NCBI GenBank assembly: GCA_003054695.1 | Contig: QAZA01000024.1 | Location: forward strand, 1 to 64,000 | From: Verrucomicrobia bacterium LW23 | GTDB lineage: Bacteria > Verrucomicrobiota > Verrucomicrobiia > Methylacidiphilales > UBA1321 | DNA length: 64,000 nt | Direction: 5' to 3' | Shown: piece after piece, positions 1 to 64,000 of the stretch | Layout: each line of letters starts with the position of its first letter | Numbering within the stretch: position 1 is the first letter of the stretch | Notes under the pieces: generated by a model | Told to the model about the DNA's origin: nothing | Seen by the model: only the letters and a program-made list of their open reading frames with translations | Databases searched by the model: none | Translations under genes and position numbers: made by a program

Positions 1-20
1 CTAGGAGCCTGTCGGGTTTA
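1..20. repeat. IS1182-type terminal inverted repeat, left end
   Basis: This is the exact reverse complement of 1572-1591. The transposase stop codon (18-20 on the minus strand) lies inside the repeat, so the coding sequence fills the element to its very end. Confidence 0.93.
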
Positions 21-1532
21 AGAGTGGCGCCGTTGTAAAGAAGGGGCTTGGAAGCATGCCATCAGGAAGAGGGAGAAGAGAAGATTGGCAGAAGAGGGGA
101 TGTTGCTTGTGGTCCTGAGGAGAGTGGCGATACGTTTGCAGTTGTAGGCGAGTGCGACGAGGGTCCATTCGCCCTGGACGTTGGAGAGGCCTCGCAGGTG
201 GAACTGGCGGAAGCCGAGGACGGCTTTGATAATGCCGAAGGTGGGCTCGACGGAGGTCTGTCGTTTGCCGTAAAGGGTTTTGCCTTCGGGGGTGGCCATG
301 GCGTTGCGCATGGCGAGAAGTTCGGAGGCTTTGAGCGTGCGCGGGCGGCGAGGTGGCTTATCTTTATCCTTATCGTTGTTGTGGGCATCTGTGGTGCCGG
401 GACGAGGGCGGTAGTCGTAGGGGCGCTGGGAGACGGTTTGATCCTCACGCGCTACGGCGATGTAGGGCGTTACGCCCATGTCTTTGAGGGCGTTGATGTT
501 GGCGATGCTGCAGTAGCCGCTGTCGGCGAGAACGGCGCGGGGGCGACCGAGGGTAGCGGGGATGGCGCGCACGGTGTCGAGCAACTCTGCGGTATCGGCG
601 CTGCACGGGCTGATGCGGGCGGCGAGGATGAGCTGGCTGCCGTCGGCGTCCACGGCGGCCTGGGCGTTGTAGCTTTGGGTGACACTGTGGCTGGTGCCTT
701 TGCGCATCACGCGGCTGTCGGGATCGGTCAGGTTGCTTTGGGCTCCGGCATCGGTCTCCAGCTGGCCGGACAGACTTGGGGGCGGTCCGGGTGGGCGACC
801 TCCCCGACCACCGCGCTCGCGGTGTTGGCGATGGGCGGCGGCTTTGATCTCGTGCTGCACCTGGGCGGCCGCCAGGCGCTCCTGCGCCCGGGCTTTGAGC
901 CGCTGCTGGGCCTGTTGCATGGACTCGATGAGGGCCTCGCGACGGGCTATCTCCTGCGGCAGCGCCGGGTCGCGAGGGCGGTTGTCGCTGTCCGCCGCCT
1001 CGGCCTGCGCCAGCAGGTCGCCCACATCCGCGCGCAGCTTCGCCTCCAGCTCCTGCGCCCGCGCCAGGGTGAGGTTGTTGTCTTTGCTGGCATTGGCCCG
1101 CAGGTGCGTGCCGTCGATGCTCACGTTGCCTACCGACAGCAGCTTCATCTCCCGCGCCAGCTCCAGCACACGCACAAAACACTCCGCTATCGCTCCCAGG
1201 TTGCGTCGCCGAAACTCGCAGATCGTCGCATGATCCGGATGCAGATTGGCGCACAAATACCGCACCCCGATATCCCGATACGTCGCCTGCTCAATGCGCC
1301 GAGACCCGAATATCCCACGCGTATAACAATAGATCAGCAACGCCAGCATCATATGCGGCGGATACTGCTCCTTACCCGCCCCTCGCGGATGCCCCATCGC
1401 AAACGCCCGCACGTCCATCATCCCCGCCGCCTCAATGATGAAATGCACAGGATCGCTCTCCTCCACCCAGTCCCGCATATCCACCGGCAACAGCAACGCT
1501 GTCTCCCGATCCACTACTTTATACCGTGTCAT
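18..1532 (-). CDS. IS1182 family transposase
   Basis: This 504-residue protein is a DDE-type transposase that cuts and inserts the surrounding element. The N-terminal region (MTRYKVVDRETALLLPVDMR) and the stretch around residues 60-110, with RRIEQA, ATICEFRRRN and related segments, are typical of the IS1182/IS5-like DUF772 domain. The signature VSIDGTHLRANASKDNN carries the first acidic residue. ADSGYCS carries the second, and VEPTFGIIK near the C terminus carries the catalytic glutamate. The length is normal for the family and no frameshift is visible. Translation starts 40 bp inside the right inverted repeat and ends within the left one. The gene is far richer in GC than the island genes next to it, as expected of an element that arrived separately. 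Confidence 0.93.
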   Translation of the reverse strand: MTRYKVVDRETALLLPVDMRDWVEESDPVHFIIEAAGMMDVRAFAMGHPRGAGKEQYPPHMMLALLIYCYTRGIFGSRRIEQATYRDIGVRYLCANLHPDHATICEFRRRNLGAIAECFVRVLELAREMKLLSVGNVSIDGTHLRANASKDNNLTLARAQELEAKLRADVGDLLAQAEAADSDNRPRDPALPQEIARREALIESMQQAQQRLKARAQERLAAAQVQHEIKAAAHRQHRERGGRGGRPPGPPPSLSGQLETDAGAQSNLTDPDSRVMRKGTSHSVTQSYNAQAAVDADGSQLILAARISPCSADTAELLDTVRAIPATLGRPRAVLADSGYCSIANINALKDMGVTPYIAVAREDQTVSQRPYDYRPRPGTTDAHNNDKDKDKPPRRPRTLKASELLAMRNAMATPEGKTLYGKRQTSVEPTFGIIKAVLGFRQFHLRGLSNVQGEWTLVALAYNCKRIATLLRTTSNIPSSANLLFSLFLMACFQAPSLQRRHS

Positions 1533-1571
1533 CTCTTCCCTCTCTACCCCCTTTTCCCTCCTCCCTCAAAC

Positions 1572-1591
1572 TAAACCCGACAGGCTCCTAG
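1572..1591. repeat. IS1182-type terminal inverted repeat, right end
   Basis: This is a perfect 20-bp match to the reverse complement of 1-20. Sequence to its right (from 1592) is the interrupted integrase reading frame. Confidence 0.93.
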
Positions 1592-2394
1592 GTTTGGGCG
1601 CTACCACGAAACGGAATAGATTTTTCTCGGTGCTGCAAATATTTGACTACGGAGTTACGACATTACGCGTGCTTCAGGAAAATCCTTTTGACGATGAGCT
1701 TTTGAAGCGCCGATGCACACCCTCCCCTGAGCATGAGGAGCAGGCAAAAGACGACCGCCCGGCGTTTACAATTGAAGAACTCAATCGCATATTCTCCACG
1801 TCCTTATTCCGGTCGAATCTTTCTCCGAAGGATCAGCCAGCGCGTTTTTGGGTTCCTTTGATATGTCTTTTTCACGGATGCCGCCAAAACGAAATTTGCC
1901 AGCTGCGTACAGAAGACGTTAGAAGCTGGGAAGGTGGCCTGTTCTTTGATATCCGTTCGTCAGAAGGGAGACGGCTAAAGAACAAGGCAAGTCGGCGATC
2001 AGTCCCTCTTCATCCAAAGCTTCTTGAGTTGGGATTTGCCTCCTATGTCGAGGCGCGTAAAGCCGACACCAAGAACATAGACTTTTTTCCAGAACTCGTT
2101 CCAAGCAGCCCCAAAGGCACTTATGGAACGAAGATGTCCCGCTGGTTCGCCGAGTTCCTCAGCAAGCTTCCTGGCCCTCCAATTCAGGCGACATTCCATT
2201 CATTTCGAAAGAACTTCACCGCTGCCGCGCAGAAAGCGGGAGTGAGTATGGAAAGGATCGATCGCATTTGCGGTTGGTCAAGTGGTCATCGCCAACAACG
2301 GGATTACGCAAGGGATAGGTTCCTTGCCGAGCACGCAGTGGAGATTGCGAAGGTGCATTTTTCAGGACTCAAATTGCCTATAGGTGGCCACTGA
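1592..2394 (+). pseudogene. Tyrosine-recombinase integrase, 5' part removed by the IS
   Basis: The frame entering from the IS edge encodes about 267 residues of a phage- or island-type site-specific integrase. The catalytic domain is nearly complete. FTIEELNRIF begins it; GCRQNEICQL carries the first catalytic arginine; RRSVPLHPKL follows; HSFRKNF is the H-x-x-R box; ICGWSS with QRDYARD carries the final box and the likely nucleophilic tyrosine. The N-terminal SAM-like DNA-binding domain is missing and would lie left of the IS, outside the window. The gene is inactive as it stands unless a start within the IS restores an N terminus, which is unlikely. Its presence marks 1.6-15.8 kb as an integrated island that has probably been immobilised. 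Confidence 0.88.
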
Positions 2395-2512
2395 ACCCTG
2401 AATTGGAGTGGGAAGCTTGGTCAGAAATCGAAACTGGTTTCAATATTGCCCATGAGCGGCTTAATACTGATCGTGCAAGGTTCAGACAGGCCGCGAGCAT
2501 GAAGATGCGACT
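2395..2512. promoter_or_regulatory. Spacer with palindrome GAAACTGGTTTC
   Basis: This short spacer between the integrase remnant and the converging GHKL gene contains GAAACTGGTTTCAAT at 2430-2444. The same near-palindrome recurs at 7123-7134, 13729-13740 (as GAAACCGGTTTC) and 13766-13777, always in gene-free spacers of the island. A 14-bp sequence, GACTCTAAGCCCTT (2509-2522), at the GHKL stop codon is repeated exactly at 8002-8015. No function can be assigned: a protein-binding site or a recombination site are both possible. Confidence 0.5.
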
Positions 2513-4201
2513 CTAAGCCCTTGGTCTAAACTCCAAGCCAAGTTTTTCTTTCAAAAAATCCTTTAGTACAAACACCTCAATCTTCCTGTCTCCACGAGCT
2601 TCGTCTAAGAAATATTTAGTCTGCCTATCAGCCTCTGTGGGTGGTGCAATCTTCATAATGCGCTTATTGCCTCCAAAATCTTCAATCGTATCGTCATTTT
2701 TAATGTCGGTATCCCAACAGACAGTACTATGAGTGTTGTTGAACGAATGGTTAAATTTACCGGCGCTTAAAGTGTGTTTAAATTCCACGTAAAATAGCTT
2801 TGAAGAATCCAAAGCAGGTCCTCCAACACTTTTGACAATAACATCAATTCCCTGATGAGTGTCGTAATCAACAATCTCGAATGGAAAAATTTCTTTATTT
2901 AACGTCATTAGCTGTACCACTAGACTGAAGACTCCGCTTTCTCTTTCGGGCTGGATCAATATTACATCCTTATACGCTGCGATATTTGCACGTTTGGCTC
3001 TCTTGATGCGAAGACAAAAACTTTTTGTTTCGAGTTCTGTACTGCGATATGCTTCCGCCTCGTTCTCCAAATAGCTAATATTTATCCAGTCCTCACCGCT
3101 GACAATATCGTCGTAGATTTGCATTATTGACTCCCGCAAATCATCAATAATATCAGAGGGCGTATTGTCTATTGAACCGCGATTTGCCGTTAACTTGAGT
3201 GCCTGGCAATTTACAAAGGCATGAAATTTTGTATATTCTGAGCCTTTGAACGTTATCCATTCATTTTTTCTTTGGATAGGAATAAAATCTTTACAGAGCC
3301 AGAGACCGTAACGCTCCTGAACAGTGTAGTCTCCTTCAAACCGTGCCCTGCCAGGACGCCGCAACATTGAATTGTGGCTCAGCTTGACGCGATTGCCTTC
3401 GATATAAAAAACAGCATCAAAGCTAATTTCAGGAGCTTTCTTTAGGTTTCCGCTCTTAACCACTTTATTGCAATACCAGTCGGGGGCGTTGACTTTATAT
3501 TGATCAAATAGATCATTGACTGACTTACTTACCGGTGGAAATGGATGTCCGATTTTGATAGCCTCTGGTTTAGAGGCGTCAAGACCTTGTAGATAGACAG
3601 TAACTTCCGGTACATCCCTACCCAGAAGCTCTCCTTCAAACGATGCCATTTTGGTAAACCACTGGATGTGATCTTTCAGGATTGCTTGCCTAAATTTCTG
3701 TCTCTGATTGCCATTGTATCCCTTAATTATAATCTCTGTTCCTGCGACGGTACCTGGAACAGCTTTGTTCTCCTGCACTGCTACCGTGGGTATTTGTCGA
3801 TCAGAGAGGCGTTGAAACGGATTCTGAAGAAGCGCCGTCAATGTCGCTTCATTCTGTGTGGTGATTACAGTAATCTCGGAACAATTAAGATAAACTTTTG
3901 TGCCATGTCCCTTTTCGCCTATACTTAGAGAATCCCCACGCTTTGATGAGTTACCTAGATCGAAGAAGCATTGAAGGGTCTCCTTATTCATCCCTTTTCC
4001 ATCGTCCTTAATCGATATGACGAGGATTCTATTCCCATATTCCGTCACTGCCTTGAACGTAACATGAATGCAAGTCGCTCCTGCGTCAAATGCGTTGCTG
4101 ATCGCTTCCCTAACGACATCAAGCGGATTCGCAAAATCGTTGGCAATTTCGATGAATTCCTGAGCAGCGTCAACTTGCGGGGTAATTTCATAGGCACTCA
4201 T
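2513..4201 (-). CDS. GHKL (Hsp90-like) ATPase with C-terminal PD-(D/E)XK-like nuclease motif
   Basis: This protein has 562 residues from the ATG at 4201, chosen because the conserved region starts soon after it; an ATG at 4324 would add 41 unremarkable residues. Residues 25-105 form a Bergerat-fold ATP site: REAISNAFDAG (31-41) is the N box, DDGKGM (66-71) the G1 box and GEKGHGTK (95-102) the G2 box. A long middle region follows that resembles MutL/Hsp90-type transducer architecture. Near the C terminus GIDVIV (D453) is followed 20 residues later by FYVEFKH (E473, K475), the D...ExK arrangement of restriction-like nucleases, with an FNHSF...VCW segment after it. ATPase plus nuclease suggests ATP-gated DNA cleavage in phage or plasmid defence (inference). 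The XRE gene upstream on the same strand may control it. Base composition is low in GC. Confidence 0.8.
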   Translation of the reverse strand: MSAYEITPQVDAAQEFIEIANDFANPLDVVREAISNAFDAGATCIHVTFKAVTEYGNRILVISIKDDGKGMNKETLQCFFDLGNSSKRGDSLSIGEKGHGTKVYLNCSEITVITTQNEATLTALLQNPFQRLSDRQIPTVAVQENKAVPGTVAGTEIIIKGYNGNQRQKFRQAILKDHIQWFTKMASFEGELLGRDVPEVTVYLQGLDASKPEAIKIGHPFPPVSKSVNDLFDQYKVNAPDWYCNKVVKSGNLKKAPEISFDAVFYIEGNRVKLSHNSMLRRPGRARFEGDYTVQERYGLWLCKDFIPIQRKNEWITFKGSEYTKFHAFVNCQALKLTANRGSIDNTPSDIIDDLRESIMQIYDDIVSGEDWINISYLENEAEAYRSTELETKSFCLRIKRAKRANIAAYKDVILIQPERESGVFSLVVQLMTLNKEIFPFEIVDYDTHQGIDVIVKSVGGPALDSSKLFYVEFKHTLSAGKFNHSFNNTHSTVCWDTDIKNDDTIEDFGGNKRIMKIAPPTEADRQTKYFLDEARGDRKIEVFVLKDFLKEKLGLEFRPRA

Positions 4202-4478
4202 GAGTGCCGGCAGTATATCAGTTACAATCAGCGGCGCAAATAATGACTTTACCTGCAACGCTGCGGAACTCGCGATGGCACACCCAGACAAATTCCAACA
4301 TTGCGATGCGGAATGTTCGACCACCTGTTTCGGAGACCGACAAGGTTCGAAGATGCGGGGCGAGCAAAATTGTTGTGAAGAGAAAGCAGATGTCTATGTC
4401 TTTCCTCTCGTGCGATCTCTATGATGACTCTCTGCAACATTACACTTGGGCCACTTCCTTCCAAGCGAGACACATACG

Positions 4479-4727
4479 CTATTCCTTGGAAACAGTCTTC
4501 TCGAATTTTTTGAGGAACTCAATGGGGCTGACTCCCATTGCTCGCATCAGGTGGATGAACTCCACAACATCAAGCCGCCGCTGACCGGCTTCAATCCGGG
4601 CGATAAACGGCTGATGTTTGCCAAGCTTTTCTCCGAGTTCTTCTTGGGACAGGCCAAGGCGCTCCCTGGTCGTGCGGAGCATTTCCCGGAACGCGGCATA
4701 TTCGTCACTGTAAATGGTTTTCTTCAA
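4479..4727 (-). CDS. XRE-family helix-turn-helix regulator
   Basis: This 82-residue DNA-binding protein is essentially one HTH_3 domain. LGLSQEELGEKLGK and HQPFIARIEAGQRR (about residues 23-50) are the classical cro/C1 helix-turn-helix, and LDVVEFIHLMRAMG completes the five-helix fold. The start is a TTG at 4725-4727, because the alternative ATG (residue 16) would cut into helix 1. It lies upstream of the GHKL-nuclease gene in the same direction with a 277-bp spacer, and diverges from the GYF-domain gene. It is therefore placed to repress one or both. Small XRE proteins of this kind often accompany restriction or toxin genes to delay their expression; that role is inferred here. Confidence 0.85.
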   Translation of the reverse strand: MKKTIYSDEYAAFREMLRTTRERLGLSQEELGEKLGKHQPFIARIEAGQRRLDVVEFIHLMRAMGVSPIEFLKKFEKTVSKE

Positions 4728-4742
4728 GCCAGCCTGCTTGAA

Positions 4743-4759
4743 GTCGTATATACGGCGAC
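4743..4759. promoter_or_regulatory. Candidate operator for the XRE regulator
   Basis: GTCGTATATACGGCGAC has GTCG/CGAC arms around an AT-rich centre that contains the 10-bp palindrome CGTATATACG (4745-4754). A related ACGATATAC follows at 4764-4772. The position, in the 160-bp divergent spacer between the XRE gene and the GYF-domain gene, is where an autoregulatory operator would be expected. No binding data can be read from sequence. Confidence 0.3.
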
Positions 4760-4887
4760 AATTACGATATACAAAAACTGTATGGAAAGCGTTGTTTTTC
4801 CCTCGAGAAAATGATTCGATACCGTGGATAAGAGCCGCTGATTTACTTTTACCTGTCGGAAAAATTGAACCTTCCCACGAAAGCCTT

Positions 4888-6621
4888 ATGAACTACTACT
4901 ATGCCGATTCTGACAAACAGCCTGTCGGACCGGTGAGTGAGACCGAACTGCGCAGTCTTTGCAATGAACGAAAAATCACTCTGGATACCCTCATCACATC
5001 GGAAGAATCGCGAGGTGAAGAATGGAAACCATACAGCACACTGGCTGTCTCTCCGCCGCCAGATGCGATTCAGTCGCCCAAAATGGGATTGGACATTGCA
5101 CGGCTCGATACGCCTAAACTTTTGGCCATAGTCGGCGCCGTTCTTTTGTGTTTCGCCGCATTTACTCCGGTTGTAAGTTTTCCGGTAATAGGCGGCATCA
5201 ATTTTCTCAAAATCGGTTGGCCCGCTTACGTTACACTTTGCTTCGCAGCCGTCACAATTTACATAGTGTTTGCTGCCTCGCCTAAATTCCTTTGGATAAC
5301 TGGAGGCGGCATATTACTTTTGCTATTGGGATGTCTCGATTATTTTCTCTACACGATGTACCGAGTCGCCAGTGAAAATGCTAACAATCCTCTCGGCGTT
5401 GCAATAATGATGCAAGCCATTCAACTCCAGTGGGGATGCTTTGTTCTAGCTCTGGGAGCAGTATCAATATTTGCTGGGGCATTTCTTTCGACTGAATCAA
5501 AATACATTCAGCTCATGGCGTCAAAGTGGTGGACATGGAGCGCTATAGTTCTCTTGTTCGCACCCACCATAGGACTCTCTATTCTTGGAGCAATTCCCAC
5601 GAAGACCGTAACTACGCAGCTGACGCCTGGCACGGGGACAGGATCAGCGAATACGGATGAATCCAAGGCTCAGGCTGAGGTTCGAAACCCAAGCGCCACT
5701 GATTTAATGAAAAAGGCTTGGGGGGATTCGCGTCGCGAATCTGATCTAAAGACACTCACTGAGCTTCGCAACCGTAAAATTGAATTCGAGAAAAAGCTTG
5801 CCGCGCTTAGAGTATTTAGGGTGCTCGATGCAAAGTATTACAAGGAAGATAGCATCGCTGGAAAATATCCTGTCATTGAGCTTACCGTTCAGAACGATAC
5901 GCAGTATTCTGTGAAATGCGCCTATTTTCGCGGAGTGGTTTCTTCACCTGGTCGCTCAGTCCCTTGGATTAACGGCACCTTCATACACACGATCTCCGGC
6001 GGAATCGAGCCAGGAGAGAAAGCTAACTGGAAGCTTGCTCAAAACAAGTACATGGAATGGGGTCGTGACGATGCTCCGGCAGACGCCCTGTTCACCGTCA
6101 CAGTTTATCGTCTTGACGGTCCAGACGACAAAGAGCTGTTTGGGGATGCTGAATTTTCCGAATATGACCAGAAGCGCCTAGAAGAACTGGAAAGTAAATA
6201 CGGCCAAAAGCAGGGAAGCGTAATTCCTTCGCCTTCCGCGCCCGCTCCCACAGCTTCAAGCGGTGCGTCTGATATTCATTCCCGTACGCCATCTTCCGCT
6301 CCTACTTCTCCGTCTCCTGTATTGGACAGCTCCAACAAGCCCGTACAAAAAGCGCCAGAAGAAAATACTCCCGCAAAGAAACGGGCCGAGCAGCGAGCTT
6401 ATACACTTAAAAATCCGCCAAAGCAGATCCGCACGGTGAGGGGGCTGGTCTTCACAGGTGTGAAAATCCTGAGTATCGATGAGGATGGTATCAACATTAC
6501 TCACGACTACGGCAATGGGAAAGTGCGCACTCAAGATCTTCCCCCCGCTACGCAGGAAGCCTTTGGCCTGGATCCCCAGCTCACTTCCTCTTCCAACTCG
6601 GCGGAGCGTCAGGAGAAGTGA
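4888..6621 (+). CDS. GYF-domain multi-pass membrane protein
   Basis: This protein has 577 residues from the ATG at 4888; the open frame continues upstream but has no similarity-like content there. Residues 1-54 (MNYYYADSDKQPVGPVSE, ending EEWKPYSTLAV) are a GYF_2 (DUF4339) domain, a small peptide-binding module. Four to five hydrophobic segments follow between about residues 75 and 235 (for example LLAIVGAVLLCFAAF, FLWITGGGILLLLL and WSAIVLLFAPTIGLSILG). A charged alpha-helical stretch comes next, then a domain with FRVLDAKYY...PVIELTVQN that could be an Ig-like fold, a Pro/Ser-rich linker, and a C-terminal module (VRGLVFTGVKIL, DYGNGKVRTQDLPP) that looks like a small beta-barrel. No enzymatic motif is seen. 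It probably senses or scaffolds at the membrane. Its base composition matches the island. Confidence 0.75.
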   Translation: MNYYYADSDKQPVGPVSETELRSLCNERKITLDTLITSEESRGEEWKPYSTLAVSPPPDAIQSPKMGLDIARLDTPKLLAIVGAVLLCFAAFTPVVSFPVIGGINFLKIGWPAYVTLCFAAVTIYIVFAASPKFLWITGGGILLLLLGCLDYFLYTMYRVASENANNPLGVAIMMQAIQLQWGCFVLALGAVSIFAGAFLSTESKYIQLMASKWWTWSAIVLLFAPTIGLSILGAIPTKTVTTQLTPGTGTGSANTDESKAQAEVRNPSATDLMKKAWGDSRRESDLKTLTELRNRKIEFEKKLAALRVFRVLDAKYYKEDSIAGKYPVIELTVQNDTQYSVKCAYFRGVVSSPGRSVPWINGTFIHTISGGIEPGEKANWKLAQNKYMEWGRDDAPADALFTVTVYRLDGPDDKELFGDAEFSEYDQKRLEELESKYGQKQGSVIPSPSAPAPTASSGASDIHSRTPSSAPTSPSPVLDSSNKPVQKAPEENTPAKKRAEQRAYTLKNPPKQIRTVRGLVFTGVKILSIDEDGINITHDYGNGKVRTQDLPPATQEAFGLDPQLTSSSNSAERQEK

Positions 6622-7429
6622 TACCGGCTCCGGGAGCCTTGCACCGGAACGAACTTTTTCTCACTGAGCTTGCTATCGGTATCAAGTCGTCAAAACCTTC
6701 GAAATAGGGAGTTTGTACGGTGCCGAAATTAGAGAATATTTTAGAGCACCGTACGCAAATTGTGGCTGCTCCATTCTGTTTTAGGTCGAAGGCTTCCCCC
6801 GTTTTTTACAATCAATAATGGACCGGATTTTGCATATTCGACCCTCTATAAAGCCTTAAATATGTGCGCCCTTATTCCAACCCCTTCGAGGCCTCGAAAG
6901 GGCCTCCTAGGGGCATTTCCAGCCCGTTAAACGCCTTATATGATTTGTTGCTATAGTCTTATTTCCTCTCAATTATGTCCAGGTTTGGAAGGAAGGCTTC
7001 GTGAGGGCATTTCTCAATATCATTGCGTGGTCTAGATGCTAAAGGGCATCGCAGCCTAATTCAAACTTACTGCTGCCATAGCCTTAACTGCCATCGGAAT
7101 GCTCCTATTATCAGATAAGAATGAAACTGGTTTCACTGGCCAATTGTCGTAAATGTCTTTGTCCCCGCGTCGAAGCGACCTGAGATGACTGAACCTCATG
7201 AACGCGGCCTAGGAAAGAAAACCGTTAACTAATCAATCCTCTACTTCTAAATACGCAGGTCGTTGGTTAGTTGCCTTGCATGGGAGTATAGGCCATTCAG
7301 CGCTTGTTGTTTATATGTGATTAACTTAGCCTTTTCTTATGAAATATGATGTAAAACGAGTTCGTTTTAATCGATAAAATTGGCACCCAATTTCAAGACT
7401 GTAGTATCAATCCATAATGATCAAACAAC
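6622..7429. other. Gene-free 0.8-kb spacer with inverted repeats
   Basis: No convincing gene is visible on either strand. The spacer holds an inverted repeat (GTACGGTGC at 6715-6723 against GCACCGTAC at 6746-6754, with TTTG/CAAA continuing outward), a 14-bp palindrome TTCGAGGCCTCGAA near 6885-6898 flanked by CCC/GGG, and the diverged repeat at 7119-7251. It is AT-rich, more so towards 7300-7430, just before the HTH gene, where a promoter is likely. Confidence 0.6.
7119..7251 (+). repeat. Diverged ~130-bp island repeat, copy A
   Basis: This aligns along its length with 13762-13890. The first 20 bp are identical (GAATGAAACTGGTTTCACTG), followed by recognisable matches such as TGTC/CTCGTCCC, GACCTGAGATG against GACCCGAGATG, GGAAAGAAAACCGTTAACTAA against the equivalent GGAAGGAGAACGCTAACTAA, and TCCTCTA. 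Weaker similarity extends about 50 bp beyond on both sides. The copies have diverged, so the duplication is old. Neither copy is coding. Confidence 0.8.
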
Positions 7430-7933
7430 ATGTCTGCTGAACGCTCAAGACGTCGCCCCATTCCGCTGCTCCCTATCACGCCTGGTCCTGCCTCGGCCAA
7501 AGTTAACGTTTTCGATACTACGCCCAAAGGAATAGAGGCAAAGAAAGCTGCATATCTCAAGATTCTTGAGAAAGCCCTCGGTGTGAAAAGCTCGGCGGCG
7601 CGAGCGCTGGGAATTGATAGGCGCACGGTGAATAACTGGATTCACGCTGACGCGGAATTCGCTGCGGCAGTTCTCGAAATCCAAGAGCATGCAATCGATT
7701 TCGTTGAAACTCATCTCTTCAAAAGCATCCAGGCAGGTAATGTGGCCTCTATAATCTTCTACCTGAAAACCAAGGGGCGCTCACGTGGGTACGTGGAACG
7801 AGTCGAACGTGTAGGCACCCTCGAAGCGCCTCCCGTACAGGTTTCGGCGTCAGTGATCACGGTTGCTGATCTAAAAGACGAGATCAGTCCTAAAGCCTTG
7901 GAGACAGTCTATAACGGAATCGCCGAAGGCTGA
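7430..7933 (+). CDS. Terminase-small-subunit-like HTH protein
   Basis: This 167-residue protein has an N-terminal basic/proline leader followed by a helix-turn-helix region (LGVKSSAARALGIDRRTV, then NNWIHADAEFAAAV). After that comes the helix-rich segment HAIDFVETHLFKSIQAGN and ASIIFYLKTKGRSRGYVER. This layout is typical of phage terminase small-subunit-like and related DNA-binding proteins (phBC6A51 type). No large terminase or other phage structural gene is nearby, so it is probably an orphan or has been recruited as a DNA-binding accessory. It precedes the restriction-modification module by 540 bp on the same strand. A role as a regulator of that module is possible but not shown by the sequence. 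Confidence 0.72.
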   Translation: MSAERSRRRPIPLLPITPGPASAKVNVFDTTPKGIEAKKAAYLKILEKALGVKSSAARALGIDRRTVNNWIHADAEFAAAVLEIQEHAIDFVETHLFKSIQAGNVASIIFYLKTKGRSRGYVERVERVGTLEAPPVQVSASVITVADLKDEISPKALETVYNGIAEG

Positions 7934-8475
7934 AATGCTCGATCCAGGAAGGAAGTTCACGAGAAGCATTCCGCTTATGCGATACCAAACAAAGCTCGCC
8001 AGACTCTAAGCCCTTAGCAGACGGGGATTATTGTCAGCATTGGTTTAGCTTGATTTAAGGAGCGTAAGCGTCCTTTTCACGTTTACCCATCTCCTCAGCC
8101 CACCAAATGGCGAGTGTATTGCGGGCACCTGGCGGGTCGAAAAACGACAGATTTCCCTTATAAAAGCGAGGGCTTACGATTATAGCTCGGATCTGCTGGC
8201 TTCACGAACTCGCCGCAGAGCTCTCCAAAAGTTATCGAACAGCCTGTCACTCAAGGCTCGGCCTTGGCTCGCGGATAGCACCTATAATCCTGATTTCATC
8301 AGCTCCACCTTCCCCGCCAAACTCGATTAATTCAAATCCAGAATGTTTTTTTCAAAGGTGGCTTCTGATTGAATTTGTCACGATTACCCAAATCTAGTAC
8401 AGACGACCGTCCTTTTTGCCAGAAATTGGCTGCGAACGATTTGCTCCCCAATAAATCCTACCGATATTTACCATA
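7934..8475. other. Gene-free spacer upstream of the restriction-modification module
   Basis: No supported gene. It contains GACTCTAAGCCCTT (8002-8015), identical to 2509-2522, and ATTTCCCTTATAAAAG (8151-8166), identical to 13973-13988. These exact 14- and 16-bp matches tie the spacer to other island spacers. The AT-rich stretch at 8330-8470 before the methyltransferase start is the likely promoter region. Confidence 0.55.
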
Positions 8476-9516
8476 ATGCGATGCGTTGAACTTTTTGCCG
8501 GAGGGGGAGGGATGGCTCTCGGACTCGAAGCGGCAGGTTTCAAAACTGAGCTTCTCATCGAGTGGGATCACAATGCCTGCGAAACTCTCCGACGCAATCG
8601 CCCCCTCTGGAACCTAATTGAGGGCGATGTTCGAAAAGTGGATTTCACGCCTTACAGAGGCGTCGATCTCGTAGCGGGCGGCCCCCCTTGTCAGCCATTT
8701 AGCGTAGGGGGATTAGCTAGAGGCTATGACGACACGCGGGACATGTTTCCTGAGGCGGTACGCGCAGTGCGCGAAATTCGTCCTCTGGCATTTATATTTG
8801 AGAATGTACGTGGTCTGGCACGTCCGGCGTTCCGCAATTATGTGGAGTACATTCGACTTCAAATGACGCACCCGGATTTCCCAATCTCCAACAATGTATC
8901 TTGGGACAAAAACCATGCAAGATTGCAAAAATACCATCTGGAGTCCGGTGCAGACAGATTGACCTATAAGGTTTTCCAGTGCTATGCAAACGCTGCCGAC
9001 TATGGTGTTCCTCAAAAACGTCATCGTATTTTCTTTGTCGGCTTTAGGTCAGATTTGGAGGGACCTGGATGGCATTTCCCGCTTCCGACTCATGCAAAAA
9101 ATAGCGGTGTTTTTCTAGAGAGCTGGAAAACTGTGGCTGATGCATTGAAAGGCCTGCCCGATCCACGCAAGAGTAACAATTTTCAAGGGCATTGCTTTCA
9201 ACCTGGTGCTAAGAGCTATCCTGGACACACCGGATCTCCGATCGATGAGCCTTCCAAAGCGCTAAAGGCTGGAGATCACGGCGTTCCTGGAGGAGAAAAC
9301 ATGCTTCGTGATTTGAATGGGAATGTTCGCTACTACACAATTCGCGAAGCCGCGCGGATTCAGACGTTTCCTGACGATTGGATTCTGGAAGGCGCCTGGA
9401 CGGAAGCTATGCGGCAGATCGGAAACGCAGTTCCGGTCGAGTTGGCGAGAGTCGTTGCCGCGAGCGTTCACAAGTATCTGCAAATATCTCTCCAAGAAAC
9501 CACTCCATTAGCGTGA
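8476..9516 (+). CDS. DNA (cytosine-5) methyltransferase of a type II R-M system
   Basis: This 346-residue enzyme transfers a methyl group from S-adenosylmethionine to C5 of cytosine in the recognition site and so protects host DNA. Motif I is ELFAGGGGMALGLEAAGF (residues 5-22). Motif IV is GGPPCQPFSVGG with catalytic Cys72. Motif VI is FENVRGL (about 109-114), motif VIII is QKRHRIFFVGF (180-190), and motif X is GNAVPVELARVVA near the C terminus. Length and motif order are normal for a single-chain C5 enzyme. Its last codon and stop (GCGTGA) overlap the GTG start of the endonuclease, which implies translational coupling. The adjacent endonuclease family suggests the specificity (see the next entry). 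Confidence 0.96.
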   Translation: MRCVELFAGGGGMALGLEAAGFKTELLIEWDHNACETLRRNRPLWNLIEGDVRKVDFTPYRGVDLVAGGPPCQPFSVGGLARGYDDTRDMFPEAVRAVREIRPLAFIFENVRGLARPAFRNYVEYIRLQMTHPDFPISNNVSWDKNHARLQKYHLESGADRLTYKVFQCYANAADYGVPQKRHRIFFVGFRSDLEGPGWHFPLPTHAKNSGVFLESWKTVADALKGLPDPRKSNNFQGHCFQPGAKSYPGHTGSPIDEPSKALKAGDHGVPGGENMLRDLNGNVRYYTIREAARIQTFPDDWILEGAWTEAMRQIGNAVPVELARVVAASVHKYLQISLQETTPLA

Positions 9517-10382
9517 CACCTGAACAAAGCGACGCTCAAAATCGTTATCTCAAACTGGTTGAAAAAGCCAATGAGCTAACTGAGGAGATCGGAAAGTTAT
9601 CAACGGAAGATCGCGCGGAAGTTCGGCGCACATTGAAAGCGCGCTCGCTGAAACTCGCGCGTCAGAAGCTGACTGCTCTGCTTGAACAGGTTGAGGCATT
9701 GCTAGAAGAAATGGCTTCAGCCTCATCTGGGCCCATTCAAATCACGCTTTCTCGCTCTTATAACATAGCTCAGTTTTTTGCTTTCAAATTTGTCCATCAG
9801 CCACGGCTTGAGCTTAGCAAATTACAAGAGCTTCCGTTCCACGGATCAGGAATCTACGCCTTTTATTATATAGGCAAATCATTCGAACCGTATTTGCCAA
9901 TATCTGGAACCGAAACTCCAATTTACGTTGGAAAGGCCAGCCCCAAAGATTCTTATGCTGAATCTACTTTGGAGCAAGGAACCGTGCTCTTCGACAGATT
10001 GGTTGAGCACGCCAAGAATATGGAACGAGCGGAGTTGAAATTGTCAGATTTTCACTATAGATGCGCTACCGTTCAAAGTGGCCTTCAAGATACTGTGGAA
10101 GGCTTCATGATCAAGCTGTTCCGTCCCCTATGGAATAAGGAAGTCAAAGTAGCGTATGGAATTGGAAAACATGGTGACGCCGCTGAAACTCGCGCAAATA
10201 AACGTTCTCCCTGGGATACGCTGCATCCAGGTAGAGCTTGGGCAAGTCTGACTGCACAAGATCAGGTCGCAAAGGAAAAGATTATCGAAAAAATTGTCGA
10301 CCACCTACAGAAGCACAAGCCATTCGCAGATCTCAACGAACTGCGGAGGGAATTAGCCATATCTCGCTTAGGACAGAACTGA
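9513..10382 (+). CDS. Eco29kI-family GIY-YIG restriction endonuclease
   Basis: This protein has 289 residues from a GTG at 9513, which overlaps the methyltransferase stop codon by 3 bases; the open frame upstream is just the methyltransferase in another frame. Residues 1-70 are a coiled-coil-like helical arm. From 108 the Eco29kI catalytic domain follows: HGSGIYAFYYIG (GIY at 113-115), TPIYVGKASP (135-144), LFDRLVEH (159-166), FRPLWNKEV, then GIGKH and SPWDTLHPGRAWA. These match the order and spacing of R.Eco29kI, which cuts CCGCGG. The same specificity is likely here but inferred. CCGCGG does occur in the window, for example at 27301, so the host must be methylated if the enzyme is active. 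Confidence 0.92.
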   Translation: MTPEQSDAQNRYLKLVEKANELTEEIGKLSTEDRAEVRRTLKARSLKLARQKLTALLEQVEALLEEMASASSGPIQITLSRSYNIAQFFAFKFVHQPRLELSKLQELPFHGSGIYAFYYIGKSFEPYLPISGTETPIYVGKASPKDSYAESTLEQGTVLFDRLVEHAKNMERAELKLSDFHYRCATVQSGLQDTVEGFMIKLFRPLWNKEVKVAYGIGKHGDAAETRANKRSPWDTLHPGRAWASLTAQDQVAKEKIIEKIVDHLQKHKPFADLNELRRELAISRLGQN

Positions 10383-10772
10383 AGTTACCCGCTTAATGCA
10401 CTCGTCAGGGAACTTTTGAAGAGTTGATTCCCAAATTCTAATCACCGTCCATCCACGTTCTTTGAGCGTGGAGTTTACAACGGAATCGCGAATCCTATTT
10501 TTATCGATCTTTGCCATCCAAAAATCCACGCGACTTTTGGGAATCCGCAGGTTGTCTGGATTCCCATGCCAAAAATCCCCATCAACGAAAATGGCAATCT
10601 TCCTTGATCGAAAAACGAAGTCAGGTTTTCCAATTATAGGATAGTGCCGCCGCCAGCCCTTGATGCCCGCAGCTCGAAATAAAGTGGCAAGCTTGAGCTC
10701 AGTAGAGCGATTTTTACGGCTTCGAACGCGCGACATGAGTGCAGACCGTTCGGCACTGGAAATCGTATCCAT
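10368..10772 (-). CDS. vsr: Very short patch repair endonuclease Vsr
   Basis: This 134-residue protein runs from the ATG at 10772; a TTG two codons earlier is possible. Vsr nicks beside T:G mismatches that arise when 5-methylcytosine deaminates, so it protects the sequence methylated by the neighbouring methyltransferase. SAERSALMSRVRSRKNRSTE is the conserved N terminus, then YPIIGKPDFVF, the catalytic AIFVDGDFWHG, and the C-terminal ERGWTVIRIWES. Length is normal. It is convergent with the endonuclease gene, and the two 3' ends overlap by 15 bp, so the three genes form one compact module. Confidence 0.95.
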   Translation of the reverse strand: MDTISSAERSALMSRVRSRKNRSTELKLATLFRAAGIKGWRRHYPIIGKPDFVFRSRKIAIFVDGDFWHGNPDNLRIPKSRVDFWMAKIDKNRIRDSVVNSTLKERGWTVIRIWESTLQKFPDECIKRVTSVLS

Positions 10773-10911
10773 AGGCAAAACAGCAGTTTTCCATTATAAG
10801 CCTCGTACCGCAAGGTGCTATTTGTTTTTGGAATCTATATCATGGGTTCCATCGCCCGTAGTGAGTTTCTCGTTGGAACGACTTTAACCTTTTATCCCTT
10901 TTGATCTCCCT

Positions 10912-13656
10912 ATGGAACCTGTCATCTCCGCTCCCGATCCTCTACGGAAGCAGGAAGTGCGCGTGAATGAAACTGGTAAAGCAAGTTTAACGCCTGTGGA
11001 GGCGTCTGGAAACAAATTTGAGTTATGGAAGAAATGGGCTATTTCGACCGGTTGTCGCATGTGGATTGTAAGGGGGATTTTCGTATGTTGCAGTAAGATG
11101 ATTTCCTTTGGCTACAAGCTGTATTCTTCGAGCCAAGTTCGAACTCGTTGGTGGAATATTCTGCTCACTTCACTTCTTTTCGGAGCACTTTATTATTTCG
11201 TGGGTTTTTCGGTATTTAACCTTATTGCGCCCCAATTAGATGGAATATTCGCATACGGATTTTCCCGTGGAGTATTTGAACTTTCTTTTCTCGGTTCCCT
11301 TATACTTATTTCTTATTTTATTCTTCGCACAAAAAGGCGCCACTTTCTTTATATTGATTCTCATCCACCTTATCCCATTGCTATGTGGATGGGGTGTCTT
11401 TGGCTGTATTTGATTTACATCATTCAAGAAGCCTCGGAATCTCACGTAACATATTCACTCATCATTTATACATTTTGCATTCTAATATGGGGTGCAAAGA
11501 CTTGGTGTGACGAAATTGCGAAGCCATTAGCAGGAGAAACAGAGCCAGATTTTCCTCCATTACCAGATCCCTCTAAACTAAATGATGAGGAGTATGTCGC
11601 CTGGTATCAAAATGAGTCGCCCGCTAGCGAGCAGGCAGATATGCTAGGACATCGACATATTGCCTCCAAGCTTCTTAAGAAACTCGACGAAGGGAAACGG
11701 CAAGGTGCCCTGATCGGTGATTTTGGAACTGGGAAGTCAACTGTGTTCAAATATCTAAGGCAGCAAGCTGCTAAACAGAATAGCAAAGCGATCTTTGTTG
11801 AAGTAGGATGTTGGGGGATTACCGACGTAACTAAAAGCCATCAATATATTCTTGAGAAAGTAATCGAATGTTTGGGTAAAGAGTTTGATTGTTTTGGCCT
11901 CGAAGATATACCGGCTAAATACATAGAAGCCCTGAAAATCACTAAATCTGAGTTTATCAATGCTGTGGACATCTTTCTCCCTAAAGCCAAGGAACCTAAA
12001 GAACAGCTGAAGCGCTTAGTGCCTATGCTTGAAGCTGTGGATCGATATGTTGTTATCCTAATAGAGGATGTCGATAGGAATTGGAAGAAAGACGATTTGA
12101 GCATGTTTCAGACACTCCTTGTCCAGATTCACGACACCAAGAGACTTTCCTTCATCCTTGCTATTTCACCTACTCAACATATCGATTTCTCTCGTACATG
12201 TGATTTTGTAGAATGGATTAATACAATCGACAGAACCTACACTTTGAGAGTTTTTAGACGTCACATACAGTTCTGGCAAAATAAACTTTCCAAAGAAGAG
12301 AGCGTCTATACTAAGCATATAAATACGCTCCAGTTTGACTTTCCGGACAGCGTGATTAATGTGGCTCAGAGACGATATGGAAATCCTGAAGCTAAGGAGG
12401 CACTAAGCAACTCTATCATAACTCTAGTTAAGTCACCTAGGCAGCTTAAACGCATTCTCAATAGGGCAGATGAAACTTGGTATATCCTCAAACATGAAAT
12501 TTGCTGGGATGATATTTTTGTTGTCTCAATTTTAAAAACTATAGTTCCAGAAGCATATTCGTTTTATCTGAGCACGATTGCGACGGCTCACGAGAATGCG
12601 CCTTTTTGGGATTCTGGCTCAAAAGAGCACAATTCTGTACTTAGCAACCTTAAAGCAAGATATCGAATGGAGATAGAGGAGGTTCTTCCCCTACAGTGGG
12701 CGGCCATCGGAATTCTGCTCAGTTTTTTAGATCCGAAGTTTACTAAGATAGTTGGCTGTGAATTCTCACCGAGAAATATTGGTCCGGCTCAGTCAATTGC
12801 CGCTTCATCTCGGGCCAATCTATATGCGCAAAAGTTGCTCACAGAGTCGGCTAGCATAGAGTGCCCGAACGATCGTGATCTGCTTTATCTAATTCATAAG
12901 ACTGAGGCCAATGATGATGCTTTACAGGATCTTGTGAATATCTATTGCAACGAGCAATCCGTTCGACAACGCTTATCATTGAGAGAGTTTCATGTATCTC
13001 AAATATGTATTCAAAGATTTGCCGAAAGAATGATTACAGATTTGCACAGCGCCGAAATAGGTGATGTGCGATACGGTTATGCATGTAGTTTAGCGTCTTC
13101 AATCAGCGGTCACTATGATAATATTAATGCGAGAAAATGGCTTGCTACTATATTGAAGAAATGCAAGCAAAATCTGTATGCAATGAATGAGATTATGAGA
13201 TCTTCCAAGGTGGTTGAGGAAGTTCGAGATGAAGTGCGTAAAGATTTATGCAACTACTGGAAAGGGGGTAATAGTATCTCGTACCGAAATTTAACAAGCG
13301 CTTTGCCGGTGTCCCAACCGACGCTCCTTCGAGAGCTCTTTCAAAATCTTAATCCTGGAATATATAATTCTACTCGCTCCGAAGTCCAAACTGATAGCCT
13401 TAAAGATTGGAATCAAGCAGGTGACATGATTGTTTTTATCGTCAAGCAAAGGCCTGACTACACAATGCACATCCTATACTCGCTATCGATGCAAATAGAT
13501 AGTGATGCCAATTACAGCCTGGATTTACATCTTGTAGATCAATTATTTGGTGACAACGCATTAAAGGTTAAGCTTGCAATTAGCCAGATAGTCTCATGGA
13601 AAGTCGCAGACAGGTATCGCCCTATTGTTGATAAGGCAATAAGCGACGCCCGATAA
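10912..13656 (+). CDS. Membrane-anchored KAP-like P-loop NTPase
   Basis: This is a 914-residue protein. Four hydrophobic segments at about 82-105, 122-138, 155-171 and 179-195 anchor it in the membrane. The NTPase domain follows: GDFGTGKST (269-277) is Walker A and VVILIEDVDR (380-389) is Walker B, with FILAISPTQHI as the next strand and a conserved arginine context (CDFVEWINTIDR). The remaining 500 residues are helical with no motif I recognise. The layout resembles KAP (PifA-type) and YobI-like NTPases; PifA is a known phage-exclusion protein. Its place next to a restriction-modification module supports a defence role (inference). The gene is low in GC, stands alone and is bounded by gene-free spacers. 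Confidence 0.75.
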   Translation: MEPVISAPDPLRKQEVRVNETGKASLTPVEASGNKFELWKKWAISTGCRMWIVRGIFVCCSKMISFGYKLYSSSQVRTRWWNILLTSLLFGALYYFVGFSVFNLIAPQLDGIFAYGFSRGVFELSFLGSLILISYFILRTKRRHFLYIDSHPPYPIAMWMGCLWLYLIYIIQEASESHVTYSLIIYTFCILIWGAKTWCDEIAKPLAGETEPDFPPLPDPSKLNDEEYVAWYQNESPASEQADMLGHRHIASKLLKKLDEGKRQGALIGDFGTGKSTVFKYLRQQAAKQNSKAIFVEVGCWGITDVTKSHQYILEKVIECLGKEFDCFGLEDIPAKYIEALKITKSEFINAVDIFLPKAKEPKEQLKRLVPMLEAVDRYVVILIEDVDRNWKKDDLSMFQTLLVQIHDTKRLSFILAISPTQHIDFSRTCDFVEWINTIDRTYTLRVFRRHIQFWQNKLSKEESVYTKHINTLQFDFPDSVINVAQRRYGNPEAKEALSNSIITLVKSPRQLKRILNRADETWYILKHEICWDDIFVVSILKTIVPEAYSFYLSTIATAHENAPFWDSGSKEHNSVLSNLKARYRMEIEEVLPLQWAAIGILLSFLDPKFTKIVGCEFSPRNIGPAQSIAASSRANLYAQKLLTESASIECPNDRDLLYLIHKTEANDDALQDLVNIYCNEQSVRQRLSLREFHVSQICIQRFAERMITDLHSAEIGDVRYGYACSLASSISGHYDNINARKWLATILKKCKQNLYAMNEIMRSSKVVEEVRDEVRKDLCNYWKGGNSISYRNLTSALPVSQPTLLRELFQNLNPGIYNSTRSEVQTDSLKDWNQAGDMIVFIVKQRPDYTMHILYSLSMQIDSDANYSLDLHLVDQLFGDNALKVKLAISQIVSWKVADRYRPIVDKAISDAR

Positions 13657-14368
13657 CGTCATAGTTAAAGAGAATTGTAGCAAGCTTCCAATTTGCAGCT
13701 GGCATCGCCCTAACCGCCCGTGGAATTTGAAACCGGTTTCAATTCTTCAGTTAGTCTATACGAATGAAACTGGTTTCACTGACTAAGGTCGTGTCCTCGT
13801 CCCAGCCTCAAAATGACCCGAGATGCAAGAACCTAATGACGCGCGGCTCAGGAAGGAGAACGCTAACTAAGGAATCCTCTATCTTTAAAAGTGGGTCATT
13901 GATGACAGTTGGCTTATGAGAATTACTGGCCCTAAGCACTGATGATCCTTTTAGAACATCGAGATGCGTCTGATTTCCCTTATAAAAGATGCCTAACGGG
14001 TTAGTGATCTTGTCCGCATTCCAGTGCAGGGGAAATATTCAAATATCCTTCAGATTTTGGACATTGGATTCCCGGACAAACAGCATGGCGTTAAACAGGC
14101 CGCTCAATTCATTGACTAACGAAATGGACAAATCATCCAAAGTTTGCGATAGTCTTCGAAAGATTATATATCAAGTCGATCACCCTCGAAAATATCCGGT
14201 CGTTCTCGCATCTCGATATAGTTTGGCCATTGGGCTGATCAGTTAAATTGTCGATATCACATTCAGTAGACGCATATGAATGCTTCTTACTTCAATTGCG
14301 CATGTAACTACAACCAATATAGATGAAGAATAGAACGTGATATAGCTGATGCTTAGCTATCATTCTAT
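13657..14368. other. Gene-free 0.7-kb spacer with two palindromes
   Basis: No convincing gene; an 85-codon frame at 13989-14246 has no coding character. The spacer carries GAAACCGGTTTC (13729-13740), GAAACTGGTTTC (13766-13777), repeat copy B (13762-13890) and ATTTCCCTTATAAAAG (13973-13988). The segment TGCAGCTGGCATCGCCC just before the palindromes resembles the sequence before copy A. Confidence 0.6.
13762..13890 (+). repeat. Diverged ~130-bp island repeat, copy B
   Basis: Partner of 7119-7251 in the same orientation, with an identical first 20 bp and interrupted similarity thereafter. The two copies flank the segment holding the terminase-like gene, the restriction-modification module and the P-loop NTPase, so that 6.6-kb block may once have moved or been duplicated as a unit. 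Confidence 0.8.
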
Positions 14369-15682
14369 TTACAAAATAGTATCTATACTCTCTCCGCTTA
14401 GTATACATAAAGCTCTCCGATAGGAGCTTGTTATTAAATAGCGTCCATTGGAAGAAACTAGGATTCTCCTTCTAACTAGCCTTTGTAGGGTGCTATCCAA
14501 TGCGGCGCCTAACGCAATCCCGCGTCCTACCACGAGGGAGGAATTGGCAACCAAAATCTCCAGAATGGATTGAGCTTCCCCTTGAGATCGGCAAACGGTT
14601 TGGATATCGATAATTAACTGAAGAACAGATTTATCTTCCAGTGGCGGCTCAGTGCGAAGGCGGAAATGATTCAATACCTCATTGACTCTTTCCGTAGCGA
14701 GACGTGCAAGGCTATCCAGGAGCTGTAACGCATCCTCTATCCTAAAAAAGGTGTGTCCACCTTGAGAAAGCCTGAAAGCATCTCCGCTCAACTCGTGAAT
14801 AATCTCGAAACGAATTCTACGATTTGTCTTTGCGTAAATTTTTAGTATTTCTCCTCTGCGAGTTTGGATGCTGAGGCGACGCGTATTTTCGACTGCTTCG
14901 GGACGACCTGCCTGGATGGGATAATCCTGCGATGTTACTGGCTGCGCAGCAAATGACCTTAAATAGGGTTCCAGTCTCAAAACTATTTGGATAGGATCAG
15001 AGCACGCAAATTCAAAATAAGTTTCTACACTCTGGATGTTGAAACGATTTTCTACTGGTGTAGCAATTCTGAGTCCTTCTACTAGCTGTATCGCTCCAAC
15101 AAGGTAGCGGCGGACATGGTCGGGCCAGAATCGATTGGAGTTGTATTTTGACCAGAACCGGTCAGAAGGGAGCCAATTATCACTTTCGATCAATGCGAAT
15201 TCACCAAAATGATCGAGAGGGATTTCACGACGGAAAAGATGCGTTTCCATACGGGGCGAATCTCCAGAGAGAAGTTGTCTTATAGGACGAGGAAGTCCTT
15301 GATGTCGAAGAAACCGCGTAGGGTTAAGAGAGAGGAGCGTTAAGAACGACCAAGGCGGTAAATTTCGATTGGAACCAAAGATTCTGAGATGACCCTGAAA
15401 TAACGGTGGCGGCAACAGATGCGGAGTTTCTTGCATCGCGCGTGACCGAATTGTTTGAGCCTCAAACGGTGGCAGTTCCCTTCTGGGACGATTAAAAATT
15501 CTGCCGTAGTCATCAGCAACGGGCCCCCAGTTACGAGGTGGCGATCCAAGACGCTGAAGGAAGCGGGCAATATCACTCGCGCTGTTAGAACTCCTTCCGT
15601 GGTCTATCTGCACTTGGATTTTGTCTTGCCGAGCATCGTTTGCGGAAACCGTTACCTCGAAACTAAACGCGGGAAGAGCCAT
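14369..15682 (-). CDS. Unrecognised 437-aa protein with replication-protein-like motif
   Basis: I do not recognise this gene. The ATG at 15682 (MALPAFSFEVTVS) is preferred; an upstream ATG at 15739 adds 19 residues. The protein is soluble and arginine-rich with no membrane segments. A central stretch, GEILKIYAKTNRRIRFEIIH, resembles the K-Y-x-K...R-x-E pattern found in some phage and plasmid replication initiators, but the catalytic tyrosine motifs of those proteins are not evident. The C-terminal third is helical and may hold a winged-helix domain (LDSTLQRLVRRRILV). It is the last gene of the low-GC island and reads away from the probable right junction. A replication or maintenance gene of the integrated element is a weak inference. 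Confidence 0.6.
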   Translation of the reverse strand: MALPAFSFEVTVSANDARQDKIQVQIDHGRSSNSASDIARFLQRLGSPPRNWGPVADDYGRIFNRPRRELPPFEAQTIRSRAMQETPHLLPPPLFQGHLRIFGSNRNLPPWSFLTLLSLNPTRFLRHQGLPRPIRQLLSGDSPRMETHLFRREIPLDHFGEFALIESDNWLPSDRFWSKYNSNRFWPDHVRRYLVGAIQLVEGLRIATPVENRFNIQSVETYFEFACSDPIQIVLRLEPYLRSFAAQPVTSQDYPIQAGRPEAVENTRRLSIQTRRGEILKIYAKTNRRIRFEIIHELSGDAFRLSQGGHTFFRIEDALQLLDSLARLATERVNEVLNHFRLRTEPPLEDKSVLQLIIDIQTVCRSQGEAQSILEILVANSSLVVGRGIALGAALDSTLQRLVRRRILVSSNGRYLITSSYRRALCILSGESIDTIL

Positions 15683-15739
15683 TTTTTCACAATGCACAGT
15701 TGACGGCCCCTTGGCGAGTGCTACAAAAAGGTATTCCAC

Positions 15740-16130
15740 ACAACGGGATGCGGCTTTTTTCGATTGCTGATAATCAGCGACTTACAGAGAATGGACAGGA
15801 TAAGGATTGAATCCCCTTACCTCCACGTGCTTGTGCGGGATTTCTGTTTTGTAGAAGGGCTTCATCCTCGCCCGTAGGCCCGGGGCCGTTACAGTACAAG
15901 GAGGACAATTTCCCAGGGTGTTCAGGCGGGTGCCGATGGCGTTTCTATGCGCGGCAAAACCTGTTGGCTGGCGTTGGGAAAGAGCCTTTGCAGTTGGCTA
16001 GCCACCTCTTTTTGCCGTGAGCCTCTGTTTCTGGATAGTTGACTGGGCGTAGTGCAGGTGGGTTATCTTTTGGCCGACCCTCAACCTCAGCCTTGCTTAC
16101 ACTGCGATCAAGTCAGAATCGAAGAGGGTA
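15740..16130. other. Spacer at the probable right edge of the island
   Basis: No gene is seen. GC rises sharply across this stretch. GCTGATAATCAGC (15766-15778) is a perfect 13-nt palindrome followed by GACTTACA. Palindromes of this type next to a short tRNA-3'-end-like sequence are common at tyrosine-recombinase attachment sites, and the minus strand here reads GGGGATTCAATCC shortly before it. No complete tRNA can be folded and no matching left site lies in the window, so the junction call is tentative. Confidence 0.4.
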
Positions 16131-19100
16131 TCAGGGCTGTCTCGTCGAGGGGATGGTGCTGCTTGCGGGGAGGATGTCGCCGCTGTTGAGATGTAGTATT
16201 CCCTGGGGGGGCTGGCCATTGGTGTCGTAGCTGATGGTGAAGGCGCCGCTGGGGTAGTGGTTGAGGTAGTATTCCTCGTCCTGGTTGTTCCGCCCGCGGG
16301 TGGCGTTGAAGGCGGTGAGGTTGAGGGTGGGAAGGGTTATGGCATCCGGGAGAGTGGGTGGCGGGAGCACAACAGGAAGGGGTGCGTTGGGAGTGGGCGG
16401 GCTGGGCAGCACGATTACGGTGGGTGGAACGGGGGGCAGGGGGCCGGCCAGGTTGGTCAGGGTAAAGAATGGCGTTGGGCCGGCCTGGGCGATGGTGACC
16501 TGGTAGGTGCCGGTGCTGCCTGCGGCGGTGGGGGTAAGGGTGCTTTGCCATGTGCCGGATTCCAGAGTCAGGGGCTGGGTCAGCATTCCTGTGAGGGTGG
16601 CTCCGGAGGTGGGCGGGGTGAGGATGATGGCGCCGCCGGTGAGGTCGGTCAGCAGTACATCGTTGGAGGTGACGGTCACGGTCATGGGGCCGAAGGCGGT
16701 GCCGACTGTGGCGCTTTGGCCGTCGCCGGCGGTGATGGTGTAGGTGAAGCCGCGGCTTTGGTAGGCGCCGGCGTCGTAGATGCCGTCGGCGCGGTTGTAG
16801 CCGCGCTGGTCGGGGGTGCCGAGCAGGGAGATGTCGCCCGTGCCCAGGGCGGCGCTTCCCGGGAGCAGGGCCATTGTCTGGGTGGTGCCGCCGTTGTTGG
16901 CCAGGGCGGCAAGGCGTGGGTTGACGACGCCGGTTCGGGTCGTGCCGATGTAACCCGTGCCGCCCAGGCCCACCACGTTGTAGCCAAGATCCGTGACGCT
17001 TCCCAGGATATCACTGGGGCCGAGGTTGCCTGCCACAATGCTGCTGCGGAGATTGACGCTGGAGACCCCCTCCAGGAGGATTCCGGCGCCCAGGCCCCCT
17101 GAGTTTTGGCTGATGGTGACGGAGGTGAGTTGCAGGAGGGAGCCGCCGCGGTGATAGATGCCGCCGCCGTTTGTCGCGGTGTTGTTGGCTATGGTGGAGA
17201 TGGCGATGGTGGTGACGGCCGCGTTGTTGTAAAGGCCTCCGCCCTGCAAGCCGGCCCGGTTGTGATCCAGGGTCGATCCGTTTATGTTGAGAATGGAGCC
17301 GTCCTTGTAGACGGCGCCGCCGTTTCCAGCCTGGGCGGTGTTGTAGCGCAGGGTGCTGTCGGTGATGCTGAATGCGCCGGCAACGTGGATGGCGCCGCCG
17401 TCGCCCTGGGCATAGTTGCCCGCCAGCAGCGAGGTGTTGATCGATCCGCCAAAGCTCCCGCCGGTTATCTGGAATGCGCCGCCTTTGTCGGTGGTGCTGT
17501 TGCCGATGAGGTAGGAAGAGCCGATGGTGAGAGGGCCGCTGCCGGAGGCCCAAGTGATCGCACCGCCGCCGCTTCGGGAGATGTTGCCGATAAGGTAGCT
17601 ATCCTGGATGGTTGCCGAGGTAAGCACCTGTGCGCCGGAGCCAACATAGCCGTTATTGGCAATGATAATGGAGCCGTTGTTCACGGTCAGCCCTCCGGTA
17701 GCAATGACGATGCCGGCTGATCCCGAAGTGGTGCTGCTCTGGTTAAACGCTACAAGGCTGAGGGAGATGGTGATGATGCCATTGCCCGCGCCGCTGGCAA
17801 TCGACCCATTGCCGTTTGGCCCGCCGTTGCCGATTACGGAGGAATCGGTGAGCTGAAAGGTGCCGCCCTCCAGGTTAACGGCCGCGCCGGCTCCCGTGGC
17901 GCTGAGCGAGTTGCCGCGCAGCAGGGAAGCGGTGTTGATGCTCAGGGTGCCGCCGGAGAACCAGATGCCGCCGCCGGATGTGGCGCTGGAGTTGTTCTGA
18001 ATGACGGTTCCGGCGATGGTAACGGTACCGCCGCCGCCTCGGATGCCGCCGCCCACGCCCAGCGCGCGGTTATTGTAGATGACCGAGCCGCTGATATTTA
18101 CGGTGCTTCGGGAGTCGATGCCGCCGCCGCTGCCGTCCGCCTGGTTGCGCTCCACCCGCGTGTCCACCAGGGTAAGCGTGGTGCCGCTTGCGGCGTAGAT
18201 GCCGCCGCCGTTATCGGCCGCGGTGTTATCCTTCACCCAGGCTGCGTTGAGCGTAAGGTTACCCCCCAGCAGCAGGACGCCGCCGCCGCTGAACACGCCG
18301 CCGGTGTCCTGCGCCTGCCCGCCGCTGATGCCCAGGGCATTGATCTGGATGGCGGCGCCGGGGGCGGCGTTGATCGCCAGCGTGGTGCCCTGCCGCATGC
18401 CATCGATAAACACAATCGGCCCGCTGGCGGCCACGTAGCCGGGCTGCGTGTGGCCGTTGATGGTGACGCCGCTGGTGATGTCGAAACCGCCGCTTCCTGT
18501 GGCGGCGCGGATGGTATAGGTGCCGCTGAGGAAATTGCGCCCGGGATCGGACGTGGGGATGTTGAAGTTGATGACGCTGCCCTCCGCAATGCCGGCGGAG
18601 TTGATCGCCAGGCCGAGGCGGAAGGTGCCGTCCACATGGGTGACGGTGGCCGGATTGTAGTCCCGCGTGTTGGTGACGGTGTAGACCTCGCGGCTCTCAA
18701 ACGCGCCAATATCCGCGCGATTGCCCGGCGAGTCCGCGCCGCGCGTTACGCCGCGCTGATCGGTGTCGCCCGGCGCGTAGTTACTGGTGGGGATGGCGTT
18801 GAGCGCAATGCTGCCCGGCAGGAGGCCGAACGTCTGCGTGGCGCCTCCGTACCAGCCCAGGGCGGAGAGGCCGGGATCGACTCCGGTGACGGTTCCCGGG
18901 GCCACGAAGGTGGTCCCCAGCGCGCCGACATCCTCAATGATGTTGTAGCCGCCGTCGGTAAAGGAGCCGCTCGAGCCCGCCGCCAGGTCCGGGCCGTTGA
19001 TGCTGTTGGCTACAATGGAATTCCGAATGGTGACGTTAGTCGGCGGGCCGAAGGAATAGATGGTGCCCCTGCCGCCTGTATTTATGTTGCCGGAGAAGGT

Positions 19101-22100
19101 GGATCCGATGATCGAAATGGATTGGTCGGTGTCAATCGCGGAACCGCCATCAATCAGCGCCTCGTTTCCGCTGAAGGTGGAGCTGTTGATATTACCCCCG
19201 CCTACCCCGATGCGGATGCCTCCGCCAAACCCGGCAGTGTTATCCAGAAAGGCAGATCGGGTGACGTTTGCCGTTCCGCCGCCATCCACCACTAGCCCGC
19301 CACCGGCCAGGGCTGCCTGGTTTCGGAACAACGTGGAGTTGGAAAGATTCAGCGTTCCTCCCGAGACATAAATCCCTCCGCCACCGCCGCCCGCATTCGT
19401 GGACCTGCTGAACGTAATGCGGGACTCCTGCACATTGAGCGTGGAAGGTCCGCTCAAGATGGCTCCACCATCAGTAGCGGTGCCACGGGTCAACTCCAAT
19501 GCATTCAGCGTCACTGGAGAACTTGCGACAGCGATATTGTAAATAAGCCGCCGCGCGTTTTCACCATCCAGCACAATAAGCGGATTGCCGCCCAGAGGCA
19601 CGTAGCCGGGCTGGGTGCTGGCGTCGATGGTGAGGCTGCGGTTGATTACGTACTGGCCGTAGGTGTTGGAAATGGTCCACTTGCCCGTGCCGCCGTTGTA
19701 GCCGGTGTCGGAGGTGGGGATGTTGAAGGTGATGGAGTCGATAACCTCCGCCAGATTGCCGCTGATGCCGAAGCGGAGGCTTCCGCCGATGGCTGTAGCG
19801 GGCAGGCCCGGGTTGTAATCCTGCGTGTTGGTGACGGTGTACGATCCGGTCGCCTGCGCCTCAAACGCGCCAACGTCCTGGGCCGTGCCATAAAGGCGGA
19901 GCCGGCCGCGCTGGTCAAACGTGGTGCTGGCCAAGCTGGGGCCGTTGTTGTGCGCGACGCTGCCGGCCATCAGCGCAATGGTGGGCGTGGGGCCGCCGTA
20001 CCAGCCCAGGGGGGCCAGACCCAGCGTGGCGTTATCGACGTAGCCGACCCCGGTGGTCCCATCGGAGGACATCGAACCGTAGTCGCCGATGCCGACAATA
20101 TTGTAGCCGCCAGAGGTGAAGTTGGCGGCGGAAGGTTGGAGGCGCAGATCGTTATAAATGGCATTGCCGGCGGTGTTGGCCGCCACAATGGAATTGGACA
20201 GATTGACAACCGTGGGAGAACTGACGAAGATGCCCCCTCCCTCGCCATTCGCGTGGTTGCGCGCAATGGTGGAGTTCCAGATCCTGGCCGGGGTGCCCGA
20301 GAGAAACTGGGCAAAGACACCACCGCCGGAAGTGCCGGCCCTGTTGTGGGCGACCGTGACGGTATCGAGCACGACACCGCTTCCTATATAGATGCCGCCC
20401 CCGCTACTGGACGACGTGTTATTGATAAATGTGGAGGTCCTGACCGTTCCCTGGGCAACGGCAAGCCCGCCACCAAATGGCGCTGAGTTGTTGTCAAAAA
20501 GCGAGGTGGAAAGGTCCAGAGTGACGCCAGTGTTGGAAAAAACGCCGCCGCCGCCGGTTCCAATGGACTGGTTGTTGCGGAATGTGGAGCCGGAGATGAT
20601 GAGGGCCCCCCCCGAATTGGCCTCAATTCCTCCGCCCGCGGAGGCTGAAGTATTGCCGTGCATCGTCACTCCGGCCAGAGTCAGTGTGGAGAGGCGTGAG
20701 TAGATACCTCCGCCCCGGCCGAATCTTGCTGAATTGGTGTTAAACGTGGAGCTGGTTATGCTCACGTTGGCGGCATCGGCGTAGATGCCGCCGCCGACCG
20801 TCCCGATGTTACTCGTAAAGGCAGAGTTATTTTGAATGGTAACCGTGCCGGCGTTAACGTACACGCCGCCACCCTCGCCGCTGGAGATCGTGTCGCCGTT
20901 GTTGCGCACCTGGGTGTTATCGATCAGGGTGACACTGTTCTGCCCGGCATAGATTCCCGAACCCCGGTTCGTCGCCACGTTCAGCTCCACAATGGAGGAT
21001 CGCAACCCCAAATTATAGGAGCCGGCGGAGTCCGCCACGAAAATGCCGCCGCCTCTCTGCGCCGTGTTGGTGCTGACGGTGGAGTTGACAAGCGTCAGGT
21101 CGGCGGCCTGGGAGTATATACCTCCGCCTTCCACCACCGCGGAGTTGCCAAAGATGGTGGTGTTGTTGAAGTTGGCCGTGCTGACACCTGACGCAAGGCG
21201 GACGCCGCCGCCGTAGTCATTCGTGGCGGTGTTGTTTGCAATCCGGGAGTTGGAGATCGAAAGCTGCGGCACCTCCGCATAAATGCCACCGCCGGCGGCA
21301 GCCTGGTTAGACTCGATAACGACGTTGCTGAGAGTGGCGGATACGGAATTGCGCAGAGCTATGCCGCCGCCGCTGGCGCTTGTCTGATTGCCGTAGATGC
21401 GCGAGTCGACCATGGAAAACGAGCCGCCGCGCACCAGGATACCGCCGCCGTTCTGGGTGGAGTTGCCGCGTGTAATTCCCAACCCGATAAGGTTCACCTG
21501 GTCGGCAGGCGCGACGTCGATATCCAGAATGCCGGAGACAGCCGTGCCGCCGCCGTCGATAATCGTCGCGTCGCTCCCCGCTCCCGTTATGGTCACCGCT
21601 TTGCTGATATTGATGCCGCTTTGCGTGTAGGTGCCGGCCGTGAGGTAAACATTGCCTCCGGCGGCCACCGCATCCAGGCCATTCTGGATAAGCGCCGCGG
21701 GCTGCACATACACCTGCGTCAGCGAGGGCGTGCCCGAGAGCGTGCCGCCGTTGAGATTAATGGACGCGTTGAGGTAGAGGATTGACGTATCGAACTGCAG
21801 GTTGTTGCCGGAGAGCGAGTTAACGGCCGTCGCCACCGTGATGTAGTTGGCGGCCTGCAGCGTAACGTCGCCGGAGGCGAGCAATGTCACCAGATCCTGC
21901 ACGTTAAGCACCGAATCCACCGTGGAGATGGTGAGCGACCCAGGCTGGGTGGAGAGCCCCTGGCTGATGGTGATGCTTGCGGGATCAAGCAACAGCATAC
22001 CGCCGCCCGTATCCACGCGGCCGGCAAAGGCGAGCAGGCCCTTGCTGCTGATCTCCGCAAACCCGCCGTCGCGCGCGGTGATGGAGCCGAAGAAATCGGT

Positions 22101-23291
22101 GCGCTCGTCGCTCCAGATAATGGCCGTGCCGCCATTTCCCTTGCCGGAGCTGGGTGAGGGCGGCCCGGCAAAGTCCGAGCCCGGCGCGCCGTCGACATTG
22201 ATCTCCGAGCCGGCTTCCACCGTGGTAACCCGCGCGTTGGCTATCGCACTGTCCTTCCCCTGGAAACCGCCGCCGATATAAACCGTGCCGCCCTTACCCG
22301 TGGGGCTGCTCGCGTCAATCCGGCTGGTGGCCGTGAGGTTGACCCGATCTCCCGTCACCTCCACACCACCGCCCCGCGTGCCGGGGGCGCTGGAACGCGA
22401 GGCCCGCGCCACCAGGCTGCCGGAGTTACGCACCGTTCCGGCCCGGCCCGCGGGCCCTTCCGCCTTCAGCACAATGCGTCCGCCACTCTTGTCGATGCCC
22501 GTGGCGCGGATCACGCCGGAGTTATTCACCGCCAGGGCATATTCATTGCCTCCCGCCGCCCTGAGCTCCGCCGCCATGGCGCGGATATTGCCGCTGTTGA
22601 CCACAGTTCCGCTGCCGCTCGAGCTCCTGATGAACACGCGTTGCCCGTCCGTGCCACTCGGTTTCACTAAAACTTCCGTGCCGCCGGCCAGGTTCACGGT
22701 GCCTTTCTTTGCCGTAATGCGCCCGCTGTTCTCCACATCCCGCGCAATCAGCGTCACATCGCCGTCCGTGGCGCGGATCTTGCCGAAGTTCTGCACTTTG
22801 GCAGAGGAGGAACCACTGAAGTTCAGGTCGCCGCCGGCCATAAACTCCGCGTTGGAGACATCGTGCGTGCTTGCCGTAAAGCCGGCGGTGTTCACACGCC
22901 CCGTCTTGCCCACCACAATGCCGTTCCTGTTAACCAGGTAAACCTGACCGTTCGCGTTGAGACTTCCATCCAGACGCGAGGCGCTTCCGCCCGTCACCCG
23001 GTTAAGCACCGCCGACTTCGCGCCCGGCTGAACAAAGGTGGTGGTTTCCCCCTGCTCAATAGAAAAGCTGTTCCAGTTCACCACCGCCCGCTCCGTTGTC
23101 TGGCGAACAGTGACCTGCCCCGGCCCGGTGTTACTGACAGAGACCGATCCCCCCTGCACACTGCCCCCCGAAGGATTGGCCCGCAGCGAAACCATGCCCG
23201 ATTGCAGCCCCAGCATCATCGATACAACAAGCCATGCAACAATGGACTGGCGCAGCCACAAAGCCAGCGAGTGAATGGTAGACAACGACAT
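16131..23291 (-). CDS. Giant secreted filamentous-haemagglutinin-like beta-helix adhesin
   Basis: This is a 2386-residue protein. Residues 1-38 are an extended signal peptide with a hydrophobic core (IVAWLVVSMMLGL). From about 40 to 330 is a haemagglutination-activity (TPS) domain, shown by the pattern VLNRVTGG...INANG-like LDGSLNANGQVYLVNRNGIV and VGKTGRVNTAGF. The bulk is right-handed beta-helix with endless GGGI and NNTA-type turns. Three choice-of-anchor-Q-like modules end at about residues 1130, 1515 and 2165, each closing with DQRG...GAF or GAYQ. A C-terminal Ig-like region and a proline-rich linker follow; no beta-barrel, LPxTG or sorting tag is seen. Export would need a TpsB-type pore, which is not in the window. 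It probably acts in adhesion or surface structure. Confidence 0.87.
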   Translation of the reverse strand: MSLSTIHSLALWLRQSIVAWLVVSMMLGLQSGMVSLRANPSGGSVQGGSVSVSNTGPGQVTVRQTTERAVVNWNSFSIEQGETTTFVQPGAKSAVLNRVTGGSASRLDGSLNANGQVYLVNRNGIVVGKTGRVNTAGFTASTHDVSNAEFMAGGDLNFSGSSSAKVQNFGKIRATDGDVTLIARDVENSGRITAKKGTVNLAGGTEVLVKPSGTDGQRVFIRSSSGSGTVVNSGNIRAMAAELRAAGGNEYALAVNNSGVIRATGIDKSGGRIVLKAEGPAGRAGTVRNSGSLVARASRSSAPGTRGGGVEVTGDRVNLTATSRIDASSPTGKGGTVYIGGGFQGKDSAIANARVTTVEAGSEINVDGAPGSDFAGPPSPSSGKGNGGTAIIWSDERTDFFGSITARDGGFAEISSKGLLAFAGRVDTGGGMLLLDPASITISQGLSTQPGSLTISTVDSVLNVQDLVTLLASGDVTLQAANYITVATAVNSLSGNNLQFDTSILYLNASINLNGGTLSGTPSLTQVYVQPAALIQNGLDAVAAGGNVYLTAGTYTQSGINISKAVTITGAGSDATIIDGGGTAVSGILDIDVAPADQVNLIGLGITRGNSTQNGGGILVRGGSFSMVDSRIYGNQTSASGGGIALRNSVSATLSNVVIESNQAAAGGGIYAEVPQLSISNSRIANNTATNDYGGGVRLASGVSTANFNNTTIFGNSAVVEGGGIYSQAADLTLVNSTVSTNTAQRGGGIFVADSAGSYNLGLRSSIVELNVATNRGSGIYAGQNSVTLIDNTQVRNNGDTISSGEGGGVYVNAGTVTIQNNSAFTSNIGTVGGGIYADAANVSITSSTFNTNSARFGRGGGIYSRLSTLTLAGVTMHGNTSASAGGGIEANSGGALIISGSTFRNNQSIGTGGGGVFSNTGVTLDLSTSLFDNNSAPFGGGLAVAQGTVRTSTFINNTSSSSGGGIYIGSGVVLDTVTVAHNRAGTSGGGVFAQFLSGTPARIWNSTIARNHANGEGGGIFVSSPTVVNLSNSIVAANTAGNAIYNDLRLQPSAANFTSGGYNIVGIGDYGSMSSDGTTGVGYVDNATLGLAPLGWYGGPTPTIALMAGSVAHNNGPSLASTTFDQRGRLRLYGTAQDVGAFEAQATGSYTVTNTQDYNPGLPATAIGGSLRFGISGNLAEVIDSITFNIPTSDTGYNGGTGKWTISNTYGQYVINRSLTIDASTQPGYVPLGGNPLIVLDGENARRLIYNIAVASSPVTLNALELTRGTATDGGAILSGPSTLNVQESRITFSRSTNAGGGGGGIYVSGGTLNLSNSTLFRNQAALAGGGLVVDGGGTANVTRSAFLDNTAGFGGGIRIGVGGGNINSSTFSGNEALIDGGSAIDTDQSISIIGSTFSGNINTGGRGTIYSFGPPTNVTIRNSIVANSINGPDLAAGSSGSFTDGGYNIIEDVGALGTTFVAPGTVTGVDPGLSALGWYGGATQTFGLLPGSIALNAIPTSNYAPGDTDQRGVTRGADSPGNRADIGAFESREVYTVTNTRDYNPATVTHVDGTFRLGLAINSAGIAEGSVINFNIPTSDPGRNFLSGTYTIRAATGSGGFDITSGVTINGHTQPGYVAASGPIVFIDGMRQGTTLAINAAPGAAIQINALGISGGQAQDTGGVFSGGGVLLLGGNLTLNAAWVKDNTAADNGGGIYAASGTTLTLVDTRVERNQADGSGGGIDSRSTVNISGSVIYNNRALGVGGGIRGGGGTVTIAGTVIQNNSSATSGGGIWFSGGTLSINTASLLRGNSLSATGAGAAVNLEGGTFQLTDSSVIGNGGPNGNGSIASGAGNGIITISLSLVAFNQSSTTSGSAGIVIATGGLTVNNGSIIIANNGYVGSGAQVLTSATIQDSYLIGNISRSGGGAITWASGSGPLTIGSSYLIGNSTTDKGGAFQITGGSFGGSINTSLLAGNYAQGDGGAIHVAGAFSITDSTLRYNTAQAGNGGAVYKDGSILNINGSTLDHNRAGLQGGGLYNNAAVTTIAISTIANNTATNGGGIYHRGGSLLQLTSVTISQNSGGLGAGILLEGVSSVNLRSSIVAGNLGPSDILGSVTDLGYNVVGLGGTGYIGTTRTGVVNPRLAALANNGGTTQTMALLPGSAALGTGDISLLGTPDQRGYNRADGIYDAGAYQSRGFTYTITAGDGQSATVGTAFGPMTVTVTSNDVLLTDLTGGAIILTPPTSGATLTGMLTQPLTLESGTWQSTLTPTAAGSTGTYQVTIAQAGPTPFFTLTNLAGPLPPVPPTVIVLPSPPTPNAPLPVVLPPPTLPDAITLPTLNLTAFNATRGRNNQDEEYYLNHYPSGAFTISYDTNGQPPQGILHLNSGDILPASSTIPSTRQP

Positions 23292-23751
23292 AGGCCAGCG
23301 AAAGTGTACTTAATGTGTAATTACAAAACCAGATCAAATCTGTCAGAAAGCAGAATTTCCAGCAACACTAAACCCCACACTAAAGGCAGAAGTTCCTGCG
23401 AAACTATTGCATCGCCGACATCGAAGCGGTAGGCGGCGGCGCTCCCCCCCTTCGCGTAAGGTAATCCGACCTTCCTCCAGCCCGGGCAGGGAGCCAGGGG
23501 AGGCCGATTGTTTCACGAGTAGGGGGACAAAGCCGCCAAGAGGGAGGCTGAGTCAGCACATTGCTCCGTTCGGATTTAGTGGCCCCGCTTCCTTCCTTAC
23601 TTTTCCCGCCCATCGCTGCATCCCCCTCCGCCAGGCATCATTGTTCTGGACATTCTTCCATCCATGCGCTAATAGCCTCGCCCTTCATTTGCCGCCGGGT
23701 TTGCCGACATCTTTTGCACTCCCCGGCTCGCCCGCCTGACTGCCCGCTGCC
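23292..23751. other. Gene-free divergent spacer with a strong hairpin
   Basis: The spacer lies between the adhesin and queD, which diverge from it. No supported gene; a 69-codon frame (23404-23613, minus) has no clear family. AATCCGACC and its partner GGCCGATT (about 23463-23513) enclose a GC-rich inner stem and make a stable structure in either strand. I do not match it to a known riboswitch. Confidence 0.45.
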
Positions 23752-24282
23752 ATGCCTTACCGTATCTGTAAATCGTTCGAAATCGAAAACGGCCATATGC
23801 TCTCCAAGCATCCGGACGCCTGCCGTTTTCCGCACGGCCATAGCCGTCGCGTGGAGTTTGTGCTCGAGGCGGAGGCGCTCGACAGCCGGGAGATGGTGTG
23901 CGACTTCAAGGTGCTGAAGCTGGCGATGCACGACTACCTTAAAACGCTCGACCACGCCATGTGCGTCAACTCGCTGGACCCGCGGTTTGCCGAAATGCGC
24001 GCCGTGTACGGGGAGCGCGTTGTGGCGTTTGAGGAGCTCGACCCGACCACCGAGATCATCGCCCGCCGCATTTATGACGTTTGCCTGGAACGACTTGCGG
24101 CGCACGCGGCCGATCCCGCCTCCCCCTACCCCCTGGCCCAGGGCCTGCGCCTGCTGTCCGTAAAAGTGTGGGAGACAAGCAGCAGCTGGGCGGAGTACGC
24201 GGCGCCTGCGCCCGTGGAGATCCCCAGCCCCGTGGCGCGCGTGGCCTCGCGCAGCCACTCGCAGGGCGTGCACCAGATGTAA
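23752..24282 (+). CDS. 6-carboxy-tetrahydropterin synthase-like protein (QueD/PTPS family)
   Basis: This 176-residue enzyme is of the pyruvoyl-tetrahydropterin synthase fold. The family converts 7,8-dihydroneopterin triphosphate either to carboxy-tetrahydropterin for queuosine or to a pterin cofactor. Zinc ligands are in ENGHMLSKH (first His) and in CRFPHGHSRR (the HGH pair), with the nearby Cys as the usual catalytic thiol. LDHAM supplies the Asp-His pair and VWETSSSWAEY the substrate-binding Glu. The C-terminal 25 residues are an extension without motif. No other queuosine gene is adjacent, so the exact pathway is uncertain. recO follows after 21 bp on the same strand, so the two are probably cotranscribed. 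Confidence 0.9.
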   Translation: MPYRICKSFEIENGHMLSKHPDACRFPHGHSRRVEFVLEAEALDSREMVCDFKVLKLAMHDYLKTLDHAMCVNSLDPRFAEMRAVYGERVVAFEELDPTTEIIARRIYDVCLERLAAHAADPASPYPLAQGLRLLSVKVWETSSSWAEYAAPAPVEIPSPVARVASRSHSQGVHQM

Positions 24283-24303
24283 CGCAACGCGTTGCCGCTG
24301 AAT

Positions 24304-24927
24304 ATGAAAGGCGAAAGCGTATCGACCGAAGCCCTGCTGCTCAGCACGCTTCACTATGGCGATACCAGCCTGATCGTCCGCTGGCTCTCCCCCGGCGGCG
24401 GCCGTTTTTCCACCATTGCACGCGGCGCGCACAACCCGCACTCGCCTTTCGCGGGCTCGCTGGATCTGTTTTTTCTGTGCGATGTGCAGTACATTGCAGC
24501 ACGCGGCAGCACGTCGCCCTCCGGCGGCAGCCCGCTTCACCTGCTCAAGGAGGTGCATGTTCTGGAGCCCCATGTGGAGCTTCGCCGCGACTACTCCGTG
24601 CTGATGACCGCCCACTATTTTACCGCGCTGGTGGAGGCAATGACCGAGCCGGAAAGCCCGCTGGAAGAAGATTACGCATTGCTGCTGAAGGCTTTGCAAT
24701 ATCTCACCACCCACCCCGCAAGCCTGCGCCTGGTGGAGCGCTTTGAGCTGCGCCTCCTCACCCTCCACGGCATGGCGCCCGCGCCGGGGCAGTCGCCGGA
24801 CGATGTCCTCCTCTCCAGCCATGTGGACGTCCCCCAGGGCCGCGTGGAGCTGATGCCCCTGCTGCGCCAGGCGGCCGAGGAGCGAGAGCGCGCACGCAAG
24901 GAGGCGCCGCCGCCGGCAGAGGGTTAG
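24304..24927 (+). CDS. recO: DNA repair protein RecO
   Basis: This protein has 207 residues from the ATG at 24304; a TTG four codons earlier is possible. RecO helps RecR load RecA onto SSB-coated single strands in gap repair. The N-terminal OB-fold is recognisable (STEALLLSTLHYGDTSLIV, then LSPGGGRFSTIARGAHNPHS), followed by the helical C-terminal domain (YFTALVEAMTEPESPLEEDY, LRLVERFELRLLTLHGMAP). The CxxC-type zinc cluster of some RecO proteins is absent, and the protein is shorter than the typical 240 residues. It ends in a charged, proline-rich tail. A clear intrinsic terminator follows at 24971. Confidence 0.85.
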   Translation: MKGESVSTEALLLSTLHYGDTSLIVRWLSPGGGRFSTIARGAHNPHSPFAGSLDLFFLCDVQYIAARGSTSPSGGSPLHLLKEVHVLEPHVELRRDYSVLMTAHYFTALVEAMTEPESPLEEDYALLLKALQYLTTHPASLRLVERFELRLLTLHGMAPAPGQSPDDVLLSSHVDVPQGRVELMPLLRQAAEERERARKEAPPPAEG

Positions 24928-24970
24928 AGCGCTTGAAGCGCTTTATGTGCCTTAAGCGCTTTAAACGCTT

Positions 24971-24991
24971 GAAGGAGAGGTCCTTCTTTTT
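24971..24991 (+). terminator. Intrinsic terminator after recO
   Basis: GAAGGA, a GAGG loop, TCCTTC, then TTTTT form a perfect 6-bp stem with a T-run. Just upstream (24930-24970) there is repeated AAGCGCTT-type dyad symmetry that could stabilise the structure. Confidence 0.75.
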
Positions 24992-25111
24992 ACGCATTTC
25001 GGCTGGATAGTTTGTGAAACCTTTGTATGATTTTCGCGCCGCCACCGGGAAGTTTCCCTTCTCTCAATCAAGTCGGCTTGCAGGACATTCGTATCCATTT
25101 ATAGTGTCACC

Positions 25112-27019
25112 ATGTTGATTTCGCCTGCCGCCCCTCTGCAAGGGCCTGCCTCCGGCCTCCCGGCCTCCGCGCAACCGTCGCGCTGGTGGGCCTGCCTGGC
25201 CCTGCTGGCACTCTTGATGCTGGGCGGCGCAGCCACGGCGGCGCACGCGCAAATGACAGTGCGGGCCATGATCACGCCCAAGGAGATCAAGTTAGGCCGC
25301 GGCGCCTTTCTGGACGTTACCGTGGAAGGCGCGGGCAGCCCGGTTATCGAAGTAGTTGCGGTGGATGGACTTAAGATTGACGAAATCAGCACGGAAACGC
25401 TCGAGGTCGTCAACAACGGCATCCGCACGGACACCCACATTTACCGCTACCTGGTGCAACCCCTGCGCGAGGGCGATTTCACCATCCCCGCCGTCGTCGT
25501 CAAGGCGGGCACCACCACGGTGCGTTCGGCCCCCGTCAACCTGCGCGTACTGCCGGCCACACGCTCGTCGTCGCGGCTGACAACAACGGCGCCTTCCGCG
25601 ACAACAACAACGCCCGGCGCCACCGCAACGGGCCGCGCCAGTCCCGCCCGCACCGCCGCACCCGCCGGGCAGGGCCGCGAGGCGCTGCTGGAGCTGGTGA
25701 TGCCCCGGCACGAGCTGTATGTAGGCGAGCTTATCCCCGTTTCGCTCAAGCTCTACACCACCACCTCCAACCACTCCATCCGCAACCTCAGCGGCCTGCC
25801 CACCCTTACCAGCGACGCATTCTCCCTTACCAAGCTGACAGGCGACCCCACCCGGGCCAACGACGTAGTGGACGGCGACTACTACAACGTGCTGACCTGG
25901 GAGAGCTCCCTCTCCCCCGTCAAAGCCGGCGACTTTGAAGTCGGTATGCAGGCCGACCTACAAATGCTGGAGCGCACCCGCGTGCCCGTGGGGCCGGACA
26001 AAGATCCGCGCTACATGATGTGGATGCAACGCCTGGTGGACCGCAAGTTCAAAAGCCCCGCCAATAAGGTTAAAGTGCTGCCGCTGCCCGCCGCCGGCCG
26101 GCCGGCCACCTTTACCGGCGCCGTAGGGCAGTTTCAGGTAAGCGCCACCGCCAGCCCCGCGCGCGTCTCCGTAGGGGAGCCCGTAATGCTGCGCTTTGAA
26201 GTATGGGGCACCGGCAATTTTGACCGCGTGAACGCCCCTGTCGGCGCCCCCATGGACGGCTGGAAGCTCTACCCCTCCTCCGCCAAACCGCAGGTGGACG
26301 AAGCAACCGGCACCACCGGGCGCAAAATTTTTGAGATAGCCGCCGTGCCGACCAAAGGCGGGTTGCCCGGCCTTATGCCGTTCAGCTTCAGCTACTTCGA
26401 TCCCAAAACGCGCAAGTACATCAGCCAGGATGTTGTGATGCCGCGCATCACCATCCAGGGCGAATCCGCCCCGCGCGATCCCGCTCCCGACGCGCCCCGA
26501 CGCGCGGGCGAGCCCGAACCCGCGCCGCTCGATCCCCTTGGCATCGCGCCCATCCGCACGCAGCTCTCCCCCTTCGTGGCTTCCCTCACGCCGGTGGCTC
26601 TCGACCCCGTCTACATGGCCGGTCACCTGGCTCCCCTCGCCTTCTTTGCCTTTGCGCTGTTGATGGGCCGGCGCCGCAGCTACCTGCAAGGCGCGGACTA
26701 CAAGCGCACATCTGCCCTGCGCCAGCAGTACCGCTCCCAGCAACGGCTGATGGACGACGCCGTGGCGCGCGACGACTCAGCCGCGTTTTTCACGGCGGCG
26801 AAGGCGGCTCTGCAGTTGCAACTGGCTTATAAATGGAAACTTAAGCCTGGCGAGATTACCATGCAGCTTGTCGAGGAACGCGACCCGGCGATTGCCGAGG
26901 AGATCCACGTTATCTTTGACAAAGCCGACGAGCTTGCCTACGCCGGCCCCAGCGCCGACGCCTACTCCCTGCGCGACTGGAAGCAGATGGTAGAGTCACA
27001 ACTGGATGCGTTGCAATAA
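25112..27019 (+). CDS. BatD-like membrane protein
   Basis: This 635-residue protein has an N-terminal signal or anchor helix (WWACLALLALLMLGG, about residues 25-42). Beta-rich repeats follow, beginning QMTVRAMITPKEIKLGRGAF, which is the hallmark start of BatD (oxygen-tolerance, DUF/BatD) proteins. A Thr/Ala-rich linker lies at about 155-185, then YVGELIPVSLKLY and VSVGEPVMLRFEVWGTGNFD mark further Ig-like repeats. A C-terminal transmembrane helix (LAPLAFFAFALLM, about 505-520) precedes a cytoplasmic helical tail. BatD proteins work with VWA-domain BatA/BatB and a MoxR ATPase in the envelope. Those partners are not here, but the next gene is BatE-like, so this is a partial bat cluster. Confidence 0.87.
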   Translation: MLISPAAPLQGPASGLPASAQPSRWWACLALLALLMLGGAATAAHAQMTVRAMITPKEIKLGRGAFLDVTVEGAGSPVIEVVAVDGLKIDEISTETLEVVNNGIRTDTHIYRYLVQPLREGDFTIPAVVVKAGTTTVRSAPVNLRVLPATRSSSRLTTTAPSATTTTPGATATGRASPARTAAPAGQGREALLELVMPRHELYVGELIPVSLKLYTTTSNHSIRNLSGLPTLTSDAFSLTKLTGDPTRANDVVDGDYYNVLTWESSLSPVKAGDFEVGMQADLQMLERTRVPVGPDKDPRYMMWMQRLVDRKFKSPANKVKVLPLPAAGRPATFTGAVGQFQVSATASPARVSVGEPVMLRFEVWGTGNFDRVNAPVGAPMDGWKLYPSSAKPQVDEATGTTGRKIFEIAAVPTKGGLPGLMPFSFSYFDPKTRKYISQDVVMPRITIQGESAPRDPAPDAPRRAGEPEPAPLDPLGIAPIRTQLSPFVASLTPVALDPVYMAGHLAPLAFFAFALLMGRRRSYLQGADYKRTSALRQQYRSQQRLMDDAVARDDSAAFFTAAKAALQLQLAYKWKLKPGEITMQLVEERDPAIAEEIHVIFDKADELAYAGPSADAYSLRDWKQMVESQLDALQ

Positions 27020-27071
27020 GTTGCGCTTTCCATCCCTTCACGACACACAGCCCGCTGACTGATTTTTGCAG

Positions 27072-27947
27072 ATGACGGATTTTCTTCCCAACACGTACCC
27101 CTTCCGCGCTCCCGCTCCCGGCGCGCCGCGCTTACGCCCGGGCGCCGCGCTTTTCTCGCTCGCGCTGGTGTTTGTGCTCGTGCTCAGCTTTTTTGCCGGG
27201 CTACCTCTCGTCGCAACATCGGCCGCTGCCGCCGAAGCCCCGGAGTCGCTCTTTGCCCAGGGAAACAAGCTGTACCAGGAGAAGAAGTACACCGAAGCCG
27301 CCGCGGCCTACGAGAAGGTGATTCAGCAGAACGGCTTTAGCGCCAACGTGTTGCTTAACCTCGGCAACGCGTGCCTTAAGGATAAACAATACGGCCGCGC
27401 CATCCTGGCCTTCGAGCGCGCCGCCCGCCTGGCTCCTGCGGACGCGGAAATAACCCGCAACCTCTCCATCGCCCGGCAAGAGGCGGGTCTGCCGGTAACG
27501 AAGACGCCATGGTGGCTGGCCATCCTTAAACGCTTCAGCGCCAACGACTGGGCGTACGCCTTCAGCGGGACGTTTGCCTTGCTGTGGATCATCGCCGGCA
27601 TCTCCCTGTGGCGGCCGGAGTCGTGCCGTTTGCTTGGCGTGTCCGATGCCGGGCAGCTCCGCTTCTGGCGCGCCTCGGTCTGCCTCGTCGCCTTCGCGTG
27701 CTTCCTGCTGCTCGCCGCCCTGGCGGTGTCGCTTCAACCGCGATTCGACGCCGTGGTGCTGAAAGCCGGCCCCGCCTTCATCTCGCCCATCGAAAACGCC
27801 GCCGACATGTTCCAGCTAAGCGAAGGCGAGATCGTGAACGTCGAAGGCAAAAGCAGCACCTACTACTACGCCCGCAACATCAAAGGCGAAGGCGGCTGGA
27901 TCCCCAGCTCGCGCATGGAACCGATCGTGCCGGATATCCTGCGCTAG
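27072..27947 (+). CDS. BatE-like TPR and SH3-domain membrane protein
   Basis: This protein has 291 residues from the ATG at 27072; a TTG two codons before it is possible. A hydrophobic segment (LFSLALVFVLVLSFFAGL) is followed by two to three TPR units at about 55-140, with the signatures AQGNKLYQEKKYTEAAAAYE, VLLNLGNACLKDKQYGRAIL and FERAARLAP. Two more membrane helices (TFALLWIIAGISLW and ACFLLLAALAV) lead to a C-terminal SH3_3-like domain (SEGEIVNVEGKSSTYYYAR, GEGGWIPSSRMEPI). This matches the usual BatE layout and fits the upstream BatD, 52 bp away on the same strand. A 23-bp inverted-repeat element starts 5 bp after the stop codon. Confidence 0.85.
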   Translation: MTDFLPNTYPFRAPAPGAPRLRPGAALFSLALVFVLVLSFFAGLPLVATSAAAAEAPESLFAQGNKLYQEKKYTEAAAAYEKVIQQNGFSANVLLNLGNACLKDKQYGRAILAFERAARLAPADAEITRNLSIARQEAGLPVTKTPWWLAILKRFSANDWAYAFSGTFALLWIIAGISLWRPESCRLLGVSDAGQLRFWRASVCLVAFACFLLLAALAVSLQPRFDAVVLKAGPAFISPIENAADMFQLSEGEIVNVEGKSSTYYYARNIKGEGGWIPSSRMEPIVPDILR

Positions 27948-27951
27948 TGCA

Positions 27952-28080
27952 TCGGCAAGGATCTATTTTAGGATGAGACGTGTATGGACGGGGAATGTCC
28001 GAGAACCTCGAAGAGGTTGTCAGAGCCTTGCGAACATCTCTTCTTGAACCGCCCTAATCCTAAAATAGATCCTTGCCGAA
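27952..28080. repeat. 129-bp unit with perfect 23-bp inverted ends
   Basis: TCGGCAAGGATCTATTTTAG and three more bases at 27952-27974 are the exact reverse complement of 28058-28080. The 83-bp interior contains smaller dyads (GGAC/GTCC, ACCTC/GAGGT) and no frame. The build is that of a small non-autonomous transposable element or a long-range hairpin. The interior 14-mer TTGTCAGAGCCTTG recurs inverted at 40319-40332. Confidence 0.8.
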
Positions 28081-28129
28081 ACACTAGTCTCCTAAGTCAG
28101 AAATACGTATCATTAGCTTGCTACCCCCT

Positions 28130-28241
28130 GTTCCGCCCTTTGTGTCTTCGTGTCTTGGTGGTTAATGTTCCCCTCCTCTCCGCGAAAATGGGAATGGGGA
28201 TTGTTTAACCACAAAGACACAAAGGCACGAAGGGGCGGAAC
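28130..28241. repeat. CACGAAG-type palindromic repeat, copy 1
   Basis: The left arm (28130-28165) reads GTTCCGCCCTTTGTGTCTTC and onward to GGTGGTTAA. The right arm (28205-28241) is TTAACCACAAAGACACAAAG and onward to GGGCGGAAC. The arms are about 85% complementary and each is built from 8-9-bp units like ACAAAGAC/ACACGAAG. Related palindromes occur at 40201-40300, 41839-42300 and 43415-43521. Confidence 0.85.
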
Positions 28242-28293
28242 GGAACCATTGGCCCGCCTACCCCCCTCGCCCGGCCCGGATCGAATGCCTGGT

Positions 28294-29259
28294 TTACACC
28301 AAACCAACGGCTTCCAGCGCGGCGTTCAGCGTCGGCTCGGCAAGCTCGCGGGCGCGGCTGGCGCCGGTTTGCAGGATGTCGTCGACGTCGTCGGGGCGGT
28401 GGAGGTAGTGCTGGTAGCGTTCGCGCATGGGGGCCAGGTAGGCTTGCAGTTTGGACAGCAGCTGCTTCTTGTAGTCGCCATAGCCGCGGCCGCCGCGCTG
28501 CATGTCGGCCACAAATGCGGCGTGCTCGTCCGGGGTGCTGACGAGCTTGTGAAGCTCCACTAAGGTGCTGCCTTCCACGGGCTTAGGCTGGTCGATCGGC
28601 GTGGAATCCGTCGGGATGCCCATCACGCCTTTCTTGAACTTCGCCTCGTCGCCAAACAGCTCCAGCGTGTTGTTGTAGCTTTTGGACATCTTGCGGCCGT
28701 CCAGGCCAGTGATGGTGGCCACCTCTTCCTGAATGCGGGGCTCCGGCAGCTTAAATACTTGCTTGCCAAAGGCTTCGTTAAATTTCACGGCCATGTCGCG
28801 CGCCACCTCCAGGTGCTGCTTCTGGTCCTTACCCACGGGCACCACGTCGGCGCCGTAGAGGAGGATGTCGGCGGCCATCAGTACAGGGTAGGCAAACAGG
28901 CCGTGGTTGGGGGAGAACCCTTGCACCACCTTGTCCTTATAGCTCACGCAGCGCTCCAGCAGGCCCATGGGGGTGACGCAGGAGAGCAGCCAGGCCAGCT
29001 CGTGCACCTCCGGCACTGCGCTTTGGCGGAAAAAAGTGGCTTTCTCCGGGTCCAGCCCGCACGCCAGCCAGCCCAGCGCAACCTCGCGCACGTAGGTGTG
29101 GAGCTCCTCACGGTTTTGCACCGTGGTAAGGGCATGGTAATCCGCAATAAAGTAAACCGTCTCCCCTTCGTCCTGCAGGTTAATGGCCGCGCGCATGGCG
29201 CCGAAATAGTTGCCGAGGTGAAGGTGACCAGAGGGTTTAACGCCCGTGAGAAAACGCAT
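28294..29259 (-). CDS. trpS: Tryptophanyl-tRNA synthetase
   Basis: This 321-residue class I aminoacyl-tRNA synthetase charges tRNA-Trp in the cytoplasm. The HIGH-type motif is PSGHLHLGNYFGA at residues 9-21, and the KMSKS motif is GRKMSKSYNN at about 195-204. YFIADYHALTT and AADILLYGADVVPVGKDQKQ are conserved active-site stretches that hold the tryptophan pocket. Length and motif order are normal for a bacterial enzyme. It is a single gene with gene-free spacers on both sides and no visible leader peptide or tRNA-binding T-box. Confidence 0.97.
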   Translation of the reverse strand: MRFLTGVKPSGHLHLGNYFGAMRAAINLQDEGETVYFIADYHALTTVQNREELHTYVREVALGWLACGLDPEKATFFRQSAVPEVHELAWLLSCVTPMGLLERCVSYKDKVVQGFSPNHGLFAYPVLMAADILLYGADVVPVGKDQKQHLEVARDMAVKFNEAFGKQVFKLPEPRIQEEVATITGLDGRKMSKSYNNTLELFGDEAKFKKGVMGIPTDSTPIDQPKPVEGSTLVELHKLVSTPDEHAAFVADMQRGGRGYGDYKKQLLSKLQAYLAPMRERYQHYLHRPDDVDDILQTGASRARELAEPTLNAALEAVGLV

Positions 29260-29617
29260 AACCCCTACAATGCATCATTGTGGCGTATTTTGTCCAGTAA
29301 GGATAAAAGAGCAAAGGCCCTCCCCGCCCTCGCACGGGGCGAAAAACAGGCCCTGTGCAGGCTGGCAAAAGCGGCGAGGTGGAAGCTGCGAAAGCGGCGA
29401 CGACGGCTTCTGCACCGACTGCAAGACTCTCAGCTATAAAGACTTGGCACTATTTACCTGTAAGCATGGACCGTGCCGCAAATCCCCCAATCCCCACTTG
29501 CCGTGCCGAAAATTAGACGAATCGTTGCAAAGAAAAATTTTTTGCGGAAATCACACCCGCACCGCGTTCCGCCCCATGCAGGCGGCGGAACGCACGCGTA
29601 AAGCCCAGCTGATTTCC
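29260..29617. other. Gene-free spacer
   Basis: Between trpS and the rhamnulokinase gene I see no gene, tRNA or repeat. A run AAAAATTTTTT at about 29534-29544 is the only AT-rich element. Confidence 0.5.
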
Positions 29618-31114
29618 CTAATCCAGCAGCGGCAGCGCCTCAAAGCGCGTGCGCGCCGCCTCCCAGGCCGCCGCCAGCTCCGCGCGCGGGCTAAAGCGTT
29701 GCACCAGGAAGGAGTTACGCACCACGGCCCGTTGCGCGTCCCGATCCGCCAGATGCCCCAGCGCTGTGGCCTGGATCAGGATATTGCCCACCGCCGTCGC
29801 CTCCTGCGGGCCGGCCAGCACCTCCAGGCCCGTGGCATCAGCCGTCAGCTGATTCAGCAGGATGTTTCGGCAGCCGCCACCGACAATGTGCAGGCGCCTC
29901 AGGCTGCGGCCCGTTGCCGCCTGCATATTCGTCACCGTTTTGCCATACAGCAGCGCCAGGCTCTCCAGCACGCAGCGGATCGTCGCGCCTTCGTCGTCGG
30001 GCACCGGCTGGCCGGTCTGGCGGCAGTAATCGCGCACCGCCTCCACCATGTTATCGCTGCGCTGAAAACGGGGGCTGTCCGGGTGGATGAGCGACTTGAG
30101 CGGCGCGGCGGCCTCGGCCATTTGCGCCAGTTCCTCGTAGCTGAACTCGTGGCCGGCCTCCAGCCAGGCGCGGCGACAGTTTTGCACAACCCACAGGCCC
30201 ACAATGTTTTTGAGAAAGCGCGTGGTGTGGCCGTAGCCCTGCTCGTTGGTAAAATTGTACTTTTCGGACTCCGCATTAATAATAGGCGTCGCACTCTCGA
30301 TGCCCAGCAGCGACCATGTGCCACTGCTCAGGTAGGCCCAGTCCTCGGCCTTCGAGTCCTCCGCCGGCACGGCCGCCACGGCGGCGCCCGTATCGTGCGA
30401 GCACGAGGCGACAACTTTTGTCCCCTCCCACACCGGGCTGTCGCCCAGCTCGGCGGTCAGCGGCCCCAGCACGGTGCCGCTCGGTACCACCTTAGGGAAC
30501 ACGCGAGCGGGGATGCCCAGCTTATCCTGCAGTACGGTGGACCACGCCTGCCTGACGGGGTTGTAGATCTGCGTTGTGGAAGCGAGGGATTCCTCCGCCG
30601 CAACAACGCCGGAGAACAGGTAATTGATGTAATCGCCAATAAGCACAAATTGCGTAGCGATGTCTACAATGGCTTTACGATGCAACACATCGCCCAGCAA
30701 CTGGTAGACGGTATTGATCTCCATGAACTGGATGCCCGTCTCCGCAAAAATCAGCTCGGCCGGGGCCAGGGCGGTAGCTTTTTTCAGCATGCCCAGGTTG
30801 CGCGTGTCGCGATAGTGGTAGGGCAGCGTCAGCATCGGCTCGCCGTCCGTAAGCCACACGTAATCAACGCCCCAGGAGTCGCAGCTGACCGACGCGATGG
30901 GCTTGCCGAGGGCGGCCGCCTTTTTGCAGCCGGCGCGCAGTTCGTCAGCAATGCGCACTACATCCCAGCGCCACGTGCCGTTTACCACACTGTGGCCGGT
31001 GGGGAACCGATGAATCTCATCCAGGAGAAGGCGGTTGTCCTCCAGGGTGCCAAGGATAATACGGCCGCTTTCCGCGCCGAGGTCGAATGCGAGATAATGC
31101 TGGGCAGCAGGCAT
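29618..31114 (-). CDS. rhaB: Rhamnulokinase (FGGY family)
   Basis: This 498-residue protein is an FGGY carbohydrate kinase. The N-terminal phosphate-1 loop is LAFDLGAESGR. SCDSWGVDYVWL and YRDTRN sit in the sugar-binding domain, LIGDYINYLFSG and SLASTTQIYN follow, and SHDTGAAVAAVPA and YLSSGTWSLLG form the ATP-side motifs. GGGCRNILLNQLTADATG is the C-terminal adenosine motif. This pattern is specific to rhamnulokinase (RhaB), which phosphorylates L-rhamnulose to L-rhamnulose 1-phosphate. No rhamnose isomerase or aldolase is adjacent. The gene stands alone. Confidence 0.9.
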   Translation of the reverse strand: MPAAQHYLAFDLGAESGRIILGTLEDNRLLLDEIHRFPTGHSVVNGTWRWDVVRIADELRAGCKKAAALGKPIASVSCDSWGVDYVWLTDGEPMLTLPYHYRDTRNLGMLKKATALAPAELIFAETGIQFMEINTVYQLLGDVLHRKAIVDIATQFVLIGDYINYLFSGVVAAEESLASTTQIYNPVRQAWSTVLQDKLGIPARVFPKVVPSGTVLGPLTAELGDSPVWEGTKVVASCSHDTGAAVAAVPAEDSKAEDWAYLSSGTWSLLGIESATPIINAESEKYNFTNEQGYGHTTRFLKNIVGLWVVQNCRRAWLEAGHEFSYEELAQMAEAAAPLKSLIHPDSPRFQRSDNMVEAVRDYCRQTGQPVPDDEGATIRCVLESLALLYGKTVTNMQAATGRSLRRLHIVGGGCRNILLNQLTADATGLEVLAGPQEATAVGNILIQATALGHLADRDAQRAVVRNSFLVQRFSPRAELAAAWEAARTRFEALPLLD

Positions 31115-31331
31115 AATGGATTAGAAAGCGCGCGTATGGCTGCGAAAAGGGCCGCCTGATGCAATCCGTTGATCCGGGCCGCTTCTCAGTGCGCCGCGCG
31201 AAAACGCACATCAAACGCGAGCAGTGCCGCCTTGGCGAGAAAAAACATGGCTTCCCCCCAAGAATGGGGCGGTGCCCAGGAAGTCGGAGACGGGCGCAGG
31301 GGCACAAAGGTTTGCAACTTATGTTGCAGCA

Positions 31332-32033
31332 TTACGGACGAAGCTCCTGATACATGGTATTAGGATTAGCAACAAATGTAGGCGGGATAAAATTCTTAAC
31401 AACACCACTCTTATCCCGTGGAGACTTGATCTGCACCGTATTATTATTGTAATACACATTAACTACTGCTTTCCCCCATATTCCTGTATCTAAAAGTGTA
31501 AGATCAGAAGCTCCACTTCGCTGAATTACAAGCGGAGTATTACCACTATTCCATACGATAGGAACGTAGTCATCATCCGCCATACTTACGCCCACAACCT
31601 TCCCGTCTTCCACCGCACACATGTAGTTATAGCCTACATTCTCGCTTCTGAAGTGGCCGATCTTCGCGAGGTCGGCTTTTACTTTTCCCTTACCCGGTGC
31701 AAAGACAAGGTCGGTCGTGCGAAAGGCTCGTATCGAGTACAAATAGGTGAAAACATCTGTAGACGACGTCGCTATTTGTCTTCCGTCTTTTGTTATCGGA
31801 AATCTTTCTCCGCCCTCGTCTGATGCAACAGCCGTCAGTACCATGCCTAACTGTCGGATATTCTGCAGATCCGCATGTTTAGGAGAATGACCGCCGCAAG
31901 CGCAAGTCATCATGAGCGGAGTAAGGATAATAATAGGTACAACGACTACCACCATCCAAAGTATTATGCGAACCAGGAGATCTATACCACGTGTTGCATA
32001 TGTAGCAACAATGCTGTCTTCGCTTGTTATCAT
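31332..32033 (-). CDS. Pseudopilin-like membrane protein
   Basis: This 233-residue protein has one N-terminal membrane helix (IILWMVVVVVPIIIL, about residues 22-36). A segment follows (LQNIRQLGMVLTAVASDEGG) that resembles the post-helix region of DUF1559-like pseudopilins (N-L-R-Q-L-G...D-x-G-G-R-F-P), and there is a globular domain with SENVGYNYMCAVEDGK. The classical FTLIE cleavage motif is missing. It starts 9 bp after the stop of a small gene that does carry that motif, so the two are likely an operon. GC is noticeably lower than in the flanking genes. I cannot give a specific function; minor pilin or secretion pseudopilin is likely. Confidence 0.65.
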   Translation of the reverse strand: MITSEDSIVATYATRGIDLLVRIILWMVVVVVPIIILTPLMMTCACGGHSPKHADLQNIRQLGMVLTAVASDEGGERFPITKDGRQIATSSTDVFTYLYSIRAFRTTDLVFAPGKGKVKADLAKIGHFRSENVGYNYMCAVEDGKVVGVSMADDDYVPIVWNSGNTPLVIQRSGASDLTLLDTGIWGKAVVNVYYNNNTVQIKSPRDKSGVVKNFIPPTFVANPNTMYQELRP

Positions 32034-32042
32034 GGCATTGCT

Positions 32043-32285
32043 TTACCAGTTAGCGGTTGACCCGACTGTGGGCGTATAGTCGGAGCGCTCAGGCTGAAGC
32101 GCATAGTAATCCATACCGGGCAGGCCCACATATGTGTCCGGCACAAAGCCGACAACCAGGGCGATCACGACCACGGTGATGAGCACCATAACTTCGACCA
32201 GCGTAAACCACGGCTTCGCGGGCAGAGGCGGCGGCGTGCTCAAACCCTTGCGCACAATGTAACACATTGCAGCATCAGGCTTCAA
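32043..32285 (-). CDS. Small prepilin-like protein
   Basis: This 80-residue protein has PWFTLVEVMVLITVVVIALV at about residues 25-44, a type IV prepilin signal (F-T-L-V-E followed by a hydrophobic helix). The mature part after cleavage would be only about 50 residues. It is directly upstream of the larger pseudopilin-like gene, with 9 bp between them. Either it is a mini-pilin, or it is the displaced start of a once larger pilin gene. No prepilin peptidase or assembly ATPase is in the window. Confidence 0.6.
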   Translation of the reverse strand: MKPDAAMCYIVRKGLSTPPPLPAKPWFTLVEVMVLITVVVIALVVGFVPDTYVGLPGMDYYALQPERSDYTPTVGSTANW

Positions 32286-32322
32286 GCCAATAAACTATAG
32301 CATCACCACCGAAGATTCACCC

Positions 32323-33195
32323 TCAATCCCAAGAGCTTGTGAACACGTGCCTTACGGAAACCGGGCCACCGGGAAAGTAGAAGGTTTTACTAAAGCTAAA
32401 AGTGCCGTGGGCGGAATTCCACCGAAGCAGCGTCGGCGCAGCGCCCGGGGCCGTGGGGTCCAGGTTGGGATCGTAAATCGCAAGCTGGAAGTCACGCGGC
32501 GTGGCGGCAGAGGTCGTGCCGCCTTTGCGTAAGTCTTTGACACTGTAAGCGATAACCGCGTGGTTGATGTTCAGGCTGGGGAAGTTGGCCAGCCAGAGGA
32601 TCGCCGGCTCCCCCCGCCCCAGCTGGGCGCGCAGCTCGGCCGCAAGGCGGCGCTGATCGGCAGCGGAAGGCTTAAACGGCAACGCCAGGTTGCCCGGGCG
32701 GAAGTAGGTGGGCCAACCGAGGCCAAGGTTGGCGCGGATAGCACGGCCCTGCGCGGCGGAGAAGGCGCGCAGGTTGGCGTAGCCGGGGATGACAATGCGC
32801 TCGCCACGCGGTAAAGCATTGCGCCACACGGAGATACGCGCCACGCGGCGAACCAGCGCGGCGTACTCCTTCTCCGAAACTTTCGGCCGCGAAGGCTCGA
32901 AGCGTGCAAACTTCCAGAACTGCATCACGCCGCGCGACATGACAAAGCAGCGCCGGTTGTAGCTCTCCGCACCGGCCGGCCGGGCCGCGGTGCCCTTCCC
33001 GTGCGCAGCCGGGTCGGGCCGGGAGACAGCTTTGCCATCGCTATAGTGCCACACGGTCTCGTTGCAAAAGGCGAGCGTATCGCGCTGCGGCGAGAAAGCC
33101 CGATCGGGAGCGGCGGTGGACGCGAGGGGCGTAAGGCAAAACAAGGCGGCGGCAGCGGCGATCAGAGAGAAGGCCGTACGGAATAAGTTGTTCAT
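32323..33195 (-). CDS. Exported protein, possible papain-fold cysteine peptidase
   Basis: This protein has 290 residues from the ATG at 33195, which gives a good signal peptide (TAFSLIAAAAALFCLTPLAS) with cleavage near TAA-PDR. Its mature part has NRRCFVMSRGVMQFWKFARF, then a helical middle, then NINHAVIAYSVKD and LAIYDPNLD. A Cys followed by an aromatic and M-S, a later H-A-V-x-A-Y strand and a Y-D-P-N turn are the arrangement of C39/papain-like peptidases, so Cys, His and Asp/Asn would form a triad. This is inferred from motifs alone. It faces the SGNH and MOSC genes and has no obvious operon partner. Confidence 0.6.
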   Translation of the reverse strand: MNNLFRTAFSLIAAAAALFCLTPLASTAAPDRAFSPQRDTLAFCNETVWHYSDGKAVSRPDPAAHGKGTAARPAGAESYNRRCFVMSRGVMQFWKFARFEPSRPKVSEKEYAALVRRVARISVWRNALPRGERIVIPGYANLRAFSAAQGRAIRANLGLGWPTYFRPGNLALPFKPSAADQRRLAAELRAQLGRGEPAILWLANFPSLNINHAVIAYSVKDLRKGGTTSAATPRDFQLAIYDPNLDPTAPGAAPTLLRWNSAHGTFSFSKTFYFPGGPVSVRHVFTSSWD

Positions 33196-33257
33196 GTGGA
33201 AAGTGATAGGCGCAAACTTCAATCTCTGGCTTAGCGGGCTTAAAGGGCTTGGCGTGC

Positions 33258-34139
33258 TTAACTCTCCGCGTCGGCGCCTGCCAGCTCCAGCGCATCCCCC
33301 TGCCGCAGCACCTGGCCCGCCTGGCCGGGAGTGATGCGCGTATTCACCGCAAAGCGATAGAAGTGGTTAAAACGCTGTGGGTTAGACCAGGCGGGGAGCG
33401 TCGCCTTGCGGTGATCCGAGAAGAGGCGCGAGAAGCGTGGCGTGGCCTCGCCGGTGCGGGAGTCGCGCCCGGGCACAGCGCACCGCTGGCAAGGGTTGCT
33501 ACCTGTAAACTCCACGGCGCCAATGCGAAACGACACGAACTCGCCCGGCGCGGCAAAGAGGCGATCCTCCCAGAAGGCCGGCAGCTCCGGGCCGGTACCG
33601 GGCGTGGCCGCGATCTCCAGGTTGGTGCGAAATCGCAGGCGCGCCTCGTCGGCATCGAAGCCAAACGCGGGGCCGACCGTGGCGCCGGAGCACGTGAACC
33701 AGTCCGCCACCGTGTGTAGGCTGGCGCTGCTGACGAGGGTGGGGCCTGACGCCTCCAGGTCGTCGGGAAATCCATGCAATGTGTTGCGGCGCAACTGGAT
33801 GGGCATACCGAGGAAGGCGCTTAGCCATGCTGCAATGCCGTCCGCGCCCGCGTCGTCCAGCGTGTGCACGGCAAGGCGCGGCGCCGAGGTGGCGGCGGAG
33901 CTGAGAGTCACCCGCAGGGGGGCGTCACCTGAGCCCGGCATATCATATTGCGCGCGAACAAGATGCACGCGATCGAGGCGCTTCCCGTTAACCACTTTGC
34001 CTTCGCCGTCAAACATCGCCCATTCGCGGTCAAAGCGCAGGGTTCCCCCCTCGGTCACCGTCGCGGCGGGCACCTCCACCGGGTCCAGGCTTTTGATGGG
34101 GAAAAGCAGTATGCGGCTGAGGTGAACGGCTTGCGGCAT
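33258..34139 (-). CDS. MOSC-domain protein
   Basis: This 293-residue protein has the MOSC N-terminal beta-barrel domain (HLSRILLFPIKSLDPVEV, DREWAMFDGEGKVVNGKR) followed by the MOSC domain. The key cysteine is in EFTGSNPCQRCAVPGRD, and the closing part runs FSDHRKATLPAW to NTRITPGQAG. MOSC proteins bind the molybdenum cofactor through that cysteine and transfer sulfur or reduce N-hydroxylated substrates (YcbX and mARC relatives). Length is normal for the YcbX group without the ferredoxin tail. It is the only gene on its strand here and diverges from the SGNH hydrolase. Confidence 0.85.
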   Translation of the reverse strand: MPQAVHLSRILLFPIKSLDPVEVPAATVTEGGTLRFDREWAMFDGEGKVVNGKRLDRVHLVRAQYDMPGSGDAPLRVTLSSAATSAPRLAVHTLDDAGADGIAAWLSAFLGMPIQLRRNTLHGFPDDLEASGPTLVSSASLHTVADWFTCSGATVGPAFGFDADEARLRFRTNLEIAATPGTGPELPAFWEDRLFAAPGEFVSFRIGAVEFTGSNPCQRCAVPGRDSRTGEATPRFSRLFSDHRKATLPAWSNPQRFNHFYRFAVNTRITPGQAGQVLRQGDALELAGADAES

Positions 34140-34326
34140 GAGGGCAGCATAGCGTGGCTGCGCCGAGAGGAAAGGCCGAAACGGCCGCAGTGCGCAAGAT
34201 TGATGCGTGTATGGTAAATGTATAGTTTCCCATCTCCTTCTGTTCTATGGCAGAATAGGCAACGCCGCGCCGGGTCCGCACGAAGCGCCCAAGCGTGGCA
34301 TCGCACCGCATCCCCCTCCCTCCATC

Positions 34327-35601
34327 ATGGTTACGACTCTTCGTACGTTACTTGTTGCTGCTATGGCACTTACCGCGTTTTTGGCGCCTGTTGTTTCCAC
34401 CCCCGCGCATGCCGCTCCGCCCTCCAACCTGGAGTCGGTACGCTCATTCCACAAACGCGCCGAACAAGGGGGCACGTTTCATGTGGTGTTCTTCGGCGGC
34501 TCGCTCACGTTCGGAGCCAACGCAAGTGACCCGACGACAACGAGTTATCGCGGGTTGATGATGGACTACCTGCTGAAGAAATATCCGCGCGCCAACATTA
34601 CGTTTCATGACGCGGCAATTGGCGGAAGCGGCTCCAACTTAGGTATTTACCGGCTGGATCGCGACGTGTTGCGGCACAAGCCGGACCTGGTGTTTCTGGA
34701 CTTTACCGTCAACGACGGCGAGGACAAGGACCTGCCGGTGCTGGCATGCTACGAGCGCATTGTGCGCAAAGTTATTGGCAGCGGCTCCGCGCTGGTGCCG
34801 GCCATGTTTTGCTTCAAGTACCACATGGAGAACCTCGATTCGCCGCTGCCGCCCGGGCATGAGGTTCACCTTAAGTTGTTGCAGCACTACAACTTGCCGG
34901 TGGCAAACGTGATTCAGGGCATGAAAGGCGTTATCAAAAGCGGCAAGGCGACGCGCGAGGAGATCTGGAGCATTGGCAAGGACGGAGCGCACCCGGGTGA
35001 CCTGGGGTACAAGTATTTTTTTGAGTTCGTAAAAGAGACGTACGAGGGGGCGATCAAGGACGACGCGGTGGTGCAGACGCTGCCCGAAAAGGCGATGTAC
35101 GAGGAGATCTATCCCGTTGTCACCAGGCAAGTTCTGGTGGAAGGCGCGTTGCCGGAAGGCTGGAAGCGCGAAGGGACCCGCCGCACCAGCATGTGGTTTG
35201 ACGGCCTCTCCAGCCGCTGGATGACCGACGTGGCGGCGGCATCAATTGTGGACGGCAAGGCACCGGCGCCGCTTGAGGTGAAGTTCCGGGGCTCCAGCGT
35301 GGGCCTGTTTGGCGAGCGCGACGGCATTTCGCTCTCCTTCCATGCGTATATTGATGGCAAGCAGGTACTTACGCCGGGCAACCCCAAGCGCAAGATTGAG
35401 CCGAGCCCGATCTGGACGGTGAACTCCGCGGCGATGTCGGTGGCAAAGGCAGGCCAGGGTAACCTGTTTTCGTGGATAGTGTTAGCCAAGGACCTGCCGG
35501 ACGGGGAGCACACGCTGCGCATTGAGCCGATTACGACGGGCGAAGGCATCGACCCGAAGGCGCAGCTGCGCATTGAGAGTGTGTGCAGTGCGGGCAAGTA
35601 A
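34327..35601 (+). CDS. Secreted SGNH/GDSL hydrolase with C-terminal beta domain
   Basis: This protein has 424 residues from the ATG at 34327, chosen because a clean signal peptide (LLVAAMALTAFLAPVVS, cut near AHA) follows. Block I is FFGGSLTFGANAS with the nucleophilic serine. Block II is AAIGGSGSNLG, block III is TVNDGED, and block V is DGAHPGDLGY with the Asp-x-x-His pair. These four blocks define SGNH esterases. Residues after about 275 form a beta-sandwich-like domain (SIVDGKAPAPLEVKFRGSS, DLPDGEHTLRIEPITTG) often seen in carbohydrate-acting esterases. It probably deacylates a polysaccharide outside the cytoplasm. It lies 152 bp before a polysaccharide deacetylase, which fits a glycan-processing pair. 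Confidence 0.88.
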   Translation: MVTTLRTLLVAAMALTAFLAPVVSTPAHAAPPSNLESVRSFHKRAEQGGTFHVVFFGGSLTFGANASDPTTTSYRGLMMDYLLKKYPRANITFHDAAIGGSGSNLGIYRLDRDVLRHKPDLVFLDFTVNDGEDKDLPVLACYERIVRKVIGSGSALVPAMFCFKYHMENLDSPLPPGHEVHLKLLQHYNLPVANVIQGMKGVIKSGKATREEIWSIGKDGAHPGDLGYKYFFEFVKETYEGAIKDDAVVQTLPEKAMYEEIYPVVTRQVLVEGALPEGWKREGTRRTSMWFDGLSSRWMTDVAAASIVDGKAPAPLEVKFRGSSVGLFGERDGISLSFHAYIDGKQVLTPGNPKRKIEPSPIWTVNSAAMSVAKAGQGNLFSWIVLAKDLPDGEHTLRIEPITTGEGIDPKAQLRIESVCSAGK

Positions 35602-35753
35602 CTCACGGCATCGCGGTGTCCGGGCTGCTGTTTAAACAGCGGCACGTGATTTGCGCTGAGGCGCGGGATTACACTTAAGTGCGGGGCGGATGACGCTTAT
35701 GCTGGCAATGATCGCAACATTGCAACCCGGCAAAAGCTCATCTCCCCCCACTT

Positions 35754-36767
35754 ATGCTTTCTATCTCTTCGCTAATACGCAAATCTCTCTCGCTCTGCAT
35801 GTTATCCATCGTCACCCTTGCCTTTGCGGCAACAGTGGCGGCCCAGCCGGAGGGTGCCGGCGATGGCGCCACCCGTATCGCCACGTGGCGCGGCGATGCT
35901 AAGGGGGCTTTTATGCTGATGTTTGACGATTGTTGTATCTCTCACGTTACCAACGTCTTCCCTGCGTTGAAGAAGGCGAACATGGTGGGCACGTTTTATG
36001 TGGTGCCGGAGAAAGGCGAGCGCAAGGCGCGCGCTACGTTTTGGGAGGAGGAGGCGCCGAAGGAGCCGTTTATGGTCTACGCCAATCATACGGTTACGCA
36101 CAAAGGTTTTACGGACGCGGCGCACGCGGAGCAGGAGATGGTGGATTGTAACGCGTTTATCGTGAAGGCGATGCCTGGCAAATCGCCGCGCCTGATCTCC
36201 TTTGCGGCGCCGGGCGGCGTCAAGCACCAGATCTCCCACGAGGAGGTGGCGCAGATTGCGGCGAAGCACAACCTGGTGGTGCGCCCTCCCTTCGCCGGCC
36301 ATGGCGCGGGCGTGCATTTCAAAAAGGCGGACGAGTTGCTGAAGCTGGCCGATAAGGCAATCGCGACGGGCAAGGCGGAGTATGTGATTTTTCACGGCGT
36401 GGGCGGTGACTGGATCTCCTTCGACCTCAATGAGTTCCACACGCTGATAGATGGCCTGGCAACGCGGCGCGGCGAGCTGTGGCTGACTGATCCCATCTCC
36501 GTGCACCAATACGAAAAGGAGCGCGCCGCCGCCACCGTAGCCGTTAAGGAAGCAGGCGCCGCCCGGATTGTGCTGGAGCTAACCTGCAGGGAGAACGCCG
36601 TGCTGTACGACCTGCCCCTCACACTGGTTACCGCCGTGCCCGCCGCCTGGAAGCGCTGCACGGTGGAGCAGGGCGGCAAGAGTGTGGTTGCGGAGGTAAA
36701 GGCCGGACACGTGACGTACGACGCCGCACCGAACGGCACGCCCGTTACACTGACGCCGGCGAAGTAG
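35754..36767 (+). CDS. Secreted polysaccharide deacetylase (NodB-like)
   Basis: This 337-residue protein has a signal peptide (LSLCMLSIVTLAFAATVAA). Its NodB homology domain has AFMLMFDDCC (the two Asp, motif 1), ANHTVTHKGF (motif 2, with the metal-binding His pair), then SFAAPGGVKHQI and VIFHGVGGDW as later motifs. Such enzymes remove N- or O-acetyl groups from chitin, peptidoglycan or xylan. The C-terminal 80 residues (RIVLELTCRENAVLYDLPLT) look like a carbohydrate-binding beta domain. It shares its strand with the upstream SGNH esterase. A weak hairpin GAAGG/CCTTC with a T-rich tail near 36990 could end transcription. Confidence 0.88.
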   Translation: MLSISSLIRKSLSLCMLSIVTLAFAATVAAQPEGAGDGATRIATWRGDAKGAFMLMFDDCCISHVTNVFPALKKANMVGTFYVVPEKGERKARATFWEEEAPKEPFMVYANHTVTHKGFTDAAHAEQEMVDCNAFIVKAMPGKSPRLISFAAPGGVKHQISHEEVAQIAAKHNLVVRPPFAGHGAGVHFKKADELLKLADKAIATGKAEYVIFHGVGGDWISFDLNEFHTLIDGLATRRGELWLTDPISVHQYEKERAAATVAVKEAGAARIVLELTCRENAVLYDLPLTLVTAVPAAWKRCTVEQGGKSVVAEVKAGHVTYDAAPNGTPVTLTPAK

Positions 36768-37048
36768 GCGGCACGGGGCGCGGGGAGACGCAGCGCGCCT
36801 GGCAAGACGAGCGGAGCCTCATGACAAGCGAGCGGCGCGTGTGCGCGATTCGCGAGGGAGAGAGGTTCGATAATCCCGGGACTATTACCGGGCGCCTGCG
36901 CTTGGCGTCCATCTCTAATACATGCGTGTTTCCCGCTGCATGTCGCATTCTGTTATTGCACGGGATTCTCTATCCCGGCATAGTGACGGGAGGAAGGGCC
37001 GTCCTTCTTTGCTTTGTTTCTTTTCTGCTCACTTTTTTCTGATTACCC

Positions 37049-37258
37049 ATGGCACATCACGACGAACACGCGGCTGAGCCGGCGCCTTCCATCTCCCAGC
37101 TGGACGTCGTCTGGTTTCTGTTTGCCCTTTTGCTGGGCGCTTTTTCCTTTCTCTTTATCGCTCTCAGCGGCCCCTCTGCCGCTGATCCGACCAGCTCCGG
37201 CCCGATCCTCGATTACTGCCGCGACAGCATCTGGCCGTACATCGGCTGGATTATCTGA
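37049..37258 (+). CDS. Small single-pass membrane protein
   Basis: This 69-residue protein starts MAHHDEHAAEP and has one strong membrane helix (VVWFLFALLLGAFSFLFIAL, about residues 20-39), followed by a short hydrophilic stretch and an amphipathic end (SIWPYIGWII). I do not recognise the family. Support for a real gene is the convincing terminator 30 bp downstream and the lack of any other gene in the interval. Confidence 0.55.
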   Translation: MAHHDEHAAEPAPSISQLDVVWFLFALLLGAFSFLFIALSGPSAADPTSSGPILDYCRDSIWPYIGWII

Positions 37259-37287
37259 GTCTCCTGCAGCCTGCACGGCTTAGCGAT

Positions 37288-37337
37288 AAAGCGCACCTGA
37301 ATCCGCATGCGTTGCGGATGGGTGCGCTTTGTTTTTT
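37288..37337 (+). terminator. Intrinsic terminator after the small membrane protein
   Basis: AAAGCGCACC pairs with GGTGCGCTTT around an inner ATCCGCA/TGCGGAT stem, followed by GTTTTTT. It can serve both strands and separates the small gene from the convergent acyl-ACP synthetase gene. Confidence 0.9.
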
Positions 37338-37351
37338 GCGGGGCTGCGGGG

Positions 37352-40018
37352 CTATCCCGCGGCGCCGTTCTCAATCTCCTTGCGCAGCACCTTATAATCC
37401 ACCTTTCCGGTGCCCAGCACGGGGATGGAATCGACGTGGCGGACGCTGTCCAGGCGCATGATGCCGCGGAGGCCGGCTTCGGTAAGCAATGCGTTGGCGG
37501 TGCGCACGTCCAGGTCGCGCACGGTGGTGAAGGCCACGATCGCGCGGCCGTCGGGGAGTTCGGCGCCTTCCACGGCGATTTGCGGGCCGTCGTCGGTGGG
37601 CGGGTATTTGGCGACGAGCGGGTCCTCCAGGGCGGGCAGCGAGATCATTTCGCCGCCGGCCTTGATAAAGCGCTTGAGGCGGCCGCAGAAAAAGATGAAG
37701 CCTTCTTCGTCGATCTTTACGAGATCGCCCGTGACGTACCACTTCTTGCCGTCGTGCTCGCGGAAGGGCGTGGGGCCGTCGTGGTTGATGTAGCCGTTAA
37801 ACACGTTGTCGCCGCTGACAAGCAGCATGCCCATCTCGTTGGGCGGCAGCGGCTTCCACTCCTCGCTCTCGCCGTCCACAACTACCAGCTCCATGTTGTC
37901 CAGCGCCTGGCCGATGGAGCCGCGCTTGACGTGGCCGGGGCGACCGACGGAAACGACCGGCGAGCACTCCGTAATCCCGTAGCCCTCGCTGATGACCGCG
38001 TTGGGCGCCAGCTTTTTGCAGCGCTCAAACAGGGCTTCCGGCGCTTTCTCGGCGCCGGTAACGAGGATGCGGTACGAGTCGAGGTCGCCTGCCTTCGCGT
38101 TGTTGAGGATGTAGCTGATGAAGGTGGGCGTGCTCAGCACAACAGTCGGCCTGTAGGCGCGCGATTTGCGCACGAGCGCCGGGGCATCGGTCGGGTCCGG
38201 ATGATGCACGAGGCGGATGCCGGAGCAGATGCAGATAACCATGTTGCCCACCAGGCCAAAGCTGTGGAAGGCGGGCAGGAAGCCCAGGAATATGTCGTTG
38301 CGCGTAAGTCCCAGCGCCGCAATGCCATTGGTGATGTTGCTGTGAATGTTGCGGTGGCTCAGCGGCACCGCTTTGGGCGCCTTTTCGCTGCCAGAGGTAA
38401 ACAGCACCACGGCCGGGTCGTCCGGATTGGGCCTGAGCACCGCGGCCAGGATGGAGCCGCCCATAAATTTGACGCGAAGCAGCGTGCTCAGCGCCTCCAG
38501 CTTGCCGATGCCGCCGCGCACGTCTTCCAGGAAGAGGTACTCCGTTCCCTCCACCTTTACGTCGAGGCGATCGATAAACTTTCTGGATGAGACGACCGTC
38601 TTGATGCCCATCGTTTTGGCGGCGTGCGCCAGATTGCCGGGGCCGGTCGTCCAGTTCAGCATCACGGGCAGCTTGCCGGCCAGGGTGATGGCGAAGAAAA
38701 TTAAATCCGCGGCGTTGGCGGCGGGGAGCATGACGCCGATTGCATTGCCTTCCAGGGCGGCCATACGCTTGCTCATCAGCAGGGCGCCGGTCAGCATGCG
38801 CTCGTAGGTGAGGACACCGCTGAGGTCGTCGGCTACGGCCACGTCTTTTTTGTTTTCCAGCGCAATACGCACAAAGGCCTCGCCCAGGGTATCCGCGCGC
38901 ATATAGGCTTTGGCGGAGGCGGGGGGCATGGGCGTTTCGGTCCACAGCTTGGGCGCCTGCAGGGGTTTGTCGCTGCCGGGATCGGCCAGGCCTTGCGCCA
39001 GCACCCAGAGCTCGCCCAAAGTGCCGGGCACCTGATCGGTGCGGAAGCCGAAGCGTTGCTCGATGAGCAGGGAGATTTCCATGCGGTCCAGGCTGTCCAG
39101 GCCCAGCTGGTCCAGAGCGATGTCGGGGCGCCGTTCCTTGTCGTCCAGCTTGCGCTTCAGCTTGTCTTCGAGGATGCTGATGACGCCATCGCGGGTTTTC
39201 TTCTGGATTTTATCCAGCGGCACGTCGCTCAGGCCTTTGAGCTCCGGGTACTCAAACGTGCGCGGGCCGAAGGCGAAGTGGTAGGGGACGAAGGTGGGTT
39301 TCTCGGGGGCGCCGTCGGTATCCGCATTGTACCATTGCTCCAGCCAGGGATTCAGCTCCTCGCGGGTAAAGCCGGGCAGTTTGCTTTTGTCCAGCACCTC
39401 GATGGTGTGGGTAACGTGGCGGCGCGGGGAAAAGAAGAGGAGGTTGGCCAGCACCCATCCGGCGCCGCGGACGATGCAGCCGGCCAGATCGGGCAGTTTG
39501 CCGGTTTGCGCAAAGCTGAACTGGCTGCCCCAGATGCCGCGCGAGCGCACCAGCACCACGTTGGCCTCCGGCACTCGCTGCAGAATGTCCGACGCGGCGC
39601 GCGCGGCGCCGAGGATTTCCTTGCCGGTGCGCTCCAGGCGGCCGCTGGGCCAGATGACAAAGTTGTCGCCGGCCTTCAGGCCCTCCACCACGCTGTCAAT
39701 CATCGCCTCCGCCTGCTGGCGGGCCTGGGTGCTGGCCTGCTCCAGGTTAGGCACCATCAGGGCGTTCACAATCTTCACCATCGGGTAGACGACAGGATTT
39801 CGGGCCGTGTCCTCGTACACCACGGGGCGGGGCCTGAGCGGAAACCACAGGTTGGAGATGACGAGCGGCGGATCGATATACGCCGGGTGGTTGGGCAGGA
39901 TAAGCGTCGGCCCCTTAAGGCCGGCCAGCTTTTCCTTACCGTGGACGGTAACGCTGTACCGCAGCCAAAGCAGCGACTTGGCCGCGACCCAAAGGGTAAA
40001 TTGCAGGAGAGAGCGCAT
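37352..40018 (-). CDS. Acyltransferase / acyl carrier / acyl-ACP synthetase fusion
   Basis: This 888-residue protein has three domains. Residues 1-205 are a PlsC-type acyltransferase: LPNHPAYIDPP (N-H-x4-D at about 43-49) and VIWPSGRLERTGKE. Residues 270-335 are an acyl-carrier domain, with GLDSLDRMEIS holding Ser309 for phosphopantetheine. From about 370 the AMP-binding acyl-activating domain follows: VVLFTSGSEKAPKAVPLSH, YGITECSPVVSVGRPG, WYVTGDLVKID and VLGTGKVDYKVL. E. coli Aas has the outer two domains and re-acylates lysophospholipid; an internal carrier domain makes this version self-contained. It probably acts in phospholipid remodelling at the inner membrane (inference). It is not in an operon. 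Confidence 0.9.
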   Translation of the reverse strand: MRSLLQFTLWVAAKSLLWLRYSVTVHGKEKLAGLKGPTLILPNHPAYIDPPLVISNLWFPLRPRPVVYEDTARNPVVYPMVKIVNALMVPNLEQASTQARQQAEAMIDSVVEGLKAGDNFVIWPSGRLERTGKEILGAARAASDILQRVPEANVVLVRSRGIWGSQFSFAQTGKLPDLAGCIVRGAGWVLANLLFFSPRRHVTHTIEVLDKSKLPGFTREELNPWLEQWYNADTDGAPEKPTFVPYHFAFGPRTFEYPELKGLSDVPLDKIQKKTRDGVISILEDKLKRKLDDKERRPDIALDQLGLDSLDRMEISLLIEQRFGFRTDQVPGTLGELWVLAQGLADPGSDKPLQAPKLWTETPMPPASAKAYMRADTLGEAFVRIALENKKDVAVADDLSGVLTYERMLTGALLMSKRMAALEGNAIGVMLPAANAADLIFFAITLAGKLPVMLNWTTGPGNLAHAAKTMGIKTVVSSRKFIDRLDVKVEGTEYLFLEDVRGGIGKLEALSTLLRVKFMGGSILAAVLRPNPDDPAVVLFTSGSEKAPKAVPLSHRNIHSNITNGIAALGLTRNDIFLGFLPAFHSFGLVGNMVICICSGIRLVHHPDPTDAPALVRKSRAYRPTVVLSTPTFISYILNNAKAGDLDSYRILVTGAEKAPEALFERCKKLAPNAVISEGYGITECSPVVSVGRPGHVKRGSIGQALDNMELVVVDGESEEWKPLPPNEMGMLLVSGDNVFNGYINHDGPTPFREHDGKKWYVTGDLVKIDEEGFIFFCGRLKRFIKAGGEMISLPALEDPLVAKYPPTDDGPQIAVEGAELPDGRAIVAFTTVRDLDVRTANALLTEAGLRGIMRLDSVRHVDSIPVLGTGKVDYKVLRKEIENGAAG

Positions 40019-40471
40019 GTGGAGCGAGGATTAGTCCTGAGGTAAAACCGGTAGCCCCCAAAGAAAGCGCGTTTGGATGCAGTTGCCAACACGCATTTTG
40101 CGAGGATGGATATAATTTATTACCCCGAATAGCACGAAGCGCACAAATGGGAGGGAGGGAGAGGAAACGACGCAAGGCGTGAAGCTTGCCTCTTTTCGTA
40201 TTCCCCTCGGTGTAATCCGTGCAATCCGTGGTTTAACATCTGCAAGGGAGTACGGTACGGATGTTTAACCACGGAGCACACGGAACACACGGACGGGGAA
40301 AAAGTCGGGGATGCAACACAAGGCTCTGACAATCTATCTCCCCCACCCCACCCCTTTTCGTCCCCTCTGCAATTTCGTGTGCTTCGTGGCTAAATCCTTC
40401 CCTTCCCCGCCCCTCTCCTTCCCCAAAGGAAGGGCTGGATTCCCGCCCGGGGTGCGCTATAGATAGGGACC
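40019..40471. other. Gene-free spacer of palindromic repeats
   Basis: It contains palindrome copy 2 (40201-40300), a lone left-arm-like stretch at about 40355-40400 (TTTCGTGTGCTTCGTGGCTAAA) and CAAGGCTCTGACAA (40319-40332), which is the reverse complement of part of the 27952-28080 element. No coding frame is supported. Confidence 0.65.
40201..40300. repeat. CACGAAG-type palindromic repeat, copy 2
   Basis: TTCCCCTCGGTGTAATCCGT through GGTTTAACATC (40201-40240) pairs with GATGTTTAACCACGGAGCAC through GACGGGGAA (40260-40300). A 19-bp loop (40241-40259) separates the arms. The unit is ACACGGA instead of ACACGAAG. Confidence 0.85.
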
Positions 40472-41035
40472 ATGAGGACAAGTTTTGCCTTGACGTTGCG
40501 CTTGATGTCGGTCCTGGCGTTTATGCTGATGCTTACGCTGCATCCTGTTGCTGCGGAGGATCTTACGCCTATTGCCCAGATGCAGAGTCCGGATACGGGC
40601 GAGACGTTTGTGTATGGCGAGACCAAACGGCGCGCGCTTTACTGGAGCGAGGACAAGGAGCTCCTTTCCGCCCGCATCACCTTTTCGGAGTCCAAGTACT
40701 CCGGCTCGGCCAGCAACGATGAGACGCTGCTGTTTACACTGCCCGGCGTGCGTTACGACAAAGCGAAGAAGGAGTTTTACGTTATCCTGGCCGATAACAA
40801 TCAGCGCGTGCTGTTTGCACAGAAGAAGAAAGGATTTATGGGCAAAGAAAACATTCTTATCGCCCGCCACGTCCTTCTGCGCGTCATCAAAGACAAAACC
40901 AAGGTGAGCCTGGCCGTCGATATCTACGACCCCGCCAAGGTAGCCGCCGCAAGCAAAGTGCGCGTCAAAAACGGCACCGCCGAGGAAGAAGAGAAGAGTA
41001 ACGACTGGACGCTGCAGTCGCTCATCGACAAGTAG
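40472..41035 (+). CDS. Exported protein of unknown function
   Basis: This 187-residue protein has a signal peptide (LTLRLMSVLAFMLMLTLHPVAA, cut before EDLTPIA). The mature part is a single soluble domain rich in charged beta strands (ITFSESKYSGSASNDETLLF, KEFYVILADNNQRVLFAQKK) and ends in a short acidic tail. I do not recognise the family and see no catalytic motif. It is 126 bp upstream of another membrane-anchored unknown on the same strand. Confidence 0.75.
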   Translation: MRTSFALTLRLMSVLAFMLMLTLHPVAAEDLTPIAQMQSPDTGETFVYGETKRRALYWSEDKELLSARITFSESKYSGSASNDETLLFTLPGVRYDKAKKEFYVILADNNQRVLFAQKKKGFMGKENILIARHVLLRVIKDKTKVSLAVDIYDPAKVAAASKVRVKNGTAEEEEKSNDWTLQSLIDK

Positions 41036-41161
41036 GCGCGACGCCCCGTACGACTGCCGGCTTGTCCGCCAGCCTGGCCGGTCGAACCATCGCATTTTGC
41101 CCGTCCCGCCTCCGGTTTCCGCGCTGGCGCCGGCACGGCACATCTGCTATAATGAGGGGCG

Positions 41162-41839
41162 ATGCGGAGCGCATTGATCATCCTGGCCGTGTTTTTTGGC
41201 AGCTGCTTTGCGCTGCTTAAAATGCACGAGGCGAACAGCCTGGCTGTGGCGGCGGCGCCCGTCTCCCAGGGCACCGCGGGCACAGGCACGTGGACAAAAC
41301 TGAACTTTACCTTCCGCGCGCTGCAGGACTTTGAGCTGCAGGCGCGCGTGCTGGGCGTGGCGCGCTACACCAGCGATATCGAGGCGGCCGTGTGCCCCGT
41401 GGATTTTGCACTGGGCTGGGGCCCGATGGCGCGGCCCGAGGTGCTCAAGCACTTCACCATATCCCAGGGCAACCGCTGGTACTACTGGGAGAGCAAGCGC
41501 CCGCCCATCCCCCCGCGCGAGGTGGTGTTGCACAGCGCCAACATGCACATGATCCCCTCCACGCCCAGCATCGACGCCAAGCTCAAGTCCATCAGCTACG
41601 GGCAGATGATCCGCTTCTCCGGCAAGCTGGTGGAGGTGACACGCACCATCCCTGCCGAGAAGGGACGGGGCAGCCCCTGGCGCTGGGTCAGCAGCACCAG
41701 CCGCGAGGACATGGGCCACGGCTCCTGCGAGATCATCTATGTGGAAAAGCTGGAAGTAGTGCCGGAAAGCGAAGCCGCCGCCTCCGGCGAAGGCCCGGCC
41801 CTAAGGCTGAGCGACCCCGTTCGCGCCGCGGGGGGATAG
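41162..41839 (+). CDS. Membrane-anchored conserved hypothetical protein
   Basis: This 225-residue protein has an uncleaved or cleaved N-terminal helix (ALIILAVFFGSCFALL) and a soluble domain. That domain has the recognisable series ARVLGVARYTSD, CPVDFALGWGPM, WYYWESKRPPIPPREVVLHS, ANMHMIPSTPSI and STSREDMGHGSCEIIYVEKL. These stretches recur in an uncharacterised periplasmic family known from many bacteria. I know of no assigned function. The start at 41162 keeps the hydrophobic helix intact. The C-terminal 25 residues are low-complexity. The stop is followed directly by a nested palindromic repeat block. Confidence 0.75.
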   Translation: MRSALIILAVFFGSCFALLKMHEANSLAVAAAPVSQGTAGTGTWTKLNFTFRALQDFELQARVLGVARYTSDIEAAVCPVDFALGWGPMARPEVLKHFTISQGNRWYYWESKRPPIPPREVVLHSANMHMIPSTPSIDAKLKSISYGQMIRFSGKLVEVTRTIPAEKGRGSPWRWVSSTSREDMGHGSCEIIYVEKLEVVPESEAAASGEGPALRLSDPVRAAGG

Positions 41840-42300
41840 GGAGGGGAGTTTTTAACCACGAAGCACACGAAACACACGAAATCTACAGAGGGGAAGAACG
41901 GGGTATTAAGGACGGGTAATCGAGTATGGCAGTGGGGAGGAATGGAATATGGGGAAGTAAATGGACACGCTTTCCTTGCTGTTTCCAATATCCCCCGTTG
42001 CGGCCTTCGCGCCCTTAGCGACCTTTGCGCGAAATCGGGCTCGGGACTTTGCCCAACCTTCAGGCATCGCGATGCGTTGGGGTATTTTCGCGCAAAGGGC
42101 GCGAAGGCCGCGAAGGCCGCAAAGGGGGTAACAGAAGACGTTGAATAACTCTATATCTTCCACCGCCTCAGACCTCCTCTCCGTCATTCGTGTGATTTGT
42201 GATATTTGTGTTAGAATACTCCCCCTCCGCCCCTCCCCTTTCGTCCCCTCCGTAAATTTCGTGTGCTTCGTGTGCTTCGTGGTTAAATAATCCCCTCCCC
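41839..42300. repeat. Nested CACGAAG-type palindromes, copies 3 and 4
   Basis: The outer pair is 41839-41903 (TTTTTAACCACGAAGCACAC onward) against 42235-42300 (onward to GCTTCGTGGTTAAATAATCC). They are inverted, roughly 85-90% alike over about 65 nt and 330 bp apart. Inside them lies a second palindrome, 41993-42035 against 42083-42128, built from a related but GC-richer unit (GCGGCCTTCGCGCCC / GGGCGCGAAGGCCGC). The whole gene-free stretch between two coding regions is therefore repeat. Confidence 0.85.
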
Positions 42301-42373
42301 CCTCCCACTCCCACCCAAAATAGCGAAAGATCCGAATTGCACGGCGGGCGCACTATGGCATCGTCGGCATACA

Positions 42374-43348
42374 ATCCCTTGCATCGATAAACCGCTTAGC
42401 GATCTCCTCACCGACACCGGCACCAACCCGCGGCCGGCCGATTTCGACACCTACTGGGATGAATCCCTGGCCGAGCTGGACGCGCACGATCCGCAGGTCA
42501 CCCTCACGCCCAATCCCTTCCTCCAAACGCGCAACGCCGAGTGCATTGACCTGACCTTTACCGGCATTGGCGGCGCCCGCGTGTACGCCAAGTACCTGCG
42601 CCCCAAAAGGATAGAGGGGAAGATCCCCGCCGTGCTCGGCTTCCACGGCTACAGCGGCGCCAGTGGCGACTGGGCGGACCGCCTCGCCTACGTCAACGAA
42701 GGCTTCGCCGTCGCGGCCCTGGATGTACGCGGCCAGGGCGGCCGCAGTCAGGACAACATGCAAAGCGCCGGCCCCACCCTGCGCGGCCACATCATCCGCG
42801 GCCTGGACGACCCGAATCCGAAAAACCTCTTCTTCCGCTACGTGTACCTGGACACCGCCCTGCTCGCACGCATCGTCATGGCCCTGCCGGAGGTGGACGC
42901 CACCCGCGTGGCCGCGCTGGGCGGCAGCCAGGGCGGCGCCCTCACCATCAGCTGCGCCGCTCTGGAGCCGCGCATCAGGTTCGCCGTCCCCGTCTTCCCC
43001 TTCCTGTGCGACTATAAACGCGTGTGGGACATGGACTTAGCCAAAGACGCCTACGCGGAGCTCAAAGAATTCTTCCGCCACTTCGACCCCCGCCACGAGC
43101 GCGAAACCGAAATCTTTACCCGCCTGGGCTACATCGATCTCCAATTCCTCGCCCCCCGCATCAAAGCCAGCATCCTCATGGGCGTCGGCCTCGTCGATAC
43201 CATCTGCCCGCCCAGCACCCAGTTCGCCGCCTACAATAAAATCACGTCGCCCAAAGACCTGGTAGTGTACCCCGACTTCGGCCACGAAGGCCTGCCCGGG
43301 ATGAATGACCGGATGTTTAACTTTATTGTGGGTAATCTGGCAGGGTAG
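42374..43348 (+). CDS. Acetyl-xylan-esterase-like hydrolase with no normal start codon
   Basis: About 325 residues of AXE1/cephalosporin-C deacetylase type. Coding character begins at about 42374-42383 with CIDKPLSDLL, then NPRPADFDTYWDESLAEL, the usual N terminus. VLGFHGYSG is the oxyanion region, GGSQGGAL holds the serine, VDTICPPSTQF the aspartate and FGHEGLPG the histidine. The frame is open from 42287, but no ATG, GTG or TTG occurs in it before GTG 42581, which would delete 70 conserved residues. ATC at 42374 lies where family members usually have ATG. An ATG at 42355 is out of frame. So the gene either uses a rare start or has recently lost one. Substrates are probably acetylated sugars. 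Confidence 0.8.
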   Translation: MPCIDKPLSDLLTDTGTNPRPADFDTYWDESLAELDAHDPQVTLTPNPFLQTRNAECIDLTFTGIGGARVYAKYLRPKRIEGKIPAVLGFHGYSGASGDWADRLAYVNEGFAVAALDVRGQGGRSQDNMQSAGPTLRGHIIRGLDDPNPKNLFFRYVYLDTALLARIVMALPEVDATRVAALGGSQGGALTISCAALEPRIRFAVPVFPFLCDYKRVWDMDLAKDAYAELKEFFRHFDPRHERETEIFTRLGYIDLQFLAPRIKASILMGVGLVDTICPPSTQFAAYNKITSPKDLVVYPDFGHEGLPGMNDRMFNFIVGNLAG

Positions 43349-43414
43349 TGCCTTAACGGTCTTGCTATTGAGGATAGCTCGACATTGGTTTACAGCCAGG
43401 ACTTCCGGTTTCCG

Positions 43415-43521
43415 AAACTTGGTGTCTTCGTGTCTTGGTGGTTAATCTCCCTTCATTCAGCTCCTGCCCCAGGATGTAGGGGTCGAGAGTCTAACCACCA
43501 AGTCACCAAGACACCAAGTTT
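43415..43521. repeat. CACGAAG-type palindromic repeat, copy 5
   Basis: AAACTTGGTGTCTTCGTGTC and onward to GGTGGTTA (43415-43444) pairs with TAACCACCAAGTCACCAAGA and onward to AAGTTT (43492-43521). The arms are 30 bp with only a few mismatches around a 47-bp loop. It lies in the promoter-side spacer of the PBP gene. Confidence 0.88.
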
Positions 43522-43587
43522 AAGAGGAGAAGGGAGTAGGTCTGCACGCGGTTGGCGAAAGATTTCTCCGCCAGACTGCGAAGTCTT

Positions 43588-46125
43588 ATGGTAGAAACAA
43601 CAGGGCCGCGCAAGACTCCCCGCGAACTCCGTTCTACCTGCATGCAGACAGCAGCCCCATCCCCCGCCACCGACAAAGCGCCACTCGAGTCCGCCGCGCC
43701 CGCGCCCGCGCCCTCGCGCGTGGCTGCAGTTGCCGCGACCGCGCTGGCGCTGGCGTCGCGCATCCGCCGGGCGCCGCTGCTGCCGCCCGTGCGGGAGTGG
43801 TGGCGACCGTTTCTGCTTTGCATCGCGCTGGCGGTTGCAGGGCTTGCTGCAATTCCCTTTCCCCAGGGCCTCCTCCATCCGCCCGCGCAAAGCGTGCGGC
43901 TGGTGGATCGCAACGGCGTACCGCTCCGCGAGATCCTCTCGCCCGGGCAATCCTACGCGCAGCTTACCAGCGCGCGGGAGGTGCCCGAGCTGTTCATCCA
44001 CGCCACGCTGGCGGCGGAGGACAAGCGGTTCTTCAGCCACACCGGCGTGGATCCCTTCGCCATCTCCCGCGCGGCGGCGGAGATCGCGGTGCATCGGCGC
44101 GTCTACTCCGGCGCCAGCACCATTACGCAGCAGCTCGTCAAGCTGTCGCACTTGCAGGACGCACGTAACCCACGTGACGGTCATGTAGCGCAAGGTGCGC
44201 AGGCACAGGCGCAGGGCGCTCCGACTCCCAAGGCTCCGCCGCGCACCCTTTACGTCAAGTTTACGGAAGCCCTTGAGGCACTGAAGGTGGAGTCCGTATG
44301 GACCAAGGAGCGCATCCTTGTCGAGTACCTCAACCGCCTGCATTACGGTAATCTGCGCATCGGCCCCGTGGCGGCGGCGCGGTATTACTTCAACAAGCCG
44401 CTGGCGGATCTCAGCCCCGCGGAGTGCGCCTTCCTCGCCGCGCTGCCCCAGGCGCCCGGGCGCATGAACCCGCACGTGCGCTTCCTCCCCGCGAAAGCGC
44501 GCCAGGTCCGCATTCTCGGCCTCATGCGCGACAACGGATGGCTCTCCGTTGCGGACTACGAGCGCGCCACGGTGGAACAGCTCGCGCTCGTCAAGCCCGG
44601 CCCGCTTTTCGAGGCGCCCCACTTTACGGACCTGATCCTGCGCGATGCCACCCGCGACGGCGAGCCGCTCCCGTCCGGCACCATCCAGACGACCCTGGAC
44701 CTCCCCCTCAACCAGTTTGTGCAGAAGCAGTTACGCCAGCGCCTGGCCGGCCTGCGTGACCGTAATGTGCACAACGCCGCCGTCGTTATTATTGATAACC
44801 GCACCGGCGGTGTCCTGGCCATGGTGGGTAGCGAAAATTACTTCTCCCCCAACGCCGGCCAGGTGAACGGCGCCACCGCCGCGCGCTCGCCCGGCTCGTC
44901 GCTCAAACCTTTCGTCTACCTGCTGGCCATGGAAAAAGGCGAAACGCCCGCCACTGTGGCCGAGGATCTGCCCGTGGAATACCCGACGCCTACCGGGGTG
45001 TTTAAGCCGGTAAACTATAATCACCGCACCTACGGCCCCATCCGCTACCGCCAGGCGCTCGGCAACTCCCTCAACATCAGCGCCGTAAACGCGCTGGAGC
45101 ACGCCGGCGGCGCGCAACCCCTTATCGACCGCCTGCAAAAGCTTGGCGCCACGACTCTTACCAAGCCCGCAAGCCACTACGGACTCGGCATCTCCATCGG
45201 CAACGCCGAGATGCGCCTGCTGGAGCTGACCAACGCCTACGCCAGCCTGGCCCGCATGGGCCGCCACAAACCGTGGCGCGCCTTTTACGCGGACGGCGAA
45301 CTGCCCGACACCGCCGCCGGCACCCTCGTCCACGACCCGCTGTGCTGCTGGCAAATCGCCGACATGCTTACCGACAACGACGCGCGTACCCTCACGTTCG
45401 GCCGCGACTCCTACCTGCGCCTCCCCTTCCCCGTCGCCGTCAAAACCGGCACCAGCACGGACTGGCGCGACAACTGGGCCGTGGGCTACACGCCGGAGTA
45501 CACCGTGGGCGTCTGGATGGGCAACTTCAACAACATGCCCATGCGCGATGTCTCCGGCGTTACCGGCAGCGCCCCGCTCTTTCGCGAGATTTTTGTGCAC
45601 CTGCACAAACGCTACGGCACCACCTGGTACTCGCGCCCCGCCGAAATGGTGGCGATGCCGATCCATCCTATTCTCGGCAAAGCAGTTGCGGCGGATTTCC
45701 CCGGCGCGGTAACGGAGTACTTCCGCCCCGGCCACGTGCCCGAACCCGCCGCCCCCACCGACTTCGACACCCTCGGCCGCGCCCTGCTCCCCCCCAGCTT
45801 CCAGGCCTGGGTGGAGAGCCCCCACAACTGGCTGGGAGACCGCGTGGCGATCGACCCGACGCGCACCGAAGCGCTCGCCATCATGACCCCCGTCTCCGGC
45901 GCCACCTACTTCCTGGACCCCGACCTCCCCCCCACCAGCCGCCGCCTCCTCCTCCGCGCCAAAGGCCCCGCCGAGCGCACCTGGTCCAGCCCCACCCTCC
46001 ACACCTACCTCGGCGACAACGGTCAACCCTACGTCACCCTGGCCCCGGGGAGGCACCAGCTCACGCTGACCGACCCGGGTACGGGGGAGGAGCGCAAGAC
46101 GTGGATTACGGTGAAGCAGTTGTAG
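43588..46125 (+). CDS. Class A penicillin-binding protein, PBP1C type
   Basis: This protein has 845 residues from the ATG at 43588; a TTG at 43552 is possible. A cytoplasmic Ala/Pro-rich segment precedes one membrane helix (LLCIALAVAGLAAIPF). The glycosyltransferase (GT51) has AAEDKRFFSH with the catalytic Glu, SGASTITQQLVKL, and ILVEYLNRLHYGNLRIG. The transpeptidase has SPGSSLKPF (SxxK), NSLNIS (SxN) and KTGTSTDWRDNWAVG. The end (VSGATYFLDPDLPPTSRRLL) is a BiPBP_C domain, which marks the PBP1C group. About 30 residues rich in Ala/Gln/Pro are inserted in the GT51 domain after QQLVKL, which is unusual. It polymerises and cross-links peptidoglycan in the periplasm. Confidence 0.92.
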   Translation: MVETTGPRKTPRELRSTCMQTAAPSPATDKAPLESAAPAPAPSRVAAVAATALALASRIRRAPLLPPVREWWRPFLLCIALAVAGLAAIPFPQGLLHPPAQSVRLVDRNGVPLREILSPGQSYAQLTSAREVPELFIHATLAAEDKRFFSHTGVDPFAISRAAAEIAVHRRVYSGASTITQQLVKLSHLQDARNPRDGHVAQGAQAQAQGAPTPKAPPRTLYVKFTEALEALKVESVWTKERILVEYLNRLHYGNLRIGPVAAARYYFNKPLADLSPAECAFLAALPQAPGRMNPHVRFLPAKARQVRILGLMRDNGWLSVADYERATVEQLALVKPGPLFEAPHFTDLILRDATRDGEPLPSGTIQTTLDLPLNQFVQKQLRQRLAGLRDRNVHNAAVVIIDNRTGGVLAMVGSENYFSPNAGQVNGATAARSPGSSLKPFVYLLAMEKGETPATVAEDLPVEYPTPTGVFKPVNYNHRTYGPIRYRQALGNSLNISAVNALEHAGGAQPLIDRLQKLGATTLTKPASHYGLGISIGNAEMRLLELTNAYASLARMGRHKPWRAFYADGELPDTAAGTLVHDPLCCWQIADMLTDNDARTLTFGRDSYLRLPFPVAVKTGTSTDWRDNWAVGYTPEYTVGVWMGNFNNMPMRDVSGVTGSAPLFREIFVHLHKRYGTTWYSRPAEMVAMPIHPILGKAVAADFPGAVTEYFRPGHVPEPAAPTDFDTLGRALLPPSFQAWVESPHNWLGDRVAIDPTRTEALAIMTPVSGATYFLDPDLPPTSRRLLLRAKGPAERTWSSPTLHTYLGDNGQPYVTLAPGRHQLTLTDPGTGEERKTWITVKQL

Positions 46126-47062
46126 GGATCCACGGAGGTAACGGCCCGGCGATCGAAACCCCAATTCCTTTGAACTCCTGCAACATGAACTCCATCAGCC
46201 CCTCTACAGGTTGGCGGTCGCAAATTTTGAGGAGCTCAACTCCAATAATCGTAAGATTGACGTCTGTTAGACCGTAACCAAAATTTGGAGTATTGACCCG
46301 GTAGGTTCTATCAAAATAATCTAGTTCAAACGAGGCTTCGCCTGAAAACTTCATAGACTCATCCCAAACGATTACTCCGATATCTCTAAGTAACAATAAA
46401 TCCGAGCTATTGATTTCCGCGCGGACAAATTTAGGCCTAGTTATACCCATTGCAATGTACCTATTGTCCGGATATCCATACTTGTTCTCATCTACTCGTA
46501 TCATCGCAACATAACTAAAAAACTTGGCAATCAGCTCAGCGTCTTTCTTGTTGAGGGAATTGATCAATTTTATTGTGTGGACCGAAACGGAACCGGGCCG
46601 TTCGATCTCGTTTTTCAGTGTGCGAGCCCAAATCTGTTGTAGGCAAGGATCAGACGAGTCCTCGGCGTTTCTACAGTATTTGGCCCACCAGTCATCATCG
46701 ATCCCCTCAATCATCGATGACTCCTTCTCCGACTGCTTCAGAAGTAAAAGCGCCTTTTTTGCAATCGCTGCGAGATTGCTTTGGCGTCGAAGGCATTCAA
46801 GCTCCGCACGCTCCTTTGCAATCGCAAGCATTCTATCCTTCTCGATACTACCTCGCGTTCGAATTAGGTCTATCCTGTTTTGAGCATAAGCACGCTGAAT
46901 GTCTGCTGTATCTTGAGCCGCTGACATAGATATCAACTGCTCAGGAGCCAGGTCTGCCTCCCGCGTCCTTATGCTTAAAGCGTGCTCGCTCTCCTGTCGC
47001 TTGTTCTCGCGTTCGACAATCTTGCCCAAATTGTCCCCAATTTTAAGCGGATCGATGTCCAT
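46106..47062 (-). CDS. DUF2806-like protein (TIGR03899-type), low GC
   Basis: This 318-residue protein has a long charged coiled coil at residues 10-120 (for example KERAELECLRRQSNLAAIAK). A domain follows with DDDWWAKYCRNAEDSSDPCL, QIWARTLKNEIERPGSVSV and HTIKLINSLNKKDAELIAKF, which matches the DUF2806/TIGR03899 pattern, and a winged-helix-like end (LTIIGVELLKIC). Function is unknown; members are scattered and often found near mobile or defence genes. Its composition is far lower in GC than both neighbours, and its 3' end overlaps the PBP gene by 20 bp. It looks like a single-gene acquisition. Confidence 0.75.
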   Translation of the reverse strand: MDIDPLKIGDNLGKIVERENKRQESEHALSIRTREADLAPEQLISMSAAQDTADIQRAYAQNRIDLIRTRGSIEKDRMLAIAKERAELECLRRQSNLAAIAKKALLLLKQSEKESSMIEGIDDDWWAKYCRNAEDSSDPCLQQIWARTLKNEIERPGSVSVHTIKLINSLNKKDAELIAKFFSYVAMIRVDENKYGYPDNRYIAMGITRPKFVRAEINSSDLLLLRDIGVIVWDESMKFSGEASFELDYFDRTYRVNTPNFGYGLTDVNLTIIGVELLKICDRQPVEGLMEFMLQEFKGIGVSIAGPLPPWIPTTASP

Positions 47063-47112
47063 AAAAGTTTAATCTCATCAGGCTATGGAGCCATATTCTG
47101 AAAATAATGCCC

Positions 47113-48114
47113 CTACCCCTCGTCAATCCACGGCTCGTAGCTCTCCTCCCAGCGCCGGCGGTCCTGCTCCTCCTCCGTGCTGCGCACCACGCTTACGTTG
47201 ACGCTGAGAAGCTGCTTCTCCGGGCCGGTGAAAACGCCGCGCATCGGCGTCACGTCCGCGTAGTCGCGGCCCACGCCAATCTGCACATGTCGTTCGCCCT
47301 CAAGGATATTGTTCGTGGGGTCGAGCCCCACCCAGCGGCCGTTCGGCGCAAAAATCTCCACCCACGCGTGGCTGGCGGTCGCGCCGATCAGCATCGGGTC
47401 CTCCTTGTCGCCCTCCGGCTCGTCCTCGTCGTACGAGGCAATGGCGCGCTTGGCCAGGCGATCACGCTTGCGCAGTGCCGCAGCCGCCGCAGCGTCCGTC
47501 TCGATGTACCCGCTGACGTACCGCGCCGGCAGGCCCACGGCGCGAATCATCGCGATCATCAGGTGCGCAAAGTCCTGGCAAACGCCCTGCTTCTTCTCCA
47601 GCACCTCGCTGATCGGCGTGCGAATATCCGTCACCCCCGGCGTGTACTTAAAGGACTTGAACATCCACGAGTTAAGCTCCGTAACCGCTTGCGCAAAGGA
47701 CTTTTGCGCAGGCATCATCTCCCGCGCCACCTCCTCGATCTGCGGCGTAATCGGCACATAAACGCTCGGCATCAAAAAATCATACAGCTCGCGACGCTCC
47801 GCCCAGCAGCACCGCACCGCCTCGCTAATCGAGAGGTCCAGCCCGCTCAACGGATCCAGAATCGGCCGCGTCTCCACCGCGCTGCGCGATGTGACAATCA
47901 GTCGCTTATGCCGAAACGGCACACTAAGCGTCTCCACGCAATTGCCATAATAGTCGTTATACGCCTCCAGCGGCACCCGCGGAAACACCTCTGTTGCGTG
48001 ATAATTGACAACCTGTCGCAACGTATTGCGAGGACGAACCCGCAGCTCCGAATACGACTCCACCGCCGGCGCCGAGTACTCATACTCGGTTGTATGAACA
48101 ATTTGAAAATGCAT
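47113..48114 (-). CDS. Transglutaminase-like cysteine protease domain protein
   Basis: This protein has 333 residues from the ATG at 48114 (MHFQIVHTTEYEYSAPA), the typical start of the family; the frame upstream is not conserved-looking. The N-terminal beta domain (SELRVRPRNT, NDYYGNCVETLSVP) is followed by the transglutaminase core: KKQGVCQDFAHLMIAM with the catalytic Cys, ATASHAWVEIF with the His, and VGLDPTNNILEG with the Asp. Such proteins are commonly encoded beside circularly permuted ATP-grasp and alpha-E proteins, a set predicted to make or trim peptide tags. Here the ATP-grasp/alpha-E gene is 9 kb away. It diverges from proB. Confidence 0.9.
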   Translation of the reverse strand: MHFQIVHTTEYEYSAPAVESYSELRVRPRNTLRQVVNYHATEVFPRVPLEAYNDYYGNCVETLSVPFRHKRLIVTSRSAVETRPILDPLSGLDLSISEAVRCCWAERRELYDFLMPSVYVPITPQIEEVAREMMPAQKSFAQAVTELNSWMFKSFKYTPGVTDIRTPISEVLEKKQGVCQDFAHLMIAMIRAVGLPARYVSGYIETDAAAAAALRKRDRLAKRAIASYDEDEPEGDKEDPMLIGATASHAWVEIFAPNGRWVGLDPTNNILEGERHVQIGVGRDYADVTPMRGVFTGPEKQLLSVNVSVVRSTEEEQDRRRWEESYEPWIDEG

Positions 48115-48310
48115 CGCTTCTTCCCTCCTGCTTCCACGGGCCACGCCTGAATCCTGCCCCCATAGTGGGCAGCCAACCCGCCGCGTGGCCAGCGTAAAAA
48201 TCAGCAAAATATGGCACAAATCCGCCCACAATGCTAATGCGCACTTGTGCTCCGCAGCCGCCTCGCGTATGCTCTCCCCTTTCCGTCTTTGCCAATATCA
48301 AGAAAACCAT

Positions 48311-49084
48311 ATGGGTCGAGTGCATCAGAAAAGGTGGGTCGTCAAGCTGGGCAGCGGTATCCTTACCAACGCAGAAGGAAAGCTGGATCTCCCTCAGATT
48401 AAACAACTTGTGGGCCAGGTGGTGGCCCTGGAAGAAATGGGCTACGAGGTCACACTCGTCAGCTCCGGCGCCGTCGCGGCCGGCATGGGCGCCCTCAGCC
48501 TGGCCAAACGCCCCACCGTCATGCGCGAGCTCCAGGCCTGCGCCGCCATCGGCCAGCCCAAACTCATGGCCCTGTACGACGAACTTTTCGACGCACACAA
48601 GTTCCACGTCGCCCAGCTCCTGCTCACTTACCTCGATCTCGACAGCCGCTCGCTCTACGCCAACACACAAAACACGCTCAACTATCTCCTTGGGCTTAAA
48701 CGCTTTGTGCCGATTATCAACGAGAACGACGTCGTCTCGTACGAGGAAATCAAGTTTGGCGACAACGACCAACTCAGCGCCCACGTCGCCGTCATGATCG
48801 CCGCCGAGCGCCTCATCATCCTCAGCAACATCCGCGGCCTGGCCATGAACCCCGACGGCTCCGGCGAACTCATCCGCCGCGTCAAAAAGGTCGACGCCAG
48901 CATCGAAGCCCTTGCCGGCACCACCCAAAGCGAGCGCTCCGTTGGCGGCATGGTCTCCAAACTCAAAGCCGCGCGCGTCTCCGCCGCCGCTGGCGTCACC
49001 ATGCAAATCGCCAACGGCCGCGAGCCCAACGTCCTCGTCCGCATTGGACAGGGTGAGGAAATCGGCACCGTGTTTGACGCGTAA
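48311..49084 (+). CDS. proB: Glutamate 5-kinase
   Basis: This protein has 257 residues from the ATG at 48311. It phosphorylates glutamate at the gamma carboxyl, the first step of proline synthesis. The amino-acid-kinase fold is clear: VVKLGSGILTN, TLVSSGAVAAGMGAL, IINENDVVSYEEIKFGDND, LSNIRGLAMNPDGSG and RSVGGMVSKLKAA. The C-terminal PUA domain present in E. coli ProB is absent; the short form is normal in several phyla. proA follows after 40 bp on the same strand. Confidence 0.96.
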   Translation: MGRVHQKRWVVKLGSGILTNAEGKLDLPQIKQLVGQVVALEEMGYEVTLVSSGAVAAGMGALSLAKRPTVMRELQACAAIGQPKLMALYDELFDAHKFHVAQLLLTYLDLDSRSLYANTQNTLNYLLGLKRFVPIINENDVVSYEEIKFGDNDQLSAHVAVMIAAERLIILSNIRGLAMNPDGSGELIRRVKKVDASIEALAGTTQSERSVGGMVSKLKAARVSAAAGVTMQIANGREPNVLVRIGQGEEIGTVFDA

Positions 49085-49124
49085 GTAGTTGCCGCAATGC
49101 TGTTTGTGAAGTAACCTTTAAACC

Positions 49125-50420
49125 GTGAAAACCGAGGCTTGGACCAGCGTGAACCTTAAAGAATCGATCGAAAATCTGTGCAAAGCAGCGCGTCAGGCCG
49201 CGCGCGCCCTCGCCCGTACCGATGCCGCCCACATCGACGCCGGCCTGGAAGCCATCGCCCAGGAGCTGGAAAAGCGCAAAACCTTCATCCAGGAGGAAAA
49301 CGCCCGCGACGTGGAAGCCGCCGAAGCCAAAGGCACGCCCAAAAGCACCGTCGACCGCCTGCGGCTTAACGATAAAGCCTTCGCGCAGATGGTGTTAGGC
49401 ATCCGCCAGATCATCGCGCTGCCCAGCCCCCTCGGGGCCGTCCTCTCGGAACGCATCCGCCCCAACGGCCTCGTTATTCGCAAAAAGCGCGTTCCCCTTG
49501 GCGTCATCGGCTTTATCTACGAGTCCCGCCCCAACGTAACTATCGACGCCGCAGTACTTTGCCTCAAAGCCGGCAACGCCACCATCCTGCGCGGCGGCAG
49601 CGACGCCTTTCGCTCCAACATGGCGCTGGCCGCCGCGATTAAAGAGGGCCTGCACCACGCCGGCCTGCCCGAGGCCGCCATCCAGCTTGTGGAAACCACT
49701 GAGCGAGAAGCAGTTCCGGTGCTGTGCCGCCAGTCGGACTACGTGGACCTGCTCATCCCGCGCGGCGGCGAAAGCCTCATCCGCACCGTTATGGAGCACG
49801 CGCGCATGCCGGTCATCAAGCACTACCACGGCGTCTGCCACATCTACGTGCACGCCGCCGCCGATTTCGACCTGGCCGAGCGCATCGTGATCAACGCAAA
49901 GTGCCAGAAGCCAGGGGTTTGCAACTCCGCGGAGACGCTCCTTATCGACGAAGGCGCGGCAAAGGAATTCGTGCCCCGCATCGTCAAAGCCCTGCGCGAC
50001 CACAACGTGGAAGTACGCGGCGACGAACGCACCGTGGAGCTGGCCGGCGCCGCGCTGCGCGCCGAAGTCATCCCCACCACCGAAGCCGACTGGACGACCG
50101 AATATCTGGATCTCATTATCTCCGTGCGAGTTGTGCCGAGCCTTGAAGCCGCCGTCGCACACATGGACAAGTACGGCTCGCACCACTCCGATGCGATCGT
50201 GACGACCGACGAAGCCGCCGCCAACCGCTTTTTCGAGCTCGCTGACTCCAGCGCCCTTTACTGGAATGCGTCCACCCGCTTTACGGATGGATTCGAGTTC
50301 GGTTTCGGCGCAGAAATCGGCATCAGCACCGACAAAATCCACGCGCGCGGGCCGATGGGCCTGGAAGAACTCACCTCCTACAAATACGTGGTGACAGGCA
50401 CCGGCCAGATCCGCTCGTAA
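49125..50420 (+). CDS. proA: Gamma-glutamyl phosphate reductase
   Basis: This protein has 431 residues from a GTG at 49125; a second GTG at 49149 (VNLKESIENLC) is an alternative start. It reduces gamma-glutamyl phosphate to glutamate semialdehyde with NADPH, the second step of proline synthesis. The aldehyde-dehydrogenase fold has VPLGVIGFIYESRPNVT, LKAGNATILRGGSDA, VDLLIPRGG, and the catalytic cysteine in KCQKPGVCNSAETLL. NASTRFTDGFEFGFGAEIGI and HARGPMGLEELTSYKY complete the family signature. Length is normal. It forms the proBA operon with the preceding gene. Confidence 0.97.
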   Translation: MKTEAWTSVNLKESIENLCKAARQAARALARTDAAHIDAGLEAIAQELEKRKTFIQEENARDVEAAEAKGTPKSTVDRLRLNDKAFAQMVLGIRQIIALPSPLGAVLSERIRPNGLVIRKKRVPLGVIGFIYESRPNVTIDAAVLCLKAGNATILRGGSDAFRSNMALAAAIKEGLHHAGLPEAAIQLVETTEREAVPVLCRQSDYVDLLIPRGGESLIRTVMEHARMPVIKHYHGVCHIYVHAAADFDLAERIVINAKCQKPGVCNSAETLLIDEGAAKEFVPRIVKALRDHNVEVRGDERTVELAGAALRAEVIPTTEADWTTEYLDLIISVRVVPSLEAAVAHMDKYGSHHSDAIVTTDEAAANRFFELADSSALYWNASTRFTDGFEFGFGAEIGISTDKIHARGPMGLEELTSYKYVVTGTGQIRS

Positions 50421-50531
50421 GAGCGTAAGTACCTGATGCCCGGCACTTTAGCGAAGCTGGAGAGCGACGTGCTAAGGTCCAAATCTTATCGGGCAAAATC
50501 CGGGGCGGTGCAGGTGGGATGATCGCGACGC

Positions 50532-51158
50532 TTAAAGTGCTTCGTCGGAAGGGGTTGCATCGGGTTCCTGCGCGGCTTCGCGGCGGGCGGCGGATTCTTT
50601 CCTGCGCTGCGTAAAGAATTGGCGCAGAACGGCATGCGTCTCCGATTCGCGCACACCGCGGACAATATCGCAGCGGTGATTGACGCCGGGCAGCGCCATC
50701 ACGTTAAAGGCGCCGCCCATCGCACCGGCTTTGGGATCGCTGAGGCCGAAGACGACGCGGCTGACGCGGGTGAGGATAGCGGCGCCGGCGCACATGGGGC
50801 ACGGCTCCTTGGTGACGTAAAGCGTGCAGTCAGTGAGGCGGAAATCGCCATGCGCCTGCTGGGCCTGACGCAGGGCGAGTACCTCGGCGTGCGCCGTGGC
50901 GTCCTTAAGGGCCACGCTTTGGTTAAATGCGGCGCCGAGCATGCGGCCGTCTTTATCGATAACTACCGCGCCCACAGGCACTTCGCCAAGCGCGCCCGCC
51001 TGGCGGGCCAGCTCCAGGGCGGCGTCCATATGGCGCAGATCGTTTTCGCCGGGCAAGGCAACCGGGTCGGGTCCCGTTGCAACTTCCGGCGAAGTTGCAA
51101 CAGGCTGTGGCCCAGCGGGTTGCTCAGATGTAGAGTCGGGCGGCGGTTGCATTGTCAC
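50532..51158 (-). CDS. tadA: tRNA-specific adenosine deaminase
   Basis: This 208-residue zinc enzyme converts the wobble adenosine (A34) of tRNA-Arg(ACG) to inosine. HAEVLAL carries the zinc His and catalytic Glu, and EPCPMCAGAAI the two zinc cysteines. VPVGAVVIDKDGRMLG and RVSRVVFGLSDPKAGAMGGA are family-specific. The core starts at about residue 42. The first 40 residues are a proline-rich extension, and their DNA contains a perfect 11-bp hairpin (51076-51101). The C-terminal tail is charged. A later start at the Met of RHMDAALELAR would be too tight to the fold, so the long form is kept. Confidence 0.93.
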   Translation of the reverse strand: MTMQPPPDSTSEQPAGPQPVATSPEVATGPDPVALPGENDLRHMDAALELARQAGALGEVPVGAVVIDKDGRMLGAAFNQSVALKDATAHAEVLALRQAQQAHGDFRLTDCTLYVTKEPCPMCAGAAILTRVSRVVFGLSDPKAGAMGGAFNVMALPGVNHRCDIVRGVRESETHAVLRQFFTQRRKESAARREAAQEPDATPSDEAL

Positions 51159-51283
51159 TGCGCATTGTAACGGCGTCCTTGATCTGTTGGGAAGTTTTTG
51201 CTTGGCTCACGTACTCGCGGCCAAAAGTGCAATGATAAGTCTTGCGCTTTCGTTACTTCCTTACCGCAAACTATATCTCTTTT

Positions 51284-52168
51284 GTGACATCCTATAACGT
51301 GATCCCCGAAACCTTCCCTCTCTGGCAAGGCGACGCCCCTCTTTCGCTGGGCAACGACCCCGTTCGCGACATCCCTACCCTGACGGCCTATCTGCCCCGC
51401 GTGGCGACTGTGCTGGACCATAACAAGACAGCCGAACCGAAGAAAGGCACCGCCGTAATTGTTTGCCCCGGAGGCGGTTATGGCGGCTTGGCCGGCCACG
51501 AGGGGCTGGACTACGCGCTGTGGCTTAACGAGCGTGGCATCGCCGCGTTTGTGCTGAAATATCGCCTGGGAAGCCATGATTATCGCCACCCGGCCATGTG
51601 GTACGATGTAAGCCGTGCGATACGTACCGTCCGCGCACGAGCCAAAGAATGGAATCTGGACCCGGCGAAAATCGGCGTCATGGGCTCCTCCGCAGGCGGC
51701 CACCTCTCCGCTACAGTGATTACGCATAACGACGCCGGCAAGCCGGAGGCCGAAGATCCGATCGAGCGCGCGAGCAGCCGGCCGGATTTCGGCATCCTGT
51801 GCTATGCGGTGATCAGCCTGGGGCCGCTGGCGCATGGCGGATCCAAGCGCAATCTGCTGGGCGACAATCCGCCGGAGGATCTGGTGCAGCATCTCTCTCT
51901 GGAACAACAGGTTACGGCGGATACACCGCCCTGCTTTATCTGGAGCACGCAGGAGGATAAGGCCGTGCTGGCCGAGCACTCTCTGCTGTTTGCGCTGGCG
52001 CTGCAACGTGCGGGCGTGCGGTACGATCTGCACGTGTTCGAGAAGCAGGGCCATGGCATTGGGCTTGGCGTAAGGGGTTATGACCCAGCGGTTTCCAACG
52101 CGGGCGAGCTGCATCCGTGGACGCGGGATCTGGAGTTTTGGCTGCGGGAGGAAGGGCTGATATTCTGA
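51284..52168 (+). CDS. Alpha/beta hydrolase (BD-FAE-like esterase)
   Basis: This protein has about 294 residues from a GTG at 51284; another GTG lies at 51299, and a TTG at 51242 would give a longer form. VIVCPGGGYGGLAGHEG is the HGGG-like oxyanion loop, GVMGSSAGGHLSATV holds the nucleophilic serine, WSTQEDKAV the aspartate and KQGHGIGLG the histidine. This is the pattern of acetyl-xylan or feruloyl esterase-type hydrolases in the BD-FAE/peptidase S9-like group. No signal peptide is visible in the chosen form, so it may act inside the cell on imported oligosaccharides. Two hairpins follow the stop codon before metY. Confidence 0.87.
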   Translation: MTSYNVIPETFPLWQGDAPLSLGNDPVRDIPTLTAYLPRVATVLDHNKTAEPKKGTAVIVCPGGGYGGLAGHEGLDYALWLNERGIAAFVLKYRLGSHDYRHPAMWYDVSRAIRTVRARAKEWNLDPAKIGVMGSSAGGHLSATVITHNDAGKPEAEDPIERASSRPDFGILCYAVISLGPLAHGGSKRNLLGDNPPEDLVQHLSLEQQVTADTPPCFIWSTQEDKAVLAEHSLLFALALQRAGVRYDLHVFEKQGHGIGLGVRGYDPAVSNAGELHPWTRDLEFWLREEGLIF

Positions 52169-52177
52169 GGCGCCCGG

Positions 52178-52279
52178 CTAAAGGCGAGTCAATCGCCCGC
52201 CTTTAGGTAGAATTCTCCCGATTCGCGCAACTGAAGCAGTGACATCGTCGGAACTTCACTGTAATGGTGAGGTTCCGAC
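52178..52279 (+). promoter_or_regulatory. Two consecutive hairpins in the metY leader
   Basis: CTAAAGGCG (52178-52186) pairs perfectly with CGCCTTTAG (52198-52206). GTCGGAACTTCAC (52247-52259) pairs with GTGAGGTTCCGAC (52267-52279), with one G-U-type mismatch and a 7-nt loop. The second hairpin ends 8 bases before the metY ATG and would bury its ribosome entry site. The first lacks a T-run but may mark the end of the hydrolase transcript. It does not fit a SAM riboswitch that I know. Confidence 0.6.
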
Positions 52280-52286
52280 AATCCCC

Positions 52287-53600
52287 ATGAACGAATCCAG
52301 CCCCAAGAACGACAATCGCAAGTTTGGTTTCGAGACGCGCATGATTCACGCCGGGCACATCCCGGACGCCGTTACCGGCTCGCGCGCCGTGCCGATTTAT
52401 CAGACGACCTCGTACGTGTTTGACAGCGCCGACTACGCTGCCCAACTCTTTGATCTCAAACAGTATGGCAATATTTACACGCGCATCAGCAACCCCACCA
52501 CGGCGGTGCTGGAGGAGCGCATTGCCTCGCTGGAAGGGGCGACCGGCGCGCTGGCGGTAAGCAGCGGCATGGCGGCGCAGTTTGTGGCGTTGATGACGCT
52601 GCTCTCGCCCGGCGACGAGATTGTGGCGTCGCGGCACCTGTACGGCGGTACCGTTACGCAGCTAACCCACACGCTGCAAAAGCTTTCCATCAGCGTCAAG
52701 TTTGTGGAGCCAGGCGACATTTCGGCCTGGGAGGCGGCGATCAGCTACAAAACGAAGGCGCTGTTTGGTGAGACGATCGGCAACCCGCGCGGGAGCATTC
52801 TGGATATCAGCAAGATTGCGGATCTTGCTCGCAGTAAACGGATTCCGTTGATTATCGACAGCACTTTTGCGACGCCTTACCTGTGCCGGCCGATTGAGTT
52901 TGGCGCGAATATTGTGGTGCACTCGGCCACCAAATTTTTGGGCGGGCACGGGAGCAGCATCGGCGGCATGATTGTGGACAGTGGCGACTTTAATTTCTCG
53001 CATTACCCCACAATTGCGGCGCCTTCGCCAAGCTACCATGGCCTGCGCTTTTATGATACATTTGGGCATTACGGCTTTCTCATGAAGTGCCGTGCCGAGA
53101 CGGTGCGCGACGTGGGCTCGTGCATTTCGCCGACAAACGCGTTTCTTATCCTACAGGGTGTGGAGACGCTTTCGCTGCGGATGGACCGGCACGTGAATAA
53201 TGCGCTGGCGGTGGCGAAGTTTTTGAAGGGACGGCCGGAGGTGGAGTGGGTAGCCTATGCGGGCCTGCCGGATCACCCGGATTACGCGTTGGCGCAGAAG
53301 TACTTACCGAAGGGGCCCGGCGCCGTGTTTTCCTTTGGCCTGCGCAACGACAAGGGGCAGGCGCGGGAGAATGGCAAGAAGCTGATTGAGGCGTTGCAAA
53401 TTTTCTCGCATCTGGCCAACGTAGGTGATGTGCGCAGCCTGGTGATTCACCCGGCATCGACAACGCACCAACAGCTTAGTGACGAAGAACTTACGGCGGC
53501 CGGGGTGGGGCCGGAGCTCATTCGCCTTTCCATTGGACTTGAAAACGTGGAGGACCTTATATGGGATCTGGAGCAGGGCTTTTTTGCAGTATCTCGCTAA
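52287..53600 (+). CDS. metY: O-acetylhomoserine sulfhydrylase
   Basis: This protein has 437 residues from the ATG at 52287. It is a PLP enzyme of the Cys/Met-metabolism family that makes homocysteine from O-acetylhomoserine and sulfide. FETRMIHAGHIPDAVTGSRA and PIYQTTSYVFDSADYAAQLF are typical of the N terminus. YTRISNPT, SSGMAAQFVAL, DSTFATPYLCRP and HSATKFLGGHG (PLP lysine) form the active site, and SLVIHPASTTHQQL and IRLSIGLENVEDLIWDLEQG the C terminus. Length and motifs fit MetY better than cystathionine gamma-synthase, though that is not fully excluded. The next gene overlaps its end by 40 bp. Confidence 0.92.
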   Translation: MNESSPKNDNRKFGFETRMIHAGHIPDAVTGSRAVPIYQTTSYVFDSADYAAQLFDLKQYGNIYTRISNPTTAVLEERIASLEGATGALAVSSGMAAQFVALMTLLSPGDEIVASRHLYGGTVTQLTHTLQKLSISVKFVEPGDISAWEAAISYKTKALFGETIGNPRGSILDISKIADLARSKRIPLIIDSTFATPYLCRPIEFGANIVVHSATKFLGGHGSSIGGMIVDSGDFNFSHYPTIAAPSPSYHGLRFYDTFGHYGFLMKCRAETVRDVGSCISPTNAFLILQGVETLSLRMDRHVNNALAVAKFLKGRPEVEWVAYAGLPDHPDYALAQKYLPKGPGAVFSFGLRNDKGQARENGKKLIEALQIFSHLANVGDVRSLVIHPASTTHQQLSDEELTAAGVGPELIRLSIGLENVEDLIWDLEQGFFAVSR

Positions 53601-54103
53601 ACACCATTCTTAACGAGGAGCAGCGCGCGCGGTATCAGGACTCGGCTCTGATCCGCAAGCTGCTGGGCGAGGCGAAGACCATTGCCATTTACGGGCTGTC
53701 GTCGGACCGCCAGCGTGCGAGCTATTTTGTGGCGTCGTACCTGAAAGACGAGGGGTACACGATTATTCCTGTCAACCCGAAGGGCGGGGAGATTCTGGGG
53801 GAGAAGGTGTACCCGGATCTGCAGAGCATCCCGGGCCAAGTGGACATTGTGGACATTTTTCGCCCGTCGCATGAGGTGCCTGCGATTGTGGATCAGGCGA
53901 TTGCGAAGGGGGTGTCTGTTGTCTGGACACAGTTGCGCATTATTGATCTGGATGCGGCCGCGAAGGCGGAGGCTGCGGGAATCCGCGTGGTGATGGACAA
54001 GTGTATTAAAATGGAACATGGCCGCTATTTCGGCACGCTCCACTGGGGCGGCATGAATACGGAGATCATCAGCGCCCGCAAGGCAAAATGCAGGGGGGCT
54101 TAG
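53561..54103 (+). CDS. CoA-binding (YccU-like) protein
   Basis: This protein has 180 residues. The only usable start, ATG 53561, lies inside metY in another frame, which gives a 40-bp overlap and probable translational coupling. KTIAIYGLSSDRQRASYFVA and GYTIIPVNPKGGEILGEKVY form the CoA-binding Rossmann domain (CoA_binding_2), with DIVDIFRPSHEVPAIV and VVMDKCIKMEHGR conserved after it. Such stand-alone proteins bind CoA or a CoA-related ligand and have no settled role. Coupling to metY suggests a link to sulfur amino-acid synthesis, perhaps sensing acetyl-CoA or CoA-thiol state (inference). Confidence 0.88.
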   Translation: MGSGAGLFCSISLNTILNEEQRARYQDSALIRKLLGEAKTIAIYGLSSDRQRASYFVASYLKDEGYTIIPVNPKGGEILGEKVYPDLQSIPGQVDIVDIFRPSHEVPAIVDQAIAKGVSVVWTQLRIIDLDAAAKAEAAGIRVVMDKCIKMEHGRYFGTLHWGGMNTEIISARKAKCRGA

Positions 54104-55203
54104 AGCCAATGCGTGCACTTTGCGTCGGCGCGCTGTGAGGGGTGCGCCGATGGCGAAGGGGTGCGCCGAGTGCGGGAGGCGCGTCCACGGGAGGGAGGTG
54201 GAGCGGGAAGCCCGACGACCGGGCGGCTCCGCAGGACGAAAAACGGCGTCCGCAGGCGGAGGAAAAGGACTGCCGGGAGGCTGCCGGGATTGAAGCGGCA
54301 AGGACTTACGGCGGAGGAACAGCTGAGGGCTGGGGGCAATGCGGGTCAGACAGCCTCGTTTCCCCACGACGGCATGAGATGCCGCCGCCAGGCCGGGGAG
54401 AGAGACTGGCCGGTATTCGCTTTAGTACGTAAGTGTTAAAAAACACGACATACTGACTGAATACGAGGCACTACTATCGGGACGCGTTGGCATACGCCGG
54501 GGCCGGGCGGGCCGGGGCGGGCTGGGGGGCCAGTACAGGCTGGACGGCCGGGCGGGCGGCGCGACGGGGCGCGGCGCTTTCGGTAGCCTGGCGACCGCTC
54601 TTGCGGCGCTTTTTCAGCAGGTCCTGGTTCAGCTTGACACCGGGCATGGCACCGAGGGTACCGCAACCGAAGTGAGCGAAGGATATAGGTAGAGCAGTCA
54701 TTCTGGTCGTAATAGTGCGCAGGTTGTGTGCCACTTTTGCGGCTTTTCGGCATACTTGCTCATTATTTAAAGCCGTGAGAGGCTTTCAATCACAAAGCAA
54801 AGCAACCGGGTTATAATCGAGAACTATGGTGGAGTGTTGTTGCTCAGGCAAGCCAAATCTTTTAAAGTTATTTGGGACCTGCCTTTGTGTTGTACCCGGG
54901 GTTGGGTACGACGACCCGGATGTGACGGGTGGTACTCTGCAGCCGTGCTTGCTCCCAGGCTGCCTGGAGGTAAGGTACCGGGGTGATATCGGATCCCTTT
55001 TCGCGCTTTTTACGCCCAGGCTTCAAAGGCGGCCCTTGCACGTCCCTCCGTTGGCGCTTCCGTTTTTTGGGCAAAGATTATTCGCGAGTATTCAAAAAAA
55101 TCTGGCATTGGCGGGATCGATCGCCACAATATCTCCTTTCCCGGCAGGGCGGATTTGCCAGCTGCTTTCCGTTCGCCGGCACTTTCTTTTATTGCCATTT
55201 CTC
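54104..55203. other. Long stretch without a convincing gene
   Basis: About 1.1 kb. The left part is GC-rich with short repeats (GGTGCGCCGA twice near 54139 and 54160) and dyads. A minus-strand frame at 54474-54734 (86 codons) is discussed separately. From 54826 a plus frame is open up to the next gene, but its upstream part has no coding character. A TTGGGTACGACGACCCGG-type dyad at about 54901 is the only other notable structure. Confidence 0.45.
54474..54734 (-). CDS. Possible small protein, unrecognised
   Basis: This frame is 86 residues, or 75 from the internal Met that begins MTALPISFAHFGCGTLGAMP. The first half is mixed and somewhat protein-like (GVKLNQDLLKKRRKSGRQ); the second half is a proline/alanine-rich tail that may only reflect GC-rich DNA. 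No family is recognised. It is the best candidate in an otherwise gene-free kilobase, but it may not be real. Confidence 0.3.
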   Translation of the reverse strand: MAHNLRTITTRMTALPISFAHFGCGTLGAMPGVKLNQDLLKKRRKSGRQATESAAPRRAARPAVQPVLAPQPAPARPAPAYANASR

Positions 55204-55839
55204 ATGATGCGATTCCGTTTAATGTTGCCTCGCTTTGCCCCCTCCGCCCTGGTGCTGGGGCGGCGGGTTGGTGCTGCTTTTGTGCTGTGCTGCGCTGTAC
55301 TGGGCGCCCCTTTTCTGGGCGTTGCTGATCCGGCGCCGGCGTCGACGAACGCCCCGGCGTCCACCCCGGCTGGCGATGCGCAAACCATTAAGGACGAGGA
55401 GCTTGGCCTGGCGCTGGGGGTTCCCAGGGGCTGGAAGGTGCAGGCCTTTCCCCACAGCCGTTTTCCCATGGCGTTTGGGCCGCAGGTGGATGGCGTGACG
55501 CCGAACATCAACCTAAACACCGAGCAGTCCGACGTTGGCGATTTCGTCAAGTACGTGGATGGAAATCAGGGTGGGTTGCTCCGGGATATCAAGGAGTGCA
55601 AGATTCTTCTGCGCGAGGACTTTGTGACGACTTCGGGCCTTAAGGGGATCAAGGTGACGACCGAGAGCACGCAGTTCAATATGCTGTTGCGGCAGCTGTT
55701 TTACTTCTTTGCGGCCCAGGACCGTAAGTACGTGATTATTACCGCCACCGCGCCGAGCAGCTCGATTGACAAGCTGGAGCCGCAGTTTGATGAAGCGGTG
55801 AGGACGCTGACGATGGTGAAGGCGCTGGAGCGGAAGTAG
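55204..55839 (+). CDS. Exported DUF1795/PsbP-like protein
   Basis: This protein has 211 residues from the tandem ATGs at 55204/55207, chosen because a signal peptide (GAAFVLCCAVLGAPFLGVA) follows directly. After a low-complexity Ala/Thr/Pro linker, the domain ELGLALGVPRGWKVQAFPHS, then VDGVTPNINLNTEQ, GLKGIKVTTESTQF and YVIITATAPSSSIDKLEPQF, has the strand order of DUF1795/DcrB/PsbP-like proteins (a sandwich ending in a helix that packs with TLTMVKAL). The family is extracytoplasmic with no fixed role. A lipobox is not clear, although two cysteines lie in the leader. It stands alone upstream of trx. Confidence 0.72.
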   Translation: MMRFRLMLPRFAPSALVLGRRVGAAFVLCCAVLGAPFLGVADPAPASTNAPASTPAGDAQTIKDEELGLALGVPRGWKVQAFPHSRFPMAFGPQVDGVTPNINLNTEQSDVGDFVKYVDGNQGGLLRDIKECKILLREDFVTTSGLKGIKVTTESTQFNMLLRQLFYFFAAQDRKYVIITATAPSSSIDKLEPQFDEAVRTLTMVKALERK

Positions 55840-56053
55840 GCGCTGCGGCGGGGTCCGGAGACTGTCCGCCCGGAGCAGAATGGGGCAGGTCGGGGCCAGC
55901 ATACTTGACTTCCCGGTAAAACGCTTATAGTAAAGAATGCACACTATGCCGGTCTTGTTACTCTTCTTCGCGGCTTAAACTTTCCGAAGGGACAGGACAC
56001 TGCGCAACAGGGAAACAGGAGCGCCGGCAACCCACAATCTATTCCGCACAACT

Positions 56054-56377
56054 ATGTCAGTTCCTACCGATGTTACCTCCAGCACGTTTGAAAACGAAGT
56101 CCTGAAAGCGCCCGGCCTGGTGCTTGTGGACTTTTGGGCCACCTATTGCGGCCCCTGCAAGCAGATTGCCCCTATGCTTAAGGAGATTGCCAATGAGCTC
56201 TCCGACAAGGTGAAGGTGGCCAAGGTGGACGTGATGCAGGAGCAGGCGCTGGCGCAGCAGTATGGCATTCAGTATCTACCCACGCTGGCGTTCTTTAAGG
56301 ATGGCCAGAAAGTGGAGCAACTGGTTGGCATGCAGTCCAAAAAGGCGCTGGTAACGCAAGTCAACGCGCTTGCGTAA
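56054..56377 (+). CDS. trxA: Thioredoxin
   Basis: This 107-residue cytoplasmic disulfide reductase has the active site FWATYCGPCKQIAPML (C-G-P-C at about residues 33-36; Thr-Tyr replaces the usual Glu/Pro-Trp before it). KVAKVDVMQEQALAQQYGIQ and YLPTLAFFKDGQKV (cis-proline) complete the fold. Length is normal. Tyr in place of the common Trp before the CGPC is a mild deviation. A strong terminator follows, so the gene is monocistronic. Confidence 0.96.
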   Translation: MSVPTDVTSSTFENEVLKAPGLVLVDFWATYCGPCKQIAPMLKEIANELSDKVKVAKVDVMQEQALAQQYGIQYLPTLAFFKDGQKVEQLVGMQSKKALVTQVNALA

Positions 56378-56406
56378 GTGATCTGATACCAACAACTTTC
56401 CTTGAA

Positions 56407-56470
56407 GGGCCGCCTGTCCGTCGGCGCGGGATTTCGCTGAAATCCGCGCGATGGGCGGGCGGCTCTTTTT
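56407..56470 (+). terminator. Intrinsic terminator after thioredoxin
   Basis: GGGCCGCCTGTCC...GCGGATTTC pairs with GAAATCCGCGC...GGGCGGGCGGCTC in a long GC-rich stem with a short GCT loop, followed by TTTTTGTTT. Confidence 0.9.
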
Positions 56471-56843
56471 GTTTGGCACGGAATTAATCGCGGCCAGGTA
56501 GGCAGTTTTTGCCTTGTACCGGTTCGTGTCACGGCCTTTTGAGTGGGATTTAAGTCGCTCCCATTCAGTACCTTACAGTTTTGTAGCAGTCCGGTTCATA
56601 CTTTCGCTTTAATCTATCGCCACGCAAATATAGAGTAGTGCTGGGGGTTTCTTCGCCGGGCGCATGGTACGCCCGGGCCTCTCTCTCGCGCTGCTTTCCT
56701 TCAGGCTCAGGTTGGGATGGGTGAAGTTGGGGTGAGAAAGTGATGACAAACCGACGACCCACACCGGGCGGCAGCTCCCGCCCGGTGGCGCACGCGCACC
56801 ATCACCCATAACGCAGCCTTCTGCCGTATTTTTAAGGAAACGC
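56471..56843. other. Gene-free leader region of the ATP-grasp/alpha-E gene
   Basis: No gene is supported. AT-rich sequence at 56560-56630 is the likely promoter zone. A GGGCGGCAGCTCCCGCCCG dyad at about 56766-56784 could form a hairpin in the 5' leader. Confidence 0.45.
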
Positions 56844-59555
56844 ATGGCCCTGCTGGATTTTGAGCAATACGTGGAGCACGCCACGGCCTCGGACGAATTG
56901 CGCCGTGAGAACGCCTTTGTGGCGCGCGCTTACCGTCAGATGGAGCGTGTTGTGCAGGCGCTGGGGCAGAGCGGCGTGGACCGGCTCTCCCGCATTGCGT
57001 ACGGGCAGATGCGCGACCAGGGCATCACCTACCACGTATACCACGACGAGCGGGGGCCGGAGCGTATTTTTCCGCTCGATATCATCCCGCTGCCCATTGC
57101 GGGCGACGAGTGGGCGGAGATTGAGCAGGGCCTGGCGCAGCGCACGAAGGTGTGGAACATGTTTCTGCGCGATATTTACGGGCCGCAGGAGATCCTGAAG
57201 GCCGGTATTGTGCCGTTTGAGCTGATTTATTCCGACCCGCACTTTCACCGCGAGTGCGTGGGGCTGCAGGTGCCGCGTGATACCTACGTGCATGTGGCCG
57301 CGTACGACATGGTGCGTCACCCCGGCGGCCGCTGGATGGTGATGGAGGACCACCTCAGCAATCCCACCGGCGCCAGCTACGCCCTGCAGGCGCGCCGCGT
57401 GATGAGCCAGGTGTGCCCGCAAATGATGGAGGGGATCTCCGTCGCACCCATCTATAACTACCCCACGCAACTGCTGGAGACGCTGCAGGCGGCCGCGCCC
57501 AACTATGCGGCAGGCTCGCGCGTCGTATTGCTCTCGCCTGGCATTTACAATGAGGCGTATTACGACCACTCCTCGCTGGCGCGGCAGATGGGTATCCCCC
57601 TGGTGCAGGGCAACGATCTTATTGTGCTGGAAAGCAAGCTTTACCTCAAGACGATCGGCGGCCTGGAGCGGGTGGATGTGATTTATCGCCGCCTGGACAG
57701 CGAGTATATCGACCCGGTGACTTTCCGCGCCGACTCGCGCCTGGGCATCCCCGGGCTGCTCTCCTGCCTGCGCAAAGGCACGGTGACGGTGGCCAACGCC
57801 CTGGGCACCGGCCTGGCCGATAACCGCGCCATCTCGGACTACGTGCCGGCGATGACCGAGTTTTACTTTAACGAGAAGCCGCGGATGAAGTCCGTGCCCA
57901 TCCTGAACATGAACGATGTGGATGAGCGCGAGCAGGTGCTGGATAACTGGAGCAACTACACCATCAAGCACGCCATTGGCCGCGGCCCCGGCTCGTTCTG
58001 GATAGGCAGCGACCTGCAGGAGGCGGAGTGGCTGAAGCTGCGCAAAAAGATTGAGGCTAACCCGCGCAGTTACATTGCGCAGCCTGTCGTGCAATTCTCC
58101 ACCGCGCCTACGTGGATCGACAGCGAGCTGCAGCCGCGACACATTGGCGTGCGCGCTTTTACGTTGTGCGGCAACAACATACACACCACGCCCTGCGCGC
58201 TTACCCGCGTGGCGCTGGAGGATGAGTCGCTCGTCATCTCCTCCGCAAGCGGCGGCGGCAGTAAGGATACGTGGATCCTGCGCACGCCCACGCATCGGAT
58301 GATTCCTCCGGAGGTCAACATCCGCCACACGCCGCGCCGCATGCGCCTGGCCAGCCGCACGGCGGACTCGCTCTTTTGGATGGGCCGCTATATGGAGCGC
58401 GCCGAGGGCACCACGCGCATCATGCGGGTGGTGGAGCAGATCCGCAACGAGGCAAGCAGCGGCGACAGCCCGCGCGCCTGGGCTCCCCTGCTGGAGGCGC
58501 TGGCCAGCGCAACCGGCCAGCCCACCTCGATCATCCGCCGCGCCGCCGCGCTGCCGCGGGAGGGGCGCGCCGGCAAGAGCAAGCAGCGGGGGCTGGCGGC
58601 GTATATGTTACTGAGCGAAGACAATTATTCATCTGTACTCAGCTGCATGCGCTCGTGTCGCGGCAACGCGCAGGCCATTCGCGAAGCGCTGCCGCCGGAG
58701 GTGTGGACGATCATCAACCGCATCTACTTACAGCTCGCGCAGCAGTCCCGCAACATGTCCGGCGAGCGCGTGAAGGCGCAGTTGCGCGATCTCTCGCTGG
58801 AAGATGATATTTTGTCGCAACTGGACGAACTGACCGGCTGCGCCGACAAGCACATGCTCCACAACGACGCCTGGAGCTTCTGGCAAATGGGCCGCCACAG
58901 CGAGCGGGCTCTCTTTACGCTGCTGACGATGCGACAGGTCTATCTCAAACGAAGTGTGGATCAAACCGCCGCCGCGCGCAATGGAACCGGCGCGGGCGAT
59001 ATCGACTTTGACGACACGAATCTGGACGCCCTGCTGCGCATGCTGGCCGGCCTGTACGCGTATCGCAGCTCCTACAAGTCGCGCCCCACGGCTTCGCAGG
59101 TAGCGCACCTTTTGTTGCAGGACCAGGAGTTTCCGCGCTCCGTCTGGTTTTGCATGGACGAAGTGATGCGCCTGCTGAGGCGCGCCTTTGGCCAGCGGCC
59201 GTCGCCGGAGGCGGAGGAGCCGATCCACTACGGCGACCACCTGCTCAGCGAGCTGAACTTTACGGATATCGGCCAGTTTTTTGTGGCATCGCGCCCCGGC
59301 GCCGGGCCAGGCGGCGGCAACGCGCTATCCCTGCCCGCCGCGACAACCGGGGTGCCGCCCACGCCTGTCGATCACATTGCGGCTGCGGGACTTGGGAGTT
59401 TCGGCCTCAACCCCAACAGCTCGCCCCGCGCCCGCGCCAAGGCGTTTACGGACTGGCTCAGCTCCCTCAACCAGCGCACCCTGGCGCTCAACACGCTGGT
59501 GTCCGACCACTACCTCAACCACCAGGCCGCGGCGCCGCTGCCGCGGGAGTCGTAA
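56844..59555 (+). CDS. Circularly permuted ATP-grasp fused to alpha-E domain
   Basis: This is a 903-residue protein. Residues 1-490 are the circularly permuted ATP-grasp type 2 unit (older DUF404/DUF407): QGITYHVYHDERGPERIFPL, RHPGGRWMVMEDHLSNPTG, VLLSPGIYNEAYYDHSSLAR, VDVIYRRLDSEYIDP, and KHAIGRGPGSFWIGSDLQ for nucleotide binding. From about 500 an alpha-E (DUF403) domain begins with SRTADSLFWMGRYMERAEGT and runs on as helices (RSVWFCMDEVMRLLRRAFGQ). The two are usually separate neighbours, often with a transglutaminase. ATP-grasp enzymes ligate carboxylates to amines, so a peptide or peptide-tag ligase is predicted; the substrate is unknown. The C-terminal 110 residues include a Gly/Pro-rich linker. 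Confidence 0.93.
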   Translation: MALLDFEQYVEHATASDELRRENAFVARAYRQMERVVQALGQSGVDRLSRIAYGQMRDQGITYHVYHDERGPERIFPLDIIPLPIAGDEWAEIEQGLAQRTKVWNMFLRDIYGPQEILKAGIVPFELIYSDPHFHRECVGLQVPRDTYVHVAAYDMVRHPGGRWMVMEDHLSNPTGASYALQARRVMSQVCPQMMEGISVAPIYNYPTQLLETLQAAAPNYAAGSRVVLLSPGIYNEAYYDHSSLARQMGIPLVQGNDLIVLESKLYLKTIGGLERVDVIYRRLDSEYIDPVTFRADSRLGIPGLLSCLRKGTVTVANALGTGLADNRAISDYVPAMTEFYFNEKPRMKSVPILNMNDVDEREQVLDNWSNYTIKHAIGRGPGSFWIGSDLQEAEWLKLRKKIEANPRSYIAQPVVQFSTAPTWIDSELQPRHIGVRAFTLCGNNIHTTPCALTRVALEDESLVISSASGGGSKDTWILRTPTHRMIPPEVNIRHTPRRMRLASRTADSLFWMGRYMERAEGTTRIMRVVEQIRNEASSGDSPRAWAPLLEALASATGQPTSIIRRAAALPREGRAGKSKQRGLAAYMLLSEDNYSSVLSCMRSCRGNAQAIREALPPEVWTIINRIYLQLAQQSRNMSGERVKAQLRDLSLEDDILSQLDELTGCADKHMLHNDAWSFWQMGRHSERALFTLLTMRQVYLKRSVDQTAAARNGTGAGDIDFDDTNLDALLRMLAGLYAYRSSYKSRPTASQVAHLLLQDQEFPRSVWFCMDEVMRLLRRAFGQRPSPEAEEPIHYGDHLLSELNFTDIGQFFVASRPGAGPGGGNALSLPAATTGVPPTPVDHIAAAGLGSFGLNPNSSPRARAKAFTDWLSSLNQRTLALNTLVSDHYLNHQAAAPLPRES

Positions 59556-59592
59556 GTCGCCTAAGTTGCTTAAGTCACTTACAGCAAGCGAC

Positions 59593-59759
59593 TTAGACCA
59601 ATTGTCGGGATAAACCGGTACATTGGTCGAGGCGATTTTGAGATGAGGGCAAGGCGAGGCTGAGGGAGTGCATTTGAAAATGCATGACCGAAGACTCAAC
59701 GCCGCCCTCGCTCAAAAGCGTCCCGGCAATGTACCTGTTTATACCGATAATTGGTCTTA
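59593..59759. repeat. 167-bp imperfect palindrome, distinct family
   Basis: TTAGACCAATTGTCGGGATA and onward through CATTG (59593-59625) pairs with the right arm ending ACCGATAATTGGTCTTA (to 59759). Complementarity of about 80% continues inward past CGATTTTGAG/CTCAAAAGCG to a small central hairpin TGCATTT-GA-AAATGCA. It lies between two convergent genes and differs in sequence from the CACGAAG family. Confidence 0.85.
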
Positions 59760-59798
59760 CTTGGGCCGTGGCCTTACCTCCCGCCTCCACCCTCGCCG

Positions 59799-60584
59799 TC
59801 AGTCCAGGTAAAAATCCACCGTGGTGACGACGCGCACCAGTTTGCGCTCGGGGGCGCTGTCGTCGACGTCGAGGACCTCGAAAGTGCCCTGGGTGGCGTG
59901 ACGGATGCGGCCGACTTTGCTGTGGCTGTCCATGCCGAACTTTTGCGCCGCCTCGCGCGCCTTGATGTTGGCTTCCTGAATCATGTCGGGCTTGATTTTG
60001 TTGAGGCCCGTAAAGTTGAATTCCGGCCGGGCGTAACGCAACGCAATGCCTTGCTGCACAAGGGCATCGCACTTTTCCAGCGCCTTCTTTACGTCGGCGA
60101 TTTTGGTGGTGCGCAGCAGCACGGTAAGGTCGGCGCGGTAGCGGGGCATGCGGATCTCGTCGGACTCGCCGGCACTTTGCTGTTGCGCCGGTATCTCCTG
60201 CTGCCGGGCTTTGGCTTTTGTGCTGAGCCCTTCATATGTATCGGTAATGCTGGGCGCGCTGTTGGACATTTCGGAAGCATCAAATCCGTTGCTCTTCAAA
60301 AACTCCTGGATAATGCCTCGCCCTTTTTCCATTTCCTTCTGCAAATCGCTCAGCGTTTCCGCGTTAACGCGAAAGCTTACCGGCCACAAGACAAGATCCG
60401 CATCTACCTCGCGCTCCGAGAGTCCCTTTACTGTCACGTACTCCTCCATCCTCTTGGCAGCCAGGTAGTGGCTGCCCGCGATGTATACGCATAACGCAAG
60501 GCCGAGTATAAACGAAACACCAATAATCACAGCCGAAGCCGGGCTAAGAACGGAACGCACGGGAGCAGAGTCGGGAGTACTCAT
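59799..60584 (-). CDS. SIMPL-domain (DUF541) protein
   Basis: This 261-residue protein has one N-terminal membrane helix (SAVIIGVSFILGLALCVYIA, about residues 17-36). Its SIMPL domain has the signature VKGLSEREVDADLVLWPVSF, then QEFLKSNGFDASEMSNSAPS, RADLTVLLRTTKIADVKKAL and AREAAQKFGMDSHSKVGRIR. The family is found in the periplasm or as inner-membrane-anchored protein (YggE relatives), linked to oxidative stress in E. coli, with no enzymatic motif. Length is normal. Confidence 0.92.
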   Translation of the reverse strand: MSTPDSAPVRSVLSPASAVIIGVSFILGLALCVYIAGSHYLAAKRMEEYVTVKGLSEREVDADLVLWPVSFRVNAETLSDLQKEMEKGRGIIQEFLKSNGFDASEMSNSAPSITDTYEGLSTKAKARQQEIPAQQQSAGESDEIRMPRYRADLTVLLRTTKIADVKKALEKCDALVQQGIALRYARPEFNFTGLNKIKPDMIQEANIKAREAAQKFGMDSHSKVGRIRHATQGTFEVLDVDDSAPERKLVRVVTTVDFYLD

Positions 60585-60792
60585 AAGGAGCTAAGAATAG
60601 AAGTACAGAAGAGACATACCCATCACCTTTCCAAGCAAGCAAGGTTAAGTAACAGATCTCACGTATCTGAATGTTGTTCGCACATCGTGCGGCGTTTCTT
60701 ACAATAGCTCGCGCTTAATTTCACCATCGCGGGTGCTTACTTTCTCCTTCGCCCGTTATCTGTAGATTCGTGAACCCGTAGGCGCCCGGCCG

Positions 60793-61788
60793 CTACTTAT
60801 GCTCCCCTTCCGACTGCGGCAGATTGGTCCCCGTCCACTTCAGCTTTTGCCGCAGCAGGTGGAAGAAATCATTGCCGGGCGTAAACGCCAGGCGGATGGG
60901 CTCCGGCGCCAGTCGTATCTCCAGAAAATCGCCCGGGCGCAGTTCGCCGCCGGGCTGGCCGTCGTACTGCACAACCAGGGAGGTGGCCTGGGGCGGCAGG
61001 CTGAGACGAATGGGCGCATGCGTGCCGACAACCAGCGAGCGGTTGCTGAGAGTGTGCGGGCAAATGGGCGTGATGGCCAGCGCTCCGGCGTCCGGCGCCA
61101 TAATGGGGCCGCCGGCGGATACCGAATAGGCCGTGCTGCCGGTGGGCGTGGCCACGATGAGGCCGTCGCAGTTATACTCCGTCACAAAATGATCACCAAA
61201 GTCCACCCTCACACGCACCAGCCGGCTGAGCGTGCCGCGAGAGACGACCACGTCATTCAGCGCACAGGGAATAAACTCGTGCTGCGTGGAGCGGAAGATA
61301 GTGAGCTCCAACGCGATACGCGTGCTTACCACCCACTTGCGCTCCAGCACCGTCTGCAGCGCCGCCTCCAGGTTCCCCCGCGCCACGGAGGTAAGGAAGC
61401 CGAGGCTGCCGATGTTGACGCCGAGAATGGGCGCCTTTGTGGGATACAAATCACGCGCCACGCCGAGCAGGGAGCCATCGCCGCCCGCCACCAGGCAAAT
61501 GTCGGCATCGTTGGCGATATCGTGGCATTTACGGCAGTTTTTGCCGTTGTGGCCAATAAGCTCGCCGGTTTTAGTCTCCAGCATCAGCTCAATACGGCCC
61601 GGGTGCGCGTCGGCAAAAGCCTGCACCTCGCGCACCACTTCTTTGGCGCCGTCCTTGCCGGTATTCACAATCACGCCCACGCGCAGCGGGCCGACGGGGT
61701 AACCGGCGCCGCCCGCCTCCAGGTCGCGCACGTCCGGCCGCGTGCCGTGCGGATCGTGCGTCGGGATTATACCTTCGTGATCCACCAT
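60793..61788 (-). CDS. nadK: NAD kinase
   Basis: This 331-residue enzyme phosphorylates NAD to NADP. The GGDG motif is LVAGGDGSLLGVARDL, followed by GVNIGSLGFLTSVARGN and YNCDGLIVATPTGSTAYSVS, all diagnostic. Residues 1-38 precede the fold and are not conserved-looking. The first Met (61788) lies 22 bp inside the tlyA coding sequence, in another frame, so the two are coupled. A start at the GVIVN region would remove needed strand residues; the exact start is therefore uncertain by up to about 30 codons. Confidence 0.95.
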   Translation of the reverse strand: MVDHEGIIPTHDPHGTRPDVRDLEAGGAGYPVGPLRVGVIVNTGKDGAKEVVREVQAFADAHPGRIELMLETKTGELIGHNGKNCRKCHDIANDADICLVAGGDGSLLGVARDLYPTKAPILGVNIGSLGFLTSVARGNLEAALQTVLERKWVVSTRIALELTIFRSTQHEFIPCALNDVVVSRGTLSRLVRVRVDFGDHFVTEYNCDGLIVATPTGSTAYSVSAGGPIMAPDAGALAITPICPHTLSNRSLVVGTHAPIRLSLPPQATSLVVQYDGQPGGELRPGDFLEIRLAPEPIRLAFTPGNDFFHLLRQKLKWTGTNLPQSEGEHK

Positions 61789-62555
61789 AAAAACTCCTTG
61801 TTGCCCTCCCTGCCCAGGATGGGCGACGGGACGACGCCGGCGGTTGTAAGTTGTTGCGACCGAGAGGTGCCGGAGATAGGAGCGGAGGCGGCGGCCACCG
61901 TCGGCAGCCAGGCGGTAAGGTCATCAATCACCTCCTGGTGCAGCGATTCGTCGCGCACCACCCCGCCTTTGCCGACTTTGCCTTTGCCTACCTCAAACTG
62001 CGGCTTGATCAGGGCAATAACATGGCCGGGAGCACTAAGCAAGGGAAACACCGCCGGCAGCACCAGCTTCAGCGATATAAACGAGAGATCCGCCACGGCC
62101 AGTTGAAAGCTGCCCAGCCCCTCCAGTCCGCCCAGATCGCGCGCGTTCACCCCCTCGTGCAGCTCCACGCGGGCGTCCTGCCGCAGCTTCCAGTGCAGTT
62201 GCCCGTGGCCGACATCCACGGCGGCCACGCTGACGGCACCGTTTTGCAGCAGGCAATCCGTAAATCCGCCGGTGCTGGAGCCCACATCGATACAACGCCA
62301 GCCGGCCGGGCGGATGCCGAACGCCTGCAGGGCGCCCTCCAGCTTATAGCCGCCGCGGCTTACATACTTATCCGCCGCGGCGCGCACCTCAACCTGGGCA
62401 AAGGAGGCGCAGGCAGTGCCCGGCTTATCCTTGCGCTCACCGTCCACCCACACCTCGCCGGCCATGATGGAGCGTTGCGCCTTTTCGCGGGACTCGAAGA
62501 GGCCGCGTTCGACCAAAAGGAGGTCCAGCCGTGTGCGTGGGCGGGGTTGGTTCAT
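61767..62555 (-). CDS. tlyA: TlyA-family rRNA (cytidine-2'-O)-methyltransferase
   Basis: This protein has 262 residues from the ATG at 62555; an ATG six codons earlier is possible. Residues 1-60 form an S4 RNA-binding domain (RLDLLLVERGLFESREKAQR, SIMAGEVWVDGE). The Rossmann methyltransferase domain has YVSRGGYKLEGALQAF, CIDVGSSTGGFTDCLLQNGA, AVDVGHGQLHWKLRQD, VADLSFISLKLVLP and LIKPQFEVGKGKVGKGG. TlyA methylates 16S and 23S rRNA and can act as a haemolysin-associated gene in some hosts. It is followed, with a 22-bp overlap, by nadK, an arrangement seen in other genomes. Confidence 0.94.
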   Translation of the reverse strand: MNQPRPRTRLDLLLVERGLFESREKAQRSIMAGEVWVDGERKDKPGTACASFAQVEVRAAADKYVSRGGYKLEGALQAFGIRPAGWRCIDVGSSTGGFTDCLLQNGAVSVAAVDVGHGQLHWKLRQDARVELHEGVNARDLGGLEGLGSFQLAVADLSFISLKLVLPAVFPLLSAPGHVIALIKPQFEVGKGKVGKGGVVRDESLHQEVIDDLTAWLPTVAAASAPISGTSRSQQLTTAGVVPSPILGREGNKEFLWWITKV

Positions 62556-62807
62556 GTGCAATGTTTTAGACATTGTGCGCAGCTTCGGCGAGTCGTCCAG
62601 CGAGGAATCGTTTTGCAGGCTTATTTTGACCATCCCAAGCAGCAATAATACGATCCACAACTTATTGCATAACCTGTTGATATAACGGCGCTTTCCGCTG
62701 ATTCTAAAGAATGCGGGGCAACCGACAAAAATACGCTAAAAATCGTTGCGCATTCTGGCCCCGAAACTGCTTGCAAAATGCGTCTCTACAACCCACATTT
62801 CTATCCG

Positions 62808-64000
62808 ATGAGTTTGAACCAGTCTATCCTCGATAAAGTGGGCTCGTTTAGCGGGCTCTATGATCCGTCCCTTGAGCATGATGCATGCGGCGTTGGCCTT
62901 GTTGCGCACATAAAAGGGGAAAAATCAAACTCTATCTTGCGAGCCGCCATTTCGTCCGTCTGCGCGCTCGCTCACCGCGGTGCTATGGACGCCGACGCCA
63001 AGACCGGTGACGGAACCGGCATCCTCACCCAGATCCCCCACGAGCTTTTCCGCGAAGAAGTGGAGAACATGGATCACAAGCTCTTCCAGGACAGCGACCT
63101 GGGCGTGGGCGTGATGTTCCTGCCGCGCGACGACGCCTACACCCAGGCGCGCTGCCGTCATATAATCGAGGAAGTGGTGGCCAGCGCCGGCCTCTTCATC
63201 TTCGGCTTCCGCGAAGTGCCCATCAACATGAACGTGCTGGGCGACAAGGCGTTGCGCACATGCCCGCAGATTGAGCAGGTGCTGATCGGCCGCCTGCAGG
63301 ACCAGGAGCTGAGCGACGAAGATTACGAGCGCACGCTCTTCCTCTGTCGCAACACCATTGAGGACCGCGCCGAAGCCGAAGGGATCAAGCACTTCTACAT
63401 CCCCAGCTTCTCCAGCCGCACCATTATCTATAAGGGCCTGCTCGCCTCCCCTCAGCTGGACAAGTTTTACCTGGATCTGCGCAACCCCAAGTACACTACG
63501 GCCATCGCCGTGTTCCACCAGCGCTACAGCACCAACACGTTCCCCACGTGGCCGCTGGCCCAGTCCTTCCGCATGATGAGCCATAACGGCGAAATCAACA
63601 CGGTAAAGGGCAACAGCATGTGGATGCGCGCCCGCGAGCCCGAGCTCTCCGAGGCGTTCTGGGGCGATAACATCAAGAATCTGCGCCCCATCATCCAGCC
63701 CGGCGGCTCCGACTCCGCCAACCTGGATAACTCCCTGGAGCTCCTCACCCTCTCTGGCCGCGACCTGCTGCACAGCATGATGATGCTGGTGCCGGCCGCC
63801 TACCAGCACGACCCGAAAATCTCCCCCGAGCTGCGCGGCTTCTACGACTTCCACGCCTGCCTGAACGAGCCGTGGGACGGCCCCGCCGGCCTCGTCTTCT
63901 GCGACGGCCGCTTTGTCGGCGCGTGCCTGGACCGCAACGGCCTGCGCCCCGCCCGCTACAAGATCACCGAAGACGGCATCTTCTCCCTTGCCTCCGAAGT
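62808..64000 (+). CDS. gltB: Glutamate synthase large subunit, 5' part
   Basis: This is the start of GltB, cut by the right window edge. ATG 62808 is chosen; ATG 62778, ten codons upstream in frame, is possible. After a short propeptide, EHDACGVGLVAHIKG carries the N-terminal nucleophile cysteine that is exposed by cleavage before CGVG. LAHRGAMDADAKTGDGTG and AVFHQRYSTNTFPTWPLAQS, FRMMSHNGEINTVKGN and GGSDSANLDNSLEL are the glutaminase (class II amidotransferase) domain. NEPWDGPAGLVFCDGR and DRNGLRPARYKITEDG close what is visible. The full enzyme makes two glutamates from glutamine and 2-oxoglutarate. Confidence 0.96.
   Translation, partial: MSLNQSILDKVGSFSGLYDPSLEHDACGVGLVAHIKGEKSNSILRAAISSVCALAHRGAMDADAKTGDGTGILTQIPHELFREEVENMDHKLFQDSDLGVGVMFLPRDDAYTQARCRHIIEEVVASAGLFIFGFREVPINMNVLGDKALRTCPQIEQVLIGRLQDQELSDEDYERTLFLCRNTIEDRAEAEGIKHFYIPSFSSRTIIYKGLLASPQLDKFYLDLRNPKYTTAIAVFHQRYSTNTFPTWPLAQSFRMMSHNGEINTVKGNSMWMRAREPELSEAFWGDNIKNLRPIIQPGGSDSANLDNSLELLTLSGRDLLHSMMMLVPAAYQHDPKISPELRGFYDFHACLNEPWDGPAGLVFCDGRFVGACLDRNGLRPARYKITEDGIFSLASE

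Follow-up and report, generated by a model that had tools for sequence, protein, structure and literature searches.

A branch of KAP NTPases with N-terminal membrane helices in Verrucomicrobiota and Planctomycetota, and its plausible link to phage exclusion

The large membrane NTPase encoded in a 64,000-nt stretch of the Verrucomicrobia bacterium LW23 genome (contig QAZA01000024.1, positions 1 to 64,000; hereafter the window) belongs to a family of proteins that share helices at the N-terminus that include a [YHWF]P[PSR] motif, a KAP NTPase carrying the W / LPxxY / DxDR signature, and a C-terminal region of their own of ~350 aa. What the data directly support is this three-part architecture, conserved across the family, together with the family's monophyly, its ATPase motifs, and an occurrence that is sporadic and in part mobile. 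With regard to function, we lean slightly toward the gene being a solo, accessory, horizontally moving anti-phage NTPase that would act on the membrane and work like PifA or Tmn while being neither of them. Phage exclusion by the window protein, as the original prediction had it, is plausible; a role in defence draws mainly on the PifA-like KAP kinship, the membrane architecture and the sporadic, partly mobile occurrence.

The open reading frame and both ATPase motifs of the original prediction were recovered exactly (Table 1): Walker A (GDFGTGKST) begins at residue 269 and Walker B (VVILIEDVDR) contains EDVDR at 385-389, and the core also displays W301, an LPxxY-type motif ending at Y337, and SPRQLK at 508. 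Walker A, an aromatic W after strand 2 and a DxDR-type Walker B make up the KAP motif set. The proposed KAP affiliation agrees with the Pfam profile KAP_NTPase (PF07693), which matches residues 250-517 above its gathering score (24.4 bits vs 20); AAA_22 also exceeds its cut-off (30.3 bits vs 27), slightly above the KAP_NTPase score. The best PADLOC model is PifA (4.7e-8), matching residues 238-324 only. Relatives behave similarly: P0002, P0003, P0005 and P0006 pass the KAP_NTPase gathering score, and PifA is the best PADLOC match for P0002-P0006. The YobI-like P-loop NTPases (PF20693), which the original prediction named for a profile check, are absent among the Pfam matches of the window protein at E<=1; P0002 scores 13.4 bits against this family, below the gathering score of 27. 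The NCBIfam scan of the window protein gave nothing near a cut-off, the QatA equivalog scored 15.7 bits vs a cut-off of 600, and the PHROGs scan gave nothing at E 0.001 or better for the family. Thus no dedicated model from Pfam, NCBIfam, PADLOC or PHROGs matched the family. Hydropathy places five segments in the N-terminal part (50-68, weak; 83-101; 120-138; 153-171; 177-195) and none between Walker A and Walker B, and the low-confidence full-length AF2 model places helices at 74-105, 111-139, 153-174 and 181-207. Four helices ahead of the P-loop, as originally predicted, are thus a fair reading. The 500 residues of unassigned helical sequence that were said to follow the ATPase motifs stand as a helical tail, though not at that length: profile alignment with PifA extends the lid to ~552, leaving ~360 residues without a named domain.

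Table 1. Genes and protein regions in and around the NTPase gene of the window
Feature	Position	Strand	Basis and remarks
C5 methylase	8476-9516	+	Pfam; upstream of the NTPase gene
Eco29kI-type endonuclease	9378-10382	+	Pfam; upstream; true start probably later
Vsr gene	10368-10778	-	Pfam; between the R-M genes and the NTPase gene
N-terminal-helix KAP NTPase gene	10912-13656	+	Profile and hydropathy; intact ORF, ATG start, 914 aa
Membrane-helix region, ~residues 75-207, HPP motif 151-153	11134-11532	+	Hydropathy, AF2 helices (low confidence), family-wide motif
KAP NTPase core and lid, ~residues 248-552	11653-12567	+	Profiles, alignment, domain model
Family-specific C-terminal region, residues 568-914	12613-13653	+	Leave-one-out profile, hhalign; without a Pfam domain
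456-aa gene	14369-15739	-	Downstream neighbour; no Pfam, PADLOC or meaningful NCBIfam match

The family comprises 17 members, the window protein and 16 relatives at other loci. By hydropathy, at least three hydrophobic segments precede Walker A in all 17, including L059, which lacks its 5' end; together with the KAP_NTPase score above cut-off, this takes the arrangement beyond a chance pattern. Twelve aligned members share the invariant residues P152, G272, G274, K275, W301, L314, Y337, D386 and R389, of which P152, where the third helix starts, is part of the [YHWF]P[PSR] motif; the relative P0005 retains FEAWQY and DDLDR. Membrane segments inserted between Walker A and B are frequent, not universal, among KAP NTPases. 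For comparison, 30 KAP loci from related genomes were read, of which ten were well scored and had a located Walker A, the rest being weak, partial or without a located Walker A, plus three family members. None of the ten has segments before Walker A. Two hydrophobic segments lie between Walker A and B in two of them (L066 and L072), and because the other eight lack such a pair, we did not treat inserted helices as defining a KAP. The original prediction of a subfamily of its own is supported by phylogeny: in a tree restricted to the NTPase domain, membrane columns excluded, the 17 helix-first proteins (L059 included) separate from 13 other KAPs with support of 100/100, a split present in all 200 bootstrap trees counted. 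PifA and the helix-inserted L066 and L072 fall among the 13. A smaller NTPase-domain tree without L059 gives the same split (11 vs 13 rows, 100/100). The split of the larger tree persists after removal of four long or short rows (14 vs 12). Caution is needed because branches are long, with a program warning that long branches meet, and because family profiles were used to recruit the members; a useful control is L060, a soluble KAP of genome G400 that was recruited likewise, lacks the helices, and groups with the other KAPs. It was excluded from the family and served as an outgroup row. Open-access literature on KAP, PifA and Tmn, to which our survey was confined, yielded no paper on a helix-first KAP branch.

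The C-terminal region is shared across the family as well. A profile of 13 other members, with three truncated members of the 17 left out, scores 37.2 bits on the 347 C-terminal residues of the window protein vs 5.1 for the best of 50 shuffles, and hhalign of this region against the family gives 95.7% over 307 columns. The C-terminus of a Hymenobacter KAP reaches 10.7 bits against the same profile, above the shuffles, so that other KAP tails may be distantly related. In the same leave-one-out test, the N-terminal region scores 7.6 bits vs 1.7 for the shuffle, which is weak alone. The membrane and C-terminal modules are without a reliable fold, since the full-length AF2 model from five sequences is poor (pLDDT 48). 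The NTPase-plus-lid part modelled alone reaches pLDDT 69 and pTM 0.65, and in structure comparison ORC/Cdc6, RdrA, TnsC and CED-4 rank together, tied; among these rows are 1fnn (Z 13.9, 251 residues, 4.4 A) and the anti-phage protein RADAR RdrA 8hr8 (Z 13.3, 272 residues of an 835-residue chain, 4.6 A). Tied matches to a predicted model of this kind show fold, not function. The NTPase-plus-lid model resembles RdrA, level with the ORC rows, but its sequence identity to RdrA is 8%, and RdrA is not known to have N-terminal membrane helices. No model for RdrB is among the matches listed at E<=1 for seven neighbour ORFs of the window gene (for the methylase, the best 25 of 62 families).

Two experimentally studied KAP proteins provide the closest functional comparisons. 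The core and lid of PifA, the KAP NTPase of the F plasmid that excludes T7, align with the family profile over 300 columns (hhalign 98.3%, E 2e-14). By contrast, PifA begins directly at the NTPase, without the four-helix module; its C-terminal half, from residue 376 on, gives only 0.3% in hhalign against the family C-terminal region; and in the tree it sits with other KAPs across the 100/100 branch. PifA senses T7 proteins, and membrane depolarisation has been suggested (excerpt of PMC8594841). Tmn, like the family members, is a single-gene membrane KAP NTPase; as described in an excerpt of PMC11846954, it has two transmembrane domains, acts on several E. coli phages, and inhibits T2, P1, phiVi and phiX. 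Tmn-type KAPs differ in that their helices are inserted in the NTPase, as the title of Aravind 2004 cited in the same paper has it, whereas the helices of the window protein precede it; Tmn is thus set apart by description. The same distinction is seen directly in L066 and L072, KAP NTPases with hydrophobic segments that lie between Walker A and B rather than before Walker A. A KAP P-loop NTPase is also mentioned in anti-selfish-element neighbourhoods in an excerpt of PMC10853773.

Relatives occur in Verrucomicrobiota, in Planctomycetota and on one Catenovulum megaplasmid. A protein search of 190 related genomes found a family-type match in three, the own genome included, after a fourth weak match (G162, 5.4e-5) was dropped. 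When 384 genomes of the window's class were searched with a profile, ten matched and the same three were retained, the other seven having short matches around Walker A or B (E 3.6e-6 at best); G000 also had a weak second match (9.7e-4) that was discarded. In Planctomycetota, a threshold of 1e-10 gave matches in 7 of 392 genomes; one of these matches was the soluble KAP L060, leaving six family genomes, and in the class of G757 matches at 1e-20 were found in 8 of 397 Planctomycetota genomes. A genome-contig search returned three loci, two already known and one from a Phycisphaerae genome, itself of the Planctomycetota. The plasmid search found the Catenovulum protein, with the same architecture, and the soluble Hymenobacter KAP, which was used as an outgroup; plasmid searches with three further members returned the Catenovulum record only. 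Two scans of viral contigs and a search of a phage collection gave no family members. Several copies are incomplete. The Spartobacteria relative L023 (9956-12683) consists of two ORFs in different frames with a 14-base overlap, and may be a broken gene or one split into membrane-NTPase and C-terminal parts; L056 terminates early, ahead of an IS-type transposase gene; L059 contains stops; and L061 runs off the contig end. The sporadic spread, broken copies (L023, L056, L059) and mobile settings suggest that the family genes are dispensable and turn over fast.

In the window, the gene lies within a stretch of 41-49% GC (~2-15 kb), while the surrounding genome region has ~60% GC. It is divergent from the Vsr gene, with 133 bp between them, and a promoter scan of 10300-14400 showed no excess (11 sites vs 8.4, sd 3.0, in shuffles). 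R-M systems recognizing CCGCGG with a Vsr element are already known (excerpt of PMC10855626), which makes the R-M part of the window ordinary. On either side of the HTH, methylase, endonuclease, Vsr and NTPase genes lies one copy of a direct repeat (7040-7277 and 13666-13915; 250 nt, 67% identity); the repeat has no further copy in the genome, and its right copy contains one extra palindrome. The intervening block is possibly a mobile cassette. The 6.6-Mb genome contains the palindrome GAAACYGGTTTC at four places (window positions 2430, 7123, 13729 and 13766), all intergenic and all in the island; one follows the integrase ORF directly, one precedes the R-M block, and two come immediately after the NTPase gene. 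Allowing up to one mismatch, the window has eight matches vs 0.44 expected. The palindrome might serve in recombination or as an operator. A link between the integrase and the palindrome was rejected, as none of five integrase relatives has GAAAC...GTTTC (gap up to 4 nt) nearby. The 5' end of the integrase gene has been cut (window positions 1-2394) by a complete IS, whose 20-bp inverted repeats (1-20 and 1572-1591) are perfect; 319 aa are left vs 593-636 aa in relatives, and the gene's first 52 codons match sequence on another contig at 96%. The same low-GC island carries a GHKL/HSP90-type ATPase (2513-4324, minus strand) that weakly resembles sacsin-like and BbrUII/HgiDII restriction proteins, possibly a further defence gene.

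The neighbourhoods of the relatives are heterogeneous, some of them suggestive of defence or mobility and others ordinary, and no neighbour gene common to the 16 other loci was seen. The member at L106 (13-8184) lies antisense between a DUF4055 gene, which we take to be phage portal-like, and a P22-type coat gene, like a prophage moron. At L055, the gene is located between an Eco57I/IIG-type methylase and a DEAD/MZB DruE-like helicase, and the L061 contig also carries a DruE-like helicase. Two integrases accompany the L054 member, and the L056 member is near a TrwC relaxase. At least six relatives (L022, L023, L024, L005, L059 and L103) have no recognised defence or mobile hallmark nearby. We compared the defence genes of these neighbourhoods with controls using PADLOC at 1e-30 (93 ORFs at 16 loci, the window being outside the case set, vs 108 ORFs at 11 control loci, L118 and L119 having been left out of 13 fetched); this comparison with controls covers defence genes only. 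Defence genes are found near 3 of the 16 relatives and 1 of the 11 controls, and are not clearly commoner. The case loci, taken from the best 25 of 56 families so that the case set may hold further matches, carry DruE, IIG or PDC-S02 and are L055, L061 and one taken as L058, an assignment of our own based on a YhcG/DUF1016 gene; the control match is one MTase_II/REase_II set, counted as one locus. Matches to PD-T4-6 kinases, mad6, SspA/DndA and a phospholipase, present in the case set, the control set or both, were treated as generic and excluded from the count. With these proportions, guilt by association is weak.

The preferred reading of the gene as a membrane-acting anti-phage NTPase would work as follows. 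The protein would be laid out as a four-helix N-terminal membrane module, a KAP (STAND/ORC-like) ATP switch and a C-terminal helical region, the last of which would detect a phage-induced trigger. The trigger would lead to ATP binding and self-assembly, and the membrane module would then damage or depolarise the inner membrane, aborting the infection. More tentatively, the family could represent a class of bacterial immune NTPases not yet described, with the order membrane effector, KAP switch and C-terminal sensor, which prophages and islands would spread among Planctomycetota and Verrucomicrobiota; its four-helix module with the conserved PP motif would be a pore-forming or depolarising effector triggered via the C-terminal region. 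We regard this extension as possible but doubtful. Several other explanations compete with an abortive role. The membrane module and NTPase might instead block injection or conjugation, as an exclusion function of prophages or plasmids that keeps phage or plasmid DNA from entering and does not kill the cell. The moron-like copy on the opposite strand of a prophage structural region (L106) fits this, as do the copies near a relaxase, near two integrases and on a megaplasmid; however, half or more of the loci are without a recognised mobile hallmark, and the nearest tested relative, PifA, acts after infection, by abortive infection (excerpt of PMC8594841). We therefore consider exclusion at entry unlikely.

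In our estimate it is no likelier that the NTPase serves as a membrane scaffold or in signalling, with accessory islands carrying it for a purpose other than defence. The many non-defence neighbourhoods, and the lack of a clear enrichment of defence genes over controls, would be expected of such a protein, but its sporadic distribution (3 of 190 genomes; 6 of 392 and 8 of 397 in Planctomycetota), broken copies and mobile settings speak against it. A housekeeping ATPase with conserved synteny, the outcome that the original prediction named as contrary to its own, was rejected because the distribution is sporadic (3 of 190) and no synteny was seen to be shared with the 16 other loci. The original prediction also took the adjacent R-M module as a clue to function. 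The NTPase would then be a functional part of the Eco29kI-type system, to which it is adjacent in the window and with which it is enclosed by the 67% repeat; against this, the opposite-strand Vsr gene intervenes, and no Eco29kI-type R-M lies beside the gene at the other loci examined. Because no relative shares the partnership, it was rejected as very improbable. The clue to function is likewise unsupported, the partner being peculiar to the window and defence genes showing no clear enrichment around the relatives.

The helix-first proteins are supported as a rare variant within the already known KAP NTPase family. They constitute a protein type without a dedicated database model, from phyla whose phages have been little studied. 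Published accounts leave open how KAP defence proteins kill: the mechanism of Tmn is called unexplored (excerpt of PMC11846954), and that of PifA is a suggestion (excerpt of PMC8594841). With the membrane part present as a separate N-terminal module rather than an insert, the membrane part, switch and sensor would be separable and swappable in laboratory strains.
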